Source: Bombella sp. ESL0385 | GTDB lineage: Bacteria > Pseudomonadota > Alphaproteobacteria > Acetobacterales > Acetobacteraceae | Assembly: GCF_009725755.1 (NCBI RefSeq) | Contig: NZ_WNIJ01000001.1 | Coordinates: forward strand, 1,240,001-1,304,000 | DNA: 64,000 bases | Direction of reading: 5' to 3' | Part shown: piece by piece, positions 1-64,000 of the stretch | Layout of the letters: the number at the start of each line of letters is the position of its first letter | Numbering within the stretch: position 1 is the first letter of the stretch | The notes under the pieces: model-generated | The model's database searches: none | Told to the model about the DNA's origin: nothing | What the model saw: the letters and a program-made list of their open reading frames with translations, nothing else | Program-made: the position numbers and the translations under genes

Positions 1-1
1 T

Positions 2-805
2 TTTCACCGTCATGCGCGTGGCCTCATCCTGACCGAGCAAGGTGAAGTCCTCCACCGGACGGCGCGAGAGGTCTTCTCTAAACTGGCTCTAACCCAAGCG
101 TTTTTAAGTGAAAACCGCGAGAAAGCAGCCGGCAAGATTAAGGTCACAACAACCTCTGGCTTCGGCCTCTCTTGGCTAACACCGCGCCTTCATCGTTTTG
201 TGGAGAAGCACCCTCATGTTGAGGTCACTCTCCTACTTGAAGATTCCGATTTGGACCTCAGCATGCGCGAAGCTGACGTAGCTATTCGCCTGCATCCCCC
301 AACCCAGCCGGACCTTATTCAACGTCATCTCGCCAGTTTTCACATGCCTATTTATGCCAGTAAGGAATATTTAGAGCAGCACGGCACACCAACTAGCCTT
401 AAAGAACTTGCCCAGCATAATCTTATAGGATTTGCAGGCTGGCACCTTCCCCTACCTCATGTAAATTGGCTCATAGAGCGACTTTTAAAAGATAAAATTA
501 TCCTTCACCCCAAAATCAACCTTGCTATTAATAATATAGCTGCCGTTGGTATGGCTATTGCCCAAGGTAATGGGATTGGAACCCTACCCTTTTACACAGC
601 TTCTGCTCATCCCAATCTAGTCCGTATTCTACCAGATGTTCATGGACCATTGGCAGAAGCCTTTTTTGTCTATCCTGAGGAGCTAAAAAGCTCTAAACGC
701 ATTTCTGTCTTCCGGGACTTCTTGTTAGAAGAACTCAACGCCGCACGCACAGGGAAGGATGTGCCCTCCCATAGCGCAGAGGCCTTTATTACTTCGCACG
801 ATTGA
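2..805 (+). CDS. LysR-family transcriptional regulator (5' truncated by window edge)
   Basis: The frame is open from the first bases of the window to a TGA, so the start lies upstream. About 267 residues are visible. The first ones (FHRHARGLILTEQGEVL) match the wing and linker helix that end the LysR winged HTH; the rest is the periplasmic-binding-like effector domain. An internal ATG at 200 is not the start, because LysR sequence continues upstream of it. The effector-domain motif LYxSxEYL-like (YASKEYLEQHGTP) and LIGF are typical of LysR proteins close to the GcvA/DsdC type. The effector and target genes cannot be read from this fragment. The 3' end overlaps the convergent IHF-beta gene by 17 bp. 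Confidence 0.85.
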   Translation, partial: FHRHARGLILTEQGEVLHRTAREVFSKLALTQAFLSENREKAAGKIKVTTTSGFGLSWLTPRLHRFVEKHPHVEVTLLLEDSDLDLSMREADVAIRLHPPTQPDLIQRHLASFHMPIYASKEYLEQHGTPTSLKELAQHNLIGFAGWHLPLPHVNWLIERLLKDKIILHPKINLAINNIAAVGMAIAQGNGIGTLPFYTASAHPNLVRILPDVHGPLAEAFFVYPEELKSSKRISVFRDFLLEELNAARTGKDVPSHSAEAFITSHD

Positions 806-1073
806 CCCGTTCGCGCAGCTCCTTCCCCGCGCGGAAGAAAGGAACGCGCTTTGCCTTAACATCAACGGCCGCCCCCGTCCGGGGGTTGCGCCCTTGGTGA
901 GCGGTGTGTTGACGCGTCCCAAAGCTACCAATCCCCCGCAGCTCTGCCCGATTGCCAGCTTCCAACCCTTCGGCAATATGCGTAAAAATCCCATCGACAG
1001 CCTTGCTGACTTTCTCTTTAGCCATGCCATCCAGACGTGAGGCTAACAAGGCGACAAACTCCGACCGCGTCAT
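789..1073 (-). CDS. ihfB: Integration host factor subunit beta (HU/IHF family)
   Basis: A 94-residue DNA-bending protein of the HU/IHF family. GIGSF lies at residues 47-51, and the beta-arm signature GRNPRTG at 61-67 carries the Pro that intercalates into DNA. The C-terminal FRAGKELRERVN is typical of IHF-beta rather than HU. IHF is a heterodimer that bends DNA in the nucleoid; the alpha partner is not in this window. A ribosome-binding site GGAGGG lies 5 nt before the ATG. The end of the gene overlaps the convergent LysR gene by 17 bp. I am confident of the family; the choice of beta over alpha rests on the C-terminus and length. Confidence 0.93.
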   Translation of the reverse strand: MTRSEFVALLASRLDGMAKEKVSKAVDGIFTHIAEGLEAGNRAELRGIGSFGTRQHTAHQGRNPRTGAAVDVKAKRVPFFRAGKELRERVNRAK

Positions 1074-1154
1074 TTCTACCCTCCGTCATTTTGTTCCCTA
1101 ACAAGCAGAGTGGCAAGATGTAGGCCGGAGCGTCAAGCAAAAAGCAGTATTACA

Positions 1155-1179
1155 GAAAAAGCCGGGAACATGCCCGGCC
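1155..1179 (-). terminator. Rho-independent terminator downstream of the MucR gene
   Basis: Read on the minus strand there is a GCCGGG/CCCGGC stem with a 6-nt loop followed by TTTTT. It lies about 33 bp past the MucR stop codon and before ihfB, separating the two minus-strand genes. Confidence 0.75.
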
Positions 1180-1211
1180 TTCTCATTACTCATAGCTTCT
1201 ACTTCACTCTA

Positions 1212-1694
1212 TTAGAGGTCACTATTATGACCACGCTTATGCTCCGCAGAGACCCCAATATTCCGCCCCAGACCAATCGTTCTGGCTAATTCAGAACGGC
1301 GTGCAGCATAAGAAGGAGCCACCATAGGATAATCCGAAGGGAGGCCCCATTTCTCGCGATATTGGTCCGGTGTCATATCATAGGTGCTTTTAAGATGACG
1401 TTTGAGCATCTTCAGCTTTTTACCATCTTCCAAACAGATAATGTAATCTGGGAAAACAGATTTACGAACGGGAACAGCCGGCTGCTGCTTAGGGGATGCA
1501 CCTTCCTCTCTTAGGTCGCTCTCCCCTCCTGCCAAAGCCTCATATACCTGGCGTATCAGTCCCGGTAGACTATCAGCAGGCACATCAGAGCCTGCTAACT
1601 TAGCAACGACAATATCAGCCGTTAACTCTAAGAGCTGTTTACGCTCGGCATTGGAGGAACTTTGGCCTTCTCTAGCCGGTATATTTTCTGTCAT
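1212..1694 (-). CDS. MucR/Ros family transcriptional regulator
   Basis: A 160-residue protein of the MucR/Ros zinc-finger regulators, which in alphaproteobacteria control exopolysaccharide, motility and cell-cycle genes. The diagnostic stretch is YIICLEDGKKLKMLKRHL followed by DMTPDQYREKWGLP and YPMVAPSYAARRSELA, near the C-terminus. The finger supplies one Cys, an Asp and the His of KRHL; the usual last His position is Tyr, as in several MucR relatives. I placed the start at 1694 because GAAGAAGG lies 7 nt upstream; the frame is also open to an ATG at 1736, but that one lacks a ribosome-binding site. A strong terminator follows. Given the glycan island in this window, control of polysaccharide genes is a reasonable inference but is not shown. 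Confidence 0.9.
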   Translation of the reverse strand: MTENIPAREGQSSSNAERKQLLELTADIVVAKLAGSDVPADSLPGLIRQVYEALAGGESDLREEGASPKQQPAVPVRKSVFPDYIICLEDGKKLKMLKRHLKSTYDMTPDQYREKWGLPSDYPMVAPSYAARRSELARTIGLGRNIGVSAEHKRGHNSDL

Positions 1695-1911
1695 TGAATA
1701 ACCTTCTTCGCTATAAATCTTCATGAGAGGATTCATGAAACTTTTACTATTTTTCCTCTAAACAAAAAAGAGAAAATATTCCTACTTACAAAAAAAAACA
1801 TCTTTCCCGTCCTCCTTCCTTCCACGAACTTTTCAATTACTAAGTGTTACCCCTCGCCTAAACAGACAAACAGAAGTAGGGTCCTATACAGAAATCTTTT
1901 TGGACCAGAAC

Positions 1912-4110
1912 ATGCTTACCCGTTTCCTAACTAACTTACATTCCAGAGGGGCTTCTTTTTTACCCTGGGTACTAGCCCCCTCTCTCAATGGGTTTCTCTT
2001 TGCCCTTCGCACGACCATTGCCGCCTGCCTAGCCCTCGGAATCGCCTTATGGCTGGAGCTTGATAGCCCCATCTGGGCTCCGATGACGGTATGGTCTGTA
2101 GCACAACTTACGCGTGGGGAAAGTCTCTCTAAGGCACGCTGGCGCATCATTGGCACGTTGATCGGCGGGACGGCGGCTCTTGTCTTTATTGGTATTTATC
2201 CGCAAGCTCCATGGCTCTTTTTCCCCCTCATTGCGGTATGGATTGGCCTATGCAGTGGGTTTGCTACCTTTGTAAGTAATTTTCGCTCATATGCGCTTGT
2301 TCTCTCTGGCTATACCTGTGCTATCATTTGCATGGATATTGTCCCAGAAACCAACAACATCTTTATGTTTGCTGTCTCGCGCGCCAGCTACATCATCCTT
2401 GGTGTGTTATGCGAGGCATTTATTGGCCTCCTTTTTGCCTTTAACCAAGACCACCGCGCCCATATTAGCGTCCGCCAAAAACTAGAATCTGCTCTTACTC
2501 TTGTTTGTAATACTTTATACCACATTCTGCGGCAGGATCGTGGTGCCATAACAGAGGCCCGCAATCTCTTTGGGACCATTCTATCCATCAATGATCAAAT
2601 CGAGTTTTCCGAGCTTGAGATGGGCGTGCATGGCCATGAAGGCGACCATGCCCGTGCAGCCTTGGCAGCCGTCTCCGCTTTGTTATCTCGCAGTTTTGGG
2701 ATGGCCACACGCTTGGAGCTTCTCTCCTCCAACCATAAGGATTTTGATACAGTCATTGCGGCCTTCATCCAATTCTTGCAGCATTTCTCTAAGCGTCTCC
2801 CCCAGGAGAGTGAAATATCAGAGCTTCTTGCGGAACTTCAGCATCTCAGAGACCTTTGCCGCCGCTATGCGACTCCTCACCGCCTTATTCCCCTTACCCC
2901 GACCGACCCCACCACACCAACAGAAGATAGCCTCATCACCAACTCCGCCTTAGATGAACGTATTCTCTTTTCCTCTTTAGGGGACCTCATCGGTGACCTT
3001 GAAGAAGCCATTACAGAATATCACGCCAGTACCCACACAATTCGTGGTGACCATTTTCAGTTCCAACGTCATACCCACCGTGATGGGCGGCTTGCTTTTA
3101 ATAATGGCTTCCGCGCTGCATTGGCTGTTCTTGTTACATCTTTTATTTATGAAGTCACCGCTTGGTCAAATGGCAATACACTCATCAGCATTACCGCTCT
3201 AATCTGCGGCCTTTTCGCTACGAAGGAAAACCCTGTCCTAGGAACGATCAAGTTCCTAAAAGGATTGGCGGTAGCATGGTGTGTTGCGTGGCTACTCTGC
3301 TTTGTCTTCATCCCGATGGTAACAACTTATGAGCCCCTTATCATCATCCTCTCTGCTGCGATGATGCTCGGCGGCCTCGCACGGGCTAACCCTGCAACGG
3401 CCCCTGCGGCAGCGGCGTATAATCTACTCATGCCTCTTATGCTGGGGATTCAAAACCATCATATTATTGATGAATCGAAGTTCTATAATACGACATTAGC
3501 GATTATGCTTTCCGGCGTTACGGCGGTTTTAATCTTCCGCAGCATTCTCCCCTTTAATCGCAAAGCAGAAGCCTTCCGCTTACGCAAGGCAACCCTACGC
3601 GAGCTACGCAACCTCGCTAGCCTGGGCAGCACACCGCATATCAGCGCATGGATTGGGCATAATACGGACCGTTTCTCCCGCTTGCTCCGCCATGCCACAA
3701 CCATCACTCCACTCGTAGAAGCTGGCATACAGGGGACATTAGCTACCCTTACCTTAGGGCTAAATATCATTCGCCTTCGCGGTTTGCTCAATCGTGAATA
3801 TTTACCCGAAAGCGCGCGCCGGCCTATTACGCTTGTTCTCTATTACATCGAACATTCATCCCGCCGGCATGACCGCGCCGCCCGCCTGACCCGTGCAGCC
3901 ATTCGCCGCCTCCGCGAGCTTGATACACAAGACCATGAGGCCATCATTCGGCTAGAAATCACCCGCGCCTTGACCCATCTTGTCGTCATTGAATACACAT
4001 TGCGTACCAATGAGAACTTTCTTGATGCGAGCGAGCCTTTCCGTGGGGAAGGTCCCATCATCACACCTCCCCCTCAACCGCCAACATTGCAAGAGTTAGA
4101 AAGTACCTAA
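1912..4110 (+). CDS. FUSC-family membrane transporter (aromatic acid/fusaric acid exporter type)
   Basis: A 732-residue inner-membrane protein of the FUSC (fusaric acid resistance, AaeB-like) family. It has two hydrophobic clusters, one near residues 20-180 and a second around 400-550, each followed by a long soluble helical region, which is the usual FUSC architecture. Early motifs include SPIWAPMTVWSVAQ and GTLIGGTAA. Members export aromatic carboxylic acids or act in efflux with an AaeA-type periplasmic partner; no such partner is encoded here. A TTG at 1900 in the same frame is an alternative start; I prefer the ATG. The glycosyltransferase gene begins 5 bp downstream, so the two are probably co-transcribed. 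The substrate is unknown. Confidence 0.85.
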   Translation: MLTRFLTNLHSRGASFLPWVLAPSLNGFLFALRTTIAACLALGIALWLELDSPIWAPMTVWSVAQLTRGESLSKARWRIIGTLIGGTAALVFIGIYPQAPWLFFPLIAVWIGLCSGFATFVSNFRSYALVLSGYTCAIICMDIVPETNNIFMFAVSRASYIILGVLCEAFIGLLFAFNQDHRAHISVRQKLESALTLVCNTLYHILRQDRGAITEARNLFGTILSINDQIEFSELEMGVHGHEGDHARAALAAVSALLSRSFGMATRLELLSSNHKDFDTVIAAFIQFLQHFSKRLPQESEISELLAELQHLRDLCRRYATPHRLIPLTPTDPTTPTEDSLITNSALDERILFSSLGDLIGDLEEAITEYHASTHTIRGDHFQFQRHTHRDGRLAFNNGFRAALAVLVTSFIYEVTAWSNGNTLISITALICGLFATKENPVLGTIKFLKGLAVAWCVAWLLCFVFIPMVTTYEPLIIILSAAMMLGGLARANPATAPAAAAYNLLMPLMLGIQNHHIIDESKFYNTTLAIMLSGVTAVLIFRSILPFNRKAEAFRLRKATLRELRNLASLGSTPHISAWIGHNTDRFSRLLRHATTITPLVEAGIQGTLATLTLGLNIIRLRGLLNREYLPESARRPITLVLYYIEHSSRRHDRAARLTRAAIRRLRELDTQDHEAIIRLEITRALTHLVVIEYTLRTNENFLDASEPFRGEGPIITPPPQPPTLQELEST

Positions 4111-4115
4111 CGATT

Positions 4116-5225
4116 ATGAAAATCCATTATCTCGTCACAAGTTTAGAGACAGGCGGGGCGGAATTTGCCATTCCTGACATCGTTCATGCCCTTAAAACCT
4201 ATGGGCATCATGTTGATGTCACCGCATGTGAACCCCGCGATATGGGAGCCGCCCCGTATCTTGATCGCGCAGGCATCCCGTATCGACTACTTGGGACAAA
4301 AAGGCGGCCTTTCCTCCTCACGCTCTTGCGTATTTTACGCTTACTCCGCAAAGACCGCCCTGATATTATTTGGACCTCCCTAAGCCGCGCTACGTTACTC
4401 GGCCAACTTGCAGGGAAAATCCTCTCCATCCCCGTTGTGAGCTGGAAGAATAGTGCAAGCATCCGTTTTACCACGACAGCGGGGCGGCCCATCACACGGT
4501 TATGGGTGGCGGATTCCCCTTATGTTGCACAATTTTTACAGGATGTTATGGAGATTCCTCCAGCAAAGATAACATGCTGGCCACTTTATATTGCTGCGCC
4601 TAACAGCCATCCAGCCCCGCAATGGGATGGCACAACACCGCTGCATATTGGCACTACAGGCCGCTTACATGAGGTTAAAAATTATCCCCTCTTGATTGAA
4701 GGCCTTGCCCTCTTCCGCCAGCGTTACCCACAATGGGCCGACCATATCCGCCTCTCCTTTGCTGGAGATGGCCCCCAACGTGCCGAGTTAGAAAGCCTCA
4801 TCAAAACATATGGGCTTCAACACCATGTGTTTCTTTTAGGCTTTCAAACAAATGTCACGTCTTTCCTCAAGACACTCCATCTTTATACGCAACCCTCACG
4901 CTATGAGGGCATGTGCCTTGCCGCGCATGAAGCCATGAATATGAGCCTCCCTGTCATTGCCACACCAGTGGGGGAAATGCGTCATAGCGTCCAACCCGGT
5001 AAAACGGGGTTTATCCTCCAGCCTGACCATATCCCAGAAACATTCTGTGAGACCTTAGCAGAGATATTCCAACACCCTGAAGAACTGCACCGCTATGGCA
5101 TAGCCGCTAAAAGCTATATTGATGCACATTATAGCCGAGACGCCTTCATGCAGCGATGTGGAACGATTGTTGAAAGACTGGCGCAGATGACTGGCACACA
5201 GTCATTGGAGAATACTCCATCATGA
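4116..5225 (+). CDS. Glycosyltransferase family 4
   Basis: A 369-residue GT-B fold enzyme that transfers a sugar from a nucleotide donor. The N-terminal half begins with the typical YLVTSLETGGAE. The C-terminal half has GTTGRLHEVKNYPLLIEGL, then YEGMCLAAHEAMNMSLPVIAT, which contains the donor-binding E-x7-E of GT4 (EGMCLAAHE), then GEMRHSVQPGKTGFIL. There is no signal peptide, so it acts at the cytoplasmic side. It starts 5 bp after the FUSC gene and its stop overlaps the next gene as ATGA, so the three probably form one operon. Donor and acceptor sugars cannot be told from sequence. The FUSC/FAH setting is odd for a polysaccharide enzyme. Confidence 0.9.
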   Translation: MKIHYLVTSLETGGAEFAIPDIVHALKTYGHHVDVTACEPRDMGAAPYLDRAGIPYRLLGTKRRPFLLTLLRILRLLRKDRPDIIWTSLSRATLLGQLAGKILSIPVVSWKNSASIRFTTTAGRPITRLWVADSPYVAQFLQDVMEIPPAKITCWPLYIAAPNSHPAPQWDGTTPLHIGTTGRLHEVKNYPLLIEGLALFRQRYPQWADHIRLSFAGDGPQRAELESLIKTYGLQHHVFLLGFQTNVTSFLKTLHLYTQPSRYEGMCLAAHEAMNMSLPVIATPVGEMRHSVQPGKTGFILQPDHIPETFCETLAEIFQHPEELHRYGIAAKSYIDAHYSRDAFMQRCGTIVERLAQMTGTQSLENTPS

Positions 5226-6070
5226 CAAAACTCTGCCGCTATGGCCTCCTCGGCTCTGAAAAACCCGGATTAATTGATAGCTCTGGCACAATACGAGACC
5301 TCTCCGGCCTTTGGGATGATGTAACACCAGAGCACCTCTCTCCCCACTCCCTTGCCCAACTAGCGAAGATTGATACAGCGACCTTGCCACTTGTGGAGGG
5401 CTCTCCACGGTTCGGCGTACCTGTTAGTCATGTTTCTAAATGTGTTTGCATTGGCCTAAACTATGCTGACCACGCCGAAGAAGCCGGTCTTCCCATCCCG
5501 CAAGAGCCAATCGTCTTTCTAAAAGCTCCTTCTGCCCTTTGTGGTGCTTATGATGATATTCCCATTCCCCCCCATGCCACACAGATGGATTGGGAGGTGG
5601 AGCTAGGCATCATCATCGGCAGCACGGCACGCTATGTGACAGAAGCGGACGCTTTGAACTATGTGGCAGGATACTGCATCATCAATGACGTGTCAGAACG
5701 CAGCTTCCAAATGCAATCCTCACAATGGGACAAAGGCAAAGGCTGCGATAATTTCGGACCTGTTGGTCCCTATCTCGTCACGGCTGATGAAATTGCCGAG
5801 CCACAGCAACTCCGTCTCTGGCTGGATGTGAATGGCACACGCCGGCAAGATGGCTCGACAGCGACTATGATTTTCTCCGTCAGGCAGATTATCGCCTATC
5901 TCAGCCGGTACATGACCCTCCTCCCCGGCGACATCATCGCCACTGGCACCCCACCCGGCGTGGGGATGGGGCACAAGCCACCCCTTTGGCTGCAAGAAGG
6001 TGATGAAATACGACTTGGTATTGAAGGGCTGGGCGAGCAAAAACAAACACTAATACGGTGGCGGCAATGA
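5222..6070 (+). CDS. Fumarylacetoacetate hydrolase (FAH) family protein
   Basis: A 282-residue member of the FAH superfamily, whose members hydrolyse or decarboxylate beta-diketo and acylpyruvate compounds using a divalent metal. The metal triad is visible as E125, E127 (DWEVELG) and D156 (INDVSER). IGLNYADHAEEAG near residue 77 and GDIIATGTPPGVGMG near the C-terminus are family hallmarks. The short N-terminal domain and the overall length fit the bacterial acylpyruvase, ureidoglycolate-lyase-like and 2-keto-3-deoxy-sugar-acid branch. It overlaps the upstream glycosyltransferase by 4 bp (ATGA), so it is translationally coupled. The exact substrate is not determinable. Confidence 0.9.
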   Translation: MTKLCRYGLLGSEKPGLIDSSGTIRDLSGLWDDVTPEHLSPHSLAQLAKIDTATLPLVEGSPRFGVPVSHVSKCVCIGLNYADHAEEAGLPIPQEPIVFLKAPSALCGAYDDIPIPPHATQMDWEVELGIIIGSTARYVTEADALNYVAGYCIINDVSERSFQMQSSQWDKGKGCDNFGPVGPYLVTADEIAEPQQLRLWLDVNGTRRQDGSTATMIFSVRQIIAYLSRYMTLLPGDIIATGTPPGVGMGHKPPLWLQEGDEIRLGIEGLGEQKQTLIRWRQ

Positions 6071-6083
6071 AAACACCGCCACC
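6057..6083 (+). other. Hairpin spanning the stop codon of the FAH gene
   Basis: A perfect 8-bp inverted repeat, GGTGGCGG and CCGCCACC, encloses the stop codon with an 11-nt loop. No T-run follows, so it is not a clear intrinsic terminator. It may protect the 3' end of the transcript. Confidence 0.35.
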
Positions 6084-6216
6084 ATCCTCGTGAATATGGA
6101 GCATCAGTTTCACAATACCGGGAGGAACAAGAATCATATTATATTGCTGATCCTCGGCACGTGAAGCTGAAACAATTTATGATCTTATTTTTCAACACAA
6201 TATTATCTGTTTTATA

Positions 6217-7251
6217 TCACAGCTTCTTTAACTTCTTCTGTGCATCTATATTACCCATAGACGCTGCTTTACGAAGCCAATTTGCCGCTATATGTACATC
6301 CCGCTTTGTTGAATGTTCTTCTAGATATATAAGCCCCAAAGTATAAGCCGCAACATCATCACCTTGTGCAGCGGCACTTTCCAAATAGGCTATCGCCGTA
6401 TCGAGGTCTTGCCACCCCCAATAGATTGTCCCCAGTTTAGTTTGGGCAGGGGCGTAACCTGCCTCGGCGGCTTTTTTATACCACGCTAAAGCGGTATCTT
6501 CATCGCGCTTCACGCCCTGCTTATTCTCATAAGCCAAACCTATATCATAGGCTGCCGCTGCACTACCTTGCTTCTCTGCTTTTTGGAACAGAGCAAACGC
6601 CTTTGCATAATCACGCGGGACACCATGGCCATCCCTATAAAGCTCTCCAAGCTTTGCTAACGCCAAGTCATCATCTTGAGCTGCGGCCTTTTGATACCAT
6701 TTTAAAGCTTCGTTATAATCTTGGGGAACGCCCTGCCCGTACTCGTATAATAACCCAATATTATATTGGGCCACTGAATCATCTTGCTCTGCGGCCTTCC
6801 GATACCATTCTAAGGCCTTGCCATAATCTTGAGGAACACCCCGCCCCAACCGGTATAACGTCCCAAGCCCCTCTTGGGCTGTAACATCATCTTCAACAGC
6901 CGCCTTCTGGTACCACATGGCAGCTTTTGCGTAATCTTGAGGCACACCTATGCCTTGGTCGTAAAACTCACCCATCTTCGATTGAGACGGCACATCACCT
7001 TGATCTGCCGCCTTTTTATACCATTCAGCCGCTCTTACTTCATCCTGTGCAACACTTATCCCAAAAAGATAAGCGTTCCCCATGACACTCTGAGCACTTG
7101 CATTGCCATGCTCTGCCTTATTAAAAATAACAAACATGCCCGGGTCTCGCGGGTCTATATTAGGATTCTGCTTAGACTTCGCACATCCAGCATGGCTTAA
7201 AGAGACCATAACCGTGGCTGATAATACCGTTAGAATGATACGCGTCTTCAT
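6217..7251 (-). CDS. Sel1-repeat (TPR-like) exported protein
   Basis: A 344-residue protein made almost entirely of about eight Sel1-like repeats, each of 36 residues with the pattern A-x-x-x-L-G-x-x-Y-x-x-G-x-G-V-x-x-D-x-x-x-A-x-x-W-Y-x-K-A-A. Such alpha-solenoids act as protein-protein scaffolds. The N-terminus MKTRIILTVLSATVMVSL is a signal peptide. A Cys follows in SHAGC, which could be a lipobox, although His at -3 is atypical; cleavage by the general signal peptidase is the alternative. The start at 7251 is set by GGGAG 8 nt upstream; the frame is open to an ATG at 7305 but that would bury the signal peptide. It lies just downstream of tRNA-Ser on the same strand. Its partner is unknown. 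Confidence 0.85.
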   Translation of the reverse strand: MKTRIILTVLSATVMVSLSHAGCAKSKQNPNIDPRDPGMFVIFNKAEHGNASAQSVMGNAYLFGISVAQDEVRAAEWYKKAADQGDVPSQSKMGEFYDQGIGVPQDYAKAAMWYQKAAVEDDVTAQEGLGTLYRLGRGVPQDYGKALEWYRKAAEQDDSVAQYNIGLLYEYGQGVPQDYNEALKWYQKAAAQDDDLALAKLGELYRDGHGVPRDYAKAFALFQKAEKQGSAAAAYDIGLAYENKQGVKRDEDTALAWYKKAAEAGYAPAQTKLGTIYWGWQDLDTAIAYLESAAAQGDDVAAYTLGLIYLEEHSTKRDVHIAANWLRKAASMGNIDAQKKLKKL

Positions 7252-7343
7252 CCTGCAGCTCCCTAAACTCTGCTGTATAAGCAGCAATCTGCCCGAGACT
7301 AGCATCTTCTATGATGATTCATATGTAAAAAATACGGAATCCT

Positions 7344-7433
7344 TGGCGGAGAGAGAGGGATTCGAACCCTCGGAACGCTTGCACGCTCAACGGTTTTCGA
7401 GACCGCCCCAATCGACCACTCTGGCACCTCTCC
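7344..7433 (-). tRNA. tRNA-Ser (anticodon CGA)
   Basis: A 90-nt class II tRNA with an extra arm. The acceptor stem starts GGAGAGG and the gene ends with an encoded CCA. The anticodon stem GCGGT/ACCGT encloses the loop CTCGAAA, giving CGA, which reads the serine codon UCG. The T-loop GGTTCGAATCC is intact. Confidence 0.95.
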
Positions 7434-7579
7434 GGGGCTTGGGGCTAAAGCCGGGACTATGCCCGGACACCACCAAGTAATGCCGGTGTTATGGCGAGAT
7501 TTTACCCACTTGGCAAGGGGTTTCCCCTCTCATCCTCTCGTCAATCCTCCCCTGCAACCCATAAATCCTACTTTATTTA

Positions 7580-7608
7580 TTGACGATACAAGGGAAAAGC
7601 AGTACAGA
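7580..7608 (+). promoter_or_regulatory. Candidate promoter of rplU-rpmA
   Basis: TTGACG at 7580-7585 is followed, after exactly 17 bp, by TACAGA at 7603-7608. It lies about 140 bp upstream of rplU in the otherwise gene-free stretch between tRNA-Ser and rplU. The -10 element is a weak match, so this remains a sequence-based guess. Confidence 0.3.
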
Positions 7609-7746
7609 ACCCCACTGTTCCTATGGTTTTCTACCACTGGTAGGAAATTGTTTGAACCAATGAAAAAAAGCGAGCGGGTCTGCCAAACCTACAAAGCTAG
7701 GTGAGGCTAAGGGCCAGAGGCTTCGGTAACATAAAGAGAGTTTTGC

Positions 7747-8061
7747 ATGTTTGCAGTCATCCGCACGGGCGGGAAACAATATCGCGTTGCTAAAGACGCT
7801 ATCTTGAAGGTCGAAAAGCTAGAGGCTGAGGCTGGTAGCACAGTGACCTTCTCGGATGTTCTTATGGTTGGTGGTGAAGGCAGCACCAAGGTTGGGGCTC
7901 CGCTGGTCGAAGGGGCTAGTGTTACCGCTGAGGTTGTTGCCCAAGATCGCTTGCCAACGGTCATCATCTTCAAAAAACGCCGCCGTCAGAATAGCCGCCG
8001 TAAGAATGGCCATCGCCAGCCGGTAACTGTTCTGCGTATTACCGCAATCAACGCCGCGTAA
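7747..8061 (+). CDS. rplU: 50S ribosomal protein L21
   Basis: A 104-residue ribosomal protein that binds 23S rRNA in the large subunit. It opens with [14 protein letters not shown] and contains [17 protein letters not shown], the basic signature of L21. The length is normal. It is the first gene of rplU-rpmA, with obgE downstream, a widely conserved order. A purine-rich AAAGAGAG lies upstream of the ATG. Confidence 0.98.
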
Positions 8062-8090
8062 CTTCGCCCGTTCTTTAAGGAGACACAGTC

Positions 8091-9466
<1,376 letters not shown>

Positions 9467-9472
9467 ACCTTT

Positions 9473-9511
9473 AAAGGGAGGGACGCCTTCATCCCAACGC
9501 CCCTCCCCTTT
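9473..9511. terminator. Possible bidirectional hairpin between obgE and lutC
   Basis: AAAGGGAGGG and CCCCTCCCCTTT pair across a short loop between two convergent genes, with one bulged C. There is no strong T-run on either strand, so the termination role is tentative. Confidence 0.4.
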
Positions 9512-9515
9512 ATCG

Positions 9516-10121
9516 CTACGCCCATATAATCGAAAGGCTGCGCACGCCTTGTGCGCCGCGGATTAAGACCCCTTCAATATCCGCTGTGGCAGAAGGACCG
9601 GACATTAACACGCCATACCCTGCTGTACGGAACTCCGAGCGTTCCCGATAGGCATTATGCATGTTCCCGACCAACTCATCTTTGGCGAGCAGAACAACCA
9701 AATGCTGTGCAAGATGGACATCTGCGAGATGGTCCTTCAACTCCACTTCGCTAAGGAAGATACCGCCCATCTCCGCCACGCCAAAGGCTGCACGCACCAC
9801 CATAACATCCACTGTATCTGCCTCTTGGTGCGTGGTGAGGTCCTCTATTCGTAACGTGCCTTTTACTTCAGGCACAGCGGTGCAGAGATTACGCCGTTTA
9901 GGGAAAGCACGCGCAATCGCTGCCTCCACCGTCTCACCATCTTGGCGATGAATCATCTGCCCGCCCATCAAAGCAAGGTTGGATTCAAAACGCTCAGGGC
10001 TAGCATCTTGGTCACCCAGCATCACAATGGGAGGCAAAGGGTAAGCCTCCTCCGCAGGGGACTTCACCGCCCGTAAACGACCAAGAATGGCATCACGCGC
10101 GCTCATAGCCTTATCACTCAT
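9516..10121 (-). CDS. lutC: Lactate utilization protein C (LUD domain)
   Basis: A 201-residue LUD-domain protein, the third subunit of the LutABC iron-sulfur complex that oxidises L-lactate to pyruvate. The sequence runs from SARDAILGRLR to a C-terminal GPSATADIEGVLIRGAQGV, a strong LutC signature. The start at 10121 overlaps the lutB stop as ATGA, and GAGGGG sits 8 nt upstream; an in-frame ATG at 10178 lies inside lutB and is not needed. It is the last gene of lutA-lutB-lutC. LUD proteins have no known independent activity, so the assignment rests on the operon. Confidence 0.93.
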   Translation of the reverse strand: MSDKAMSARDAILGRLRAVKSPAEEAYPLPPIVMLGDQDASPERFESNLALMGGQMIHRQDGETVEAAIARAFPKRRNLCTAVPEVKGTLRIEDLTTHQEADTVDVMVVRAAFGVAEMGGIFLSEVELKDHLADVHLAQHLVVLLAKDELVGNMHNAYRERSEFRTAGYGVLMSGPSATADIEGVLIRGAQGVRSLSIIWA

Positions 10122-11530
10122 GATGATGTCCCCTCCTGCGCGGTAGTCTCTTTCTTTAAGCGGTTCTTTTTGTACCAACTATGGAATGTCTCCTTCACCG
10201 GGTGAGGGAGCTCGCGATGTTTTCCCCATGGGTTCAAATAATTATACAGCACAAAACGCGGCATGGTTTTTAAAGCCACCTCTGTCCCGCTAATGGAGAG
10301 GCGGTATAATTTAGGCTGGGATAATAACCGCCCGGCCATCTTCATAATTTCCTTTTTCACAAAAGGAATCTCATGCCGCTCGGCTAAAATACGCCGCCAT
10401 TTATAAAGCTGGTCGTGAATATCAATCTTCACCGGGCATACATTCGTGCAGCTTCCATTCATCGTGGAGGCAAAGGGAAGTGTGCTAAACTTCTTCGCAT
10501 TAAACGTAGGGTCGATAATCGCCCCGATAGGGCCAGAATAAACCGCACCATAAGACTGACCACCAGACCGCCGATAAACGGGACAGGTGTTCATACACGC
10601 CCCACAGCGAATACATTTGAGCGAGGACCAAAAATCCTCCATCCCCAACCGTTCTGAGCGGCCATTATCCACAAGGATGACATGCATCTCCCCTCCCTTC
10701 TTCGGCTTACGGAAATGCGTTGTATATTGCGTAATGGGTGAGCCAAGCGCGCTGCGGGATAATAAGCGTATAAACACGCCTAAATCTTCCATCCGCGGCA
10801 CAAGCCGCTCAATCCCTAATGTCGCGATGTGCAGATTCGGCAGATTCGCACTTAAATCCGCATTGCCTTCATTAGTACACACCACAAAACTCCCTGTCTC
10901 TGCAACAAGGAAGTTCCCCCCCGTCATGCCTGTATCACCACTCAGCAAAACCGGGCGCGCTGCATTGCGCTGTGCCTCTGCCAAAGCGTGAGGGTCATCA
11001 ATCGCAGGGTCTGTGTGGTAATGTTTGGCAAAAACCTTCGCAACATCTTTGGTGAGCTTCTGCACCGCGGGGACCACCACATGGCTAGGCAGCTGATTAT
11101 CCAACTGTTGGATGCGCTCGCCGAGGTCTGTCTCCGTAACGGTAATGCCTTTAGGCTCCAAATATTCGCGCATTTCACATTCATCAGTAATCATCGACTT
11201 ACTTTTGATGATGGATGAATGACCATGCGCCTTGAGGATGCCCTCTACGATGCGGTTATGCTCTGCCCCATCGCGTGCCCAATGGACGTGAATCCCATTC
11301 TTTTTGGCATTCTGCTCAAATTGCTCCAAATAATGCGGCAAATGGGCGAGTGTATGCTCTTTAAGCCGGGATGCTTGTTGGCGCAGCTCCTGCCATTCTG
11401 GCAGCTCGTGCATTTGTTCATCCCGTTTCTGCCGCATCCCCCAGAGACGTTCATCATGAAAAATGCGATGCAGATCATCCTTTAAAAACTCAGCCGCCAA
11501 TGAGGCATGCGGGACTGGCTTCTCCCTCAT
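10118..11530 (-). CDS. lutB: Lactate utilization protein B (LUD plus ferredoxin-type domain)
   Basis: A 470-residue iron-sulfur protein of the LutABC lactate-oxidising complex. The LUD domain covers roughly residues 60-290 and includes SMITDECEMREYLEPKGI and GMTGGNFLVAETGSF. The ferredoxin part has C306-x2-C309-x2-C312-x3-C316-P. A second cluster region, NGSC361TNVC365PVKIDIH, has Asn at 358, where many relatives have Cys. The gene overlaps both lutA and lutC by ATGA, so all three are coupled. A C-terminal extension of about 100 residues after the clusters is normal for LutB. It acts in the cytoplasm and passes electrons towards the respiratory chain. Confidence 0.94.
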   Translation of the reverse strand: MREKPVPHASLAAEFLKDDLHRIFHDERLWGMRQKRDEQMHELPEWQELRQQASRLKEHTLAHLPHYLEQFEQNAKKNGIHVHWARDGAEHNRIVEGILKAHGHSSIIKSKSMITDECEMREYLEPKGITVTETDLGERIQQLDNQLPSHVVVPAVQKLTKDVAKVFAKHYHTDPAIDDPHALAEAQRNAARPVLLSGDTGMTGGNFLVAETGSFVVCTNEGNADLSANLPNLHIATLGIERLVPRMEDLGVFIRLLSRSALGSPITQYTTHFRKPKKGGEMHVILVDNGRSERLGMEDFWSSLKCIRCGACMNTCPVYRRSGGQSYGAVYSGPIGAIIDPTFNAKKFSTLPFASTMNGSCTNVCPVKIDIHDQLYKWRRILAERHEIPFVKKEIMKMAGRLLSQPKLYRLSISGTEVALKTMPRFVLYNYLNPWGKHRELPHPVKETFHSWYKKNRLKKETTAQEGTSS

Positions 11531-12270
11531 GAGCGCGCTCCATTAAGAATATCAGCAATATGAATAAAGCGGATTGGCACGCCATTGCGCTCCGCACAGC
11601 CTTGTTGGTGCATCATGCAAGATGTATCGGCAGAGACAATATATTCCGCCCCCGCATTATGGTGATCATTCACTTTATCCAACCCCATCCGCGCTGAGAC
11701 GGCTTCCTCCGTTACGGAATATGTGCCGCCAAAACCACAACATTCATCAGGGCGTTTCGGTGTTGCGAAGGAAATACCCTTCACCGCAGAAAGTAACGTC
11801 TTAGGTTTGGAGAAGAACGGCTCGCCCAACTCGGACATGCTGGCCGTACGCAAAGCGCGTAATGTTGCACAACTATTATGCAGCCCTACTTTGTGAGGAA
11901 ACTCTGCCCAAGGGAACTCCCGCACCCGCAGCACATCATGAATGAACTCTACAAGCTCATACGTATTTTGCCGCACATGACGGACCTCATCAGTCTGCTC
12001 AATCGCATCAAAGTTCTCACGAATATGATGAACACAGCTCCCAGATGGAGCCACAATCATATCATATTTAGCGAAATTACGGATAAAGAGTGCTTCTGTC
12101 TCTTTCGCATCGCGATTGCACCCGGAGTTCGCCATAGGCTGACCACAACAGGTTTGGTCCATAGGATACTCAACATCCTGCCCCAATTTCTCCAGCAACT
12201 CCAACGTTGCAATGCCTGTTTTGGGAAAGAATGCATCTATATAACAAGGAATAAATAAGCCAATTTTCAT
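11527..12270 (-). CDS. lutA: Lactate utilization protein A ((Fe-S)-binding, CCG domains)
   Basis: A 247-residue protein with two cysteine-rich CCG domains, as in glycolate oxidase GlcF and heterodisulfide reductase HdrB. The first reads CCGQPMANSGC at residues 41-51, the second ECCGFGGTYSV near the end. In LutABC it supplies iron-sulfur centres for L-lactate oxidation. I chose the start at 12270 because MKIGLFIPCYIDAFFPKTG matches the usual LutA N-terminus; an ATG at 12303 would add 11 atypical residues. Neither has a strong ribosome-binding site. It is the first gene of the operon. A Fur-like sequence lies about 80 bp upstream. Confidence 0.93.
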   Translation of the reverse strand: MKIGLFIPCYIDAFFPKTGIATLELLEKLGQDVEYPMDQTCCGQPMANSGCNRDAKETEALFIRNFAKYDMIVAPSGSCVHHIRENFDAIEQTDEVRHVRQNTYELVEFIHDVLRVREFPWAEFPHKVGLHNSCATLRALRTASMSELGEPFFSKPKTLLSAVKGISFATPKRPDECCGFGGTYSVTEEAVSARMGLDKVNDHHNAGAEYIVSADTSCMMHQQGCAERNGVPIRFIHIADILNGARS

Positions 12271-12352
12271 AATGGCTTGTTGTATGAGGGGCTTAATGAA
12301 CAATCAATAAAACAAAATGTGACTAAACTTAATAATCAATGAGATTACTAAA

Positions 12353-12367
12353 TGATAATCACTCTCA
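12353..12367 (-). promoter_or_regulatory. Fur/Irr-like box upstream of lutA (candidate)
   Basis: TGATAATCACTCTCA matches the 7-1-7 Fur consensus TGATAATnATTATCA at 12 of 14 fixed positions. It lies 83 bp upstream of the lutA start, in the only gap where the lutABC promoter can be. Iron control would suit an operon of Fe-S proteins. This is a motif match only. Confidence 0.25.
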
Positions 12368-12388
12368 TCTATACTAATACCTCTGATG

Positions 12389-12416
12389 AAAAAAGGGGGC
12401 GTTCATCACGCCCCCT
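12389..12416 (-). terminator. Rho-independent terminator of the alsD-alsS operon
   Basis: Read on the minus strand, GGGGGCGT and ACGCCCCC pair around a 5-nt loop and are followed by TTTTTT. It lies about 30 bp past the alsS stop and before the lutABC promoter region, separating two minus-strand operons. Confidence 0.85.
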
Positions 12417-12445
12417 CTCCTCACGACCTAATAAAAGGCTACCTC

Positions 12446-14128
12446 TTACTTAGTAAGAGCCGGTAGCGGGTCCATTAGGCCAGGGTTATCGGCATAATCA
12501 ACAGGCACAGCAATCACAACCGGGCCTTGTGTCTCCATCCCCTCACGCAGAGCAGCTTTAAAGCTCTCTACGCTATTGACGTTAATCCCCTTCGCCCCAA
12601 AAGAGCGGGCAAAGGCTGCAAAGTCAATCGGACCGAATGCTACTGCGGCATCACGGCCATATTTCTTCTCTTCCTGAATACGGACCATGTTGAAGTGCTG
12701 ATCCACCCAGATGATATGGATGAGGTTGCTCTTCAGACGAACAGCCGTCTCCAGGTCCATAGAGGACATCATGAAGCTACCATCGCCAGAGACGGAAATA
12801 ACCTTCTGCGCTGGGTTAAGGATGCTGGCAGACATACCCCATGGCAGAGCAACGCCCATCGTCTGCTGGCCGTTACTGATGAGCATCTGCCGTGCACGGA
12901 AGACGTCCAAGAAACGCGCATGCCAAATATGGAAGGACCCCATATCCAAACAGATTGTCATATCCTGCGCGACGATGTCTTCCATCACCTTGATGACCTC
13001 AAGCGGATGGAGCATCCCCTGCTGGGTGCTTTTTGCCTTCTCGAAAGCGAGCTTTTGAGACGCACGATACAGCTCTAAAATCTTATCCAAAGCAGCACCG
13101 TTGGAAAGGCCAGAAACCTCCCGCGTCAGATGCTTCAATGTATGAACAATGGAGCCAATCAACTCAATTTCTGGATTAAAGACATTATCCAGCTGAGCCG
13201 GAACGACATCAATATTCACAATCGGGCGATCGGGCTTCGTGTTCCAAAGGCCGGGATCATACTCGATGGGGTTATACCCAATGGCAATGACAAGGTCCGC
13301 CTCTTGCAGCAGGTAATCACCATACTGGTTGTGGAACAACCCAATCCGACCACAGAAGCGCGATTGCAAGTCTTTAGAGAGAGTACCAGCAGCCTGGTAG
13401 GTCTCCGTTACCGGTAAGTTGGTTGCCTTAATAAAAGCACGGATTGCCTCGGCATTTTCAGGCTTGCTGGCCTTCATCCCCAATAGGACGACCGGCTTTT
13501 TAGCCTTCTTAATCGCCGCAGCGGCATCCTTAATCTCATCCTCTGGGGCTGGGCCAGCTTTAGCAAAGCTGCGTTTACCCATTAGCGGATAATCTTTGGT
13601 GATTTCTGCGTTCAGCACATCCATCGGGATGCTTACAAAGGCACCGCCCTGCCGGGGGCTCTCTGCTGCACGCAACGCATTGCCGATAACCTCGGAGGCC
13701 GCAGCGGGATCACCAATCTCTGCGCTATATTTCGTCACCGGGCGCAACATGCTGACTGTATCCATGCTTTGATGGGTCAATTTCAGCAAATCAGCACGCC
13801 CAACAGCCCCGCCAATGGTGAGGACAGCATCACCCTCGGAGGTTGCTGTTGCCAAACCGGTTGTCAGGTTGGACACACCGGGGCCAGATGTGGCAATCGC
13901 TACACCAGCTTTACCCGTGATACGGCCAATCCCCCCCGCCATAAAGACGGCATTTTGCTCATGCCGCGCTACAATGGTGCGGATGGGAGAATCTTCCAAT
14001 GCCTCAAAGAGACGGTCAATCTTTGCACCGGGAATCCCGACAATATGGTCAACGCCATGGGCTTCTAAATTACGGACGATAAGATCCGCTGTTGTTTTGC
14101 CCGCGTTAGGAGCTTTCTTCTGCGTCAT
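12446..14128 (-). CDS. alsS: Acetolactate synthase, catabolic type
   Basis: A 560-residue thiamine-diphosphate enzyme that condenses two pyruvates to 2-acetolactate and CO2, the first step to acetoin. The catalytic Glu is E57 in RHEQNAVFMAGG. The ThDP-Mg motif starts GDGSFMMSSMDLETAVRLK near residue 450. Length and sequence (GVDHIVGIPGAKIDRLFEAL at the start) fit the AlsS/BudB group, which lacks FAD and needs no regulatory subunit; no ilvN-like gene is nearby. It lies 77 bp downstream of alsD on the same strand, and the pair is closed by a strong terminator. A divergent LysR gene is the likely regulator. Confidence 0.95.
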   Translation of the reverse strand: MTQKKAPNAGKTTADLIVRNLEAHGVDHIVGIPGAKIDRLFEALEDSPIRTIVARHEQNAVFMAGGIGRITGKAGVAIATSGPGVSNLTTGLATATSEGDAVLTIGGAVGRADLLKLTHQSMDTVSMLRPVTKYSAEIGDPAAASEVIGNALRAAESPRQGGAFVSIPMDVLNAEITKDYPLMGKRSFAKAGPAPEDEIKDAAAAIKKAKKPVVLLGMKASKPENAEAIRAFIKATNLPVTETYQAAGTLSKDLQSRFCGRIGLFHNQYGDYLLQEADLVIAIGYNPIEYDPGLWNTKPDRPIVNIDVVPAQLDNVFNPEIELIGSIVHTLKHLTREVSGLSNGAALDKILELYRASQKLAFEKAKSTQQGMLHPLEVIKVMEDIVAQDMTICLDMGSFHIWHARFLDVFRARQMLISNGQQTMGVALPWGMSASILNPAQKVISVSGDGSFMMSSMDLETAVRLKSNLIHIIWVDQHFNMVRIQEEKKYGRDAAVAFGPIDFAAFARSFGAKGINVNSVESFKAALREGMETQGPVVIAVPVDYADNPGLMDPLPALTK

Positions 14129-14205
14129 GAGCTACGTTCCTAATCCCATATAACCCCGCCATTATCTAGGCGGTGTTATTGTAAACATATCAAACCAAGT
14201 AAAAA

Positions 14206-14937
14206 TCAACCGCCCTCAGCCGTGCGAATAGCCTCATGCAAGCCTGCTGGCAGGAGGTCGGCCTTAGCGAATTCTTCTGTCTTTGGCAGGGAGATTTCCA
14301 AGTCGGACATACGGGCGACTTCCAGCTTGCCAGACTTCACACGGTAATCCGTCACATGCCCGCCATGCTTGCGATCATCACTCAAAACATGGAGGTGATA
14401 ACCTGCAACATTAATCCCTTGCATATAAGGCGGGGTACGGAAGCCAAGCATCACACCGCTAATCTCCCCCATTTTGAAGGTCGGCTGCTTGGCCACAACC
14501 TCCAACATGCCCGGGTAAGGCTTATGCTGGCAAAAGACTGTGCGTGTATCGACTTTCTCAAACTCACCGGTAAACCGCACAGCCCCAAAGAGGTTAGGGT
14601 TATCGATAAGCTCATTTACAAGAGCCTCAAACTCTTCTTTGCTCATGGGCTTATCAATTGTGACGGTCTTTTCAGGCTCAAAATAGGTCACACAAGCGAA
14701 AGGGGTCTTCATATCCGCTGTCGTGCCAGAAGCAATCCCCTCGGAGCGGAACTGCCGTACCTCCCCTTCGGTGACGATCATCTCACCATCTAGAGCATCA
14801 AACGTACCCAGACCGAAATCACCATGCTGAACCAGCTCACCCAGCGTCATTTCACCGTCATAAACAGCGTCCAACAACGCGGCCATGGTAGATGTCTGGA
14901 AAAGCCGGTTCGGCTTTACACCTGAAGGTCGAGTCAT
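14206..14937 (-). CDS. alsD: Alpha-acetolactate decarboxylase
   Basis: A 243-residue cytoplasmic zinc enzyme that decarboxylates 2-acetolactate to acetoin. The zinc ligands are clear: H181, H183 and H194 in GYHLHVLSDDRKHGGH. GTFDALDGEMIVTEGEVRQ near residue 45 and the RFTGEF stretch are also family-typical. It comes first in alsD-alsS and is divergent from a LysR-type regulator, the same logic as budABC and alsRSD elsewhere. Together with AlsS it diverts excess pyruvate into a neutral product. Confidence 0.97.
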   Translation of the reverse strand: MTRPSGVKPNRLFQTSTMAALLDAVYDGEMTLGELVQHGDFGLGTFDALDGEMIVTEGEVRQFRSEGIASGTTADMKTPFACVTYFEPEKTVTIDKPMSKEEFEALVNELIDNPNLFGAVRFTGEFEKVDTRTVFCQHKPYPGMLEVVAKQPTFKMGEISGVMLGFRTPPYMQGINVAGYHLHVLSDDRKHGGHVTDYRVKSGKLEVARMSDLEISLPKTEEFAKADLLPAGLHEAIRTAEGG

Positions 14938-15014
14938 ATTGCCCCCTGTGTTGTTACTCTCTTCTTCCCTAAAGCAGGTTAGGGAAGGTCACAAATATAT
15001 AGTTACCATTACCA

Positions 15015-15033
15015 CCATATATCTTATATATGG
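15015..15033. promoter_or_regulatory. Perfect palindrome between alsD and the LysR gene (candidate operator)
   Basis: CCATATAT-CTT-ATATATGG is a perfect inverted repeat with 8-bp arms. It contains the T-N11-A pattern bound by LysR regulators and lies just before the regulator gene and about 80-95 bp from the alsD start. It is a likely site for autoregulation and for control of alsDS. Confidence 0.5.
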
Positions 15034-15038
15034 CTCCT

Positions 15039-15953
15039 ATGGAGATTCGTCATTTTCGCTATTTTGTGACCATTGCTGAGACTGGCAACATCACCCATGC
15101 TGCTGAAAAGCTAGGGATGGAACAACCACCCCTCAGCCAACAAATCCGCCGTTTAGAACATACACTCGGCATTGCCCTCTTTCGCCGCCAAGCACGCGGT
15201 GTCAGCCTAACAGAAGCCGGACGCGCACTCTTGCCCCATGCGCGTTTGATTCTCGACTTACGCCGTCAATTCATTGAGGATGCACACGGCCTTGCCAGAG
15301 GGGAGAAGGGCCATCTACGCATTGGCTTAGCAGGGGCTGTCCCCCTCCTCCCCAGCATTCCTTTTGCCATCCGCCAATTCAGCACCATTGCGCCGGGCGT
15401 TACCCTCTCCCTAGAAGAAAGCAATACCCCCGCCTTGTGCGAGGCCTTACTCTCCTACCGCACGGACATCACAATTTTGCGCCCGCCTGTGCCGGATCAA
15501 GCGAATGTCCATGTCATTCCTTTATTAGATGAACCGACCCTCATCGCCTTACCGAAAGGGCATCCTTTTACCGATGTAGCAGAGATTCACCTCAGCCGCT
15601 TAGCCACCGAGCCACTCATCATCTTCCCGCGGGAATTAGGGCCGGGATTCTTTGACGCTATATTAGCGGCTTATCGCGATGCCGGAGTTACGCCTGCCCT
15701 TGGCCAACAAGCCCCACAAATTGCAGGAACCATCCCCCTTGTGGCCGCAGGCTTAGGGGTGTCCATCGTCCCCCAATCACTCCACCAACTTCATACAGGT
15801 GGGGTGACATTCCATAAAATCGCACGGCCTGCCCCCCATGCAGCCCTCGCGATTGGGGTGCGCAGAGGCGAACAACCACCTCTCATCAACCATTTTATCA
15901 GCGTATTACAACAAGCCTGCAAAACACATACCGAATTGCCTGACCTACCATAA
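15039..15953 (+). CDS. LysR-family regulator divergent from alsDS (AlsR-like)
   Basis: A 304-residue LysR regulator. The N-terminal HTH is MEIRHFRYFVTIAETGNITHAAEKL, the usual family opening, followed by LSQQIRRLEHTLGIALFRR and the effector domain from about residue 90. I take the ATG at 15039 because the LysR N-terminus begins there; an ATG at 15030 adds only three residues and lies inside a palindrome. No clear ribosome-binding site precedes either. By position it should activate the divergent acetoin genes, as AlsR and BudR do, probably in response to acetate or low pH. That role is inferred from context. Confidence 0.88.
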   Translation: MEIRHFRYFVTIAETGNITHAAEKLGMEQPPLSQQIRRLEHTLGIALFRRQARGVSLTEAGRALLPHARLILDLRRQFIEDAHGLARGEKGHLRIGLAGAVPLLPSIPFAIRQFSTIAPGVTLSLEESNTPALCEALLSYRTDITILRPPVPDQANVHVIPLLDEPTLIALPKGHPFTDVAEIHLSRLATEPLIIFPRELGPGFFDAILAAYRDAGVTPALGQQAPQIAGTIPLVAAGLGVSIVPQSLHQLHTGGVTFHKIARPAPHAALAIGVRRGEQPPLINHFISVLQQACKTHTELPDLP

Positions 15954-15958
15954 CCGCC

Positions 15959-16225
15959 TTACATACCTAAAGCGCGCCGATAAATATCCAGCAATGTTTC
16001 TTGCTCCTCAACCTCAGCAGGCTCTTGCTTACGCAATTTGATAATCTGTTTGACCACTTTTACATCAAATCCGGCGGATTTTGCCTCGGTGAAAATATCA
16101 CGAATATCCGCCCCTAATGCTTTACGTTCCTCCTCCAAACGCTCCACACGCTCGATGATAGAACGCAAGCGATCCACCGCAATACCGCCTGTTACCGTAC
16201 CTTCTTCATTATGATTCATATCCAT
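15959..16225 (-). CDS. gapR: GapR family DNA-binding protein (DUF2312)
   Basis: An 88-residue helical protein. IERVERLEEERKALGADIRDIF followed by KSAGFDVKVVKQIIKLRK is the DUF2312 signature. In Caulobacter GapR clamps overtwisted (positively supercoiled) DNA ahead of replication and transcription. The family is nearly restricted to alphaproteobacteria, which supports the taxonomic call. The N-terminus may begin at M1 or M3. It ends 5 bp from the convergent LysR gene. Confidence 0.92.
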   Translation of the reverse strand: MDMNHNEEGTVTGGIAVDRLRSIIERVERLEEERKALGADIRDIFTEAKSAGFDVKVVKQIIKLRKQEPAEVEEQETLLDIYRRALGM

Positions 16226-16592
16226 AATCTCTCTGCCTCCCTACTCAACAATTACACGCTACGATGTTTAGGCGGCTTATCGCCCCCTTTTGAAGGGGTC
16301 AATACCGCTCCCTGTGGGAAAAAAGCACACCCTCCGTCATAAAGGGGATAAAACGACTTTAAAATCGCCAAAAATACTCGCAAGGAGCAAAATAGCAGTT
16401 CTAAATAAGGCGTAACAGCATCCCTCATAATTTTGCATAGCCCCACCATACCCTCCGTCAGTGCGGCTTCCTCACCTGCGATGCGGTTATGGCTTGAATA
16501 AACAAGGCTAGAGGCTTTAAAGGTAAGAAACCAGAAATAAGAGGTCGCTTTCGCCTCACCCTAATTTCCCCTTTAGGAAAGGTACGCCCATT
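16226..16592. other. Gene-free stretch between gapR and zwf
   Basis: About 370 bp between two divergent genes. Open frames here (for example 16252-16449 on the minus strand) encode no recognisable protein and lack a ribosome-binding site. The stretch includes a short C4-T/A-G4 hairpin near 16288 and AGGAAAGG just before zwf. I see no RNA gene or riboswitch. Confidence 0.5.
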
Positions 16593-18065
16593 ATGGCTTA
16601 CTCTCAACAAACCGCACCGTTTGATTATGTCATCTTCGGTGGGACGGGCGACTTGACGATGCGCAAGCTCCTCCCCGCTCTGTATAATCAGCTCCGTATC
16701 GGGCATGTTCCTGAAGATGCACGCATCATCGGCACGGCACGCTCAGAACTCTCATGCGATGAGTATCGGGAGCGGGCACGGGAAGCGTTGGAGCATTTTC
16801 TGCCTCCCGCCCATAAGGATGCAGCCCTTATTGAGCGTTTCCTCAAAAAAGTGCATTACATCACGCTTGATGGCACTAAAAGCGACCATAATTGGGATGA
16901 CCTCCATGCACTCTTAGAGCAATCCCCAGCAGACCGCATCCGCGTCTTTTATTTCTCCACTGCGCCACAGCTTTTTGAGGCGATTAGCGAGAATCTGCAT
17001 CGCTTCAGCTTCATCACGCCACAATCCCGCGTTGTGCTGGAGAAACCCATTGGGACCGATAGTGCCTCTGCCCGCGCTATTAATGAAGGTGTAAGCCGCT
17101 TTTTTAAAGAAGAACAAATCTTCCGCATCGACCATTATCTCGGCAAAGAGACTGTACAAGACATCATCGCCCTGCGCTTTGCTAACCCTGTTTTTAACGC
17201 AGTATGGTCGGCTGAGCATATCCAAAGCATCCAAATCACTGCCGCAGAGACGGTGGGGGTCGAGGGCCGCGCTGCTTATTATGATACATCCGGTGCCCTG
17301 CGCGATATGATTCAAAACCATCTGCTGCAAGTGCTTAGCCTATGCGCGATGGAAGCCCCGGCAGACCTTGGTGCAGATTCTGTTCGCGATGCCAAGGTGA
17401 AGGTTCTCAAAGCCCTGCGCCCCATCCCAGCTGATAAGGTGGCACAGGAGACACTCCGCGCCCAATATGTTGCTGGCGAGATGGCTGGCTCGAAGGTCCC
17501 CGGTTATTTAGAGGAGCTAGGTACAGAGAGCGCAACAGAGACTTACGCCGTTATGCGCGCTTATGTCGATACCCCACGTTGGAAGGATGTCCCCTTCTAT
17601 ATCCGCACCGCCAAACGCTCTCATAAAAAAGTGAGCGAGGTGGTGGTGACCTTCAAAAAAACAGCTTCCTCTCTGTTTGGTAAAGACGGGGAGCATAACC
17701 GCCTTGTCATCCGCCTTCAGCCTGATGAGGGCTTTGGCCTGGCCCTGAACATCAAAAACCCCTCTGCTGCGGACTTTTCCCTCCAGCATGGTGCTATGGA
17801 CGGACGCTTCGCCCCGGCTGATGGCTCTCTCATCCCCGATTCTTACGAGCGTCTCATGCTAGATGCTGTACGCGGCTACCCCGCTCTCTTTATCCGCCGC
17901 GATGAGGTAGAAGCCGCATGGGCATGGGTTGAACCTACATTGCAGACATGGGCGGCTAATAAAGTGCCCATGACACATTATCCCGCAGGTTCTTACGGAC
18001 CAGAGGAGGCGCGTAAGTTCATCGCCTCAACGGGAGATGCATGGCATGAGGATATGGGAGCTTAA
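16593..18065 (+). CDS. zwf: Glucose-6-phosphate 1-dehydrogenase
   Basis: A 490-residue cytoplasmic enzyme that oxidises glucose-6-phosphate to 6-phosphogluconolactone with reduction of NADP (or NAD), opening the pentose phosphate and Entner-Doudoroff routes. The coenzyme site is GGTGDLTMRK at residues 16-25. EKPIG is at 150-154 and the active-site RIDHYLGKE at 178-186, with the catalytic His in it. Length is standard. AGGAAAGG lies 8 nt before the ATG. It stands alone here, without the pgl or gnd neighbours seen in some relatives, and is closed by an intrinsic terminator. Confidence 0.97.
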   Translation: MAYSQQTAPFDYVIFGGTGDLTMRKLLPALYNQLRIGHVPEDARIIGTARSELSCDEYRERAREALEHFLPPAHKDAALIERFLKKVHYITLDGTKSDHNWDDLHALLEQSPADRIRVFYFSTAPQLFEAISENLHRFSFITPQSRVVLEKPIGTDSASARAINEGVSRFFKEEQIFRIDHYLGKETVQDIIALRFANPVFNAVWSAEHIQSIQITAAETVGVEGRAAYYDTSGALRDMIQNHLLQVLSLCAMEAPADLGADSVRDAKVKVLKALRPIPADKVAQETLRAQYVAGEMAGSKVPGYLEELGTESATETYAVMRAYVDTPRWKDVPFYIRTAKRSHKKVSEVVVTFKKTASSLFGKDGEHNRLVIRLQPDEGFGLALNIKNPSAADFSLQHGAMDGRFAPADGSLIPDSYERLMLDAVRGYPALFIRRDEVEAAWAWVEPTLQTWAANKVPMTHYPAGSYGPEEARKFIASTGDAWHEDMGA

Positions 18066-18108
18066 AAAAGCTCCCTCCCCTCGCTCCCCATGGTTATCAC
18101 AACACAAG

Positions 18109-18142
18109 ACCGTCCTGCTTTGCTTTTAGCAGGGCGGTTTTG
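18109..18142 (+). terminator. Rho-independent terminator after zwf
   Basis: A perfect 10-bp stem, ACCGTCCTGC with GCAGGGCGGT (one T-G pair), with a 10-nt loop and a short T-run. It lies 43 bp past the zwf stop. Confidence 0.75.
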
Positions 18143-18189
18143 CTATCTCACTGCTCATCCCCTTATTCAAAACATGCAGGTTCATCATC

Positions 18190-18642
18190 GTGACAGACAA
18201 CACGCCCCCACGCCTTGGCCGCCGCCGCCCAAGGCCGCCGCGCTCTCTCAAACAGCATATCATCCGCCGACTCATTGTTATCGTCCCAGCCTTTTTCTTA
18301 ATGTTCATTTTTGTGAGAACAGGGGCACTAGATAGCCTCTATGACCGTTTCACCTTTAATAAGCTAAGCTGGTTCGATAATACGGCTTTGGTAGAGCATT
18401 TACGGACGGTCATTACCCGTAAAGGCCTTACCACCATGCCACGCCGCTGCCTTGTTATGGTCGTCAACGGGGATGCGAGTACACCCGTACCCTCTATTGA
18501 TGTCTTGGGACGGCATGGGAATGGCTGCCCCGGCACAACACCATCGGCTGAGCTGTTATTTCACCTTCGCGTTGATCGTGCTGGCCAAAGCATCATGACC
18601 GACGCAGGCTCCCCCGGATTATATCGCCCCCTCACCCCCTAA
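18190..18642 (+). CDS. Small single-pass membrane protein, function unknown
   Basis: A 150-residue protein starting at GTG, with GCAGG about 10 nt upstream. The first 27 residues are strongly basic (RRRPRPP, RR), then a single hydrophobic segment IVIVPAFFLMFIF spans about residues 29-42. This is an N-in membrane anchor followed by a soluble domain of about 100 residues on the outer side of the inner membrane. The soluble part has Cys at about residues 97 and 118, which could form a disulfide. I do not recognise a family. It lies between the zwf terminator and rnpB and is probably its own unit. Coding status is likely from frame length and composition, not from homology. Confidence 0.6.
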   Translation: MTDNTPPRLGRRRPRPPRSLKQHIIRRLIVIVPAFFLMFIFVRTGALDSLYDRFTFNKLSWFDNTALVEHLRTVITRKGLTTMPRRCLVMVVNGDASTPVPSIDVLGRHGNGCPGTTPSAELLFHLRVDRAGQSIMTDAGSPGLYRPLTP

Positions 18643-18691
18643 CCTTTTCCACTAACTTGACCTCCCCCCATGAGGCAGGCATAAGCAGCCC

Positions 18692-19092
<401 letters not shown>

Positions 19093-19350
19093 CTTATCCC
19101 TCTTTCCCTAACATTCTTTTAATCACAACAAAGCTTCATCATGAGATTTGCCATCACCATGACAAGAAGGAGGCCTTTTCCTGTCATCCCACAAGCCCTT
19201 CTTTTCACAAGAGATACACTCCTAACAGCCCGATAGAATCTATTTACCCTCCATTCATCGTTCATTAATTTTAAAATAGTTTTCCCTCCCTTTGCCTCCT
19301 TTTTTCTGCCTAAAAAACGCACTTTATCGCCGTTTTTGCACAATAAAACT

Positions 19351-19378
19351 TTGACGACCCATAAAATCCCATGATACC
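19351..19378 (+). promoter_or_regulatory. Candidate promoter of the dcw cluster
   Basis: TTGACG at 19351-19356 and GATACC at 19373-19378 are 16 bp apart and overlap the first MraZ boxes. The -10 match is weak. Overlap with the boxes would allow direct repression by MraZ. Confidence 0.35.
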
Positions 19379-19392
19379 CCATAAGCTCCCAA
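19358..19392 (+). promoter_or_regulatory. MraZ operator: four tandem CCCA(T/A) boxes at 10-bp spacing
   Basis: CCCAT at 19358, 19368 and 19378 and CCCAA at 19388 recur with an exact 10-bp period. They are the complement of the TGGG direct repeats to which MraZ binds upstream of its own gene in other bacteria. They lie about 55-90 bp before mraZ. An opposite-facing GTGGG follows at 19396. Autoregulation of the dcw cluster is the expected role. Confidence 0.75.
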
Positions 19393-19445
19393 TTTGTGGG
19401 ACGTTGTATCCATCACTCAGGTAAAGGGGAGGAGCATTTCACAAC

Positions 19446-19922
19446 ATGACTATGTTTCTCGGTACCCATGCCAGCAAGGTGGATGCAAAAGGACGCATCT
19501 CCATCCCCTCACCCTTTCGGGCAGTCCTACGCGATAATGCCCGGCCGGGTGATGCGATGATGATTATCCGCCCCTCCCACCTCCATGATTGCTTAGAAGG
19601 TTGGACATCCTCTGCCTTCTTCGCCTTCTCCAATGCGTTGGATGAATATGATCCTTTCTCTGAGGAGCATGACGACCTCGCCACAAGCCTTTACGCTGAT
19701 GCCTACCCGCTTGATTGCGATAAAGAGGGACGCGTCAACCTCCCCAAAGCGTTAAAGGAATATGCCAACCTAGAGGGGGACGTTACTTTTATAGGGCTTG
19801 GGCGTGTCTTTCAGATATGGAACCCCGCTCTTGCTGAAGACCGTAGGAAGCAGGCGCGCAGCCATGCGCGTGAGCTAGGCCGCCGCAAGGTCACCTCCCC
19901 GCGTGAGGATTCCGCACCATGA
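19446..19922 (+). CDS. mraZ: Transcriptional regulator MraZ
   Basis: A 158-residue DNA-binding protein of the AbrB/MraZ fold, forming ring-shaped oligomers. The two half-domains show [15 protein letters not shown] near the start and [14 protein letters not shown] in the second half. It represses its own promoter and thereby the dcw cluster. GGGGAGGAG lies 11 nt before the ATG; a second ATG two codons later is possible. Its last four bases overlap rsmH (ATGA). Tandem MraZ boxes lie upstream. Confidence 0.96.
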
Positions 19923-20896
19923 ACCACGATATGTATCGCATTGCCGAAGATATGCGGCTGGAAGGGCACTTCCCCGTTATGCTGCCAGAAGTGCTAGAGA
20001 CATTAGCCCCTAAACCGGGCGGGACTTATCTGGATGGCACCTTTGGCGGTGGCGGCTATAGTCGTGCCCTCCTCCGCGCCGCGCCCTGCACAGTCCATGC
20101 GATTGACCGCGACCCTGATGCGATTAAACGCGGCCAGCCTCTCATTGCCGCCTCAGAGGGGCGATTGCACCTCCATCAAGGCACCTTTAGCGCGATGGAG
20201 AAGCTTGTCGGCGCATATGGACCTTTTGATGGCATCGTCTTGGACCTCGGTGTTTCATCCTTCCAACTCGACCAAGAAGAACGCGGCTTTTCCTTCCGTC
20301 ATGATGGGCCCTTAGATATGCGGATGAGCGTAACCGGCCCTAGTGCGGCCGATATCGTCAATGGGGAGAGCGAAGCTGCTCTAGCAGATATTCTGTACCA
20401 TTATGGGGAGGAACGCCGCTCCCGCCGGGTTGCCCGCGCTATTGTAGATGCCCGCCAGAGCGGCCCCCTCCAGACGACAGGGCAACTTGCCGAAATCATC
20501 CGCAAGGCTGTGCCGAAAGAACGACCCAATTTCGACCCTGCAACGCGGAGCTTCCAAGCCATCCGCATCGCTGTGAATGACGAATTAGGCGAGCTAGAGC
20601 GCACCTTAAAAACGGCCCCTAACTTGCTCGCCCCGGGCGGTATTTTCTGTATTGTGACCTTCCATTCCCTAGAGGATAGAATGGTTAAGCGCGCCCTTGC
20701 CCAGCTAACGGGCCGTGTTGCAGGGCCGTCACGCCATACCCCTCTCTCCTTACAGCAGGCAGAAGCCCCCGCTTTTGCGCTGCTCCATACACGCCCTCGC
20801 TCTCCCTCCGAGACAGAGCTTACCCTTAATCCTCGTTCCCGCAGCGCACGTTTGCGCGCTCTGCGGCGCATTTCCGCCCATGGAGCTTCCGCATGA
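19919..20896 (+). CDS. rsmH: 16S rRNA (cytosine-1402-N4)-methyltransferase
   Basis: A 325-residue SAM-dependent enzyme that methylates C1402 of 16S rRNA in the decoding centre. The SAM site is [16 protein letters not shown] at about residues 37-52; [15 protein letters not shown] precedes it, and the C-terminal part has [11 protein letters not shown]. Overlaps mraZ and ftsL by 4 bp each, so translation is coupled through the first three dcw genes. Confidence 0.97.
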
Positions 20897-21636
20897 TCCG
20901 TTTTGCTACTCTTCTCTGCGCCGCGATGGCCGCTGGGTCTGGCCTCTTTCTTTATACAAAGAAGCATGAAACCCTCGTGCTCAATCAGGATATTCGCAAA
21001 ACAGTGGAGGAAACCCGCCGCGTCCAGCAAGAGACGGCAATACTCCGCACACAATGGGCGTTGCTCAACCAGCCAGACCGCCTCTCTGCGTTATCGCAAC
21101 GTGTGCTGCCTCAACTAAGGCAGGTCGAGCCTACACAATTTGTTCAGCTTGCCAATTTACGAGAGAGACTCCCTGCAATCAGCCATCATGTCATTGCCAT
21201 GACACCTGCGCGGGAGCAAGCACGGCGTACATTAGTGGCCCTCACCACGCCTGCTGCCCCCACAACAGCGACCCCGCATGATGATAGCCCCCTCACTGAA
21301 CACCACACCACACACACGCACAGCCCCGCCAGCATTGCGGATAAGCAGAGCGTCACAAACCACAGTTTAGAGCAAGACCTTGCCTTACTTAGCGGGCCTG
21401 ATAATACTAAAGCCACACGCCCTCACCGGCATGATACAGGTGCTACCATCCTTCACAAAAGCCATTCTGTAACGTTCCATCCCCATACAGAGGCTACGGA
21501 TGATGTCGCTTGGCATCCGTCTGCTTCTCACCAAGAGGGACACCACAGCCATGAAAGGGGCATCCATACATCCGCCCTCTCTTTTGGTGATGACGACCAA
21601 GCCCCCTTACCCCCACCTACGCCTTTAACGAACTAA
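20893..21636 (+). CDS. ftsL: Cell division protein FtsL with a long His/Thr-rich tail
   Basis: The first 110 residues match alphaproteobacterial FtsL: a short N-terminal membrane segment ([18 protein letters not shown]) followed by a heptad-type periplasmic coiled coil with [14 protein letters not shown]. FtsL joins FtsQ and FtsB to activate FtsW-FtsI at the septum. At 247 residues it is much longer than the usual 90-130. The extra 120 residues are low-complexity, rich in His, Thr, Ala and Pro. Position between rsmH and ftsI is the conserved ftsL slot. The tail has no family I know. Confidence 0.85.
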
Positions 21637-21697
21637 TCAAAGCGGTAAGGCGTACCGCTCCCCTCCTCCACCTCTTTCGTAACCGAACCCCCGCCCC

Positions 21698-23626
21698 ATG
21701 GCTGCCAAACCTTCCCATACAGCTCATAAGAAACAACGGAGGCCCTTTTTTCTCCTCCGTTGGGTAGCGGCCTGTCGGCAATGGCGCAATGACCGTAAGC
21801 AAAACCCTTTTAGCTGGTTAGAAACAAGCCATAATCGGCTCATCTATTTGGGGATGGGATTTCTCTTTCTTTATGGTGGGGTCGCGTTAAAGGCCCTCTT
21901 TGCCACCATTCTTGCCCCTATGGCCCCGCTTCCTAATCAAGTCGGGGCAATTATTCCCGACATTCCCCACCCAGACCCTAAAGCCCTCGCTGGCAGTGGG
22001 TTTGTACTGCCTAATATTCAACGCGCTACCATTACAGACCGTAACGGCCAGCCCTTGGCTCTCTCTCTGCCAGTTGTGCAAGTTTACGCCAACCCGATGG
22101 AAATTATTGAGCCTGAAGATGTTGCCAAACAACTCCATTCCATATTGCCTAATCTAAATATCCCTGAGACCATTCGCCGCTTAAAGCAGAAAAAACAGTT
22201 CGTTTATCTCGCCCGCAATATTGCCCCTGTTGATGAATTGGCAATTAATAATCTAGGCATCCCCGGCATTTATTTTGAGAATGGTGAACAACGCCATTAC
22301 CCGCTTGGCACGCTTGCCGCGCAAATATTAGGGGCTGTGGATATTGATAATCACGGCATTGCAGGGGTGGAGAAATATTTTAATCAACGCCTCCTCAGCG
22401 ACCGCACCCCCCTGCGCCTCTCCCTTGATGCCCGCGTGCAAGCGGCAATGCGCGATGAACTTAATGAAGCCAAAACACGCTTCCGCGCTATTGGGGCCTC
22501 GGCCATCCTCATGGATGTCCATACGGGGGAAATCATCGCTATGATTAGCTTGCCTGATTATGATGCGAATGACTTCGCCCATGCCTCAGATGATGCACGC
22601 TTTAACCGTGCGGTAACAGGTATGTATGAGCCGGGATCGACCTTTAAGCTACAAACAGCAGCTATGGCGTTACAGCTTGGGGTAGCGCATCCGTGGGACC
22701 AATTCTCTACCATTCCTATCAAGGTGGGGCGGTTTAAAATCTCCGACTTAAAGACCGACCATTTCGCCCCTTGGCTGGCTCTACCATCGGTCATGGCGTT
22801 TTCCTCCAACCCTGCTTCAGCTCATATTGCCCTAGATGTCGGGCGGGAACGCCAACATGATTGGCTTAAAAATATGGGCTTCCTCGACCGCGTCCCAGTC
22901 GAACTCCCCGAGGCGGGCCGTCCCATCGTCCCTTCCCTCAAAAATTGGGGGGAAACCACCGTTATGACCGTAGGCTTTGGTCATGGTGTTGCGGAATCCC
23001 CTCTCGCTATCGTCCGTGGGACAGCCACAACGGGGAATGGTGGGTACCTCGTCACCCCTACACTCTTAGCCCGCGATCATCTAAATGATGATGTCGTAAT
23101 GGCTGAGGAGGAGAAAGGCCCACATCTCATCTCCACCCACAATGCAGACCTATTACGGCGTATTTTACGGCTCGTTGTTACAAAAGGCATCGGTAAAAAG
23201 GCCGAAAGCCCCGGCTATCTCGTTGGTGGGAAAACCGGCACAGCAGAGAAAATCGGGGCACATGGCGGGTACCTTAAACACGTCAATATTACCGCCTTTA
23301 CCGGCATGTTCCCCATGAACGCCCCACGCTATGCACTCTATGTCATGCTGGATGCCCCCCAAGGTACGGCAGAAACCCATGGCTGGACAACCGCCGGCTG
23401 GATTGCCGCACCGACATTCTCCAAAATCGTCACACGCGTTGCCCCTATGCTGGGCCTCTTTCCCGTCCCGCCGGAGAAGGCCCAGCAGCTTGATGACCAA
23501 CTCGCCCTTGCTTTGACCCCACCCGTCCCGCCGGGAGTGCGTCGCCCCCTTGGCCCTGGTAATGACCCCGGCGCGGCGGCTGTTAATCGCCTCGCTGCTA
23601 AACATACCCCTCATCACGCTCATTAG
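21698..23626 (+). CDS. ftsI: Septal peptidoglycan transpeptidase FtsI (PBP3)
   Basis: A 642-residue class B penicillin-binding protein that cross-links septal peptidoglycan. One membrane anchor lies at about residues 49-73, then the dimerisation domain, then the transpeptidase with S314-TF-K317 (nucleophile), S369-S-N371 and K512-TGT. FtsW, its glycosyltransferase partner, is encoded downstream in the same cluster. The N-terminal cytoplasmic segment is basic and about 45 residues long. The C-terminus has an extra Pro-rich tail of about 40 residues ending in HTPHHAH. Confidence 0.97.
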   Translation: MAAKPSHTAHKKQRRPFFLLRWVAACRQWRNDRKQNPFSWLETSHNRLIYLGMGFLFLYGGVALKALFATILAPMAPLPNQVGAIIPDIPHPDPKALAGSGFVLPNIQRATITDRNGQPLALSLPVVQVYANPMEIIEPEDVAKQLHSILPNLNIPETIRRLKQKKQFVYLARNIAPVDELAINNLGIPGIYFENGEQRHYPLGTLAAQILGAVDIDNHGIAGVEKYFNQRLLSDRTPLRLSLDARVQAAMRDELNEAKTRFRAIGASAILMDVHTGEIIAMISLPDYDANDFAHASDDARFNRAVTGMYEPGSTFKLQTAAMALQLGVAHPWDQFSTIPIKVGRFKISDLKTDHFAPWLALPSVMAFSSNPASAHIALDVGRERQHDWLKNMGFLDRVPVELPEAGRPIVPSLKNWGETTVMTVGFGHGVAESPLAIVRGTATTGNGGYLVTPTLLARDHLNDDVVMAEEEKGPHLISTHNADLLRRILRLVVTKGIGKKAESPGYLVGGKTGTAEKIGAHGGYLKHVNITAFTGMFPMNAPRYALYVMLDAPQGTAETHGWTTAGWIAAPTFSKIVTRVAPMLGLFPVPPEKAQQLDDQLALALTPPVPPGVRRPLGPGNDPGAAAVNRLAAKHTPHHAH

Positions 23627-23635
23627 GCCCTGCTC

Positions 23636-25123
23636 ATGAAACTCTCTGCCTTACTCCATCGCTACGCTCTCTCCTCCCCCAGCACGCATGACCCCCTCAT
23701 CACCGCAATCACGGCTGATAGTCGGCAGGTCAAAGCGGGGAGCCTCTTTGTCGCCCTAAGCGGCCATAAACATGATGGGCGAGACTTCATCCCCGCCGCG
23801 ATTACCCAAGGGGCAGCCGCAATCATCCTTGCCCCCAAACAAGGGGAAACCCTCCCGCCGGAGCGACATGAAAACGGCCATACAGCCCCCCTCATCCCTG
23901 TAGCGGACCCAGCCCATTTCCTCGCCCAAGCGGCCGCTTACCTCGCAGGGCCACAACCAGCACATATCACCGCCATTACGGGGACAAATGGCAAAAGCAG
24001 CACGGCTGACTTCCTCCGCCAGCTTTATCAACTCCGCCATTATAAAGCTGCCAGCCTCGGTACGTTAGGCCTCATCAGCGATGTAGAGATGCCCCCTCTG
24101 CCAGCCTTAACCACGCCTGATGCTGTTAGCTTAGCAACAACACTCGCGCGCCTAAAAACCTATGGTGTTGAACATGTCGCCTTAGAGGCATCATCCCACG
24201 GGCTTCATCAAAAACGGCTTGATGGCGTGGCCATTACCGCAGCAGGTTTTTCCAACCTCACGCGTGATCATCTCGATTATCATCACACGATGGAGGACTA
24301 TCGAGACGCTAAGCTCTCCCTCTTTAGCACCCTATTGCCGGAAGGGGGACTTGCGGTCATCAATGATGATATAGATGTTGAGAGCCGAAACGCCCTCCAG
24401 CATATTGCCGCAAAACGCGCTCTAAAACTCCGCACAGTCGGCACAAAGGGTGAGACAATCCGCCTTCTCGATGCGCAACCAACCCCACATGGGCAAGACC
24501 TCACCATCCAGCTTTATGGCCGTACATTACCGCCTATTCACTTCCCACTGCCGGGGCGGTTCCAAGCGGAAAATGCATTGCTTGCCGCCGCTCTTTGCTG
24601 GGAGCATGAGGAGGAAGCAGATGCCATCATCGCCCTGCTCCCCCATTTAAAAGGGGTACCGGGCCGGTGTGAACCGGTCGCAACCCTCCCTAACGGGGCC
24701 TGCGCTTATGTCGATTACGCCCATACGCCTGATGCATTAGAGCATGTTCTCCTCAGCCTCCGCCCCCACGCAGCGGGGCGGTTGGTGGTGGTCTTTGGTG
24801 CAGGAGGCGACCGCGACAAAGGCAAACGCCCTCTCATGGGGCAGATTGCCGCTCATCTCGCTGATGAGGTCATCATTACTGATGATAACCCCCGCAGCGA
24901 AGACCCCGCCACTATCCGTGCCGCCATCCGCGCGACAGCTCCCCAAGCGCAAGAGATTGGTAACCGCAAAGACGCTATCCAAACCGCTCTTGAGAGCCTC
25001 AGAGAAGGTGATGTGCTGCTCATCGCTGGGAAAGGCCATGAGACTGGCCAGATTATCAACGGGGTAACCCATCCTTTTGATGACCGTACACTCACAGCCG
25101 CCCTCGCTGCGGAGTTATCATAA
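23636..25123 (+). CDS. murE: UDP-MurNAc-L-Ala-D-Glu:meso-diaminopimelate ligase
   Basis: A 495-residue cytoplasmic Mur ligase adding the third amino acid to the peptidoglycan stem using ATP. The P-loop is GTNGKSS at 116-122. DNPR at 417-420 is the specificity motif for meso-diaminopimelate, so this organism should have Gram-negative type A1gamma peptidoglycan. Its stop codon shares one base with the murF start (TAATG). Confidence 0.97.
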   Translation: MKLSALLHRYALSSPSTHDPLITAITADSRQVKAGSLFVALSGHKHDGRDFIPAAITQGAAAIILAPKQGETLPPERHENGHTAPLIPVADPAHFLAQAAAYLAGPQPAHITAITGTNGKSSTADFLRQLYQLRHYKAASLGTLGLISDVEMPPLPALTTPDAVSLATTLARLKTYGVEHVALEASSHGLHQKRLDGVAITAAGFSNLTRDHLDYHHTMEDYRDAKLSLFSTLLPEGGLAVINDDIDVESRNALQHIAAKRALKLRTVGTKGETIRLLDAQPTPHGQDLTIQLYGRTLPPIHFPLPGRFQAENALLAAALCWEHEEEADAIIALLPHLKGVPGRCEPVATLPNGACAYVDYAHTPDALEHVLLSLRPHAAGRLVVVFGAGGDRDKGKRPLMGQIAAHLADEVIITDDNPRSEDPATIRAAIRATAPQAQEIGNRKDAIQTALESLREGDVLLIAGKGHETGQIINGVTHPFDDRTLTAALAAELS

Positions 25124-26535
25124 TGCCCACCAGCACAGCCCCACTTTGGACAAGCCAAGACCTCCGCAACGCCACACAAGGCCGGCTCACCGGTGATGTG
25201 CATGTCCGTGCTGTCTGTATTGATACGCGCAGCCTCCAACCGGGGGATCTTTTTATTGCACTCATTGGCCATAATGCAGATGGGCACCAATACCTCAAGC
25301 AGGCTTTAGAGCATGGCGCGGCCTGCGTTATGGCGCATGATGGTGCAGCCATTGCTAAAGCTGGCTTAACCGATGACCCTCGCCTCCTCCTCGTCTCGGA
25401 CACGATGCAGGCCCTAGAGGCATTAGGGCGTTATCGCCGTGCTCAGTTTAAAGGCAAGGCCATTGCCATCACAGGGAGCGTAGGCAAAACCACAACCAAA
25501 AACATGCTCGCCACAGCCTTAGCCGCTTATGGGAAGGTCCATGCCTCGGTGGCCTCCTTTAACAACCATTGGGGCGTCCCCCTTACCTTAGCGCGCTTAC
25601 CTCAAGACGCTGCCTTTTGCATTAGCGAAGTAGGCATGAACCACCCTGGCGAGATTACCCCTCTAGTGGCTCAAATCCGCCCCGATATTGGCCTTATTAC
25701 CACCATCGGGAGCGCACATCTCGGCCATATGGGCAGCCTTAACGCCATCGCTGCGGAAAAAGCCAGCCTCTTTGCGGCTCTACCAGCGGGTGGAACGGCC
25801 CTCTGCCCAGAAGAAGCCGCGCAATTCCCCGCTGTCACCCACGCTATCCCACAAGATGTCTCCCTCTGGCAGGTGGGGACAACGTCTCATGCAACCATTC
25901 ATTGTGATGAGCTGCACTGCACCGCCACGGGAAGCCAACTTCATCTCTCCACGCCGGCGGGGGAAGCACAGCTTACACTTACAGCCCCGGGGCCTCACCT
26001 CGCCCGCAATGCCGCTCTAGCTCTTGGTGCAGTGGCTGCTTTGGGCCTTCCGCCCCAGGCGGGGGCCACGGCTTTACGCCACTTCCAGCCCGAGGCGGGG
26101 CGTGGGCAACAACGGCTTTTACCCGGTGAAATCACCTTATTGGATGAAAGCTATAATGCCTCCGGCCCCAGCATACGTGCAGCACTGGAGACGCTAAGCT
26201 TAATGCCCGCCCCCCGCCATATTGCCGCCCTGGGGGATATACGCGAGCTCGGCACCTTTGCCGCAGAGGAGCATCGTGCCCTAGCCCAACCGTTAACAGA
26301 GCATAACATCCTTACTTTTTGTTGTGGCCCGCATATGAAATCCCTTTACGAGGCCCTTCCCCGATCCCTACAGGGCGGTTATGCTGAGACATCAACCCAA
26401 CTTGCCCTTCTTCTACGCCCTGCTTTGCAGAAGGGGGACGTTTTGCTTGTAAAGGGCAGCTTGGGAAGCCGTATGCGTGACCTCATTGCGTTATTAGACC
26501 AACCCGAATCATCCCACAGCCCAGAGTCCACCTAA
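25123..26535 (+). CDS. murF: UDP-MurNAc-tripeptide:D-Ala-D-Ala ligase
   Basis: A 470-residue Mur ligase that adds D-Ala-D-Ala to complete the UDP-MurNAc-pentapeptide. P-loop GSVGKTTT at 118-125, then [15 protein letters not shown] and [10 protein letters not shown], which are MurF-specific. [12 protein letters not shown] lies in the C-terminal domain. Coupled by TAATG to murE before it and mraY after it. Confidence 0.97.
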
Positions 26536-27626
26536 TGCTGTTTAACCTCCTTGCCGCTCCCTATTCTTCCCATGGTGGCCTGCTCAACCTACTGCATTAT
26601 ATGACCTTTCGGGCCGGATGTGCTTGCTTAACGGCATTAATCATCTCCCTCCTCTTGGGGAAACCTTTTATTGCCCAGCTTAAACGCATTCAACGGCAAG
26701 GCCAGCCCATCCGCGCTTTAGGGCCAGAACGCCATATTTTGGAGAAAGCAGGCACCCCCACAATGGGCGGGGGCCTTATTCTTTTCTCCCTCGCTCTCTC
26801 CACCCTATTATGGGCAGATTTACGCGATGGTTTTGTGTGGGCTGTCTTACTCACCACGCTAGGCTTTGGCGCTATTGGCTTTGCAGATGATTACCTCAAA
26901 CTCGCCAAAGGCAATAGCAAAGGGGTCTCTAAAAAACTCCGCCTCGGTGGGGAGTTCCTCATCTCTTGTCTTGCAGGCATTGCGATGGAGGCCCTCACCC
27001 CGCCAGAGTTCCGCAATGCGGTGGCCTTTCCCTTTACAAAAACCTTCATGTTGCATTTGGGCTATGTGTTCCCCCTCTTTGCAATGGTCACCATCACAGG
27101 TTTTGGTAATGCGGTAAACCTCACTGATGGGCTTGATGGCCTCGCTACCGTCCCCTCCATCATCGCTGCTTTGGTCTTTGCCTTAATCGCCTATCTGGTT
27201 GGTAACCACGTCTTTGCAGATTATCTTCAGCTTCATCACGTCCCTGGCACGGGGGAGCTAAGCATCTTCTGCGCGGCTCTCATTGGGGCGGGTTTGGGCT
27301 TCTTATGGTTCAATGCTCCCCCGGCAGAGGTCTTTATGGGCGATACCGGCTCCCTAGCCCTTGGTGGGGCTTTAGGCGCGGTGTCCGTAGCGGTTAAGCA
27401 CGAGCTAGTCCTCTGCCTCGTAGGGGGGTTATTTGTGATGGAGACCATCTCCGTCATTCTCCAAGTCTTTTGGTTCCGCCGAACGGGAAAACGTATTTTT
27501 CTTATGGCTCCCCTCCACCATCATTTTGAGAAAATGGGCTGGCAAGAGCCAAAGATTGTCGTACGCTTTTGGATTGTCGCTATCATCTTGGGGCTATGTG
27601 GCCTCGCTACGTTGAAGATACGCTAA
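26535..27626 (+). CDS. mraY: Phospho-MurNAc-pentapeptide transferase (lipid I synthase)
   Basis: A 363-residue polytopic inner-membrane enzyme that moves phospho-MurNAc-pentapeptide onto undecaprenyl phosphate. It has about ten membrane segments. Catalytic motifs are in order: GTPTMGG near residue 72, [13 protein letters not shown] (aspartate pair) near 117, [10 protein letters not shown] near 196, [14 protein letters not shown] near 267, and [12 protein letters not shown] near 322. Length is standard. Confidence 0.98.
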
Positions 27627-27628
27627 TC

Positions 27629-29005
27629 ATGGCCCATCCCACATCACCTCCTCCCTCATCATGGCCTAAAACCCTCCTCTCCGGGCAGCGTTATGCTGTA
27701 TGCGGGCTAGGGCGTAATGGAGCTGCTGTTGTGGAAGCCCTTCTCGCTATGGGGGCGGAGGTTCATGCGTGGGATGACCATAGCCCTACCCTCTCTAAAG
27801 CCCTGACCGTCCATCCCAGCCTCACACTGGCCCCACTTGATGACCTCTCCGGCTTTACAGCCCTCATCCTCTCACCCGGCATTGCCCATCATCTACCGCA
27901 GCCACACCCTACGGCACGCCTTGCTCAAAAGCAGCACATCCCCATCCTCTCCGATGCGGAGTTGCTCTGGCAGGTCACCCGCAAAGCAGGCTCTAAAGCG
28001 CGCTTTGTCTCCATCACGGGGACCAATGGCAAGTCCACCACTACGGCTCTATTAACCCATATCCTCACCGAGACCGGTATTCCTGCTTATTGTGGCGGCA
28101 ATTTCGGCACGGCCTCTCTGGCCTTACCGCCCCTTGGCGATGATGGTGTTTATGTTATCGAGATGTCCTCTTACATGCTCGAGCGTCTGGAGCATTATCA
28201 CGCTTGTGCGGCTGTCCTCCTCAATTTAACACCTGACCATCTCGACCGTCATGGCTCTATGGAGGGCTATCTCACCGCCAAAGCTCATGTATTTGATAAC
28301 ATGACCAAAGGCGACCTCGCCCTTTTGGGAGAGGCTGCCTCATGGAGCAAACCCCTCCAAACCCGCCTGACCTCCCAGGGGCTAGACGTCCATACTCTTA
28401 CTATCACCGATGCCCTTTCCCCGGAGGATGCCCCCTTCCTACCCGGCCCGCATAATGCCCAGAATATTGAAGCCTGCCGCCTCATAGCGCGTCATCTTGG
28501 CCTCTCTGATGCAAGCATTGCCCGTGGCATACGCAGCTTCCCCGGGTTAGACCATCGCCTGCAACATATCGCAGAGGCAAAGGGCATCGCTTTTATCAAT
28601 GATAGCAAAGCCACCAATGCGGAAGCCAGCTTCCACGCTCTGCGGGCTTTTCCTCATCTTTTATGGATTGCTGGCGGTATAACTAAAGAGGGCGGCATTA
28701 CAAATCTCGCCCCGGTTTTAGGACATGTAAGTCGCGCCTTCCTCATTGGGCAGGATGCCCCCCTCCTTGCCGAGACGCTTAAAGCCCATAATATAGCTTT
28801 TGAAATCAGCACAACGTTGGAGCAAGCCACCCGCGCCGCTTGGGCCTATGCACAAGCCAGCACCACCCCCTTACCGATTATTCTCTCCCCCGCTTGCGCG
28901 AGTTTTGACCAATTCCGTAATTTTGAGGAACGTGGCACAGCCTTTGCCACCCTCGCACGCACACTCTGCCATGCCGATTGCCCTGCTGAGGAGGAAGCCC
29001 GCTAA
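27629..29005 (+). CDS. murD: UDP-MurNAc-L-Ala:D-Glu ligase
   Basis: A 458-residue Mur ligase adding D-glutamate. The N-terminal Rossmann-like part has [17 protein letters not shown], the P-loop is GTNGKSTT at 131-138, and MSSYMLERL and [13 protein letters not shown] follow. I start it at 27629, 2 bp after the mraY stop; an ATG at 27569 in the same frame lies inside mraY and would add an unrelated 20 residues. The final base is shared with the ftsW start. Confidence 0.96.
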
Positions 29006-30198
29006 TGGCTCTATCCGACCGCACGAACAACTCCCACCATGCCCAATGGTGGCGTAGTCTCGACCATGTAAGCCTTAGCTGCGTTGGTGCGCTCATCGCC
29101 CTTGGCTATATCCTCATGCTCGCCGCAAGCCCTGCTGTGGCCCACCGCATTGGGGCCTCACGCAATATGTTCATCCTCAAACAAGTGGTCTTTTTGGCCT
29201 TAGCCGGGGCAGTCGTCATCGTCACATCCCGCCTGACCCCGCGCATGGTGCTACGCATTGCGCTCATTGGCGGGGTCATGGCCTTGGGAGCCACCTTCAT
29301 GACGCTCATTCATGGGATGGAAATTAAAGGCGCGCGCCGCTGGATTGCCCTACCCTTAATGTCTGTGCAGCCTTCGGAGTTTCTAAAGCCCTGCTTCGCC
29401 GTTGTGACGGGGTGGTTGCTTAACCTTCGTTATGAAAAAACCCTCTCTAATGGTTGGCGATTTCCGGGGCGTTTGGTCGCTTGTGGTGTTTATCTGGTCA
29501 TTGCTGCACTCCTTCAAGCCCAACCAGATATCGGGATGCTATCTGTCATTAGCATGGTGTTCATCACCCAACTCTTTATTGATGGCTTGCCTATTATTGT
29601 CTTTGGTATGCTCGTCTCCGCAGCTTTAGGGGCTTTTGGTGTTGCGTATCTGGTGTTTGAGCATGTTCACTCCCGCGTGCAACGCTTCCTCCACCCCGAT
29701 GTGGGGGACCATTACCAAATTGATACCTCTATGCGTGCCTTTGGTAACGGCGGGTTGCTCGGACGTGGGCCGGGGGAAGGCCGTGTTAAAGACCTCCTAC
29801 CCGATGCTCATGCTGATTTTGTCTTTTCCGTCGCGGGGGAAGAATATGGCTTTGTCATGTGCCTTTTTATCATCGCGCTCTTTACTATCTTGGTCTTTTC
29901 CACGCTCAATCGCTTATTGGAGGAGAAGAACCCTTTCATCATCCTCTCCACAAGCGGGTTGATAACAGGCTTTGGCTTACAAGCTTTTGTCAATATGGGG
30001 TCATCGCTACATTTAATCCCCACTAAAGGGATGACCTTACCGTTTATCTCCTATGGGGGAAGTTCCGCTCTCTCTGTTGCTTTAACAATCGGCATAGCCC
30101 TAGCCTTAACACGCCACCGTGCAAAACCAGGCCTCTTTACACCAGCCTCTCATGAGGCCAATACACGCTTATCAGCTCCATCTAAAAAGGAAGAATAA
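29005..30198 (+). CDS. ftsW: Septal peptidoglycan glycosyltransferase FtsW (SEDS)
   Basis: A 397-residue SEDS-family membrane enzyme that polymerises lipid II at the septum together with FtsI. About ten hydrophobic segments are present. The large periplasmic loop has QRFLHPDVGDHYQ then GRGPGEGRVKDLLPDAHADFVFSVAGEE, including the conserved catalytic Asp region, and FISYGGSSALSVALTIG near the end. Shares one base with murD. Confidence 0.97.
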   Translation: MALSDRTNNSHHAQWWRSLDHVSLSCVGALIALGYILMLAASPAVAHRIGASRNMFILKQVVFLALAGAVVIVTSRLTPRMVLRIALIGGVMALGATFMTLIHGMEIKGARRWIALPLMSVQPSEFLKPCFAVVTGWLLNLRYEKTLSNGWRFPGRLVACGVYLVIAALLQAQPDIGMLSVISMVFITQLFIDGLPIIVFGMLVSAALGAFGVAYLVFEHVHSRVQRFLHPDVGDHYQIDTSMRAFGNGGLLGRGPGEGRVKDLLPDAHADFVFSVAGEEYGFVMCLFIIALFTILVFSTLNRLLEEKNPFIILSTSGLITGFGLQAFVNMGSSLHLIPTKGMTLPFISYGGSSALSVALTIGIALALTRHRAKPGLFTPASHEANTRLSAPSKKEE

Positions 30199-30201
30199 CG
30201 C

Positions 30202-31314
30202 ATGACACACGCCCCTATCATCATCGCCGCTGGAGGAACAGGCGGGCATTTCTTCCCCGCTATTGCCTTGGGGGAAGAACTCCACCAGCGTGGCTACCCG
30301 CTCATCCTCATGACAGACCAACGCCGTAATCGCGCAGAACAAAGCATCTTTGCGCTCTACCCCCGCTATACACTCACCAGCAGCGGCGTGGCGGGTAAAA
30401 AACCACTTGATAAGCTTAAAGCAATTAGTCGCTTATTATGGAGCTGCCTTGGCGCGCGTAAACTCATCGCTATCTGCCGTCCAGCCGCCGTTATCGGCTT
30501 TGGGGGGTACCCCTCCATCCCCCCGTTACTAGGCAGCCGCTTGCTGTGCCGTAACCGCCCTGCGCTCATCATCCATGAGGGCAACGCTATTCTCGGCCAA
30601 GCCAATGTTGTTCTCTCACGCTTTGCTAATGCCATTGCCACCTCTTACCCACGGGTCATGCGCCTCCCTGTTGGGAAAAAGGTCATCCAAACAGGTATGC
30701 CCGTCCGCCCTGCGATTGAAGCCCTAGCTGATGAGCCATACAGCCCACCCACCCTCCATACAAACGAGGACCCCATCCATCTCCTCATCTGGGGCGGCTC
30801 TCTTGGTGCGCAGATTTTCAGTACGGTCGTGCCTCAAGCCCTCTGTAATTTACCCCAATATGTCCGCATCCGCTTGCATGTTACGCAGCAAGCCCATGAG
30901 GATATGATCCCCGTGCTAACCAACTTGTACAAACAAGTCGGTATCACAGCACATGTTACCCCCTTTATTGATGATGTCGCCTCCGAGCTTAAAAAGGCTC
31001 ATCTCGTCATCGGGCGGGCTGGTGGCTCCTCCGTGGCAGAACTCGCCACAGCGGGGCGTCCCTCCATCATGGTGCCCCTCCCCATTGCTGCCTCTGATGA
31101 GCAAGGCGTCAATGCTCAAACGATGGAGCACGCAGGCGGGGGCTGGATGATTCGCCAGCGTGATTTCAAGTCTGAAAAGCTCTGCGACATGCTCCTCCAT
31201 CTCTTTGAGCATCCTGATGAGCTAAAACATGCTGCCCATGCAGCACGGACGCTCCAACATCGCCATGCTGCTAAAAAACTGGCTGACCTTGTTGAAGCCA
31301 CTCTAAAACGCTGA
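30202..31314 (+). CDS. murG: UDP-GlcNAc:lipid I GlcNAc-transferase
   Basis: A 370-residue GT-B enzyme (GT28) on the inner face of the membrane that converts lipid I to lipid II. G-loop 1 is GGTGGHFFPAIAL at residues 11-23, then GFGGYPSIPPLL and HEGNAILGQAN, and the donor site region GRAGGSSVAELATAGRPSIMVPLP in the C-terminal half. It follows ftsW by 3 bp. Confidence 0.97.
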   Translation: MTHAPIIIAAGGTGGHFFPAIALGEELHQRGYPLILMTDQRRNRAEQSIFALYPRYTLTSSGVAGKKPLDKLKAISRLLWSCLGARKLIAICRPAAVIGFGGYPSIPPLLGSRLLCRNRPALIIHEGNAILGQANVVLSRFANAIATSYPRVMRLPVGKKVIQTGMPVRPAIEALADEPYSPPTLHTNEDPIHLLIWGGSLGAQIFSTVVPQALCNLPQYVRIRLHVTQQAHEDMIPVLTNLYKQVGITAHVTPFIDDVASELKKAHLVIGRAGGSSVAELATAGRPSIMVPLPIAASDEQGVNAQTMEHAGGGWMIRQRDFKSEKLCDMLLHLFEHPDELKHAAHAARTLQHRHAAKKLADLVEATLKR

Positions 31315-31356
31315 TTATCTGCCCTCTCCCCCCTTTATTGACTGGAGTAACCCTTT

Positions 31357-32775
31357 ATGCGCGCATTACCCCTTAACCTGGGTTTAATCCATTTTGTTGG
31401 TATTGGGGGCATTGGCATGTCCGGCATTGCAGAAGTGCTGCATCTGCTGGGCTATAAAGTGCAGGGGTCTGATATTGCCGAGAATGCGAATGTTCAACGC
31501 CTTCGCAAAGCAGGGATCACCGTCCATATCGGTCATGATGCCGCTAATTTGGGTGAAGCGCGCGTGGTGGTGACCTCCACGGCGGTTAAACGTGATAACC
31601 CAGAGGTTGTTGCCGCACGCGCCCGACTCATCCCCGTTGTAAGACGGGCCGAGATGCTCGCCGAACTCATGCGCCTACGCTGGGCTATCGCCATTGGGGG
31701 GACGCACGGCAAAACCACCACCACCAGCCTTGTGGCCTGCGTGCTAGAGCAAGCCAAGCTGGACCCGACCGTCATCAATGGCGGAATCATCGAGGCTTAC
31801 GGCACCAATACCCGCATGGGTGCTGGGGATTGGATGGTCGTAGAAGCTGATGAGAGTGACGGCTCCTTCCTCCGCTTACCGGCTATCATCGCCGTTGTTA
31901 CCAATATGGACCCCGAACATCTGGACCATTGGGGCTCTGATGAGGCTATGGAGGCAGGCTACCGGCAATTTGTCTCCAACATTCCCTTTTATGGTTTTGC
32001 CGTCTTATGTGTGGACCATCCACGCGTCCAACAGATGATCCCTCAACTCTCTGATCATCGCCTCATTACCTACGGCTTCAGCCCGCAAGCGGATGTCCGG
32101 GCCGAAATCACCGGGACAGATAGTGAGGGCGTCACCTTCCACGTCACCATCACAGACCGTACCGCTAACACCCAACGGCGTGCAGGGCCGTTCCATCTCC
32201 CCATGTTTGGCCATCATAATGTCCTCAATGCTGTAGCTGCCATTGCCGTAGCTTTAGAGATGGACATTCCCGATACGGTCATCGCCGATGCTCTTGGCGG
32301 CTTCCGCGGGGTGCAACGCCGCTTTACCCTCACCGGGACATGGAATAACGTAAAAATCATTGATGATTACGGCCATCATCCTGTTGAAATCGCCGCCGTG
32401 CTAAAAGCCGCGCGACAAGCTGGGGCAAAACACGTTATTGCTGTGATACAACCTCATCGTTATTCCCGCTTGCAGGCCCTCTTTAACGACTTCTGCACCT
32501 GTATGAATGATGCTGATACCGTCATCGTTGCTGATGTCTATGCCGCAGGGGAGCCCCCCCTTGAAGGCATTGGGCGTGATCAGTTGGTCGAAGGGCTACG
32601 CGATCGTGGACACCGCCATGTTCTGCCCCTCCCTTCGGAAAAAGACCTCGCTGCCTTAATTGCAGACATTGCCGTACCGGGGGATTATGTTCTCTGCTTA
32701 GGCGCAGGTTCCATCACCCATTGGGCAAAAGCCCTCCCTGCTCAGCTCGCTGCGCATAAACCGGAGAGCTTATGA
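31357..32775 (+). CDS. murC: UDP-MurNAc:L-alanine ligase
   Basis: A 472-residue Mur ligase that adds the first amino acid of the stem peptide. [16 protein letters not shown] near the N-terminus and P-loop GTHGKTTT at 115-122 are typical of Mur[14 protein letters not shown] and [10 protein letters not shown] follow. A 42-bp gap separates it from murG, and it overlaps murB by 4 bp (ATGA). Confidence 0.97.
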
Positions 32776-33683
32776 CCAGTACAGCAGCCCCTTTCCAGCC
32801 GCTCCGTGGCAGGCTGAAAGCCAATGTCCCCCTTGCCCCGCGCAGTTGGTTCCGCACTGGGGGGCAGGCGGACTGGCTCTTTGTCCCACAAGATGAAGAA
32901 GACCTCGCCACAGCTCTACAGCAAAGCCCGCCTAATATGCCCCTTACCGTCTTGGGGGCATGCTCTAACGTTATCATTCGCGATGGCGGGTTAGCCGGAC
33001 TAACGCTACGCCTCGCCGGTGGTTTTGCCCAGATTGAAGCTGATGGTGATGGGCTCATCGCCGGGGCGGCAGCACTGGATAGCAGCGTGGCAGAAGCCGC
33101 CGCCCGCGCTGGGATGGCAGGCTTTGCCTTTCTCTCCACCATTCCCGGCTCTATTGGCGGGGCAGTACGGATGAATGCTGGGGCTTATGAGGGGGATATG
33201 GCCTCCTTGTTAGATTGGGTTGAGATTCTCACGCGTGAGGGCACATATCAACGCCTCCCCGCAGCGGATTTGCACATGGGCTACCGCCATACAACCCTGC
33301 CAGACGGTGCCATCATCCTCCGCGCTCGTCTCAAAGCCCAAGGGGCGGAAGACCCCACCCTCATCCAAGAAGCGATGCACATTATGCGGGCTAAACGCGA
33401 GGCCAGCCAGCCTTTACGCGCTCGTACTGGCGGCTCGACCTTCCGTAACCCAGAGGGGCATAAAGCGTGGGAGCTGATAGACGCCGCTGGCTGCCGTGGG
33501 TTGCGTCATGGTGGAGCACAAATAAGTGAAAAACACTGCAATTTTATGCTCAATACAGGCCACGCTACCAGCACCGAGCTAGAAGACCTTGGCGAGATGG
33601 TCCGCGCCCGCGTGCTAGCACAAAGCGGTATAGAGCTACAGTGGGAAATTAAACGGCTAGGCCGCCTCTCTCATCCAGCATGA
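32772..33683 (+). CDS. murB: UDP-N-acetylenolpyruvylglucosamine reductase
   Basis: A 303-residue FAD enzyme that reduces enolpyruvyl-UDP-GlcNAc to UDP-MurNAc with [18 protein letters not shown] and [20 protein letters not shown] form the FAD-binding part. [22 protein letters not shown] follows, and [15 protein letters not shown] carries the catalytic Ser. Length and the GSTFRNP motif fit the type II MurB common in alphaproteobacteria. Confidence 0.96.
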
Positions 33684-33696
33684 TGAAGTTTTGAGT

Positions 33697-34689
33697 ATGA
33701 CGCAGCACTTATCCTCCTCTCCGACCTCACAGTCTGTAGCCGTTCTTATGGGCGGGACCTCCAGCGAGCGCAGCGTAAGCCTCTCAAGCGGCAAAGCCGT
33801 CACAGCGGCTTTAAAAGAAGCCGGACATCACGTCCACGCGCTTGATGTCGGGCCGGACATCACCACGACCATCGCCGCGTTAAAAGCCTGCCGCCCAACA
33901 GTTGTCTTTAATGCGCTGCATGGCCCCGGTGGGGAGGATGGTGCCATTCAGGGCGTGTTAGAATGGCTAGGCCTGCCCTACACACATTCCGGCATTTTAG
34001 CCTCGGCAATAGCGATGAATAAGGCCACCACCCGCATGGCCCTCCAAGCAGCTGGCCTACCCGTAGCAGAGGGCTGCCTCATCACCCCCGCCGCCCTTAT
34101 TGACCATGCCCCCCTTCCCGCGCCTTATGTCCTCAAACCAGTCGCCGAAGGCTCCTCTGTTGGGGTGCATATTCTCCATCAAGATGATGAATCAACACGC
34201 CGTACGATTGCGGAATCATGGACCTATGGCCCGCAGATTTTGGCTGAACGCTTCATCCCCGGGCGGGAACTTACCGTAGCTGTGTTGGGGGATACCCCCC
34301 TCGCTGTGACAGAGATTCTCCCCCAAGAAGGCGGGGGATTTTATGACTTCGCTGCAAAATATCAGGCGAATGGCTCCCGCCATATCATTCCCGCCCCCCT
34401 GCCCACATCCATCACTGAGCGCGCCCTCGCCCTAGCATGCCAAGCTCATCATGCCCTTGGCTGCAAGGGGGCAAGCCGGACGGATTATCGCTATGATGAA
34501 CAAACTCATCAGCTCGTGATTTTGGAGGTCAATACCCAACCGGGGATGACAGCAACCTCCCTCCTGCCAGAGCAAGCCACCGCGCGTGGGGTCAGCTACC
34601 CGCAACTTTGTGATTGGTTAATCAAAGACGCGCTGGGCCAAGCAAGCCCCCTTACCCTTACATCTCTGCCTTCGACACATACAGCCTAA
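33697..34689 (+). CDS. ddl: D-alanine:D-alanine ligase
   Basis: A 330-residue ATP-grasp enzyme making the D-Ala-D-Ala dipeptide for MurF. VLMGGTSSERSVSLSSG near the N-terminus, ALHGPGGEDGAIQGVLE, KPVAEGSSVGV and EVNTQPGMTATSL are the family hallmarks. An in-frame TTG at 33691 is an alternative start; I chose the ATG at 33697. Its position between murB and ftsQ is the conserved one. Confidence 0.95.
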   Translation: MTQHLSSSPTSQSVAVLMGGTSSERSVSLSSGKAVTAALKEAGHHVHALDVGPDITTTIAALKACRPTVVFNALHGPGGEDGAIQGVLEWLGLPYTHSGILASAIAMNKATTRMALQAAGLPVAEGCLITPAALIDHAPLPAPYVLKPVAEGSSVGVHILHQDDESTRRTIAESWTYGPQILAERFIPGRELTVAVLGDTPLAVTEILPQEGGGFYDFAAKYQANGSRHIIPAPLPTSITERALALACQAHHALGCKGASRTDYRYDEQTHQLVILEVNTQPGMTATSLLPEQATARGVSYPQLCDWLIKDALGQASPLTLTSLPSTHTA

Positions 34690-34695
34690 CACCCT

Positions 34696-35589
34696 ATGGC
34701 GTTTTTCTTCAAAAAACGGCCTCACATGCCGCTAGACCCTTACGAGGACCGCCCCTCTCGCCTCTTTCTCTTTTGGCAGCGTCAAAAGATGATTCTCCGG
34801 CGTCTAGGCATTGTCGTTCTCGTTGGGGTACTCCTCGCTGGAACAAGTTGGTTGGCATGGCTCAGCCTAGGTGGCCATGCTTTTACCAACGCCTTAACCG
34901 AACGCTTCGCCCAACTAGACCCCCTCCGCATCCGTCACATCATCATCACAGGCCGCCATTTAACTGATGAAAGCGACGTGATGGAGGCCCTCGGCACGGG
35001 CTTAGATCATTCGCTCTTCGGTTTCTCCGTAGAGGATGCCCGCAAACGCCTTGATAAACTACCCTTTATTGAGCATTCGACCGTCGAGCGTCATCTACCC
35101 GATACAGTCCTCATCACGTTGGAAGAAAAACACCCTATCGCCATCTGGCAAATTGATGGCCATTTCATCCTCATCAACCAAAAGGGCGATAATGTCTCCC
35201 AGCAAGAATTGACCGCAGGTAACCGCTCTGCCTTTCGTAAATTACCGCTTGTTGTCGGGGCTGGGGCAAACCTAGAAGCCGCCTCTATTTTAGGGTTATT
35301 AGACCATTATCCCGACATTAATAGCCATGTTCTTGCCTTCATCCGCATCGGGCAAAGACGCTGGAACATCCTCATGAAGAATGGCACAACCCTCCTCCTG
35401 CCCGAAGGAGCAGAGGCTGCCGCTTTGGAGCGTCTGCATAGCTACCAAACGACATTCCAACTCCTTGACCGTCCCTTAAAAAGCATTGACATGCGCCTGC
35501 CCGACCGTATGGTCATTCATCCTGAAGTCCCTAATACCGAGCAAGAAACCCCATCACCGCCTACCCCATCGCCCTCAGTAGAGCATTAA
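34696..35589 (+). CDS. ftsQ: Cell division protein FtsQ
   Basis: A 297-residue bitopic inner-membrane protein of the divisome. A basic cytoplasmic N-terminus is followed by one membrane helix at about residues 38-58 and a POTRA domain from about residue 78 (IRHIIITGRHLTDESDVMEAL), then the beta domain. The Pro-rich end (TPSPPTPSPSVEH) is a short disordered tail. Bridges FtsB-FtsL to the rest of the machinery. It starts 6 bp after ddl and ends 4 bp before ftsA. Confidence 0.93.
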   Translation: MAFFFKKRPHMPLDPYEDRPSRLFLFWQRQKMILRRLGIVVLVGVLLAGTSWLAWLSLGGHAFTNALTERFAQLDPLRIRHIIITGRHLTDESDVMEALGTGLDHSLFGFSVEDARKRLDKLPFIEHSTVERHLPDTVLITLEEKHPIAIWQIDGHFILINQKGDNVSQQELTAGNRSAFRKLPLVVGAGANLEAASILGLLDHYPDINSHVLAFIRIGQRRWNILMKNGTTLLLPEGAEAAALERLHSYQTTFQLLDRPLKSIDMRLPDRMVIHPEVPNTEQETPSPPTPSPSVEH

Positions 35590-35593
35590 GCTT

Positions 35594-36913
35594 ATGCCAC
35601 ACACACACCATCTTGCTCCCCTCACCCCCCATCCAGACCGTGCGGTTCTACCCATCCTCCCCTCAGAGGAGCAAAAAGGCTTCCTTTGGACCCCCGGCCT
35701 AAAGGCTGTCTTAGATATTGGCTCTACCAAAATTACATGCCTAATTGGGCAAGGGTTAAAGAATGGGGGGTTACGTGTCCTTAGTTGGGGCTGGAGACGA
35801 TCCGAAGGTGTAACCTCTGGTGCGATTGTCGATACAAAACAGCTAGAGCGCGTCATCCGCGCTACAGTTGGCGATGCAGAGCGAAAAATTCACCGTCATA
35901 TTAGGGATGTAACCGTCAATCTTTCCTGCGGGAAACCACGCAGCTACCATCTTGATGCCTACCTCACCCCCAATGGGCGCGAGGTTAATGACGCCGATGT
36001 CCACACACTTTACGAACAAGCACGCTATGAGGCTATGGAGCCTGACCGCCGCATCGTCCATGCCATGCCTCTCGGCTTCAACATTGATGATAGCGTCACC
36101 GTCCTCAACCCTTGTGGTCATCAATGTGAAAGATTAATGGGCAAGTTCCATATTATTGATGCCCAAACTGGCGTTCTCCATACATTAGATAACCTCCTCC
36201 AGCGGGCTGAACTCCGCGCTGTGGACATACTCTCTAGCCCCATTGCCTCTGGCATCGCGGTAACAGACCATGATGAACGCGACCTGGGTGTTACAGTCGT
36301 TGATATGGGGGCAGGCACCACAACCCTAGCCGTTTTTGCCCGTGGGCGTGTTCTTTATACACGCCATCTCCGGGTTGGAAGCCACCATATCACCAATGAT
36401 ATTGCCCGCGCCCTCACAATCCCTATTGATGCAGCAGAACGCCTAAAAACACTTTACGGTGTTGCCTATGCGTCTGCTGATGATGCTAGCCTCCCCATTG
36501 CTCTGCCTCTCCCCCATCATAGCGGCATCCGCCACATCACACGGGCTGATATTGTTCGTGCCATTGCTCCGCGTGTGGAAGAAACCTTAGAGATGCTCCG
36601 CCACGAGCTTAACGGCGCAGGGCTGGGCCACCCAGCAGAAGGGCCAGTCATCCTCACCGGTGGCGGGGCCTTGCTAAATGGGTTGGATAATGTTGCTGCG
36701 GAGATTCTCAACCGCCCCATCCAAGTCCGCCCCCCAACTGCTATACGCGGCTTGCCGCAATCCAGTCATCCCTCTATATGGGCCGGCTTCTCCACCGCAG
36801 CAGGGCTGTTGGCATGGTCAGCAGGGGCACGCAATAGCTTTTGCTTGGCAGACCAAAATGCGCCCCCCCGTGGGTTTGGTAAACGATTGGCAAGCTTACT
36901 GCGTAAAAAATGA
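35594..36913 (+). CDS. ftsA: Cell division protein FtsA
   Basis: A 439-residue actin-like ATPase that anchors FtsZ filaments to the membrane. Phosphate-1 motif DIGSTK at 41-46, SHA-type insert domain after about residue 110, VVDMGAGTTTLAVFARG as phosphate 2, and ILTGGGALLNGL near the C-terminus. A basic amphipathic C-terminal helix (GFGKRLASLLRKK) fits membrane targeting. The N-terminus carries about 30 extra His/Pro-rich residues before the fold. Confidence 0.95.
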   Translation: MPHTHHLAPLTPHPDRAVLPILPSEEQKGFLWTPGLKAVLDIGSTKITCLIGQGLKNGGLRVLSWGWRRSEGVTSGAIVDTKQLERVIRATVGDAERKIHRHIRDVTVNLSCGKPRSYHLDAYLTPNGREVNDADVHTLYEQARYEAMEPDRRIVHAMPLGFNIDDSVTVLNPCGHQCERLMGKFHIIDAQTGVLHTLDNLLQRAELRAVDILSSPIASGIAVTDHDERDLGVTVVDMGAGTTTLAVFARGRVLYTRHLRVGSHHITNDIARALTIPIDAAERLKTLYGVAYASADDASLPIALPLPHHSGIRHITRADIVRAIAPRVEETLEMLRHELNGAGLGHPAEGPVILTGGGALLNGLDNVAAEILNRPIQVRPPTAIRGLPQSSHPSIWAGFSTAAGLLAWSAGARNSFCLADQNAPPRGFGKRLASLLRKK

Positions 36914-37042
36914 TAATTAGCGCAGAATACTCATATTTAAGGTTACATTTGGTACTATTAATGATAGCGTGCCAGCACTTTATAGCCGCTACACCATATC
37001 TGCGGTTCTTTTTTCTTTAACCCTAGCCGGAGCTTCATCGTT

Positions 37043-38479
37043 ATGTCATTAACTCTGACACCCACAACCCCCGGTTTAAGTGCCGTCAGCCCGCCGCGCA
37101 TTACCGTTATTGGGGTTGGGGGCGGTGGTGTTAATGCCGTCAATAACATGATCAGCGGCCAGCTCCGTGGGGTGAACTTCATCGCCGCGAATACCGATGC
37201 TCAACAACTTGCCCTCTCCAAGGCGGAGACGCGTTTGCAACTCGGCCCAACATTAACGCGCGGCCTTGGGGCGGGGGCTAAGCCGGAGATTGGTCGCCAA
37301 TCTGCCGAGGAAGTGGAAGACGAAATCCGCCAACATCTTGAAGGGGTAGACCTCGTTTTCGTCACTGCCGGTATGGGTGGTGGGACTGGGACCGGTGCCG
37401 CTCCCGTTGTTGCACGCATCGCCCACGAGGCCGGGGCCCTAACCATCGGCGTTGTGTCAAAACCTTTCGAGTTTGAAGGGGCACGCCGCGGCCGTGCCGC
37501 CGCCGCTGGGATTGCTGAGCTAGAGAAATATGTTGATACTTTGCTCGTCATCCCTAACCAAAATCTCTTTGGCGCAGCATCATTTAACACCCCTTTAGTG
37601 CAGGCCTACGCTATGGCGGATGATGTCCTCTATAGTGGGGTCCGCAGCGTTACAGACCTCATGGTCGAAGCGGGCTACCAAAACCTCGATTTTGCCGATG
37701 TCCGCACAGTTATGAGCGGTATGGGCAAAGCAATGATGGGTATTGGGATAGCCTCTGCCGAAGAAGACGGCGAGGATTGGGCCATTACAGCGGCAGAGCG
37801 TGCTATCTCCAACCCTCTATTAGAAGAAACCTCTATTAAGGGGGCCCGTGCTTTGCTGGTCAATGTCACGCTAGGGCCAGATATGAGCTTGATCGCTTAT
37901 AATCAAATTATGAATCTCATCCGCGAAACAGCGAATTGTGACGATGAAGAAATCAATAGTGGCTTCGTTGTTGATGAGAATATGCAAGGACGGGTCCAAG
38001 TTTCTGTCATCGCTACCGGCCTTGATGGCAGAACACACACTGCCCCTCACTCTGAGGAACCTGCTGCACCCGCTGCTCCTGTAGAGGCTGCCGCACCTAC
38101 ACACACACAAGATGACGCCCAACCTATCGCTGAAGAGGCCCCTCCTCCCCCCCCCATCCATGAGGAAACCCCTGCCCCAGAACCCCGCAGCGAGGATGCC
38201 CCTCACCACATAGCCGGTAGCTCCGCCGCGCCATCGGCTCCCAATTATACCCTTCCCGAACGTGAACCCTTGGAGGTCTCACGCCTACAAGAGGACGCTC
38301 CGCAAACCGGCGGCGGTTTGTTTAGCCGCTTTTTCCGCAGCCGCCCTACCCCACCGACGGAGCGCAAAACCCCTGTAGCCCCCACTATGCGTGAGGACAC
38401 CCATCCCTCTCACCCTACAAATAGTGAGGAGGATGACCTCAACATCCCCACCTATCTACGGCGTGGCCCCAAATCCTAA
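37043..38479 (+). CDS. ftsZ: Cell division GTPase FtsZ
   Basis: A 478-residue tubulin homologue that forms the Z-ring. GVGGGGVNAVNNMI at about 24-37 and the tubulin signature GGGTGTGAA at 112-120 bind GTP. The globular core ends near residue 330; then a long Pro/Ala/Glu-rich linker of about 130 residues leads to the C-terminal peptide DDLNIPTYLRRG, which binds FtsA. A 129-bp gap before it probably holds its own promoter. Confidence 0.98.
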   Translation: MSLTLTPTTPGLSAVSPPRITVIGVGGGGVNAVNNMISGQLRGVNFIAANTDAQQLALSKAETRLQLGPTLTRGLGAGAKPEIGRQSAEEVEDEIRQHLEGVDLVFVTAGMGGGTGTGAAPVVARIAHEAGALTIGVVSKPFEFEGARRGRAAAAGIAELEKYVDTLLVIPNQNLFGAASFNTPLVQAYAMADDVLYSGVRSVTDLMVEAGYQNLDFADVRTVMSGMGKAMMGIGIASAEEDGEDWAITAAERAISNPLLEETSIKGARALLVNVTLGPDMSLIAYNQIMNLIRETANCDDEEINSGFVVDENMQGRVQVSVIATGLDGRTHTAPHSEEPAAPAAPVEAAAPTHTQDDAQPIAEEAPPPPPIHEETPAPEPRSEDAPHHIAGSSAAPSAPNYTLPEREPLEVSRLQEDAPQTGGGLFSRFFRSRPTPPTERKTPVAPTMREDTHPSHPTNSEEDDLNIPTYLRRGPKS

Positions 38480-38491
38480 AGGGGCCACTCC

Positions 38492-39544
38492 GTGCCCCCC
38501 ACTAACATCGTAGATGCCCCACATTATGGGGGGCAGATACCACCCCATAAGGGTAAGCATGATCCCGCGCAACAAACCACTCTAGCTCACGCCATCCATT
38601 GCCGTGGTGTGGGGTTACATAGTGGACGGCCCGTTACATTACGGCTATCGCCTGCGCCTGCTGATACGGGTTTACATATCCAGCGGTTAGACCGCCCCGA
38701 TGCGCGCCCTTTTCGGCTTACATCGGGCTGCATTATGTCTAGCCCCCTTGCCACGGTTGCAGCCTCTCCTCATCAAAGCGACCTCCATGTCGCCACTATT
38801 GAGCATCTGCTCGCAGCCCTTCATGCGTGCAAAATTGATAACCTCCTCATCCAACTTGATGGGCCAGAACTCCCCATTCTGGATGGTTGCGCAGCGCCCT
38901 TTATCTTCTTGCTAGAGGCCGCAGGGCGTACATATCTTAACGCCCCACGTCACATTATTGCTGTCCGTCAGCCTATCTCTGTCGAAGGAGAAAACGGAGC
39001 TTATGCCCGCCTCCTACCCCACCATCAAAACCAACTTCATCTCTCTTTAAGCATAGACTTCCCTGCCCCCGCTATTGGCCAACAATCCTATGCGCTCACG
39101 CTTGATAAAAAGCATTTTAAACGCGACATCGCCTTTGCCCGTACCTTCGTAAATTATGAGGATATAGGCCGCCTCCATGCTCAAGGGCTTGCCCTTGGTG
39201 GATCGTTAGAGAACGCCTTAGTCATCCAACACGACCATGCGCTCAACCCCGGCGGGATGCGCCATGTTGATGAATGTGTCCGCCATAAGATGCTTGATGC
39301 TATCGGCGACCTCTATTGCACAGGCTATAGCCTTGCCGCCCGGTTTGAGGCACATAAAACTGGCCATTCCCTCAATAATCAACTTCTCCGCGCCCTATTC
39401 GCCTCACGCGATAATTGGCAATTTGTTAAGGATTTCGCAACAATCCTTCCTTTACCTCATGAAAATATCGGGCTAAAGGACAAGAACACCCTTCCCCTAG
39501 AAAACTCCCATGCTATAAGAAAATCATGGTCAGCAGCATCCTAA
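38492..39544 (+). CDS. lpxC: UDP-3-O-acyl-N-acetylglucosamine deacetylase
   Basis: A 350-residue zinc enzyme committing UDP-GlcNAc to lipid A. Zinc ligands are H105 (TIEHLLAAL), H265 and D269 (RHKMLDAIGDL). TLAHAIHCRGVGLHSGRPVTL marks the start of the fold. The GTG start gives about 28 extra N-terminal residues relative to E. coli. AAGGGG lies about 8 nt upstream. It overlaps bamD by 19 bp. Its location directly after ftsZ is as in E. coli and shows an LPS outer membrane. Confidence 0.96.
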   Translation: MPPTNIVDAPHYGGQIPPHKGKHDPAQQTTLAHAIHCRGVGLHSGRPVTLRLSPAPADTGLHIQRLDRPDARPFRLTSGCIMSSPLATVAASPHQSDLHVATIEHLLAALHACKIDNLLIQLDGPELPILDGCAAPFIFLLEAAGRTYLNAPRHIIAVRQPISVEGENGAYARLLPHHQNQLHLSLSIDFPAPAIGQQSYALTLDKKHFKRDIAFARTFVNYEDIGRLHAQGLALGGSLENALVIQHDHALNPGGMRHVDECVRHKMLDAIGDLYCTGYSLAARFEAHKTGHSLNNQLLRALFASRDNWQFVKDFATILPLPHENIGLKDKNTLPLENSHAIRKSWSAAS

Positions 39545-40563
39545 ACACACAGAATACCCGCTCTCGTTTCTATCTTTCGGCTTTTACAGCTCCTGTTCTG
39601 CTAGGCTTTGCCCTGCTCACGGGCTGCTCATCAGATGCCGATATTCAAGCGAAATTGCCACGCACCGCCGATGCCGAGACGCTCTATAATTACGGGATTG
39701 ATGCCCTCCATGGCGGGCATTACAAACTCGCTAGTGCTGAGTTTGAGCTTCTGCAACAGAATTACCCATATTCCGGCTATACCGGTAATGCGGAGCTGAT
39801 GGAGGGATACGCATATTACCTTCAAGGCGAATACGCGCTCTCTGTCCAGCAGTTAGAACGCTATCTGCAACTCCACCCCACCAGCCCAGATGCCGCCTAC
39901 GCCTACTATCTGCGTGGCTTATGCTATTACGAACAAATCGGCGTTGTCTCGCGCGACCAGCTCGGCACGCTTGAGGCGATGGATGCCCTCCAAGAGGTCA
40001 TTACACGCTTCCCGCAAACATCCTACGCGCGTGATGCACAATTAAAAATTGACCTCTGTCGCGACCATCTCGCTGGGAAAGAGATGTTCGTTGGTCGTTA
40101 CTATCAGCGTGAGAAAGATTATCAGGCGGCTTACGGACGGTATCAGCGCGTTATCCAAGACTTCCAGACAACCAACCATGTTCCCGAGGCTTTGGAACGT
40201 CTTGTTGAGGTTAATCTGAATCTTGGCTTGCCAGATGAGGCCCGCCAAGCCGCTGCTGTGCTAGGTTATAATGCACCAGATAGCCGTTGGTACCATCTGG
40301 CTTATCGTAAGCTAAAAGCAAATCATCAACTTACACCGCAGATCCGCAAACCAGAGCCTCTGCGCAAGCAGCCGAAAGAAAAGCACCATCATGGCAAACA
40401 TCATCATGATGCCGTGATGCCTGCCCCCGCAATTGCCAACCCTGCTAAGTCAGACTCTGTGATTACACAGCCTGTCTCAGCGACACAATCCACCCCTGTA
40501 GCAGCGATTGACATTCCACCAACCAATAACACTCCTGCCAACAAGGCAAAAAAAGGGAAATAA
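39526..40563 (+). CDS. bamD: Outer membrane assembly lipoprotein BamD
   Basis: A 345-residue lipoprotein of the BAM complex that inserts beta-barrel proteins. The signal peptide ends in lipobox LLTGC (C34). TPR repeats follow, with ETLYNYGIDALHGGHYKLA and QGEYALSVQQLERYLQLHP as clear BamD sequence. After about residue 270 the protein adds a His/Lys/Pro-rich tail (KEKHHHGKHHHDAV and beyond) of about 75 residues that E. coli BamD lacks. Its start is inside lpxC, suggesting coupling. Confidence 0.94.
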   Translation: MVSSILNTQNTRSRFYLSAFTAPVLLGFALLTGCSSDADIQAKLPRTADAETLYNYGIDALHGGHYKLASAEFELLQQNYPYSGYTGNAELMEGYAYYLQGEYALSVQQLERYLQLHPTSPDAAYAYYLRGLCYYEQIGVVSRDQLGTLEAMDALQEVITRFPQTSYARDAQLKIDLCRDHLAGKEMFVGRYYQREKDYQAAYGRYQRVIQDFQTTNHVPEALERLVEVNLNLGLPDEARQAAAVLGYNAPDSRWYHLAYRKLKANHQLTPQIRKPEPLRKQPKEKHHHGKHHHDAVMPAPAIANPAKSDSVITQPVSATQSTPVAAIDIPPTNNTPANKAKKGK

Positions 40564-40571
40564 GCCTTAAA

Positions 40572-40614
40572 GTTAAGGCCAATAAGCCCGCAATCTTGCG
40601 AAATTGGCCTTAAC
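40572..40614. other. Long perfect stem-loop between bamD and recN
   Basis: GTTAAGGCCAAT and ATTGGCCTTAAC form a perfect 12-bp stem; the 19-nt loop contains a second small stem (CGCAA/TTGCG). No T-run follows, so it is not a standard intrinsic terminator. It may stabilise the bamD 3' end or help Rho-independent pausing. Confidence 0.5.
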
Positions 40615-40691
40615 GTCTCATATATCTGGCACTGCATGGTTTAAAACATCCAAGAGATGCACCATCTTTGCGAGGTTCTGGAGGCTGCATT

Positions 40692-44500
<3,809 letters not shown>

Positions 44501-44509
44501 AGACAATCC

Positions 44510-45871
44510 ATGCCCACTATATCACCAACCCACCATCCCCTCCTGATGCTCACAACCGGCCTCATCGCTATTGTGCTGCTTATTGGGGTGTCCGTCCTCA
44601 TCTCCCTTTCGGAGATTTCCTTCGCTGCGGCGCGCGAGACGCGTATGCGTGCCCTAGCCGAGGCCGGGGATAAACGCGCCCGTGCCTTCCTTCGCCTCCG
44701 CCGCAATAGCGGACAAGTGATGACGGCTATCCAAATCTGCCTCAACGCGGTTGGGATTCTCGGCGGTGTGATTGGTGATGCCCTCCTTACCGACCCCTTT
44801 GCCGATGGGCTTTGCGCGTTAGGTATGGCCGCCCCTTTAGCGGAGAAAATAGGCTCCTTCAGCTCCTTTATCCTCGTCACTGGGCTATTCGTCCTCTTTG
44901 CGGACCTCCTGCCCAAACGCACAGCGATGAACGCCCCGGATAAAATCGCCCTCGCTGTTGGATGGTTCCCCGCCCTTGTCCTAAAATTGCTTTACCCGGC
45001 TGTGTGGGTCTTTTCGCATATTGCAGACCTCATCTTAAAACTCCTGCGCATCCCTGCTACCGCCACGGTAGAGCCTGTCACACCGGAGGACCTCCGCGCC
45101 ATTCTGGCCGCAGGTACAGCCTCTGGCGTGTTATTAGAGCAAGAACATCAGATGATTCAAAATGTCATGGCCTTACAGACACGCTCTGTGACCTCCGCCA
45201 TGACCCCGCGTGATGAAATCGTCTATCTTGATGTCAATGAAAGCTTGGAGAGCCAACGCGATAAAGTCCGTGTCCGACCTTACTCGCGCTATCCTTTATG
45301 TAATGGCTCGTTAGACCAAGTCATCGGCTCTATTCGGGCTGAAGATGTTCTCGTGGCTGTGGTAGATGAACCCGCCACTCTAACAGACCCGCAAAAAGCC
45401 CCTCCCAAACAAATCTTCAACATGCGGCGTGATGTTCTCTCCCTGCCCGATACGCTTAATCTTTGGGAGACGCTCGCGCAGTTCGATACACATGGGGCAG
45501 GTTTTGCGCTCATCTTTAACGAATATGGGCTAGTTGTTGGCCTCATCACCTATAAGGATATTATGGGTGCGCTCATGGATGGGCTTGCTAACCCATTTGA
45601 GGAACAAGCCATCGTCCGCCGTGATGATGATTCTTGGCTCATTGACGGGGCAGCCCCTGTTCTTGATGTCGTGCGGGAGCTTGATATTCCTCTCATTCTT
45701 GACCATGCCGAGTTTGATACAATCGGCGGCTTTGTCATCCACCGCCTCCGCCGTATGGCCCGCAAGGCTGATCGTATTGAGGTTGCAGGGTTCCGCTTTG
45801 AGGTAGTCGATGTCGAGCGATTCCGCATCAATCAGCTCCTCGTCACACGGATGAAGAAGGCCATTCCATGA
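44510..45871 (+). CDS. CNNM/CBS/CorC_HlyC-domain membrane protein (hemolysin C family)
   Basis: A 453-residue inner-membrane protein with the DUF21/CNNM transmembrane domain (four hydrophobic segments within residues 10-165, with SLSEISFAAARETRM at the start), a CBS pair in the middle (TRSVTSAMTPRDEIVYLD) and a CorC_HlyC domain at the C-terminus. Relatives are linked to magnesium or cobalt handling; older names say hemolysin, for which there is no basis here. Ten bp after ligA and overlapping pncA by 4 bp, so probably in the same transcript. Confidence 0.88.
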   Translation: MPTISPTHHPLLMLTTGLIAIVLLIGVSVLISLSEISFAAARETRMRALAEAGDKRARAFLRLRRNSGQVMTAIQICLNAVGILGGVIGDALLTDPFADGLCALGMAAPLAEKIGSFSSFILVTGLFVLFADLLPKRTAMNAPDKIALAVGWFPALVLKLLYPAVWVFSHIADLILKLLRIPATATVEPVTPEDLRAILAAGTASGVLLEQEHQMIQNVMALQTRSVTSAMTPRDEIVYLDVNESLESQRDKVRVRPYSRYPLCNGSLDQVIGSIRAEDVLVAVVDEPATLTDPQKAPPKQIFNMRRDVLSLPDTLNLWETLAQFDTHGAGFALIFNEYGLVVGLITYKDIMGALMDGLANPFEEQAIVRRDDDSWLIDGAAPVLDVVRELDIPLILDHAEFDTIGGFVIHRLRRMARKADRIEVAGFRFEVVDVERFRINQLLVTRMKKAIP

Positions 45872-46446
45872 CGCCCTCTCTTGCCACACCGTACGGCACG
45901 GCCCAAGATGCGCTGCTCATTATCGATATGCAGCGGGACTTCATGCCCGGTGGGGCCTTGCCTGTCTCCGATGGGGATAGGCTCATCCCTCATATCAATC
46001 AGCTAACAAAGCTTGGCTTTCGTGCCGTCATCGCTACGCAGGACTGGCACCCGGCAGGCCATTGCTCCTTCACCCAACAAGGCGGGTCTTGGCCTATCCA
46101 TTGCCTTGCAGGCAGCCACGGTGCCGCCTTTGTGGATGGGTTAAACCACAGCCCTATAACCCATATCATCCGCAAAGGCACAGCATTGGGAGCAGACTCC
46201 AACTCCGCCTTTTACGATGATACAGGCACATCCACCGGGCTAACCGCCCTGCTCAAAGGCTTAGGCGTATCCCGCGTCTTTCTCTGCGGTGTGGCGTTAG
46301 ATGTCTGCGTACTCGCAAGCGCGCGCCACGCCGTGCAGGATGGCTTTACCACCACCATCCTCCAACACGCCTCTGCGGGCATCAACATCACGCCTGAGTT
46401 TTTCGCAAAAGCCAAGCGTGAGCAGATTCATATCAGCAACCCCTAA
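45868..46446 (+). CDS. pncA: Nicotinamidase
   Basis: A 192-residue cysteine hydrolase that converts nicotinamide to nicotinate for NAD salvage. Catalytic triad D20 (IIDMQRDF), K103 and C147 (GVALDVCVLASARHA). Metal ligands fit D59 and H61 (QDWHPAGH) with H78. The cis-peptide GVALD is present. It ends 1 bp before the convergent glycoamylase-like gene. Confidence 0.95.
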   Translation: MTPSLATPYGTAQDALLIIDMQRDFMPGGALPVSDGDRLIPHINQLTKLGFRAVIATQDWHPAGHCSFTQQGGSWPIHCLAGSHGAAFVDGLNHSPITHIIRKGTALGADSNSAFYDDTGTSTGLTALLKGLGVSRVFLCGVALDVCVLASARHAVQDGFTTTILQHASAGINITPEFFAKAKREQIHISNP

Positions 46447-46447
46447 T

Positions 46448-47914
46448 TCACGGCATCGTCTCTTGCGGCTTCGAGAGCCATCCCCCCGTAAATCCGGCTT
46501 TCTCCAACCCTGCACGGATATAACGGTTCTTCCGCATCACCTTCCATACAAAGCCGCTGCGTAGATTCTCAATCATCAGCAAAATTGGCCCTTGATCAAT
46601 ACCAAGCTGCTGCTCATCCACCCAAAACCCATCCTTCGTCTCAAAACTTGGGTTAAACGCATCCAAAAAACCATATTGATTATAAATCCGCGCCCCGTAG
46701 CGTTCCTTCATCGCTTTTAGCGCAGGCAGCGTAATTTCCGGCGCAAACGCAACGGACCCACCTATGGCCGTTGGGGCAATCGTACCATCATCTAAGACAT
46801 AATCGCGCCCCGCCCCACGGGCACTATAAGCCATAAAATGCCGCTTCTGCCCATCGACCTCACGCTCAGCCTCACCCGGCCCATCGGAGGCCGTTAAGCC
46901 CCAGACATTCTCGTCATATCCCCGCCAATGGCCCGGATTATGCACGGCATAATCCCGCTGCGCATAAACAGCCTCACGACTATTCTGGAAGTAATCGTAC
47001 CCGCGCTCACGGCTCGCTTTATCGCGAATATCACGGAAATCGACCCACGATTCGCTATATTGATGCCCAAATAATGGCGCGAAATTAAGGAGGTGATGCC
47101 CGTAAAACTCCCCTTGCTGTCCTTTATGCGTCTCCGTCCAACGGTCCCATGTTTCCGCTGGCAGAGCATGAGATGGGGCCCCTAACGCCATAACATACAG
47201 CATCAGCCCCTCATTATAGCCTTTCCATTCCGCAGAGAGGAACTTATCAGGCGGCATCCACCCCATGCTCAACCAAGAGCTTTTACCGCCTGTCATCCAA
47301 CGCCAATTCACACGGCGATAAAGCTTATCCGCTAATGCCCGAATCTCACGCTCATCAGCATTATGTCCATCATAATAGGACTGGGTGAATAACACCCCAG
47401 CCATCAATAAGGCCGTATCAATACTCGAAAGTTCCGACCAATCTGCCACGCGCAAACCGGTCTCAGAATCTAAGAAATGATAGAAAAACCCACGATACCC
47501 CGCCGTCCCATTCACCGCGCGCCCTTGCGGTAAAGAGAGAAGAAAACGCAGCGTGACCAAACTGCGCTCCACAGCCTGCGCCCGTGTGATATAGCCACGC
47601 TCCACACCAATGCCATAAGCTGTCAAACCAAAGCCAACACTGGCAATACTCGCCGCCCCATGCGGCAAAGGCGCACGGTCTGGCACCAACCCATTGCGCG
47701 GATTCGCCGTCTCCCAAAACCAATTAAAGGTCCGATGCTCTACCTCCTCAAGGAAAATATCATGAGAGGAAAGAGAGGCCCTAGAGGACTGTACTGCCGA
47801 GGATGCCGCATAAGACGTTGAGGGGATCATACACCCTCCCCCCACACATGCTGCTATCCCTACATATAAGAAACGCCACACGAATGAGCGTAAAACGACA
47901 CGGGACTCCGTCAT
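46448..47914 (-). CDS. Secreted glycoamylase-like (GH144-like) protein
   Basis: A 488-residue protein with an N-terminal signal peptide (FVWRFLYVGIAACVGGG, cleavage probably after TSYA). The mature part is a glycoamylase-like alpha/alpha barrel: FNWFWETANPRNGLVPDR, ASVGFGLTAYGIGVERGYI, FYHFLDSETG and WSELSSIDTALLMAGVL. These motifs are shared with bacterial PF10091 proteins, including GH144 endo-beta-1,2-glucanases. So it probably cleaves a glucan in the periplasm or outside. The exact linkage cannot be read. It lies at the left edge of the glycan island and may process or degrade a related polymer. Confidence 0.82.
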   Translation of the reverse strand: MTESRVVLRSFVWRFLYVGIAACVGGGCMIPSTSYAASSAVQSSRASLSSHDIFLEEVEHRTFNWFWETANPRNGLVPDRAPLPHGAASIASVGFGLTAYGIGVERGYITRAQAVERSLVTLRFLLSLPQGRAVNGTAGYRGFFYHFLDSETGLRVADWSELSSIDTALLMAGVLFTQSYYDGHNADEREIRALADKLYRRVNWRWMTGGKSSWLSMGWMPPDKFLSAEWKGYNEGLMLYVMALGAPSHALPAETWDRWTETHKGQQGEFYGHHLLNFAPLFGHQYSESWVDFRDIRDKASRERGYDYFQNSREAVYAQRDYAVHNPGHWRGYDENVWGLTASDGPGEAEREVDGQKRHFMAYSARGAGRDYVLDDGTIAPTAIGGSVAFAPEITLPALKAMKERYGARIYNQYGFLDAFNPSFETKDGFWVDEQQLGIDQGPILLMIENLRSGFVWKVMRKNRYIRAGLEKAGFTGGWLSKPQETMP

Positions 47915-48143
47915 ACTCTCTTATCCTCCCATCAAATCGCCTCTCTATGAAAAAACAAACCCCGCCACACCACAAGGACCAAATGGTCTCCCCCAAGGAG
48001 GAAAGGTATAAAATAAGATATATAATTATTTAATTAAATATAAACCATATATTAATGTATAATTAGACATATAATTTTTCTTCTTGAAGTTAAAAATATA
48101 GAGTATATTTTAAGTATTACGTTTTATTTATAGAAGGTTAATA
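47915..48143. other. AT-rich divergent intergenic region, left edge of the glycan island
   Basis: 229 bp between two divergent genes. The right 140 bases (about 48000-48140) are almost all A and T, unlike the rest of the window, and must hold the promoter of the mutase gene. AGAAGG precedes its ATG. The other side holds GGGAGGA for the glycoamylase-like gene. Confidence 0.6.
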
Positions 48144-49298
48144 ATGAAGTTCTGCGTTATTGGTGCTGGCTTTAGCGGGACCATCATTAGCCGTCATCTC
48201 GCCCTACATGGTCATGACGTTCTCCTATTAGATGAACGCCCACATCTCGCAGGTAACTGCCATACATCGCGTGACCCGAGCAGCCATATTATGCTTCACC
48301 ATTATGGGCCACATATCTTTCATACAGCCCATCATCATGTTTGGGAATTTATAACGCAATTTGGTACATTTCGGCCCTATATTAATCGGGTCAAAGCCAT
48401 AGCTCAAAATCACGTCTTTTCTTTACCTATTAATTTGATGACCATAAATCAATTTTATAAAAAGACACTAAATCCTCAAGAAGCAGAACAATTTATCTAT
48501 AATATCGCTGACAAAACAATCAAAAATCCTTCCAATTTTGAAGAACAAGCAATCTCCCTCATCGGAAAAGACTTATACAATACCTTCTTCCGAGGCTACA
48601 CACGCAAACAATGGGGGATGGACCCTAAGGAGCTTCCTGCTTCCATCCTAAAAAGGCTACCAATACGGTTCAATTATGATGACAATTACTTTAACCACCC
48701 TTATCAAGGGATTCCAGAGCAAGGCTATACAGCCCTTATTAACTCTATGCTGCTCAACCTCCCTATAGACATCCAACTCAATACAAGGTTTGAAGATATT
48801 CCTTTCAAAAATCAATTTGACCATATCTTCTATACAGGACCACTTGACCGTTACTTTAACTATGCCTACGGCCGTCTACCCTATCGCACATTAGATTTTG
48901 AAAAATATGAAGGCCTTGGTGATTACCAAGGCACAGCCGTCATCAATTATTGTGATGAAGCCGTTCCCTACACACGCATCGCCGAGCATAAACATTTCAC
49001 CCCATGGGAGGCACCACATCTTAAAAAGACCGTTTGGTTTCGGGAATATAGCCGCCTCGCTCAAGCTGATGATGCGCCTTATTACCCTATACGGCTTGCT
49101 CATAAGAGCCAAAACCTAGCCCATTACATCCAAAAAGCACGGGCGACCCCTCATGTGTCCTTTCTAGGACGACTCGGCACTTATAGATATTTAGATATGG
49201 ATGTCACAATCAACGAAGCCCTTCAGGCCTGCCAGAAGATAGACCACGCCCTAAAGAGCGATACGCCTATCCCCAGCTTTTTTATAGACCCGTCCTAA
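48144..49298 (+). CDS. glf: UDP-galactopyranose mutase
   Basis: A 384-residue flavoenzyme that interconverts UDP-galactopyranose and UDP-galactofuranose, the donor for Galf-containing glycans. The FAD site is VIGAGFSGTI at residues 5-14; HHYGPHIFHT, the conserved GYTRKQWGMDP and RLPIRFNYDDNYFN are UGM-specific, as is PYTRIAEHKHF. Codon use is more A/T-rich than in the dcw cluster, which suggests acquisition by transfer. It converges with the GT2 gene, 6 bp apart. Confidence 0.96.
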   Translation: MKFCVIGAGFSGTIISRHLALHGHDVLLLDERPHLAGNCHTSRDPSSHIMLHHYGPHIFHTAHHHVWEFITQFGTFRPYINRVKAIAQNHVFSLPINLMTINQFYKKTLNPQEAEQFIYNIADKTIKNPSNFEEQAISLIGKDLYNTFFRGYTRKQWGMDPKELPASILKRLPIRFNYDDNYFNHPYQGIPEQGYTALINSMLLNLPIDIQLNTRFEDIPFKNQFDHIFYTGPLDRYFNYAYGRLPYRTLDFEKYEGLGDYQGTAVINYCDEAVPYTRIAEHKHFTPWEAPHLKKTVWFREYSRLAQADDAPYYPIRLAHKSQNLAHYIQKARATPHVSFLGRLGTYRYLDMDVTINEALQACQKIDHALKSDTPIPSFFIDPS

Positions 49299-49304
49299 AA
49301 GAGC

Positions 49305-51230
49305 TTAACTATGCAAGGTCAGGCTTCCAGCCCGCTCCATCGGAATAGTATCCAGAATATAACGCCACTCCTCCCGCAAGCGCGATGCGACATCAGCTTC
49401 CTCAATCATATCCAACAGATAATTCAGCCGCTCCTCCCACGCATAGCGGACGATATTTTCAGCATCTCGCAAGGCAGGTACACGGCGGAGACGTTCCAAT
49501 TCATTCCGTGTTGCATGTTCACGCAATAAAATATTCTCATTTACCGCGGTGGATGTATCCTCAAGCTGCGTGATGTAAGAGTTCGCCCAATAATCAGCAT
49601 AACGCTCAACACCGAAGGAAATCGCACCATCTAGCCCGCTATTACGCGCATATTTCCAAACCCATTCCACAATAGATTTAAAATAATAATGCGAGACATA
49701 GATTTTATCGAAATACCCGTGGTCAGAGAAAGCAGGGTCCCGCCCGATCCCCGGCGGTGGGTTGCGATATTCATGCAAACCGCCATTAGCCAACCGGTAA
49801 GTAAAGGAATCACCATGCCAAGCCAGTGGGTTATGCGGGCGTGATTGCAGCACGCTATGAGGCCGACAGACTGTCTTAACAAGACGCCATCCCTCACCAA
49901 CACGCCCATGAGACACAATCACCCTATTACGCTGTGTCAGCGGGATTGTAAGGTCGGAGAAACCATTCTGATTCACTTCAGACGAGATAAACTGCCAATT
50001 AAGCGCGATAGCATCGGCATCCCATCGCTCCATGCCTTTTAAATAATCTTGTACCCTATCAAACATCGGCGATAATGTTATGAACTCATCCCCATCAAGG
50101 ATAAAGCTCCATTCATAATCCAAAATATCGGGCAAAATATTCAACGCATGTCCATATGCTTTTAACTGCGCTGAATCCCCTAACGAGACCTTATTATCAA
50201 TATATGTAATGATACCTTCATGATGTAAGGCTTTTAACAAAACATCAGATTGGTCATCATTATCATTACTATAGATAAAGAAATGCTCAACACCGATATT
50301 TCTATGATAGGCAATCCATTCTAATAGATAAATACCCTCATTGCGTACTGTGGAAAGCAGGCACACTTTTTTACGCGGCTGGATATGGCGGCGCATATAA
50401 TGCACCAGCATTTGTAAAAAGCCTTCCGGGGCCCCAACCACACCGTAAGTCAGCCTTATATTACCCTCATCACAGACCAAAGAGGCGCGTGATGCAGGAC
50501 GACCCTCATCATCCCACGCAACCAAAGCCTTAATAGCCTCGACCCAGAAGCCCTCTTTCACCTTCTGCCCCAAAGCCCCTAATAGAGCCTCATCCTTAAA
50601 GAGCAGGGCCGCAAAGGCGCGCATATCCGCCGCCCGCATGAAAGGAAAAACGGCATCCAGCACATGCTGGAGGCACGGCCCCTCATAAGTGAGAATCAAT
50701 GTGCGTAATGCGTCTGGCCTCAAAGCTTGCCGGAAATGCCCCGCTAAGGCACGACCAAGCTCCAGCAAGCTCCCCTCAGGCTCTACTGGACAGAAGCGGA
50801 ACTGCTCCCACCCCTTCATCTGCACGCAATCACCGAGGAGATGGTTAACACCCTTTGTATAAGACCATGCGTGCGTTGTGCAGAAACGCTCTTGTACAAA
50901 AACGCTCTCTAACCCCGCATATTCCCCACTTTCTACCGTTTTAATGCGGCGAAAAGGAATCACTGTGCCTTTATAGAGGAACTGATCCACCCATAGGACA
51001 GAAGGCATTGTACCTTCCTCCATAGGGGGCTCTGCTGTTAAGAATGCATAATCAGGCCATTGTGGGAATACCACACACAATAATGGGCGATAGAGTGACG
51101 TACCATCCTCTGCGCGCGAGACCATCTCATCACAACGCACATGGCACACCGCACCGTCTGCCTGCCTCACAGCTAGCCAGCCTCCGTGGGCAGTTTCCAA
51201 ATAAAAAAAACTTCCCCGGTCTGCTTTCAT
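49305..51230 (-). CDS. Large glycosyltransferase, GT2-type catalytic domain with N-terminal extension
   Basis: A 641-residue protein. From about residue 285 it matches GT2-type enzymes of the Glyco_tranf_2_4 group: KVCLLSTVRNEGIYLLEWIAYHRNIGVEHF, then FILDGDEFI with the acidic metal site D379-G-D381. The first 280 residues are not a known domain; they open with FFYLETAHGGWLAVRQADG and contain GWEQFRFCPV at 140-149, echoing the WE(R/Q)F motif of the three small island proteins. The ATG at 51230 is set by AGAAGG 9-10 nt upstream; a TTG at 51239 is less likely. It has no signal peptide. Confidence 0.85.
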   Translation of the reverse strand: MKADRGSFFYLETAHGGWLAVRQADGAVCHVRCDEMVSRAEDGTSLYRPLLCVVFPQWPDYAFLTAEPPMEEGTMPSVLWVDQFLYKGTVIPFRRIKTVESGEYAGLESVFVQERFCTTHAWSYTKGVNHLLGDCVQMKGWEQFRFCPVEPEGSLLELGRALAGHFRQALRPDALRTLILTYEGPCLQHVLDAVFPFMRAADMRAFAALLFKDEALLGALGQKVKEGFWVEAIKALVAWDDEGRPASRASLVCDEGNIRLTYGVVGAPEGFLQMLVHYMRRHIQPRKKVCLLSTVRNEGIYLLEWIAYHRNIGVEHFFIYSNDNDDQSDVLLKALHHEGIITYIDNKVSLGDSAQLKAYGHALNILPDILDYEWSFILDGDEFITLSPMFDRVQDYLKGMERWDADAIALNWQFISSEVNQNGFSDLTIPLTQRNRVIVSHGRVGEGWRLVKTVCRPHSVLQSRPHNPLAWHGDSFTYRLANGGLHEYRNPPPGIGRDPAFSDHGYFDKIYVSHYYFKSIVEWVWKYARNSGLDGAISFGVERYADYWANSYITQLEDTSTAVNENILLREHATRNELERLRRVPALRDAENIVRYAWEERLNYLLDMIEEADVASRLREEWRYILDTIPMERAGSLTLHS

Positions 51231-51314
51231 GCCTGACAACCCTTCTGCATTCTTACCACACTAATCTCGCTTTTTTATCTTGGCACCTTTATCAGGTATT
51301 GGTATTGTTTGGCT

Positions 51315-52208
51315 ATGCAGACATTACCTCTCCCATCGGCTGGCACCATTCCCATCGTTCTAGGCCTAAGCGAAAACTTCGCGCCTTACGCCTATACTAC
51401 CATACAATCCGGGTTAGACAATATTCTTCCCGGGGTTCGTTTGGCCTTTTACCTATTCCATGAGGGGATGTCCGAGGCGGTGCAAAATATTGGCCGCGCC
51501 CTCTTTAACACGGACCGCTCAGAGATCCATTTCGTGGATGTCAGCGAGTGGATGAACAGGCATAATCCTTCTTACTTGGGCCATGCCTCGCGCCCTACTT
51601 TCTACCGCCTTGCAATCCCAGAGCTGCTGCATAATTTTCCGCGTGTTATCTATCTTGATTCTGACATCTTTATGCGGCGTTGCCCGAGCTTACTTTATTA
51701 TTCCATCCATAAAGATGCCCAAATTGGGGCCACACGGGACCTTTTGATGATCCCTGCTCAGCATAATGGCTTCCGCCTCCCGCAAGAAGTCGCTGGGGGA
51801 CCTCCTTTAATTGATTATCATCGCGGCGCGCTTGGGGTTCAAAACTCTGATGACTATTTCCAAGGTGGTGTGCTGGTTATCAATATCAACAAAATTACAG
51901 AGCATCAGGTCAAAGAATGTGGTGCATTATGTGGTACGCTCTTTTGGATGATGGACCAAGATATCCTTAATCGCATCTTCTATGGCCGTGTTTGTTTTAT
52001 TCATCCCAATTGGGATGTTTGCTGGGGGCCGGGATGTGAAGAAGCAAGTGAGAATCTGCCCGACCATTGGCGCGATCTCTACCAAGAGACCTTAAAAGAC
52101 CCATTTGCCATCCATTATACCGGCTTCCCTAAACCATGGAATGGATGGGATGGTCCTTACACCGATGATTACCGTAAAACGCTCGAACGCGTTATGGTAC
52201 GCTTCTAA
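51315..52208 (+). CDS. Glycosyltransferase family 8
   Basis: A 297-residue retaining GT-A enzyme of the LgtC/GT8 type. The metal-binding DxD is in VIYLDSDIFMRRCP, and the C-terminal His motif is AIHYTGFPKPWNG; PIVLGLSENFAPYAYTTIQS opens the fold. Such enzymes add galactose or glucose to LPS or capsule. A TTG at 51309 is an alternative start. It is closed by a strong terminator and is transcribed against its neighbours. Confidence 0.92.
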   Translation: MQTLPLPSAGTIPIVLGLSENFAPYAYTTIQSGLDNILPGVRLAFYLFHEGMSEAVQNIGRALFNTDRSEIHFVDVSEWMNRHNPSYLGHASRPTFYRLAIPELLHNFPRVIYLDSDIFMRRCPSLLYYSIHKDAQIGATRDLLMIPAQHNGFRLPQEVAGGPPLIDYHRGALGVQNSDDYFQGGVLVININKITEHQVKECGALCGTLFWMMDQDILNRIFYGRVCFIHPNWDVCWGPGCEEASENLPDHWRDLYQETLKDPFAIHYTGFPKPWNGWDGPYTDDYRKTLERVMVRF

Positions 52209-52219
52209 GATCTAAGACA

Positions 52220-52255
52220 ACACCCCAGAGACATCATCTCTGGGGTGTTTTTTTT
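52220..52255 (+). terminator. Rho-independent terminator after the GT8 gene
   Basis: A perfect 12-bp stem, ACACCCCAGAGA with TCTCTGGGGTGT, a 5-nt loop and eight T bases. It lies 12 bp past the stop. Confidence 0.95.
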
Positions 52256-52317
52256 GCCCTTAACACCACCCCTTTCATAATTCCTTTAAAACTATGAAAG
52301 GGTATGTATCGCTGCAA

Positions 52318-52959
52318 TCAGTCTTCCAACGGCACGTCAGAACGTGTCACTGTTAGCTTTATCTGGTCGCTCTCTGGGCTAAGCAACAGCACATCCACAG
52401 ACTTACCCGGCGGAATCTCACCAATCTCAGCCAGCTTCTCAAGATTCCGAGAAAGAGCCACTTTATGCTCGCCGAGCCAGAAGTAGTTCCCGATATTATG
52501 GGCAACATCCGGCCATGTCAGGCCGCTCACCGGCTTACCATTAATCTTCAACTCAGCAAAAGAGCCATCAATAAAAATGGAGAAAGCATCCATCATGGGC
52601 TTTGTCAGAGGGATGAAACGTTCCCAATCCAACAGGTAGCCAGCATACCAGTGTGTATCTTCGTTGCTAGGGTTAATGGAGAGGAATGTCCCCGCAGCCC
52701 CTTGCGTTTGAAGCCCAACAATATGCTTACCAGCCTCCACAAATTGTGCCTCTGGTAAACCTTGAGGGATAGAAGATGTCCGGCGCAGCATTACACGTGA
52801 CGGCGTTTGCACGGGCCAAGAAGAAATCATAAACAAATCAGGATATTCACACGGTGTCAGAAACTGACGACGCAAATCCTTCCGGTCGGCATCATAATTT
52901 AGAACATGGCCGAACCAATCCATAAGCCATACACGTTGCAAAGCATCAAAATCAGGCAT
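52318..52959 (-). CDS. Island paralogue A, about 215-residue family of unknown function
   Basis: A 213-residue protein I do not recognise from any named family. It shares with the proteins at 54116 and 56821 the N-terminal pattern (R-V/I-W-F/L-L/M-D-x-F/Y-G-H-x-x-x-Y), FLSIN at 92-96, WERFIPLT at 112-119 and a similar C-terminal beta-rich end (VDVLLL, IKLTVTR). FLSIN plus WE-x-F is the spacing seen in fascin-like beta-trefoil repeats, so a lectin-like fold is a guess. There is no signal peptide. The start at 52959 has AAGGA 7 nt upstream. It is the most divergent of the three and has no GT32 directly downstream. Confidence 0.8.
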   Translation of the reverse strand: MPDFDALQRVWLMDWFGHVLNYDADRKDLRRQFLTPCEYPDLFMISSWPVQTPSRVMLRRTSSIPQGLPEAQFVEAGKHIVGLQTQGAAGTFLSINPSNEDTHWYAGYLLDWERFIPLTKPMMDAFSIFIDGSFAELKINGKPVSGLTWPDVAHNIGNYFWLGEHKVALSRNLEKLAEIGEIPPGKSVDVLLLSPESDQIKLTVTRSDVPLED

Positions 52960-53070
52960 AGACATTTCCTTCACTGAAGATAGGACATACGCCAACAGGC
53001 GTACACTCTCTTAACAGGCTTTACCAGAATCCTAACAAAACATCAAAAAAAGATGCGCACTACACTCCAT

Positions 53071-54111
53071 TTATAATGCAGCGGGGTTCTGCACTATAGG
53101 TGAGATAGACGCAGAATAATGCACGCGACCTGTATGCTGCTCATGCCCGCCTCTCTCACCAACGGTTGTATATTCCACGCCGTTGCTTAAACTATGAATA
53201 TGACGGACTGGTCCCTCGTGAGCATAAGCCTCAATCATACGCGAATACATAATAGGGCCTGTCAGCACCAACGTACCATGCCGCCCAGTCCCCTGCATAT
53301 CCGGCTGATAAACCCGCAATAAACACATCACCTGATGGATAATACGCCGCATTAAAGGATGCCCAGACGCGCAGATGATATAATATTGCTCATACTCGCC
53401 ATAGGTCATATGCTGAACTTCGGGATGTTGACGCGCCCCATGCCACCATTGCGAGACCAAGAAGCGATCCTCAGGCTTAATAATCGTACTAAGCGGTGCT
53501 GCGATAACGGATTTTAAATCCACATAAACACCACCTACCGCGTATAAACATAAGTACCGGAACAGGTCAGCTTTCGCCGCACCATAATCAGGATGAATAG
53601 CCTGATAATATTCGTAAACCTCCTCGCTATAATAATCCAAGAGGAACTTTTTTATGTCAAAAAACCCACCATCAGACCAATAAAAATACTCATATTCTGA
53701 ATTTAAATGAATGAGCTGTGCGCGGTTTTCACGAAATATTTCGGGGTATTCTCCCGGATCACCCAAACCAATACCAATCTGATGAATATTCCTCTCAACC
53801 CCTCCATTAAGAGGCCGCTCGGCTACAGGGTCTGGAAGGATGGAAGGGTCAATCTCCTGAAAAATCTCATTCTTCCTTGGTGATGCAACATGCGTAACAC
53901 TCATATCATGGGCAAAAGAGAGGCAACCCTTCTCTGCATGTTGAAAAACATACCGCCCATTTGCCACATACTGACGCACATAGCCTCTTGCTTCTAACTC
54001 CTCTTGCGTGAGGGGGTGTGCCTCATCCTTATCAAACCAAGAACATAAATGGCGTTGTACAATCTCCCCATCATGCAGGGCGATATAAGTCCCCAGATAC
54101 CCAACGAACAT
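53071..54111 (-). CDS. GT32 (OCH1-like) glycosyltransferase B
   Basis: A 346-residue enzyme with the sugar-binding DXD-type domain of OCH1/GT32 transferases from about residue 105: NIHQIG, NSEYEYFYWSD and AKADLFRYLCLYAVGGVYVDLKS. The usual D-x-D is D198-L-K here. The first 95 residues are an extension shared with the protein at 57480 (MFVGYLGTYIAL; EKGCLSFAHDMS; IDPSILPDP). I start at 54111: GGAGGG is 8 nt upstream and this matches the paralogue's start; the frame is open to 54180. It lies 4 bp after paralogue B, so they are co-expressed. Confidence 0.88.
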   Translation of the reverse strand: MFVGYLGTYIALHDGEIVQRHLCSWFDKDEAHPLTQEELEARGYVRQYVANGRYVFQHAEKGCLSFAHDMSVTHVASPRKNEIFQEIDPSILPDPVAERPLNGGVERNIHQIGIGLGDPGEYPEIFRENRAQLIHLNSEYEYFYWSDGGFFDIKKFLLDYYSEEVYEYYQAIHPDYGAAKADLFRYLCLYAVGGVYVDLKSVIAAPLSTIIKPEDRFLVSQWWHGARQHPEVQHMTYGEYEQYYIICASGHPLMRRIIHQVMCLLRVYQPDMQGTGRHGTLVLTGPIMYSRMIEAYAHEGPVRHIHSLSNGVEYTTVGERGGHEQHTGRVHYSASISPIVQNPAAL

Positions 54112-54115
54112 GGCC

Positions 54116-54772
54116 TTAGCCCTCCCCCACGATAGGTTGCAGACGGGTTGCTGTGATAATGCAATGCCCTTTCCCCTCATAAAGGGGTAAAGAGAGTGTT
54201 ACAGTTTCATTCACACCCAAACGTCCCAAAGCCGCAAAGGCGGCTCGGCTTTCCTTTAAATCAATCCGGGCATCACCCAGCAGTGCAGTATGGAACTCAG
54301 ACGCACCCCCTACAGGAAACACTAATTCCCTTACTCTTTGTCCTGTAGAGGCTAGTCGTACTTCGCCAATATCGGGGTTTGTCATTAAAACCAACCCTTG
54401 GAACATATCATGCGTAATAGGTAAAAAACGCTCCCACCCATTAAGCCCAACGACAAGAGGCGTTTTGTTATTATGAACGTCAATAGAAAGATATTCGCCT
54501 GTTAATTTCTTACGCAAAGTTACAAAATCATCAGATGTACGTTCTAACAAAAACTCTGGCACCTCTAACGGGCTCCCTGCACTCCCCCACCATGTCGGCA
54601 CAGAGGAGATTGGCAATGGATAAGGCAGAGCCACAAATCCCTTTAATAACATCCCTAATATCGGAACGCGCGCCAGCCCTTTGTAATAAGGAGCGTAACA
54701 TAGAACATGCCCGTAAGCATCAAGGAACCAAATACGCTCAAAAGAGACATTAAAAGCGTTTTTTATCGACAT
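54116..54772 (-). CDS. Island paralogue B, about 215-residue family of unknown function
   Basis: A 218-residue protein of the same family as 52318 and 56821. FERIWFLDAYGHVLCYAP at 11-28 matches the copy at 56821 closely (FERVWFLDCFGHIIGYAP). YLSID at 94-98 and WERFLPIT at 113-120 follow, with a C-terminal LGVNETVTLSLP. It has no signal peptide or membrane segment and so is cytoplasmic or exported with a partner. The ribosome-binding site of the downstream GT32 gene is inside its last codons, so translation is probably coupled. No catalytic motif is visible. Confidence 0.85.
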   Translation of the reverse strand: MSIKNAFNVSFERIWFLDAYGHVLCYAPYYKGLARVPILGMLLKGFVALPYPLPISSVPTWWGSAGSPLEVPEFLLERTSDDFVTLRKKLTGEYLSIDVHNNKTPLVVGLNGWERFLPITHDMFQGLVLMTNPDIGEVRLASTGQRVRELVFPVGGASEFHTALLGDARIDLKESRAAFAALGRLGVNETVTLSLPLYEGKGHCIITATRLQPIVGEG

Positions 54773-54819
54773 TTAAAATCCTTATTACCCTACTATTCTA
54801 ACACATAGCGATATTGTGC

Positions 54820-56664
54820 TTATTGCACGGCTAAATCATCAGGCGAAACATCTTTCTCTTTTACAGAGGAAGGCCCTTCATCCTGCTCTGAAACTGATGC
54901 TTCGTGCAATTCACGCAGCTTCTTTTGATACAAATCCTTGAGATACTGCCCAGCCCTTAAATAAACCACACGACCAAAATGATCATAGGTGTGAGCATCC
55001 TCAGGGGATTGGATGAATTGGTCAAAATTGACACAACGCACATTCGGGAACTCCTCAGAGACCTCATACTGCCAGAATGCCACCGTATTATGCCGCTCTA
55101 AAATCCCAGAATCTGGATATAAGTCCGGCACCTTAGACGGCAAGGTAAACAACACAACATCACAGTGAGCAGGAACTTTACGCAAAATAGCCCTTAGATT
55201 CTCCTTATGTCGCTCCTCATCAATCACACCTAGGGGCCGTAGATTCGCTTTTGCAAAGCGATAATGCCGCAACTCAGAACGTGGACCCCCCATCCTCAAG
55301 AAGTCATCTTCATAAAACTCTTGAAAGTTACCGTATGCTACCTGCGGAGGGCAATAAGTCGCCGTATGCTCACTATCGGGCAAACGGTAAATCTGGAATC
55401 CAGCATCAGCCCAAAAACTAAAAACAACAAGTCCCCAAGCGGCATCTTCTAATGGCTTTAAGGAGGGGAAGAAATCCTCCGCTTGATAACCACATTGCCG
55501 CAGAGTTGTTTTTTCCTGCTCGCAACCTTCCACACTAATACGCACCATAGAGGAATGGTCCCGCCGGATAAGGAAGCCATGGCGCACCGTATTTGTAAAA
55601 ACGGTAATATCGCTAGAGCAATCCTTCACATAATGCCGAATGGAATCAACATCACATCCGCCACCCATAAGAATGGGATAATCCGCTTGCTCAAGAGGGA
55701 CAGCCTCCCCGTCACTATCAAAGGATGTGAGCTGTACCCAATCCACGGGGGCTGTATCTGTAGTCGGGTCATTTGCGACCTCGCCTTGTACCTCAAGATA
55801 AGGTTTACCTAGATAACGATAAACCCATGTCTCAATATGCATCCCCAATGTACGGCAGGAAAAGCAGAAATGCACAAGGAAGTTATCCGTTGCATTTTGC
55901 ACGACATGGAAAAAACCAACAATCCCATAATCGCCGTAATTATCCCGGACACGCACCACCGCCATATGGTTGAACGTGCCTGTATGCTCTACCATCCGCT
56001 CTACATCATAAAGGGCTTCCGCTTTATTCTCTGAGAGCCTCTTTTTTGTAAAGTTAAGCTGATTCGTCCGATTGAGCAGCTCGGCAACACGCTCTTTATG
56101 GTCTGTCAAATCATAGATAATTTCGACCTGTATATTACTCTTTCTAAGAAACTCATAATCATCAAGAGCAGCATCACCATTTCCTTCACGGTCTGCATAT
56201 TTCTGCTCTTGCAATTTATACTGTTTAAGACGTGTTTTTTCTTTATCATCTTTGCCCTTAAAAAGGTCAGACTCTAATATCTGGGCTATAAAATGCTCAT
56301 CCTCAACCTGAATACCGGGGCAGGCTTGACGCACTTCCTCACGATTAGTGGCATTATCATCAATGAACATAACCGCCTCTGGGCGAAGCTGCATTTTTTG
56401 AATAATCTCAGCAACACGTTTACCTTTGCTGGACCAATCAATACTGGGAAACACAAAGTGATCCCACACACCCATAGCCTCAAGCTGCGTTTTGACAGAT
56501 TCAAAATCATTTTTTGAACAAATCGAGTTCATAATGCCGCGCTCCGTTAAAGAGACGACAATCTCCGAAGAATCACTTCCCGCAATGATGCCCTCCTCGG
56601 CTAATGTACCTTTCCAAAAGGTCTCGTCCATGTCCCATATTAGCAATCGAACTGCTTCACTCAT
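54820..56664 (-). CDS. FkbH-like HAD-IIIC protein with C-terminal SGNH/DUF6270-like module
   Basis: A 614-residue three-part protein. Residues 5-135 are a HAD-IIIC domain with D11-M-D13-E-T15 and MFIDDNATNREEV near 99-111. Residues 175-295 are the FkbH-type acyltransferase-like part: NRTNQLNFTKKRL, DNYGDYGIVGFF and CRTLGMHIE. In polyketide systems FkbH loads glyceryl groups from 1,3-bisphosphoglycerate. Residues 330-614 look like a DUF6270/SGNH-type module (GGGCDVDSIRHYV at the start, DHFGRVVYL at the end). ATG 56664 has AGGA 7 nt upstream. A glyceryl or acyl decoration of a glycan is the likeliest role, by inference. Confidence 0.8.
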   Translation of the reverse strand: MSEAVRLLIWDMDETFWKGTLAEEGIIAGSDSSEIVVSLTERGIMNSICSKNDFESVKTQLEAMGVWDHFVFPSIDWSSKGKRVAEIIQKMQLRPEAVMFIDDNATNREEVRQACPGIQVEDEHFIAQILESDLFKGKDDKEKTRLKQYKLQEQKYADREGNGDAALDDYEFLRKSNIQVEIIYDLTDHKERVAELLNRTNQLNFTKKRLSENKAEALYDVERMVEHTGTFNHMAVVRVRDNYGDYGIVGFFHVVQNATDNFLVHFCFSCRTLGMHIETWVYRYLGKPYLEVQGEVANDPTTDTAPVDWVQLTSFDSDGEAVPLEQADYPILMGGGCDVDSIRHYVKDCSSDITVFTNTVRHGFLIRRDHSSMVRISVEGCEQEKTTLRQCGYQAEDFFPSLKPLEDAAWGLVVFSFWADAGFQIYRLPDSEHTATYCPPQVAYGNFQEFYEDDFLRMGGPRSELRHYRFAKANLRPLGVIDEERHKENLRAILRKVPAHCDVVLFTLPSKVPDLYPDSGILERHNTVAFWQYEVSEEFPNVRCVNFDQFIQSPEDAHTYDHFGRVVYLRAGQYLKDLYQKKLRELHEASVSEQDEGPSSVKEKDVSPDDLAVQ

Positions 56665-56820
56665 CCCCACATCCTAACCCCGTACAGAAAGAAGGCTTTT
56701 TACAACCCTCTCACCTACGGCACACAAAGTGTAACGCTCTATCTCCGTACAGTATAAACTTTTTCTCAAGAATGAGGAAATAATCTTATAAAGAATCATA
56801 AAAAGTTCTATAGTCTTGTG
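56665..56820. promoter_or_regulatory. Divergent promoter region of the two paralogue/GT32 cassettes
   Basis: 156 bp, AT-rich, between the minus-strand FkbH-paralogue B-GT32 genes and the plus-strand paralogue C-GT32 genes. It must hold both promoters. I cannot assign firm -35/-10 boxes. Confidence 0.45.
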
Positions 56821-57462
56821 ATGATGCAGCATAGCTCACCTTTTTTTGAGAGAGTTTGGTTTCTGGATTGCTTTGGGCATATCATCGGCTATGCTCCCTC
56901 TCAGGGCCGCCTTATTCGTACGCCCTTCCAAGGGACGCTAACCAATGGCTTTGTACCCTCCCCCTTCCCCATTCCGCTAGAAGCGGAGCTTACATGGTGG
57001 ACCCTTTATGGGGAGCAACTACCCATTGAGCCTCTGATTATGAAGAAAATCCGCAGAGGTCTGGTTAAATTGCAGAAGAAAGGGGCACAAGAATTTTTGA
57101 GCATCAATCCACGTTCTGATGACCTAGGCTTTGTAAACGCCGTAAATGCGTGGGAGCAGTTTCTCCCTGTGACAGAGCAAATATTGCAAGGGCTTTCCCT
57201 CATCAGTGACCCTGATATGAGCACTATTTGTGAGGCAACATCAGCGCAACATGTGGGGCATTTCTCTTTTTTACCCCCTAGTGAAAATAAACCAGGCTGC
57301 GGGCGCATCGGGGATCATATAATCAATATTTATAACAATCTCTCTAGCCTCTCTGCTTTATCCAGCATTCAAGAGGGTGAGATGCGCACAATCTCTTTAA
57401 CAAATGATGAAGATAACGCCATCAGTCACTTCACCCTCTCCTGCCGCTCGGTCAAACCCTAA
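56821..57462 (+). CDS. Island paralogue C, about 215-residue family of unknown function
   Basis: A 213-residue member of the same family as 54116 and 52318. FFERVWFLDCFGHIIGYAP at 8-26, FLSIN at 92-96 and WEQFLPVT at 111-118 align at matching positions. A GTG at 56818 and a second ATG codon make the exact start uncertain; no clear ribosome-binding site is seen. The GT32 gene starts 17 bp downstream. No signal peptide, no known catalytic residues. The pairing with GT32, repeated at 53071-54772, suggests the two proteins work together. Confidence 0.85.
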   Translation: MMQHSSPFFERVWFLDCFGHIIGYAPSQGRLIRTPFQGTLTNGFVPSPFPIPLEAELTWWTLYGEQLPIEPLIMKKIRRGLVKLQKKGAQEFLSINPRSDDLGFVNAVNAWEQFLPVTEQILQGLSLISDPDMSTICEATSAQHVGHFSFLPPSENKPGCGRIGDHIINIYNNLSSLSALSSIQEGEMRTISLTNDEDNAISHFTLSCRSVKP

Positions 57463-57479
57463 GCGAAAGGGCCTGCATC

Positions 57480-58514
57480 ATGTTCCTTAGCCGCCTTAAT
57501 ACTTATATTGCCTACACCACCGAGAGGCTAACACAACAGCATGTTTGCGCTTACAGCGATGAAAACGCTCTCCCTCCTGCCTCTGAGCAAGAGATGGCAA
57601 AGCATGGCTATGTGCTTAAAAATATGGGCAATAATCAATGTGTCTTTACCCATCCTGAAAAAGGAAACCTCGTTCTCCATCCTGATATGTCCATGGCTCA
57701 CCATAGCAATATGCTCAGTGCCGATAGCTATGTGCGTATCATTGACCCTAATATACTTCCCGCCCCGCCATCAGCCGTAACGCCAGCCACCCAAATTGCA
57801 AAATATATCCACCAAACAGGCAAAGAGGCTGAGTTCCCCGAATCGTTTCGGCAAAATCGTGATAATCTGATTCTTCTCAACCCAGATTATGACTTCTGCT
57901 ATTGGTCCGACCAAGGCGGCCGTACTATTCATGAGTTTATAGCAGAGCACTATGGTCACGATGTTTTACAATATTATAACGCTATAAACCCTCGCTACGG
58001 AGCCGCACGAGCCGATCTTTTCCGCTATCTTTGCCTCTATCAGCTTGGCGGCGTGTATTTGGACCTTAAATCAACAATCGTTGTCCCGCTGCATACAATA
58101 ATTCATCCTGACGATACAGCCTTATTATCTTTCTGGCCACGTGTCAGTACGGAATATCCTGAGATTCAGCATGTTAAATATGCGGGAGAATATCAACAAT
58201 TCTTCCTTATCTACGCAGCAGGGCACCCTCTATTGCGGCGTATTATTCATCAAACATTATGTAATATTAAGCTTTATGACCCTTTCATCCATGGTGTCGG
58301 CCTGCAAGGGACGTTCCTAACCACGGGGCCTATTATATATTCCCGTATTCTCCACAGCTATCGCACACCGCACAATGCACGGCTTTTCCATGCGTTAACA
58401 AGTGGTGTTGAGTATAATATTTTCTCTCACGAGGCTCATTACGCCAAAATTGGGCCAACGCATTATACGCGCCAAGACACCCCCCTCATCCTCAACCCCG
58501 AATCACTCCCTTAA
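57480..58514 (+). CDS. GT32 (OCH1-like) glycosyltransferase C
   Basis: A 344-residue enzyme paralogous along its whole length to the one at 53071. The N-terminal extension (MFLSRLNTYIAY; EKGNLVLHPDMS; IDPNILPAP) covers residues 1-97. The catalytic part has YIHQTGKEAEFPESFRQNR, DYDFCYWSD and ARADLFRYLCLYQLGGVYLDLKS at 177-198, with D195-L-K in the DxD position. GHPLLRRIIHQTL lies further on. Donor and acceptor are unknown. It ends the island, and a hairpin spans its stop codon. Confidence 0.88.
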   Translation: MFLSRLNTYIAYTTERLTQQHVCAYSDENALPPASEQEMAKHGYVLKNMGNNQCVFTHPEKGNLVLHPDMSMAHHSNMLSADSYVRIIDPNILPAPPSAVTPATQIAKYIHQTGKEAEFPESFRQNRDNLILLNPDYDFCYWSDQGGRTIHEFIAEHYGHDVLQYYNAINPRYGAARADLFRYLCLYQLGGVYLDLKSTIVVPLHTIIHPDDTALLSFWPRVSTEYPEIQHVKYAGEYQQFFLIYAAGHPLLRRIIHQTLCNIKLYDPFIHGVGLQGTFLTTGPIIYSRILHSYRTPHNARLFHALTSGVEYNIFSHEAHYAKIGPTHYTRQDTPLILNPESLP

Positions 58515-58541
58515 AACACTGCCCACAGCACTAAGGGAGTG
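58504..58541 (+). other. Inverted repeat spanning the stop codon of GT32 C
   Basis: CACTCCCTTA and TAAGGGAGTG form a perfect 10-bp stem with an 18-nt loop that includes the stop codon. No T-run follows, so it could stabilise the mRNA or act as a weak terminator. Confidence 0.4.
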
Positions 58542-58637
58542 CGCGGCTCCATGTTGTGCCCTTTTACGGAGAGAGGATTAACTGTCCTACTCACAGAGGC
58601 TAAGAAGGCTATCTATTGTAAAGGGTAAAATATAAGC

Positions 58638-58714
58638 TGGTGCGCCCTGCTGGATTCGAACCAGCGACCCACAGCTTAGAAGGCTGTTGCTCTATCCAGC
58701 TGAGCTAAGGGCGC
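58638..58714 (-). tRNA. tRNA-Arg (anticodon TCT)
   Basis: A 77-nt cloverleaf with acceptor GCGCCCT/AGGGCGC, discriminator A and an encoded CCA. The anticodon loop is CTTCTAA, giving TCT, which reads AGA. It marks the right edge of the glycan island. Confidence 0.95.
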
Positions 58715-58735
58715 GCTGTGCCCTACTATAAAACG

Positions 58736-58812
58736 TGGTCGGGGCGCCCGGACTCGAACCGGGGGCCTCCTGTACCCAAAACAGGCGCGCTACCAGGCTG
58801 CGCCACGCCCCG
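58736..58812 (-). tRNA. tRNA-Pro (anticodon TGG)
   Basis: A 77-nt cloverleaf with acceptor CGGGGCG/CGCCCCG and encoded CCA. The anticodon loop TTTGGGT gives TGG, reading CCA and other proline codons. It lies 21 bp upstream of tRNA-Arg on the same strand, so the two are probably one transcript. Confidence 0.95.
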
Positions 58813-58891
58813 ACGACGTGAGCTACTTCTTAAAGGGCCTTACCCTTTTAGACAAGAGGGTTTCGGCCCAAAAAGGATGTTTTTTTACAAA

Positions 58892-59407
58892 TTATACAAC
58901 ACTCCCTCGGCTAAGGGGCGGTACAAATTGCGGGGCCATATCCCACGGGAACAACACCCATGTATCTTGTGCGACTTCCGTTACATAATGGTCTGTATAA
59001 GGTCGGCCATCGGGTTTGGCATAAAGGCACGCAAACACCGCCTTAGGCAGCATCTCCCGCACATAACGCGCTGTCACACCGGAATCGACAAGGTCATCAA
59101 CAATGAGGAACCCCTCACCGTCCCCTGCGGCCTCTGCCGCTTTGAGCAGTTTGGGTGCCTGCTGGGTCCCTTCCTCCCCCTCATAGCTCACTACTGAGAC
59201 CGTCTCGATCAACCGGCATCCCAGCTCTCGCCCTAAAATTGCGGCAGGAATCAAACCGCCCCGTGTAATAGCCACAAGACCACGGAAGGGCCTATATTGA
59301 CGCATCAACTCCGTTGCAAGCAGACGCGCATCACGGTGGAGTTGATCCCATGTCACGGTTGCATATTTAATGCTCTGAGAGCCTTGTGTCTGCGCTGCGC
59401 CTGTCAT
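58892..59407 (-). CDS. gpt: Xanthine phosphoribosyltransferase
   Basis: A 171-residue type I phosphoribosyltransferase that salvages xanthine and guanine to nucleotides. The PRPP-binding loop is [13 protein letters not shown] at 101-113, with [15 protein letters not shown] as the preceding motif. LFPWDMAP near the end is typical of Gpt. Length is slightly over the E. coli 152. It sits between tRNA genes on the same strand. Confidence 0.93.
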
Positions 59408-59510
59408 GTTGTTCTCTGCCCTTCCTTATGGCTAGTCCTCATACTTCCCCCCTCATACTGCATTGTAAGAAAGGGTAGAACCGTTAGGGCAGATTATTTG
59501 CAAGGGCTAT

Positions 59511-59541
59511 AAAAAAAGCCCGCACCTTAAAAGGTCGGACT
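59511..59541 (-). terminator. Rho-independent terminator of tRNA-Asn copy 1
   Basis: Read on the minus strand, AGTCCGACCTT and AAGGTGCGGGCT pair with one bulged G and are followed by seven T bases. The same hairpin follows the second tRNA-Asn gene. Confidence 0.85.
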
Positions 59542-59553
59542 TACTAAAAAGGC

Positions 59554-59629
59554 TGGCTCCCGAAGTAGGACTCGAACCTACGACCCAGCGATTAACAGTC
59601 GCTTGCTCTACCAACTGAGCTATTCGGGA
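59554..59629 (-). tRNA. tRNA-Asn (anticodon GTT), copy 1
   Basis: A 76-nt cloverleaf with acceptor TCCCGAA/TTCGGGA, discriminator G and encoded CCA. The anticodon loop CTGTTAA gives GTT, reading AAC and AAU. It is identical to the copy 205 bp to the right. Confidence 0.95.
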
Positions 59630-59715
59630 CCAGCGAGGCTCTATCTAGCGAAACTCCTCGGATGGGTAAAGGCTTTTTTTCACAATGATGAAAAAACTTT
59701 CCTCGCTTTAAGCAC

Positions 59716-59746
59716 AAAAAAAGCCCGCACCTTAAAAGGTCGGACT
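59716..59746 (-). terminator. Rho-independent terminator of tRNA-Asn copy 2
   Basis: The same hairpin and T-run as at 59511, placed 13 bp after the second tRNA gene. It implies each tRNA gene is its own transcription unit. Confidence 0.85.
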
Positions 59747-59758
59747 TGCCCAAAAGGC

Positions 59759-59834
59759 TGGCTCCCGAAGTAGGACTCGAACCTACGACCCAGCGATTAA
59801 CAGTCGCTTGCTCTACCAACTGAGCTATTCGGGA
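59759..59834 (-). tRNA. tRNA-Asn (anticodon GTT), copy 2
   Basis: Identical in sequence to the copy at 59554. Both have an encoded CCA and the loop CTGTTAA. Confidence 0.95.
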
Positions 59835-59943
59835 CCAGCGAGGCTCTATCTAGCGAAACTTAACCGATGGGTAAAGCCCTATAATGCGCTTCTCCACAAG
59901 AAAGATGCAAAACCTTCCTTATTAAAGAGATAGCGGCGGCCCC

Positions 59944-60411
59944 TTACTCCAGCTCCTCCCGCCCCTCGGTTGCTAATTGGTCAACGCGCTCATTTTCCTC
60001 TAGCCCTGCGTGAGCCTTCACCCAATGCCATTCTATTTTATGGCGTTTTGCAACGTCTAAAATGCGCCGCCATAAATCCATATTCGCTACCGGGTCACCT
60101 GATGCATTACGCCAATTACGGCGTACCCACCCTGTATGCCAACGCGTTATGCCATTCTGCAAATAAGCACTATCGGTATAAAGATTCACGATACAAGGTC
60201 GCTTTAGGGCCTCCAAGGCCATAGCGGCAGCGGTAAGCTCCATACGATTATTGGTCGTCTCCGCTTCGCCGCCTTTCATTTCCTTCTCATGCCCTTGATA
60301 GCGCAAAAGTACGCCCCATCCCCCGGGGCCGGGATTAGGTTTACACCCGCCATCGGTCCAAATATCAACCTCCATAGTGGGGGTATCTTTCGCCTCAGCA
60401 TTACGGGACAT
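59944..60411 (-). CDS. rnhA: Ribonuclease HI
   Basis: A 155-residue enzyme that cuts the RNA strand of RNA-DNA hybrids. The catalytic residues are D20 ([16 protein letters not shown]), E58, D80 (LYTDSAYL) and D144. It overlaps thrB by 11 bp and is the last gene of ispH-thrB-rnhA, an order often seen in alphaproteobacteria. Confidence 0.97.
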
Positions 60412-61354
60412 GCGGCACCTTTTGGAAATGATTCAACCGCCGTTGATACGCCCATGGGTCTTTACGCGTCACTAACGCCCCGGCTGGGGTATGAACCCAG
60501 TCATAAAGACGCGTGAGCAAAAACCGTAACGCCGCCCCTTGGCATAAGACCGGCAAAGCCGCCCGCTCTGCATCACTTAGGGAGCGAATCTGCTCGTAAC
60601 CTTGTAAAAGGGCCGCTGCTCGGTCGGGTTGATAATCTTGCTCGGCTTTAAAGCACCACGCATTTACACAAATAGCGAGGTCATAAGCGAGAAAGTCTGT
60701 ACAGGCGAAGTAGAAGTCGATAATGCCGGATAAGGTCTCTCCTTCAAAAAAGACATTATCCACGAATAAATCGGCATGAATCTGCCCACGCGGTAAATCA
60801 TTCGCCTCTGGCCATGCCTTAATAGCCGCAGCGAGAGCCTCTTTTGTTTCTGTAATGAGGGCTGCTACAGCCTCATCACCGCCATCGGTGCAACTTGCGA
60901 AGACGCTTTGCCATCCCTGTGGCCCCAGAGCGTTGGGACGCTCCGCTTCATAACTTTGCCCCGCCTTGTGCAAACGCGCCAAAGCCTGCCCCACTTGCGC
61001 GCACGCCGCTGGTGTAATCTCCTCCCGTGCGTGCCCCTCAAGGAAGCTGACAATCACAGCAGGCTTACCCGCTAATTGCCGCAATACGCGGCCATCCCGC
61101 GCCATGACAGGTTGAGGGCACGCAATATCATGCTGCGCTAAATGACCCATCAACCCCAAGAACCACGGCAATTCTTGCGGGTTCATGCGTTTTTCAAAAA
61201 GGGTTAGGATAAAGCGGCCCTGCGTTGTCTTGAGCAAAAAATTGCTATTTTCAACACCTTCCGCAATTCCAACGAAGGAGTGCAAGTCCCCTATAGCGTA
61301 AAGGGAGAGGAAGTCCCGTAAGACCTCCTCATCTAACTCCGTATAAACGGCCAT
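60401..61354 (-). CDS. thrB: Homoserine kinase (aminoglycoside-phosphotransferase fold)
   Basis: A 317-residue kinase of the APH fold, the ThrB form found in alphaproteobacteria and pseudomonads, which phosphorylates homoserine in threonine synthesis. [22 protein letters not shown] at about 34-54 is characteristic. The catalytic loop is [13 protein letters not shown], with [18 protein letters not shown] as the metal-binding part. The E. coli-type GHMP kinase is unrelated. It follows ispH by 6 bp and precedes rnhA. Confidence 0.95.
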
Positions 61355-61360
61355 AAGGCT

Positions 61361-62383
61361 TTAGACCGCATCCGCCAGAGGCTGTGGCAAGCGGAAATTG
61401 ATATTCTCCTCCTTCACAATGCGCTCCTCAATAGTGACATCATAGCGAGCGGAAAGCTCCTCTATCATCTCCTGCACCAAGCTCTCCGGTGCGGAAGCCC
61501 CGGCACTCATCCCCAATGTTTTAACGCCATTCAATTCGCTCCAATCCATATCGGAGACTTTCGGCACCAAGAGGGCACGCTTTGCAAGAGAGCGTTCTGC
61601 CACTTCGCGTAGCCGCTGCGAATTGGAGGAGTTGGGCGAGCCAATAACAATCACCAAATCACATTCCGCAGCCAGCTCCTTAACCGCCATTTGGCGATTC
61701 GTCGTGGCGTAACAAATATCTTCCCGCCGTGGCCCCTCAATATTAGGAAAACGCGTACGCAGAATATCAACAATCTCCGCTGTATCATCAACTGAGAGTG
61801 TCGTTTGGGTAATGAAGGCGAGACGATTCACATCCTTTGGCTGAACCTCAGCAGCCTCACGCGCATCATTAATCAAGGTAACGGCTCCGGGAGGGAGCTG
61901 CCCCATCGTCCCCACAACCTCGGGGTGACCTGCATGGCCAATCATCAAAATATGACGCTGCTCCGGCCCACCACCGGCAAAATGACGCTCTGCCTCCCGA
62001 TGCACTTTAGAGACAAGCGGGCATGTAGCATCCAAATATAAGAGGTTACGCCGCTGCGCCTCCGCTGGCACGGATTTCGGCACACCATGGGCGGAAAACA
62101 CCACATGACCATCTTCAGGAACTTCATCAAGCTCCTCTACAAAGATAGCCCCTTTTTCTTCCAGCCCCTCCACAACGGTACGGTTATGAACAATCTCATG
62201 GCGGACATAAACAGGAGCACCATAGCGGCGTAAGGCTTCCTCCACCACACGAATGGCGCGGTCCACCCCCGCACAAAAGCCACGCGGGCCGGCGAGTAGA
62301 ATCTTTAATTTAGGCCGAGAGGCCGGCGAATCTGCTCCGGGGTTAGCAGAGTTGGAGGTTACAAGCGTCGTCTGTTCTGACAT
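61361..62383 (-). CDS. ispH: 4-hydroxy-3-methylbut-2-enyl diphosphate reductase
   Basis: A 340-residue [4Fe-4S] enzyme of the last step of the MEP isoprenoid pathway, giving IPP and DMAPP. Cluster ligands are C37 ([12 protein letters not shown]), C121 (DATCPLV) and C224 ([11 protein letters not shown]). [10 protein letters not shown] and [11 protein letters not shown] are conserved. An N-terminal extension of about 25 residues precedes the fold. It is the first gene of the operon with thrB and rnhA. Confidence 0.97.
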
Positions 62384-62546
62384 AATCTTCCCCAGGCAGG
62401 CGATAAACGATACAATATTGAACGGTTTGGCGATACCTCATACAAGGACATAGCGCATAAAGCATCCCCTTGGGGCCCTATATCGTCTGTATTGCCGTCT
62501 GCTGCAATGTCCTGCACCTAATTTTCTGTGGAGTTTTCTGAGTCCG

Positions 62547-63149
62547 ATGCCTGTATTCTCCTCTCCTACCCGCATTTTCTCCCACCTGATGGGGGGACTC
62601 AGTACCCTCATGCTCGTAACATTACTCACTGGCTGTGAGGGTGAAGACACAACCCACACCTTCGCCCCCGCCTGCCCTAAGTTTGATGTACCCAGCCCCT
62701 TAGCCGACCTCATTACCTATGATGGTAAAGGGCTAGATGCCGCGCACAGGCTGACCTCAACGCATATTCTGGCCGTGCAAGGTGATTGCCGTACAGGCCC
62801 TAAGGATGAACAAAAACGCCCCCTCACCCGTGTTCGTCTTAGCTTGAACCTTCAGCTAGAGCGCGGCCCGGCGGCAAAGGGCGATACTGTGACCATTCCG
62901 TATTTTGTAGCCATCCTGCAAGATGGACAGATTGTGGATAAAAAAATCTTCACCGAGACGGTGAAATTAACGCCCTCTCTCTCGGTTATGCAGGCCAACA
63001 CGCCCTTACGCTTTATTGATATTCCAACAGGGAACAACCCGCAAATTAGCCCCTACTCTATGGAAATCGGCTTCCAATTAAACCATGATGAGCTGACATA
63101 TAACCGCACACATTTGCGGGCTGCGCAGTTCCAAGAGCATGTGCAGTAA
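62547..63149 (+). CDS. Predicted lipoprotein of unknown function
   Basis: A 200-residue protein with a signal peptide and lipobox LLTGC (C30), so it is lipid-anchored in the envelope. The mature part has ACPKF and GDCRTG, giving two Cys that could pair, then a beta-rich domain (VRLSLNLQLERGPAAKGD; TIPYFVAILQDGQIVDKK). I do not recognise a named family, though the pattern is like lipoproteins of other acetic acid bacteria. It is divergent from ispH. Confidence 0.75.
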   Translation: MPVFSSPTRIFSHLMGGLSTLMLVTLLTGCEGEDTTHTFAPACPKFDVPSPLADLITYDGKGLDAAHRLTSTHILAVQGDCRTGPKDEQKRPLTRVRLSLNLQLERGPAAKGDTVTIPYFVAILQDGQIVDKKIFTETVKLTPSLSVMQANTPLRFIDIPTGNNPQISPYSMEIGFQLNHDELTYNRTHLRAAQFQEHVQ

Positions 63150-63163
63150 GTAAGGTCCGTCCC

Positions 63164-64000
63164 CTATATGGCGGCTATATGCCGCCACCTATGCTCATCC
63201 TCCAAAAGCGTGCCGAGTGTCTGGCCAATCAAATAATTGGCCACGGCACGCTCATTAAACAGCTGATGATAACGCTGCCACCCCGCCCGCGCGACCGCTT
63301 GCCGCGCCTTGGGGTGGTGATGGAAGAAGCGCAGCATCTCACTTAGCTCCTCCAGCGTATTAAAAAAGCCCATTTCTTGGTCAGAAAAGAGGCGGTCATA
63401 CCCTGTTTGCCGCTCCATAACCACAAGCTGGCCATTGCCAATCATCTGCGCAAGACGGTCAGAACTATAGAGGTAATAATCTGCGCGGCGGCTAATATTA
63501 AGACCCATTGCGCTCTGCTCTAGCAATGCGGCGTAAAAAGGCCCGTTCACATAAGGTTGCCCGCGTACCCCAGCATACGCATAGCGCATAGTGGGCGGCA
63601 ATGTCCCCTCTAACATCTGGCAAAACCGATTCATCTCCCAGCTCTGACCACAAATGAGCCGCTCTCGCGCTGGATTGCCACAAGAATAAAAAAGGTCCGC
63701 CTTCAAAAACTGATTCGCAAACGCTCGGCCACGCTCAATGCTGGCATCTACCGGATTCGGTAAAAAATAGACGCGCCCTTCCTCTCCCACACACTCTCGC
63801 ACAACAGAGCCTGCTGTGGAGATAAAGCTTGCATCCACCACCTGATGCCGCGCTGCAAAATCCCGTGCATTATCGGGAACAAATAATGCATCAATATTCC
63901 ATTGAACGATGAGCATACCCGGCTGCTGGCGGCGTATCTCCGCAATAACAGCCGGGGGAATCATGTAGCCATGACCTAGTAAAAGAAGGTCCGGCGCACT
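63164..64000 (-). CDS. CgeB-like glycosyltransferase (N-terminus beyond window edge)
   Basis: The frame is open to the right edge, so the gene starts beyond it; 278 residues are visible. The sequence near the edge (SAPDLLLLGHGYMIPPAVI, MLIVQWNIDALF) and the end (NISRRADYYLYSSDRLAQMIGNGQLVVM, GFFNTLEELSEMLRFFHHHP) match the CgeB/Glyco_trans_1_2 domain of GT-B transferases. An ATG at 63964 is internal. It converges with the lipoprotein gene. Its link to the glycan island is possible but not shown. Confidence 0.82.
   Translation of the reverse strand, partial: SAPDLLLLGHGYMIPPAVIAEIRRQQPGMLIVQWNIDALFVPDNARDFAARHQVVDASFISTAGSVVRECVGEEGRVYFLPNPVDASIERGRAFANQFLKADLFYSCGNPARERLICGQSWEMNRFCQMLEGTLPPTMRYAYAGVRGQPYVNGPFYAALLEQSAMGLNISRRADYYLYSSDRLAQMIGNGQLVVMERQTGYDRLFSDQEMGFFNTLEELSEMLRFFHHHPKARQAVARAGWQRYHQLFNERAVANYLIGQTLGTLLEDEHRWRHIAAI

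Follow-up and report, generated by a model that had tools for sequence, protein, structure and literature searches.

Three proteins encoded in a glycan island of Bombella sp. ESL0385, here named copies A, B1 and B2, belong to an Acetobacteraceae family whose N-terminal half is a predicted beta-trefoil with a single W-E-x-F motif of the CBM92 type. The B copies are encoded directly ahead of GT32 glycosyltransferase genes, and the same trefoil is fused in cis to several glycosyltransferase families in related genomes. We consider it somewhat probable that each of the three is a stand-alone module of the cytoplasm that binds glycan at a single site and assists glycosyltransferases in trans, GT32 in the case of the B copies and GT8 in that of copy A.

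Three related proteins in a glycan island

The window, the whole 64,000-nucleotide stretch of DNA that was analysed, contains a glycan island from 46448 to 58514 that encodes a PF10091 protein, a UDP-galactopyranose mutase, GT2_4/GT92 and GT8 glycosyltransferases, an FkbH-domain protein, two GT32 proteins and copies A, B1 and B2 (Table 1). The G+C content of the island is 0.43-0.48 (2-kb windows, 48001 to 58000), below that of nearly all of the remaining window. The GT32 domain PF04488 exceeds its curated cut-off in both partner genes; the start of the one near copy B1 was taken, from alignment, as the ATG at 54111, while the longest ORF begins at 54180. The island arrangement of the window is also present in Parasaccharibacter apium and B. 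saccharophila (L006 and L005, near 5514), and L070 differs from it by one extra GT8-cluster gene. Related proteins of the FkbH-domain type are interspersed with family copies in both Bombella (54820-56670) and genus g30 (L045:13238-15001).

Table 1 Features of the glycan island, in order of position in the window
Feature	Position	Strand	Basis and remarks
Beta-1,2-glucanase homologue	46448-47914	-	PF10091; 537 bits to XcSGL 8xul; likely signal peptide by eye
UDP-galactopyranose mutase	48144-49298	+	Family searches
GT2_4/GT92-type glycosyltransferase	49305-51239	-	PF13704, PF01697; trefoil-like N-terminal stretch ending in GWEQF
GT8 glycosyltransferase	51309-52208	+	PDB relatives WbbM, LgtC; convergent with copy A
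Copy A	52318-52995	-	ORF, 225 aa from first TTG; predicted beta-trefoil plus C-terminal domain; W-E-x-F at 52615-52626
GT32-like glycosyltransferase adjoining copy B1	53071-54111	-	PF04488 E 6e-11; weak Och1 match
Copy B1	54116-54772	-	ORF, 218 aa; AlphaFold2 model
Copy B1, predicted C-terminal alpha/beta domain, residues 123-218	54119-54406	-	AlphaFold2 model
Copy B1, W113-E114-R115-F116, CBM92-type W-E-x-F	54425-54436	-	Short turn before strand 116-120 in model
Copy B1, predicted beta-trefoil domain, residues 9-122	54407-54748	-	AlphaFold2 model, solved-structure match
FkbH-domain protein between the two B-GT32 units	54820-56670	-	TIGR01686 E 3e-48
Copy B2	56818-57462	+	ORF, 214 aa; W-E-x-F at 57151-57162
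GT32-like glycosyltransferase adjoining copy B2	57480-58514	+	PF04488 E 4e-12

An earlier note on this DNA had described the three proteins as copies of one family with shared motifs, and this was confirmed by their open-reading frames, motif positions, end-to-end alignment and profile matches. Copies A, B1 and B2 share an N-terminal motif (RVWLMDWFGH, RIWFLDAYGH and RVWFLDCFGH, respectively), an LSI motif (FLSIN, YLSID and FLSIN) and a WE motif (WERFIPLT, WERFLPIT and WEQFLPVT), and they align over their full length with 28 invariant columns at pairwise identities of 27.0, 24.6 and 31.6%. The first codon of copy B2 is at 56818, the previously given 56821 being its second codon. A profile of the three copies matched four places in its own genome, namely the copies themselves and a fourth, overlooked before, at G000:C1:48255 elsewhere in the genome, as well as 48 of 397 Acetobacteraceae genomes (E ≤ 0.001), indicating that the three proteins form a real family. 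A relative of copy A that is 90% identical occurs in B. saccharophila and P. apium. The earlier statement that they match no nameable family was borne out by Pfam and NCBIfam searches: the three copies matched no Pfam family at E ≤ 1, and 45 family members gave scattered matches only, to nine Pfam families with a best E of 0.023 and to three NCBIfam families with a best E of 0.024, each of these families being matched by a single member. Literature searches found no paper on the trefoil family or on W-E-x-F trefoils attached to glycosyltransferases.

In the family tree, which was rooted at the midpoint only and has weak deep forks, the A clade comprises eight GT32-operon copies, one per locus across eight loci, and the B clade comprises ten copies, B1 and B2 included. 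The broken copy L077, the contig-edge copy L060 and identical or near-identical copies were omitted from both the 45-row alignment and the tree, and L054, L056, L102 and L115-L117 additionally from the tree.

Predicted fold and the W-E-x-F motif

The N-terminal half of the family is predicted to be a beta-trefoil of the fascin/FGF/CBM92 kind. The fascin-like trefoil proposed in the earlier note is thus upheld by structure prediction and profile comparisons, with the trefoil limited to the N-terminal half. In the model of copy B1, the trefoil is just 9-17% identical to Fascin, FGF1 and the designed Symfoil over the aligned part. These share with it the trefoil of fascin-type lobes, while their function is different; they are not known to have a W-E-x-F sugar site, and fascin consists of four tandem trefoils compared to one within the 218 residues here. 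Residues 123-218 of copy B1 matched no solved fold, and a search of this C-terminal domain for a known regulatory fold found none; it is conserved together with the trefoil across family members. The copies are stand-alone proteins without a hydrophobic N-terminus. Membership of Ricin-B/CBM13 was considered and rejected, as the Q-x-W motif is absent from copies A, B1 and B2 and none of them matches a Pfam family at E ≤ 1.

CBM92 modules bind beta-1,6-glucan. The proteins CpCBM92A and CpCBM92B of Chitinophaga pinensis (PDB 7zoh, 7zoi) have in common with the window proteins the beta-trefoil, here predicted, the location of W-E-x-F at a lobe end, in the turn that leads into the last strand, and the attachment to carbohydrate-active enzymes, which here is seen only in relatives. 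CBM92 has three repeats, each with W-E-x-F, compared to one W-E-x-F in each of copies A, B1 and B2; it occurs on hydrolases, roughly half of which leave the cell by type IX secretion, whereas the family described here is stand-alone or on glycosyltransferases; and the window proteins, unlike CBM92, carry an extra C-terminal domain. The family is therefore CBM92-like by motif and predicted fold and not a CBM92 member, since the three-site architecture and the hydrolase context are absent from it. According to PMC11039641, the W-E-x-F Trp in CBM92 makes a stacking contact with a glucosyl unit, whose O3 and O4 are bound by the Glu; the two residues come from the loop preceding strand beta-4 of the subdomain, and some members are without the Trp at some sites.

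W-E was kept in 42 of 56 family members, distributed as 17/18 GT32-operon copies, 20/20 mutY-linked copies and 3/3 copies of genus g30, with 0/7 in the pirin-linked Bombella copies and 2/8 in the mutY-hemH copies. The exception among the GT32-operon copies is L065:8121, a B copy that carries R instead of W. The absence of W-E from all seven pirin-linked and six of eight mutY-hemH copies indicates that some family members lack the presumed sugar site. In the pirin clade, the motif Phe was retained in 7/7 copies although W-E was lost, which suggests that loss of W-E does not require loss of the fold. The presumed sugar site would thus be single and CBM92-like, and lost in some branches.

Pairing with GT32 genes

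Copy B1 lies 4 nt upstream of its GT32 gene, if that gene starts at the ATG at 54111, and copy B2 lies 17 nt upstream of the second. All ten B copies, at eight loci in seven Bombella genomes and one Saccharibacter, are 4-18 nt ahead of a same-strand GT32 gene, and in the remaining three Bombella genomes with matches, B and GT32 are adjacent by coordinates. The gene order A, B, GT32, PF10091 on one strand was found at six of the eight loci; at three of these, the gene immediately ahead of copy A, in the same orientation, belongs to the GT8 cluster, whereas the GT8 gene of the window is convergent with copy A. Among 11 Bombella genomes, ten have both a family copy and GT32 and one (G350) has neither; at its empty site, the PF10091 gene and a phosphoribosyltransferase gene adjoin. 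A second, more distant GT32 occurs elsewhere in six Bombella genomes with no family match beside it, and GT32 relatives in g61 likewise occur without an adjoining family gene. Trees of the B copies and of the GT32 proteins have the four closest pairs in common, with deeper forks weak or discordant; the common pairs fit a joint duplication of B and GT32 in the lineage of the window, but are mostly expected from the species tree. Family copies in two g30 genomes adjoin GT2_4-cluster genes; one of the two genomes has a GT8-cluster gene beside them as well.

The 100-aa N-terminal domain of GT32 did not resemble the trefoil significantly (4.4% and 1.2%). The GT32 protein at 53071-54111 carries GGVYVDLK, and GG[VI]YxDLK is present in all 13 GT32 proteins compared (the two of the window and those of L041, L061-L065, L070, L112 and L113), so that the second acidic residue of the usual GT32/Och1 DxD is a lysine (DxK) in 13/13. 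The activity of the GT32 partner is for this reason regarded as putative.

The same trefoil fused to glycosyltransferases

The family profile also matched within long ORFs, 11 of which carry this trefoil at one end, either N- or C-terminal. Ten of these fusions were scanned in Pfam (E ≤ 0.01), giving three GT2_4/GT92, two GT8, one GT61 and four without a match. A profile of the fused trefoils matched the stand-alone family profile at 98.3% probability, and its top match in the PDB was CBM92 (E 1.5e-11), with W-E aligned in all three lobes. It gave 53 matches in 29 of 150 Acetobacteraceae genomes (E ≤ 1e-4), of which 37 lay in frames at least 430 aa long and 16 in frames shorter than 300 aa; at the same threshold it matched nothing in the window's own genome, while stand-alone copies elsewhere were matched. 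Among 35 long proteins outside the seed, Pfam assigned GT2_4/GT92 to 18, GT61 to seven, GT90 to two, GT8 to two, WcbI to one and a methyltransferase to one, and the Pfam tallies of fused relatives contain no hydrolase family. The GT2_4 protein at 49305 has a trefoil-like N-terminal stretch, overlooked in the earlier note, that resembles the fused trefoils (hhalign 77.9%, E 1.8e-5) and scored just 12.5% when compared directly to the stand-alone family.

A hint at the acceptor glycan

The PF10091 protein is close to XcSGL (537 bits), which PMC12102758 describes as a beta-1,2-glucanase solved with Sop7. Its gene directly follows GT32 at six of eight loci and lies at the island edge at the other two (the window and L070). 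MdoG/OpgG was found in 9/9 Bombella among the 13 genomes searched, the genome of the window included, and sophorose was among the sugars taken up by CBM92B crystals, along with gentiobiose and glucose, according to PMC11039641. Together, the PF10091 neighbor, the presence of MdoG/OpgG and the uptake of sophorose make beta-1,2-glucan a fair guess at the acceptor, and no more than that. The PF10091 enzyme is independent of the cassette, being retained at the empty site.

Proposed role

In the favored reading, the N-terminal trefoil would grip a glycan with its one CBM92-type Trp-Glu site, and the C-terminal alpha/beta domain is taken as the docking part. Copy B, encoded just ahead of GT32 and probably on the same transcript, would hold or orient a growing acceptor glycan, probably by a beta-glucosyl end and perhaps that of beta-1,2-glucan, so that GT32, and GT8 together with copy A, could add sugar. 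Several observations weigh against this reading: the 36/36 fetched loci outside the glycosyltransferase operons and the pirin clade that have mutY and no glycosyltransferase upstream, the missing W-E of the pirin-linked and most mutY-hemH copies and the R of L065:8121, the unlikeness of the GT32 N-terminal domain to the trefoil, the lack of a match of the fused-trefoil profile in the window's own genome at E ≤ 1e-4, GT32 relatives without an adjoining family gene, closest tree pairs that the species tree would mostly produce, a C-terminal domain with no matching fold, and the DxK of the GT32 proteins. The ppGalNAc transferases of eukaryotes carry a Ricin-B/CBM13 trefoil lectin domain with a QxW motif that guides the enzyme to its acceptor; a trefoil guiding a glycosyltransferase, as we infer here, would be the likeness, although that one is in cis and eukaryotic. 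Glycosyltransferases of the streptococcal GtfA-GtfB type work with a non-catalytic acceptor-binding partner, which would be in trans as proposed here, the partner there being of GT fold and here a trefoil.

If the favored reading is true, it would provide a function for an unannotated family of honeybee symbionts and acetic acid bacteria and an example of a carbohydrate-binding module that serves a glycosyltransferase in trans. One W-E-x-F would then become a simple predictor of whether fusions with GT2, GT8, GT61 or GT90, and the partners of GT32, bind an acceptor. A wider proposal, which we hold to be doubtful, is that Acetobacteraceae possess a reusable cytoplasmic glycan-grip, a CBM92-like single-site trefoil used in cis on GT2/GT92, GT61, GT8 and GT90 and in trans as a dedicated GT32 subunit, so that carbohydrate-binding modules would serve intracellular polymer synthesis and not just extracellular breakdown, with the Bombella pair decorating Opg-made beta-1,2-glucan.

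Alternative readings and the mutY-linked copies

The tight pairing of the B and GT32 genes, the closest pairs common to their trees, the one B copy without Trp and the conservation of the C-terminal domain along with the trefoil would all be consistent with a subunit that GT32 requires for its folding or anchoring and that binds no sugar itself, W-E being kept structurally. We consider such a scaffold or stability factor unlikely, given that the pirin clade keeps the Phe while losing W-E, as if the fold were independent of W-E, and that the trefoil recurs on several glycosyltransferase families. The one binding motif, the C-terminal domain apart from it and the gene pair with GT32 would also suit a regulator, which would detect a glycan or sugar in the cytoplasm and accordingly turn its partner glycosyltransferase on or off. 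Nothing in the data separates such sensing from acceptor holding, but no known regulatory fold was found and we rate a regulator as highly improbable.

Most of the examined family is mutY-linked: in 36/36 fetched loci outside the glycosyltransferase operons and the pirin clade, mutY is directly upstream on the same strand. The partnership with glycosyltransferases suggested in the earlier note therefore holds in Bombella, a Saccharibacter and two g30 genomes, and for the same trefoil fused to several glycosyltransferase families, and is not a general rule; the lack of consistent pairing in other genomes, which that note had held to count against it, was found in part, at these 36 loci. As mutY is kept upstream in all of them while the downstream genes differ by lineage (catalase, photolyase, ferrochelatase), the mutY site looks ancestral and the glycosyltransferase-linked copies derived, as read from a midpoint-rooted tree with weak deep forks. 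The same constancy of mutY despite differing downstream flanks would suit a housekeeping protein of the mutY operon, in DNA repair or another core task, whose duplicates drifted into the glycan locus. We find this improbable, in view of the fusion of the trefoil to glycosyltransferases and of W-E in 20/20 mutY copies of the tree, and gene order may persist through co-transcription alone.

Adjacency was counted where the mutY match ended no more than 160 bp from the family match. The 36 loci represent 36 genomes and comprise fetched loci only (for example, L042, L046, L098 and L104), not every matched genome, without L114, which is the same gene as L072, and with two broken copies, L077 and L116. 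The mutY protein has HhH-GPD and NUDIX_4 domains. At the seven pirin-clade Bombella loci (L039, L066-L069, L071 and L078), the upstream mutY is 2.7-2.8 kb away, and three genes, lysR and pirin among them, separate it from the family gene. For mutY, pirin, lysR, catalase, photolyase, ferrochelatase and phosphoribosyltransferase, at least one member each was confirmed by Pfam and the rest were assigned by BLAST clustering. The broken family genes behind mutY are in two pieces each, at L077:2187-2785 and L116:6587-7191.
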